Source of the DNA: Candidatus Moraniibacteriota bacterium
GTDB taxonomy: Bacteria; Patescibacteriota; Minisyncoccia; Moranbacterales; GCA-2747515
Assembly (NCBI GenBank): GCA_027039165.1
Contig: JALWEZ010000190.1
Coordinates: forward strand, 1-8,109
DNA: 8,109 nucleotides
Direction: 5' to 3'
The position numbers were made by a program, and so were the translations under genes. Of this stretch, positions 1 to 8,109 are shown piece by piece (position 1 is the stretch's first letter; each line of letters opens with the position of its first letter). The notes beneath the pieces were generated by a model. The model did not search any database. It saw only the letters and a list, made by a program, of their open reading frames with translations, and had not been told where the DNA came from.

Positions 1-446
1 ACATCACTGCTCTCTCTTGTAATAACCAACAAAACTCCAAAAAAAGCAGATAAAAAAATAACAGTAACCAAACCACTTATCCTATCAAAAACTACGCTTT
101 GTGAAGCTTTTGCAATGCTCTTTTGGGAAGAGTTTAGCAAAAAAATTCTATAAGTATCTCCACCAATAAAAGACGGAAAAAAATTATTCAAAAACACACC
201 TACAAAATATGTTTTAAAATAAAAAAAAGCAGACTTTTTAAATCCTTGAGCTTGAGCAAGTCTCCGCCACTTGTTTGTAGATATAACTATAGACAAAAAA
301 TTCAACAAAACAAATAAGATTATGTATTTTATATCCACTTTAACTAAATTTCCAAAAATCTCTCTTAAATCAACAAACTTAAAAAGAATAATTAAAAGTA
401 AAATACTTACTATTATTTTAAATATTTTTGTATACTTTTTTTTCAT
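1..446 (-). CDS. UPF0104 / lysylphosphatidylglycerol synthase-type flippase-like membrane protein, C-terminus off the window
   Basis: The frame stays open from the ATG at 446 to the left edge, giving 148 residues of an integral membrane protein without a stop. Hydrophobic segments lie at about residues 9-24, 40-57, 74-91 and 122-142. Two motifs identify the family: NNFFPSFIGGDTYRI at 87-101 and VVFDRISGL at 118-126, the conserved signatures of the lysylphosphatidylglycerol synthase transmembrane region (UPF0104, AglD-like). Members are typically around 300 residues with about 8 helices, so roughly half is missing. Some are the membrane part of MprF, but most are stand-alone proteins placed next to glycosyltransferases and thought to help lipid or glycolipid translocation. 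The exact substrate is unknown. It starts 8 bases after the GT4 gene and is probably co-transcribed with it. No strong ribosome binding site precedes it; an in-frame GTG directly precedes the chosen ATG and could serve instead. The family call is firm; the role is inferred. Confidence 0.85.
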   Translation of the reverse strand, partial: MKKKYTKIFKIIVSILLLIILFKFVDLREIFGNLVKVDIKYIILFVLLNFLSIVISTNKWRRLAQAQGFKKSAFFYFKTYFVGVFLNNFFPSFIGGDTYRIFLLNSSQKSIAKASQSVVFDRISGLVTVIFLSAFFGVLLVITRESSD

Positions 447-454
447 CACAATTT

Positions 455-1609
455 TTAATTTATCTTTTTGTAAAGCTCTATATATTTATCAGAAACATTT
501 TTCCAAGTCATCGTTAGAGCTAATTTTCTACTTTCTTTACCCATTTTTTCACAAAGAGTATCATTTTTTATAAATTTCTCTATTTTGTGAGCTATATCCT
601 CTCCATCTCTCATTTTTATAAGGAAACCATTTTTTGAGTCAAAGACTAATTCTTCAGCGCCACCAGTTTTTGTCATAAGAACAGGTAAACCACTTGCTAG
701 AGCTTCTAGTAAATTATTACTCATCCCCTCATTTAAAGAAGGCATGAGAAATAAATCTGCATTTTGATAAATACTAGGTGCTTGCTTTTTGGTATATCTT
801 CCACTAAACTCTGTAAATTCCTTGATACCTAGAGCTTGTGCATGACCTTTTAAATTTTCCATAGCTCCTCCGTCACCTCCTGCAAAAATCATTTTTACAT
901 GAGGATATTTTTTTACTATTTCAGTAAGTGCATCTATTGCATAAATAAACCCCTTTCTATGTGATAATCTAGAAGCACACAAAACACGAAATTCTTTTTT
1001 TCTATCTTCTTTAGTTCTATTTCCTGGTAAAAAATAATCTATATCAATTCCATTTACTATTTCTTTGAAATTAAAGTTTAAACTTTTCTTTGCGAGTCTA
1101 GTCAGTCCCTTGCTATTAGTAACAACATATGCAGATTTCTTCCAAATTTTTCTTATAAACCAAAGCAAAAATCTATATACATTTGTAAATCTCTCACTGT
1201 ATCCTGGCACATCAGCTCCTCTAAGTGATACAATATAGGGCAATTTAAATTGATATTTAAGCATAAGCGACACTGCTCCACATGGCAGAGTAAAAAAACT
1301 ATGCGACAAATCAAATTTCTCTTTTTTTAATAATTCTTTTGAAAATTTATATGCTTTCCAAGTATAAAGCAGTAATTCTTTTTGACTTTGGTAATTCAAA
1401 TTCTCTCCATTTTTTCCTATTGGTAATCTGTGTATTATTATATTCTCTGCTATTTTTTGTTTTTCATATTTATCAGTTATAGAGCTAGTTATAAGCTCTA
1501 GATAAATATCATCCCTCTTTGAATACTCTAAAAGTAGTTGTGCAGTAGCATTAGCTGCACCACCTCCGAGTGGCGGATACTCATAATTTAAAAATAATAT
1601 TTTTTTCAT
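455..1609 (-). CDS. GT4-family (GT-B fold) glycosyltransferase
   Basis: This 384-residue protein has the usual length and layout of a retaining GT4 glycosyltransferase, which moves a sugar from a nucleotide-sugar donor to a lipid-linked or polysaccharide acceptor at the cytoplasmic face of the membrane. The N-terminal Rossmann-like half begins MKKILFLNYEYPPLGGGAA, with the glycine-rich acceptor-side loop at about 14-18. The halves join near NGIDIDYFLPG (186-196). The C-terminal donor-binding half starts with CASRLSHRKGF (211-221) and carries the EX7E motif in NEGMSNNLLEALASGLPV, with glutamates 294 and 302, followed by GGAEELV (316-322). No membrane helix is evident. It lies 9 bases downstream of yidD and 8 bases upstream of the flippase-like gene, so it probably belongs to an envelope glycan or glycolipid step. 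Sugar and acceptor cannot be read from the sequence. The ATG is preceded by AT-rich sequence with no clear Shine-Dalgarno site. Confidence 0.93.
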   Translation of the reverse strand: MKKILFLNYEYPPLGGGAANATAQLLLEYSKRDDIYLELITSSITDKYEKQKIAENIIIHRLPIGKNGENLNYQSQKELLLYTWKAYKFSKELLKKEKFDLSHSFFTLPCGAVSLMLKYQFKLPYIVSLRGADVPGYSERFTNVYRFLLWFIRKIWKKSAYVVTNSKGLTRLAKKSLNFNFKEIVNGIDIDYFLPGNRTKEDRKKEFRVLCASRLSHRKGFIYAIDALTEIVKKYPHVKMIFAGGDGGAMENLKGHAQALGIKEFTEFSGRYTKKQAPSIYQNADLFLMPSLNEGMSNNLLEALASGLPVLMTKTGGAEELVFDSKNGFLIKMRDGEDIAHKIEKFIKNDTLCEKMGKESRKLALTMTWKNVSDKYIELYKKIN

Positions 1610-1618
1610 TTATAGATT

Positions 1619-1873
1619 TTAAGAATTATCTTTTTTATCTGGAACTGGATCAAAACCACCCTCATTCCACGGAGTACATGATAAAATACGCTTCAAACCC
1701 ATCCATCCACCTTTAAACAGACCAAATCTAGAAATTGCTGTATAAGTGTATTGAGAACAAGTTGGGTGATATCTGCATAATCTCTCTGAATATACAAAAG
1801 AAAGTATCCCATGATCTAGTGAAAGAGTCTTTTGATAAACTTTTATAAGCAATAATACAATTTTTGTTACCAT
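1619..1873 (-). CDS. yidD: YidD, membrane protein insertion efficiency factor
   Basis: The 84-residue product matches the YidD family along its whole length. An N-terminal amphipathic helix (about residues 3-17) is followed by the signature [10 protein letters not shown] (33-42), the central AI.RFG..KG stretch and the C-terminal [13 protein letters not shown] (66-78). The conserved cysteines are 33, 39 and 66. YidD is a small, inner-membrane-associated protein that assists the YidC/Sec route of membrane protein insertion. In many bacteria it sits between rnpA and yidC near rpmH; here it is instead in an aspS-led cluster. Its ATG overlaps the end of the spermidine-synthase-like gene by 7 bases (ATGGTAA), which suggests translational coupling, and there is no separate Shine-Dalgarno site. 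The loop LSLDHG at 17-22 resembles the SPDHG form I associate with Patescibacteria. Identification is secure; the taxonomic hint is weaker. Confidence 0.96.
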
Positions 1874-3984
1874 CTTATTATATCAAATATATAAGAATAA
1901 TCATCACTCCAAGGCTTTATGTCTTTTATTTCTTTTTCTTGTGTGTTGTATTTGTCATATCTCAAATTATCTTTGTTTACAAAACCAACCCAAAGGGATT
2001 TTATTTTTATATCTTTATGATTTTTCCATTTAGCATTATCAAAATAAACTGCCTTTTTGTCCAGTCTTTCAGCTTGATTTTTCATAATTGGAAGTAAATC
2101 CAAAAAAGTATTAGAAATATGAACAAGTAATACACCATCTTTTTTAAGATGTTTTTCATACAAATCAAATGCTTCATTTGTAAGTAAATGAACCGGAATT
2201 GCGTCATCTGAAAAAACATCTACTATAATAATATCAAATTCTCTTGAACCTTTATTTTTCAATTCATCCTCTAATTTAATCCTTGCATCTCCAAGTACTA
2301 CTTCTGAATTCTTGCAAGAATCCAAATATGTAAAATACTTATGAGCAATATCAACAACTTCTTTATTTATTTCGTAAAATACATACTTATCACCTGGCTT
2401 ACAATATGCAGCAATTCCACCAGCTCCAAGTCCCAAAACTCCAACTTTTAAATTCTTATTATTTTTTTCCAAATCATCCAAAACTACTCCAAGTCCACTT
2501 TCTTTTACATAATAAGATGTCGGTAAACTTTTTTCTCCCTTTTTTACATTTTCTACTCCATGAATAATATTTCCATTTATCAACTCTCTGCTTATGATAC
2601 CATTTTTTTCTTTGTGTTCTGTAATAGTTAAAACACCATAAAAACTTCTATTTCTGTAAATAACATTATCATCGTTTTTTTTATAAAAATAATCACCAAC
2701 AAAACTTGCGACAAAAATAAAAAATACGCCAAAAACAAAACTATATCTAACTTGTTTTTTATTTAGCTTTATAAAACCATTTTCAGTTAAAAAATTTTTA
2801 CTCAAAGCTTCTTTAAAAATAACTAGAAGTACAAAACTTGAGATAACTAAATTTAATTCAAAATAGGTATCAAAAATTAGTGGCATAACTATATTTATAA
2901 TAAGCCCTCCTAAAACCCCACCGATAGCAATACACAGGTAATAAAAAGGTAATAATTTCTTGGTAGGACGTAACAAGTAGAGTACTCTATGAGCGTACAC
3001 AAAAAAGAATGGTAATATAATTAATAACAATGAGACAACTTCAAAAAATTTACCACTCAAAGTTTCACTGACTATACTTGGTATTATATTAAATCCAACA
3101 AGAACTAAGCTTATTATGTACAAAAAGGATAAGCTTAGGATGAATTTTATATATTTAATTATGAATTTCGAAGTAGATAATTTCCAAGTACGAAAAGCAA
3201 AGACGTAAGAAATGATGTACCCTATAAGAGGTAAAAGCCAAGAGAAAGGACCAGCAGAAATACCCTTTGTAGTGACCTCAGTTACAGTCAGAAGGATTGC
3301 ACTAGTTAATGTTGTTATAAGAATCCAAAGAACCCATTTAATTCCTTTAAAAGGAGTTATTAAGCCAATATTTTCATCATTTTTAGTAGATGGAGTTTTG
3401 TACATAAGGACAAGTATCAAAATTCCATATATTGCAAATAAAAACGCCCAGAAATTTCCTTGAGTACTTAAAGGTACATAAGCCTCCAAAACAATTGGAT
3501 AACACAAAAGAGCTAAAACTCCTCCTAAATTTGAATAATTATACAGATCATATGGATTATCTTGAGTCTTTGATGCCCAATATTGAACCAAAATACTTGT
3601 AGTAGAAAGTAAGAAATAAGGAATTCCAACGCTTACAGTAAGTCCAAGTATAACCATTAATGTAGGATTATTTACTTGAAACAACCCACCAAATTCTGGC
3701 ATTATAGGAGTAATCCAGTTACTGAGCATTGCATGCACAACTAATAATCCTACAGAAAATATTACAACAAGCAAATGAATTTCTTTGTGTTTTCTGACAA
3801 TACTTAAGCTAAGCCAATATGAATACAAATATCCCACAAAAAGCATTGTCATAAAAAAGAGCATTGATGCAATCCAAACACTTGATTCACCACCAAAAAA
3901 CGGCAAAAAATACTTCGCTATTATTGGTTGAACCAAAAAAAGAAGAAATGAACCCAAAAAAATAGTAACTCTATACAAAAACAT
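1867..3984 (-). CDS. Fused multi-pass membrane protein / spermidine synthase-like aminopropyltransferase
   Basis: A 705-residue two-part protein. Residues 1-430 are membrane-embedded with about 13 hydrophobic segments (for example 4-25, 37-56, 69-88, 108-130, 152-172, 216-236, 312-330, 348-368, 413-429). The N-terminal pattern with [15 protein letters not shown] at 18-32 is typical of the family annotated as fused MFS/spermidine synthase. Residues about 440-700 form a Rossmann-fold spermidine-synthase domain: nucleotide-binding loop [10 protein letters not shown] (514-523), acidic YEIN with Glu538, LGDAR with Asp566, and [14 protein letters not shown] (589-602), which holds the likely catalytic acidic residues. 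It ends near PWSDDYS. Soluble spermidine synthases transfer aminopropyl from decarboxylated S-adenosylmethionine to putrescine; for the membrane-fused family the substrate is not established. The gene starts 18 bases after aspS and overlaps yidD by 7, so it is probably in the same transcript. No clear ribosome binding site precedes the ATG. Fold is confident, activity is inferred. Confidence 0.9.
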
Positions 3985-4002
3985 AAATCAATAATAAATG
4001 TG

Positions 4003-5781
4003 TTATGATCGAACAACTCTTATATGAAACTCTTCTAATTGTTCCTTATTCACTTCTGTTGGAGCATTTAACATCAAATCTCTACCTTGTCCATCCTTTG
4101 GAAAAGCATACACATCTCTTATAGAATCGCTATCAGTGAGCTCCATAAAAAGCCTGTCAATTCCAGGAGCTATCCCACCATGAGGTGGCGCTCCATAAGA
4201 AAATGCATCAATCATATGACCAAACTTTTCATATACCTCTTCTTTAGAATACCCTGCAATTTCAAATGCTTTATACATTATTTCAGGTTTGTGATTTCTT
4301 ATAGCTCCACTTGAAATCTCCCAACCATTTAATATCAAATCATATTGATACGCTAATATATCAAGCGGATCCTTTTGTTCTAGATCACTCATTCCTCCTT
4401 GAGGCATAGAGAAAGGATTATGAGAAAAGTCAATTTTTCCTTCTTCAAGCTCAGAATAATCATACATTGGAAAATCAACAATCCAAGCCCAAGAAGCAAC
4501 TAATTTATCTTTTAAATTCAATTTATCTCCACATGCAGATCGCACAGCTCCAAGTGCATCGCAAACTGTTCTCCAATTATCCGCACCAAAAAATATTATA
4601 TCTCCTACTTTTGCACCTAATTTGTCAACTATCTCATTTGCTAAGTCATTACCTAAAAATTTAACAATTGGAGATTGTAAATTGTCTTTATTTACAACTA
4701 TATAAGCAAGTCCCTTTGCTCCAGCATCTTGAGCTATTTTTGTAAGCGCATCTATATCACTTCTAGAAAAAGCTTCTCCTCCACCATCAACTTTTAACGC
4801 ATGCACTACTCCACCATCTTTCACTGCCCCAGAAAATACACCAAAACCACAACTAGCAACCATTTGAGTAATAGGTTTAATTTCAAGACCAAATCGCAAA
4901 TCTGGCTTATCTGATCCATATTTTTCCATAGATTCTCTCCATGGAATTTGCCTAAATGAATCTTTTGTTATCTTTTTGTTACTAAACTTTTCTGTAAGCT
5001 CTCTCATTATAGGTTCTATTACATCAAAAATATCTTGTTGCTCCACAAAACTCATTTCCATATCAAGCTGATAAAATTCCCCATAATGTCTATCTTTTCT
5101 AGGATCTTCATCTCTAAAACATGGTGCTATTTGAAAATATCTATCAAAACCACCCACCATAAGAAGTTGTTTAAATTGCTGTGGTGCTTGAGGTAGCGCA
5201 AAAAACTTTCCTTCATATATCCTAGATGGAACCAAAAAATCACGAGCACCCTCTGGTGAAGAAGCTCCAAGAATTGGAGTTTGAACTTCCGCAAAGTCAT
5301 TTTTTCTAAAATATTGCCTAATATGCTCTATAAAATCTGCTTTTTTCTCGATTTGGTTTCTAATTTTCTCCCTTCTTAAATCCAAATATCTATATTTAAG
5401 CCGAAGAGCTTCATTAGCTTCTCCACCTTTTTCACCACTAACATCAAATGGTGGAGTTTTTGCTTCATTTAAAATTTCTAATTTTGCAACTTCTACTTCC
5501 ACTTCTCCAGTTTTTAGCTTTGGATTAATCATTTCACTTGGTCTAGCAACAACCTTTCCAACAATGTTTATAACCCACTCATTTCTCAGTTTATCTGCGA
5601 TTTTATGTGCTTGAGTGCTCACTTCTGGATCAAATTTAATCTGAGCTATACCGCTTCTATCTCTCAAATCTATAAAAATAACTCCACCATGATCTCTTCT
5701 GTGATGAACCCAACCAGATAATTCTACTTCCTTACCGATTTCTTTTTTTGATATTTGTGTGCATTTATGTGTTCTATACAT
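4003..5781 (-). CDS. aspS: Aspartyl-tRNA synthetase, possibly non-discriminating (Asp/Asn)
   Basis: A class IIb synthetase of 592 residues that activates aspartate with ATP and loads it on tRNA-Asp. The N-terminal OB-fold anticodon domain spans about 1-105 with GWVHHRRDHGG (23-33). The catalytic domain shows motif 2 in CFRDEDPRKDR (221-231) and motif 3 in GIDRLFMEL (540-548), preceded by GAPPHGG (530-536). The bacterial GAD insertion lies at about 280-410. I start at the ATG (MYRTHKC), the usual family N-terminus. An in-frame TTG 30 bases upstream is rejected because it lies inside the terminator hairpin of the leader. AGGA stands only 2 bases before the ATG, too close for a normal Shine-Dalgarno site. 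His31 matches the residue tied to relaxed Asp/Asn specificity in the Pseudomonas enzyme, so this AspRS may also charge tRNA-Asn; an amidotransferase (GatCAB) would then be needed elsewhere. It is the first gene behind the T-box leader. Confidence 0.97.
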   Translation of the reverse strand: MYRTHKCTQISKKEIGKEVELSGWVHHRRDHGGVIFIDLRDRSGIAQIKFDPEVSTQAHKIADKLRNEWVINIVGKVVARPSEMINPKLKTGEVEVEVAKLEILNEAKTPPFDVSGEKGGEANEALRLKYRYLDLRREKIRNQIEKKADFIEHIRQYFRKNDFAEVQTPILGASSPEGARDFLVPSRIYEGKFFALPQAPQQFKQLLMVGGFDRYFQIAPCFRDEDPRKDRHYGEFYQLDMEMSFVEQQDIFDVIEPIMRELTEKFSNKKITKDSFRQIPWRESMEKYGSDKPDLRFGLEIKPITQMVASCGFGVFSGAVKDGGVVHALKVDGGGEAFSRSDIDALTKIAQDAGAKGLAYIVVNKDNLQSPIVKFLGNDLANEIVDKLGAKVGDIIFFGADNWRTVCDALGAVRSACGDKLNLKDKLVASWAWIVDFPMYDYSELEEGKIDFSHNPFSMPQGGMSDLEQKDPLDILAYQYDLILNGWEISSGAIRNHKPEIMYKAFEIAGYSKEEVYEKFGHMIDAFSYGAPPHGGIAPGIDRLFMELTDSDSIRDVYAFPKDGQGRDLMLNAPTEVNKEQLEEFHIRVVRS

Positions 5782-5799
5782 TGTCCTAAATTTAAGAAT

Positions 5800-5850
5800 A
5801 AAAAAACCCAATATGTTAAAAAATAAAAACTTATCTTAAAACACATAGGG
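5800..5850 (-). terminator. Intrinsic terminator of the aspS T-box leader (attenuator)
   Basis: On the minus strand CCCUAUGUGUU (5850-5840) pairs with AACAUAUUGGG (5817-5807), with one U-U mismatch and one G-U pair. The stem continues beyond a UU/UU internal loop with AAGAUAA (5837-5831) pairing to UUAUUUU (5826-5820) around the loop GUUU. The stem is followed directly by seven U residues (5806-5800). The first five bases of the 5' arm, CCCUA, are also the 3' arm of the antiterminator, so the two structures exclude each other. This is the standard arrangement of a transcription-terminating T-box. It ends 18 bases before the aspS ATG and should cut transcription of aspS and the genes behind it when the controlling tRNA is charged. 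Confidence 0.85.
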
Positions 5851-5882
5851 ACGATTATAGCTATAAACGTGGTGCCACCCTA
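5846..5882 (-). promoter_or_regulatory. T-box antiterminator with tRNA acceptor-binding bulge
   Basis: The core AGGGUGGCACCACG (5881-5868) matches the T-box consensus AGGGUGGNACCGCG except for one A in place of G. Helix A1 is UAGGG (5882-5878) with CCCUA (5850-5846). The seven-base bulge is UGGCACC (5877-5871). Helix A2 starts ACG (5870-5868) with CGU (5853-5851) and continues through UUAU/AUAA around an AGCU loop. In the known mechanism UGGN of the bulge pairs with the NCCA end of an uncharged tRNA and stabilises this structure over the terminator. Here N is C, which calls for a tRNA with G at the discriminator position. Bacterial tRNA-Asp and tRNA-Asn both have G73, so the bulge agrees with control of aspS. 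Confidence 0.92.
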
Positions 5883-5990
5883 CTTTACCTACTGCAGTAA
5901 GCCTCATTTAATACGATAACGGATATTAACCGAAAAGTTCTACTCAACAAAATTGTTTTTCTTCTTTCTCCTCCACAGTGTTTTCTGCTT

Positions 5991-6010
5991 CAATGGATTT
6001 ATAACCATTG
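5991..6010 (-). repeat. Inverted repeat overlapping the -10 element and start point
   Basis: CAATGG (6010-6005) and CCATTG (5996-5991) are perfect inverted repeats around an 8-base AT spacer. They cover the end of the predicted -10 box and the expected start point. The palindrome could be an operator for a dimeric repressor or chance in AT-rich DNA. It is not followed by a T-run, so it is not a terminator. If transcription starts near 6000 it would not be fully transcribed as a hairpin. Confidence 0.4.
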
Positions 6011-6034
6011 TATCACAAGAATGCAAAATTACAA
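6007..6034 (-). promoter_or_regulatory. Predicted sigma-70 type promoter of the aspS leader
   Basis: The minus strand has TTGTAA (6034-6029), a 16-base spacer, and TACAAT (6012-6007) preceded by TG one base upstream, which makes an extended -10 element (TGATACAAT). Transcription would start near 6000 and give a leader of about 219 nt before the aspS ATG. It begins just after the stop codon of the upstream GT2 gene at 6044, in the only gap large enough for a promoter. The -35 match is moderate. Read-through from the upstream glycan genes is also possible because I see no terminator between 6043 and 6013. Confidence 0.6.
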
Positions 6035-6043
6035 CTTCAACAT

Positions 6044-6985
6044 TTATTTAAACCCTTTTCCATGTATTACATAATTTTTTATTCTCATTAAAGTAGTACT
6101 TAAACCTTCTCTTTTTGCATTGTAAATTGCTTGAATTGAAAGCTGTGAAATTTTTCTTAAATTCAAATTTGACTTCACCGTTTTATTTCTCTTTTTCATT
6201 CTTTCTTTTCTCAACTCAAAAAAAGCTTGTTTTTTTTCTAAGTATTCTTGTTTGGAATATTTATTTTCATTATTTCCATAAAAAAGCCCCATCATCTTTC
6301 TAAGAGCCTCATCGAAATCATGATCTCTTTCGATTCTTTGCGAAAAACCATTTTTGTGCACTCTGTAGAGGTATAAATACTCATCAATCACAACTTGTTT
6401 ATACTTTTTAGTAGCAAATTTAAGCCAAATACCCCAATCTTGAGCTCCACCAAAATCTAGATAGTAATTTACATTCTCTGCCTGTTTTTTTCTAAATGCT
6501 GAATTTTGACCTCCTACACAATTATAAAAAAACATGTCTGGCGCTCTATATCCAAGAGGCATATAAAACTCATGAAAATTTTTGTCATTTCTGTAATCTT
6601 TACCATCAAAAAAAGCTTTATATCCACAAGTAACTCCTTTTACTTCTGGGTTTTTCTCAAAAACATCCATAAATTTCTCTACGTATTCTGAAAGCAAAAC
6701 ATCATCTGCATCAATTTCAAACACAATATCAGATTTTGCAAGTTTCATGCCATTTGTAAGAGCTTGCGCAACACCTTGATTTTTTTGATCAACTACAATC
6801 AAATTCTTATCTTTTCTCAAAATCTTTAACTTTTTAAGTGACAATTCATCACTACTACCGTCATTTACTATTATAATTTCATCAAATTTTCTAGTTTGTG
6901 CTCTAAGTGAGTTAAGCGTCTCATCTATAAATTTTCCAGCATTAAAAAATGGTATTATAGCACTTGAAGTTAATTTCTTTTTCAT
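6044..6985 (-). CDS. GT2-family (GT-A fold) glycosyltransferase
   Basis: A 313-residue family 2 glycosyltransferase, expected to be an inverting enzyme that uses a nucleotide-sugar with a divalent metal. The GT-A core begins at SAIIPFFNAGKFIDETLNSL (8-27) and includes the nucleotide-binding VNDGSSD (40-46) and the metal-binding DADD at 92-95. GGQNSAFRK (158-166) and QDWGIWLKF (182-190) lie in the acceptor half; Asp183 occupies the usual place of the catalytic base. From about 245 to 280 there is a lysine/arginine-rich helical tail and no membrane helix, which suggests a cytosolic enzyme bound to the membrane surface. The start overlaps the stop of the TagF-like gene by 4 bases (ATGA), a sign of translational coupling. 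It ends just upstream of the aspS promoter and closes the upstream operon. The sugar and acceptor are unknown; surface polysaccharide or teichoic-acid-like polymer synthesis is likely from context. Confidence 0.93.
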   Translation of the reverse strand: MKKKLTSSAIIPFFNAGKFIDETLNSLRAQTRKFDEIIIVNDGSSDELSLKKLKILRKDKNLIVVDQKNQGVAQALTNGMKLAKSDIVFEIDADDVLLSEYVEKFMDVFEKNPEVKGVTCGYKAFFDGKDYRNDKNFHEFYMPLGYRAPDMFFYNCVGGQNSAFRKKQAENVNYYLDFGGAQDWGIWLKFATKKYKQVVIDEYLYLYRVHKNGFSQRIERDHDFDEALRKMMGLFYGNNENKYSKQEYLEKKQAFFELRKERMKKRNKTVKSNLNLRKISQLSIQAIYNAKREGLSTTLMRIKNYVIHGKGFK

Positions 6986-8109
6986 TTTTCTAAATTTAAA
7001 ATTTCTTTTATTATTCTTTTTCTATTATCTGTATCATGTAAAACAAAAAACTTATCAATTCTCTCAGTTGCTTTTTTAGTAAGCGCAAAATTTCTTTTTA
7101 TATTTTTTTCAATGTCATCTACAACTTCTTTTGTGTTTTTACACACACTACCAAAACTATCTTTTTCTACAGAAAAATATCCTTTTTTGAGATGTTTAGT
7201 AAAATCTTTTGCGTCAAAAGCAAAATTTATAAGTGGCTTTTTCATATAAGAAAAGTCAAACATAACACTTGAATAATCAGTTATAAGTAATTTTGATTCT
7301 TTCAGAAGAGTTTGCACATCAAAACTATCCTTTCTAGCTATAATTACATTTTTGTGCTTTGAATTGAAAAATTTAGCAAATCTCTGCATTTCAGCATGGA
7401 TAAAAAATACAAATTTCAAATTATTTTTCTCAAGAAGTTCACCTAAATAATCATCATTTATAAGGGAATTTAAATTTTTGTAATAAGAAGTTTTTTTGAA
7501 ATTTTTCTCTTTATGATAAAACTTGTCTGTTACTAAAAACCTCCTCCATGTTGGCATAAAAAGAATTTGATTTTTTACTTTAAAATCGTGCAAAAAATCA
7601 TATCTTACAAATCCTGTATACTTTATCTCTTTTTCAGAATAACCCAAAGTTTTTAGTAAATACTTATACTCCGGAAAAGCTCCAGCAAAAAACAAATCAA
7701 ATCTTGACGCATCTTTGTTTACAAAATGACTTATATCATTGTAAGTTATCCCATGTTGCAAAAACACAAATTTCTTTTTGTAATAATCTTTATAAAAAAT
7801 CCTCATAAGTCGCTCTCGCCAAGGCTCAATAGAACCTCTAAAATGAGCACTTATTAACATCTGGGCTTGCATAAACTTTTTTTTGTGCTCAAATGACTTT
7901 CTATGCAAAACTCTGCCTACTTTTTTTACTTTTTTGTAATCTATTGAATTTTTCTCGCTTTCTGAAATTACATAATAACTCTCAATTTCTGGATAATTTT
8001 TATTTACATACTCAAACATAAAAAAAGCATTATCTCTTGCATCATTTCCTCTCTCTGCAAATAACCACACTTTTTTTGTACTTTTTTCTTTCTTTAGAAA
8101 TACATATAT
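6982..8109 (-). CDS. CDP-glycerol glycerophosphotransferase (TagF/TagB-like), N-terminus off the window
   Basis: The frame is open from the TGA at 6982-6984 to the right edge, giving 375 residues. A GTG at 8070 could be read as a start, but 13 further in-frame codons without a stop reach the edge, and the conserved KKVWLFAERGNDARDN (residues 12-27 of the visible part) is normally internal, so the true start lies outside. Family marks are FLQHG (116-120), the MPTWRR stretch (185-190), FIHAEM with His238 (236-241) and LITDYSSVMFDFSYMKKPLINF spanning 275-296 with Asp278. This is the CDP-glycerol:poly(glycerophosphate) glycerophosphotransferase family (Pfam CDP-glycerol glycerophosphotransferase). 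In Gram-positive bacteria such enzymes prime or extend teichoic acids by adding glycerol- or ribitol-phosphate from CDP-activated donors on the cytoplasmic side. Other members make phosphate-linked capsule polymers. The stop overlaps the GT2 start by 4 bases. The precise donor cannot be determined. Confidence 0.9.
   Translation of the reverse strand: MYVFLKKEKSTKKVWLFAERGNDARDNAFFMFEYVNKNYPEIESYYVISESEKNSIDYKKVKKVGRVLHRKSFEHKKKFMQAQMLISAHFRGSIEPWRERLMRIFYKDYYKKKFVFLQHGITYNDISHFVNKDASRFDLFFAGAFPEYKYLLKTLGYSEKEIKYTGFVRYDFLHDFKVKNQILFMPTWRRFLVTDKFYHKEKNFKKTSYYKNLNSLINDDYLGELLEKNNLKFVFFIHAEMQRFAKFFNSKHKNVIIARKDSFDVQTLLKESKLLITDYSSVMFDFSYMKKPLINFAFDAKDFTKHLKKGYFSVEKDSFGSVCKNTKEVVDDIEKNIKRNFALTKKATERIDKFFVLHDTDNRKRIIKEILNLEK

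Follow-up and report, generated by a model that had tools for sequence, protein, structure and literature searches.

An ultrashort, loop-decoding T-box leader predicted to read tRNA-Asn upstream of aspS in a Moraniibacteriota genome

Class III T-boxes are described as having a short Stem I whose apical loop, of five or six nucleotides, contains the specifier; they need Stem II and are mostly translational (PMC10482949). In the ileS leader of Nocardia farcinica, C14 lies in the apical loop and the specifier A16-U17-C18 is followed by A19 (PMC10651847, PMC7583486). Here, we analyse a window of 8,109 nucleotides (the whole stretch of DNA under study, positions 1 to 8,109 of contig JALWEZ010000190.1) from a Candidatus Moraniibacteriota bacterium, in which the minus-strand leader of aspS shares with the N. 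farcinica leader the short Stem I, the kink-turn, the lack of a distal double T-loop module and the apical-loop specifier. An S-turn Stem II and a IIA/B pseudoknot are likewise shared, represented here by sequence signs only (GA/GA with a 3-nt bulge, AGUA, CGG/CCG and UUAAUA/UAUUAA), and the N. farcinica numbering agrees with the NN-codon-A loop of the aspS leader. The N. farcinica leader is translational, Ile-specific and actinobacterial, whereas the aspS leader has a transcription terminator, carries AAC (Asn) and belongs to the Patescibacteria. Control of translation initiation, a usual rather than an absolute feature of class III ("mostly"), is replaced in the aspS leader by an intrinsic terminator with U7.

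With the class I transcriptional T-boxes (RF00230, B. subtilis tyrS type) the aspS leader has in common Stem II, Stem IIA/B with the F-box, Stem III, an antiterminator with a UGGN bulge and a terminator; it differs from them in having neither the long Stem I nor the internal-loop specifier, and it leaves no room for the double T-loop module. Saad et al. (2012, 2013) reportedly described T-box control of tRNA-dependent amidation in C. acetobutylicum, that is, of the AspRS/GatCAB route through tRNA-Asn, by a leader said to be of the long-Stem I Firmicutes type with more than one codon; here, in contrast, a single codon is found in a mini-hairpin. No report of a T-box riboswitch in Patescibacteria, Parcubacteria or candidate phyla was found in the open-licence full-text literature.

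We consider it very probable that the aspS leader is a T-box with an ultrashort Stem I presenting AAC in a hexaloop, in which uncharged tRNA-Asn is predicted to favour the antiterminator and thereby read-through into aspS. Judged by its sequence, it is a loop-decoding T-box of the class III type combined with a transcription terminator, neither decoding-free nor a wholly new class.

Anatomy of the leader

The gene downstream of the leader, aspS (minus strand, 4003..5781), encodes an aspartate--tRNA ligase of 592 aa that scores in the profile search as the ordinary bacterial type (NF001750 818 bits and TIGR00459 680 bits, both over the cut-off). Its seven nearest named relatives (61-68% identity) are labelled Patescibacteria, Parcubacteria, Moranbacteria, Falkowbacteria, Paceibacterota or just "bacterium", and on these labels the genome is assigned to the Patescibacteria. 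Farther downstream on the same strand, a YidD-type membrane insertion factor (1622-1873) adjoins a fused MFS/spermidine-synthase-like protein (1870-3984).

The Rfam T-box covariance model RF00230, which the preliminary description had proposed running, matches the minus strand from 6002 to 5844 over its whole length (model positions 1-219) with 69.5 bits and an E-value of 3.7e-15. This score lies below the gathering score of 93, so that the default threshold returns no match; nevertheless, given the full-length alignment, the leader is a real T-box. A predicted sigma-70-type promoter (TTGTAA-16-TACAAT, with TG ahead of the -10; minus strand, 6007..6034) rests on a consensus match only, of a kind found three times on both strands of a 501-base region, against an average of 1.8 in shuffles. 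It places the predicted transcript start near 6000, immediately 5' of Stem I, with the -10 ending 9 nt upstream of that stem. It is unlikely that the end of the glycosyltransferase gene folds into a long Stem I, since the -10 lies so close to Stem I and the model is matched end to end from 6002.

Stem I occupies 29 nt (minus strand, 5997-5969), which bears out the exceptional shortness claimed earlier, and is delineated by the covariance-model alignment, folding, a check of the letters and pair counts. It comprises a C-helix (UCC/GGA), a kink-turn signature (an AUU bulge, with GA 5991-5990 opposite GA 5973-5972 in tandem) and a hairpin GCAG/CUGU closed by the hexaloop AAAACA; the 5' strand is UCC-AUU-GA (5997-5990) and the 3' strand GA (5973-5972) plus GGA (5971-5969). 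The preliminary description had taken Stem I to be nearly missing, a view that does not hold, as the kink-turned stem begins just upstream of the letters taken for it there. Its supposed 5' base, GGAGGAGAAAGAAG, is indeed present at 5974-5961, but GGAGGA (5974-5969) within it is the 3' strand of Stem I. Likewise, GAGUAG follows 15 nt later as stated (5945-5940), and the 4-bp AACA/UGUU helix with a tetraloop, offered as the only candidate for Stem I, exists (5957-5954 / 5949-5946) but tops Stem II above its AGUA segment. The absence of any GAC or GAU triplet is confirmed between 6000 and 5878, on the T-box side; the AAC specifier sits in the apical hexaloop (minus strand, 5982-5980, loop positions 3-5), in a register that comes from comparison with ileS leaders (AUC) and other aspS leaders (AAC or GAC), so that there is no need to invoke a leader that senses only the acceptor end or one that decodes with a separate element.

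The remaining elements are in place on the minus strand, as had been stated for Stem IIA/B, Stem III, the antiterminator and the terminator; the covariance-model alignment delimits each as far as the antiterminator, together with folding or, for the pseudoknot, a pseudoknot scan. Stem II (5933..5968) has a lower helix GAAAG/CUUUU, an S-turn segment containing AGUA (5944-5941) and the upper helix AACA/UGUU. It is followed by the Stem IIA/B pseudoknot (5908..5932; IIA CGG/CCG, IIB UUAAUA/UAUUAA, F-box CCGUUAUC), by the Stem III hairpin (5887..5902) and by the antiterminator (5847..5881), whose T-box bulge UGGCACC (5877-5871) begins with a UGGC (5877-5874) complementary to the GCCA end of a G73 tRNA, as are the tRNA-Asn and tRNA-Asp of this genome. 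The intrinsic terminator (5800..5850), found by folding, consists of CCCUAUGUGUU / AACAUAUUGGG (5850-5807) and U7 (5806-5800) and folds at -14.7 kcal/mol; a simple terminator scan passed over it, as that scan counts only loops of 3-8. Antiterminator and terminator are mutually exclusive, because both need CCC 5850-5848. Stem I and Stem II fold weakly when taken alone (-3.7 and -1.1 kcal/mol, respectively).

The Stem I hairpin and its codon among relatives

The genome of the window (G000, 92% complete) has a second T-box, upstream of ileS (L001, 73.7 bits to RF00230), with a Stem I of the same plan, AGC-UAU-GA-A-GGAG[AUAUCA]CUCU-G-GA-GCU, and AUC at loop positions 3-5. Its bulge UGGU fits A73 of tRNA-Ile, as the UGGC of the aspS leader of the window (L002) fits G73 of tRNA-Asn or tRNA-Asp. 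Of 54 genomes, made up of this one and 53 relatives, 42 have T-boxes by RF00230 at E <= 0.001; all 81 matches were taken. None of the 54 genomes passes the gathering cut-off, and a scan at that threshold therefore misses this regulation; a class-wide search gave matches at E <= 1e-5 in 51 of 285 genomes, again with none of the 285 over the gathering cut-off. Clustering by blastp assigned the gene after the T-box in 63 of the 81 cases (ileS 30, glyS 11, thrS 11, aspS 8, cysteine synthase 3), each group being named from one representative; it left 18 matches without an assignment.

A strict, codon-blind motif (GA N, four pairs, hexaloop, N GA and at least two of three C-helix pairs) occurs in 23 of the 81 matches, against 0.55 expected from mononucleotide shuffles. 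All ten strict-motif ileS leaders have the codon AUC, and the seven strict-motif aspS leaders have AAC (five) or GAC (two). Register 3-5 thus gives a codon fitting the gene in 17 of 17 leaders, among which are the two of this genome where the register was first noticed, and registers 1-3, 2-4 and 4-6 do so in 1, 0 and 0; the readings AAA (Lys) and ACA (Thr) of the aspS loop were rejected on these counts. Four further strict-motif loops read AUC: in two, ileS is the second gene (L013, L063), in one the sequence covered contains no downstream gene (L007) and in one another gene follows (L026). Two strict-motif matches (L041, L059) do not fit. The motif is an incomplete description, as it misses 20 of the 30 ileS leaders and one of the eight aspS leaders, some of the misses having hairpins of greater length, inserted bases or a Stem I that was not recognised. 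The aspS leader missed, L035 from the same-genus genome G001, has the hairpin AUAG[UCAACA]CUAU in a looser scan.

The aspS leaders examined amount to 14: the eight among the 81 matches, L154 (Candidatus Parcubacteria RS_3_8, with a weak K-turn) and five of the 23 loci newly taken from the class-wide search (L236, L239, L243, L246, L251). A hairpin with a codon loop is present in every one, detected as a strict hexaloop in ten, as a strict pentaloop (CAACA) in L236, by the looser scan in L035 and by eye in L154 and L246. The codon is AAC in 11 (L002, L022, L035, L046, L049, L077, L154, L236, L239, L246, L251) and GAC in three (L010, L011, L243). Thirteen of the hairpins have a hexaloop, and in these, over 12 distinct rows, pairing is found in 48 of 48 cells. 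Since most of them entered through a scan with pairing as a requirement, this completeness is in part built in, and the evidence lies in the two-sided changes. Such changes affect 13 cells, as compared with 3.4 in shuffles, and the covariation score of 0.80 (0.23 in shuffles) was reached by none of 500; slid pairings fail.

The recurrence of the same short form in L035 and 12 further aspS leaders makes an assembly deletion very unlikely. It had also been suggested that a short form conserved with compensatory changes would define a new T-box class: the conservation is there, with changes on both sides of the hairpin, and the layout fits class III rather than a wholly new class.

Other elements vary more freely. 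The IIB arms differ in sequence and pair in most aspS leaders (UUAAUA/UAUUAA, GUUUUGC/GCAAAGU, UUGAACG/CGUUUAA, UGCGA/UCGCA, AUAGC/GCUAU); the pseudoknot scan found no IIA/B pseudoknot in L046, and L154 has one of another form. The T-box bulge is UGGC in seven of the 14 aspS leaders (L002, L154, L236, L239, L243, L246, L251) and UGGU in the other seven, the same-genus L035 included. Pairing of UGGU with a G73 tRNA would require wobble; from the bulge letters, then, a Watson-Crick match to G73 is not general among these leaders. A hairpin followed by a T-run lies after the T-box in 37 of 38 ileS and aspS leaders, by a loose criterion used without a chance control.

Among 80 named aspS loci searched upstream with a regular expression, four have a T-box: L154 and the Clostridia-type L171, L203 and L211, the latter three being T-box-like leaders before aspS in Clostridia/Oscillospiraceae MAGs. 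The same scan gave none at the closest relatives (L153 and L155-L159, of which L156 has little upstream sequence).

Several further leader types were observed in the course of this survey. T-box-like leaders with a UGG stem (GGUUGGGUCU or UUGAUUGGGACC) occur at L240, L241, L242, L040, L047, L058, L060, L062, L065, L249, L250, L252 and L255, some of them before tryptophan-biosynthesis-like or tryptophanyl-tRNA synthetase-like proteins (gene names by eye), and seem to form a T-box family for tRNA-Trp within this class; L249 and L255, like L236, contain T-box leaders. By eye, and more weakly than for Ile, Asn and Asp, the loop GUGGCG (GGC) is seen in two glyS leaders (L038, L039) and CGUGCG (UGC) in a cysteine synthase leader (L052); also by eye, a serS-like leader (L237) has UCC in a longer loop and thrS leaders have ACC in larger loops. 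Leaders of another conserved type (AACACGUCUUCGGAGCGGUUAG...), likewise scoring with RF00230, are found at L233, L235 and L056, before small proteins where downstream sequence is present.

AspRS, tRNA-Asn and the competing readings

No AsnRS over the curated cut-off was found in any of the 54 genomes, as opposed to 7 of 14 control genomes, or in four further genomes with an aspS T-box (G266, G225, G293, G106; G116, the source of L236, lay outside this search). In the genome of the window, the AsnRS profile has only two matches, one of 114 bits to the AspRS and one of 84 bits to a protein, probably LysRS, encoded on contig C163. GatB is over the cut-off in all eight genomes searched, this one included. 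The tRNA-Asn(GUU) of this genome, identified by RF00005 and ARAGORN, has U1-A72 and G73. U1-A72 is the pair recognised by bacterial GatCAB, and this pair and GatCAB alone are no proof of the pathway where AsnRS is present (PMC4206432). Because no AsnRS passes the cut-off, GatB is present and tRNA-Asn has U1-A72 and G73, the AspRS most likely charges tRNA-Asn too, with GatCAB then amidating the product. If so, uncharged tRNA-Asn would be a sensible signal for aspS, and the lack of an AsnRS over the cut-off would explain an Asn rather than an Asp specifier before this gene. The three GAC leaders are also in genomes where no AsnRS was found, and AAC is therefore not dictated by the pathway; that both codons occur before aspS is in keeping with an enzyme acting on two tRNAs.

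The gene behind L236 encodes an archaeal-type AspRS scoring over the cut-offs of two models for aspartate--tRNA(Asn) ligase, including TIGR00458 (aspS_nondisc), and its leader has AAC in the loop; this AspRS scores 239 bits with the AsnRS profile. Histidine at AspRS position 31, which we take to be a mark of non-discriminating enzymes, is invariant in eight of eight.

Matches of 212-300 bits to the AsnRS profile occur in 21 of the 54 genomes and may be archaeal-type AspRS, as L236:1763-3067. Contig C163 of G000 (1513-2820) contains a 711 aa frame that matches class IIb synthetases and probably represents a LysRS with an additional segment, and G001 has a similar frame of 712 aa. A pattern search for tRNA-Asn and tRNA-Asp returned noise, four checked tRNA-like matches being tRNA-Ser(GCT).

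The leader most likely senses tRNA-Asn. In the mechanism that we propose from the sequence, the GUU anticodon of uncharged tRNA-Asn would pair with AAC, Stem I, with the bend given by its kink-turn, would dock with the S-turn of Stem II as in class III structures, and the free GCCA end would pair with UGGC and hold the antiterminator. Without uncharged tRNA-Asn the terminator would form, which would amount to control by transcription attenuation. As a non-discriminating AspRS would make Asp-tRNA-Asn for GatCAB, uncharged tRNA-Asn would report its shortage.

Among other readings, a leader responsive to both tRNA-Asn and tRNA-Asp would be compatible with the G73 that both tRNAs of this genome have and with the GAC of three aspS leaders; yet AAC is mismatched with the anticodon GUC at codon position 1 and is the codon in 11 of the 14, and we regard a double response as unlikely. 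The same architecture could also act on translation initiation, as published class III T-boxes mostly do (PMC10482949), but there is an overlap between the antiterminator and a hairpin followed by U7, and the terminator, which ends 5' of the AGGA/AUG region (5790-5779), does not include it, which leaves translational control quite improbable. A decoding-free T-box, having lost Stem I and sensing only the acceptor end of the tRNA together with Stem II contacts, might account for the missing GAC and GAU, and the interval from the predicted start to Stem II is too short for a stem of the usual T-box length; against this stand the codon-loop hairpin upstream of Stem II in all 14 aspS leaders, its stem changed on both sides, and the fit of the loop codon to the downstream gene in all 17 strict-motif ileS and aspS leaders, so that we give this reading very little weight. 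A decayed, non-functional T-box, to which the score below the Rfam gathering threshold and an only modestly low minimum free energy (z -1.47) might point, is hardly credible, since all elements are present, paired changes run across leaders and the sister genome keeps the form (L035), and the low score, with no genome of the 54 passing the threshold, is a property of the lineage.

Significance for Patescibacteria and for T-boxes

Taking the tRNA-Asn-reading T-box as the best account of the aspS leader, we think it likely that transcriptional T-boxes are numerous but unannotated in Patescibacteria, that their mini Stem I decodes through its loop and that a change of the loop codon (AUC, AAC and GAC; by eye GGC, UGC and others) redirects them from one tRNA to another. 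Loop decoding would then belong to T-boxes in general rather than being peculiar to translational leaders of actinobacteria, and aspS would be governed by tRNA-Asn charging, the last part of the tRNA-dependent route to asparagine, with single-base switches between Asn and Asp. The leader would extend a tRNA-reading design known from actinobacterial ileS genes. Terminator-bearing leaders with a Stem I of about 29 nt would mean that sensing during transcription can do without the elbow contact as long as Stem II is present, and the one-base difference between AAC and GAC before enzymes that likely charge both tRNAs would make the aspS leaders a natural experiment in riboswitch retargeting.
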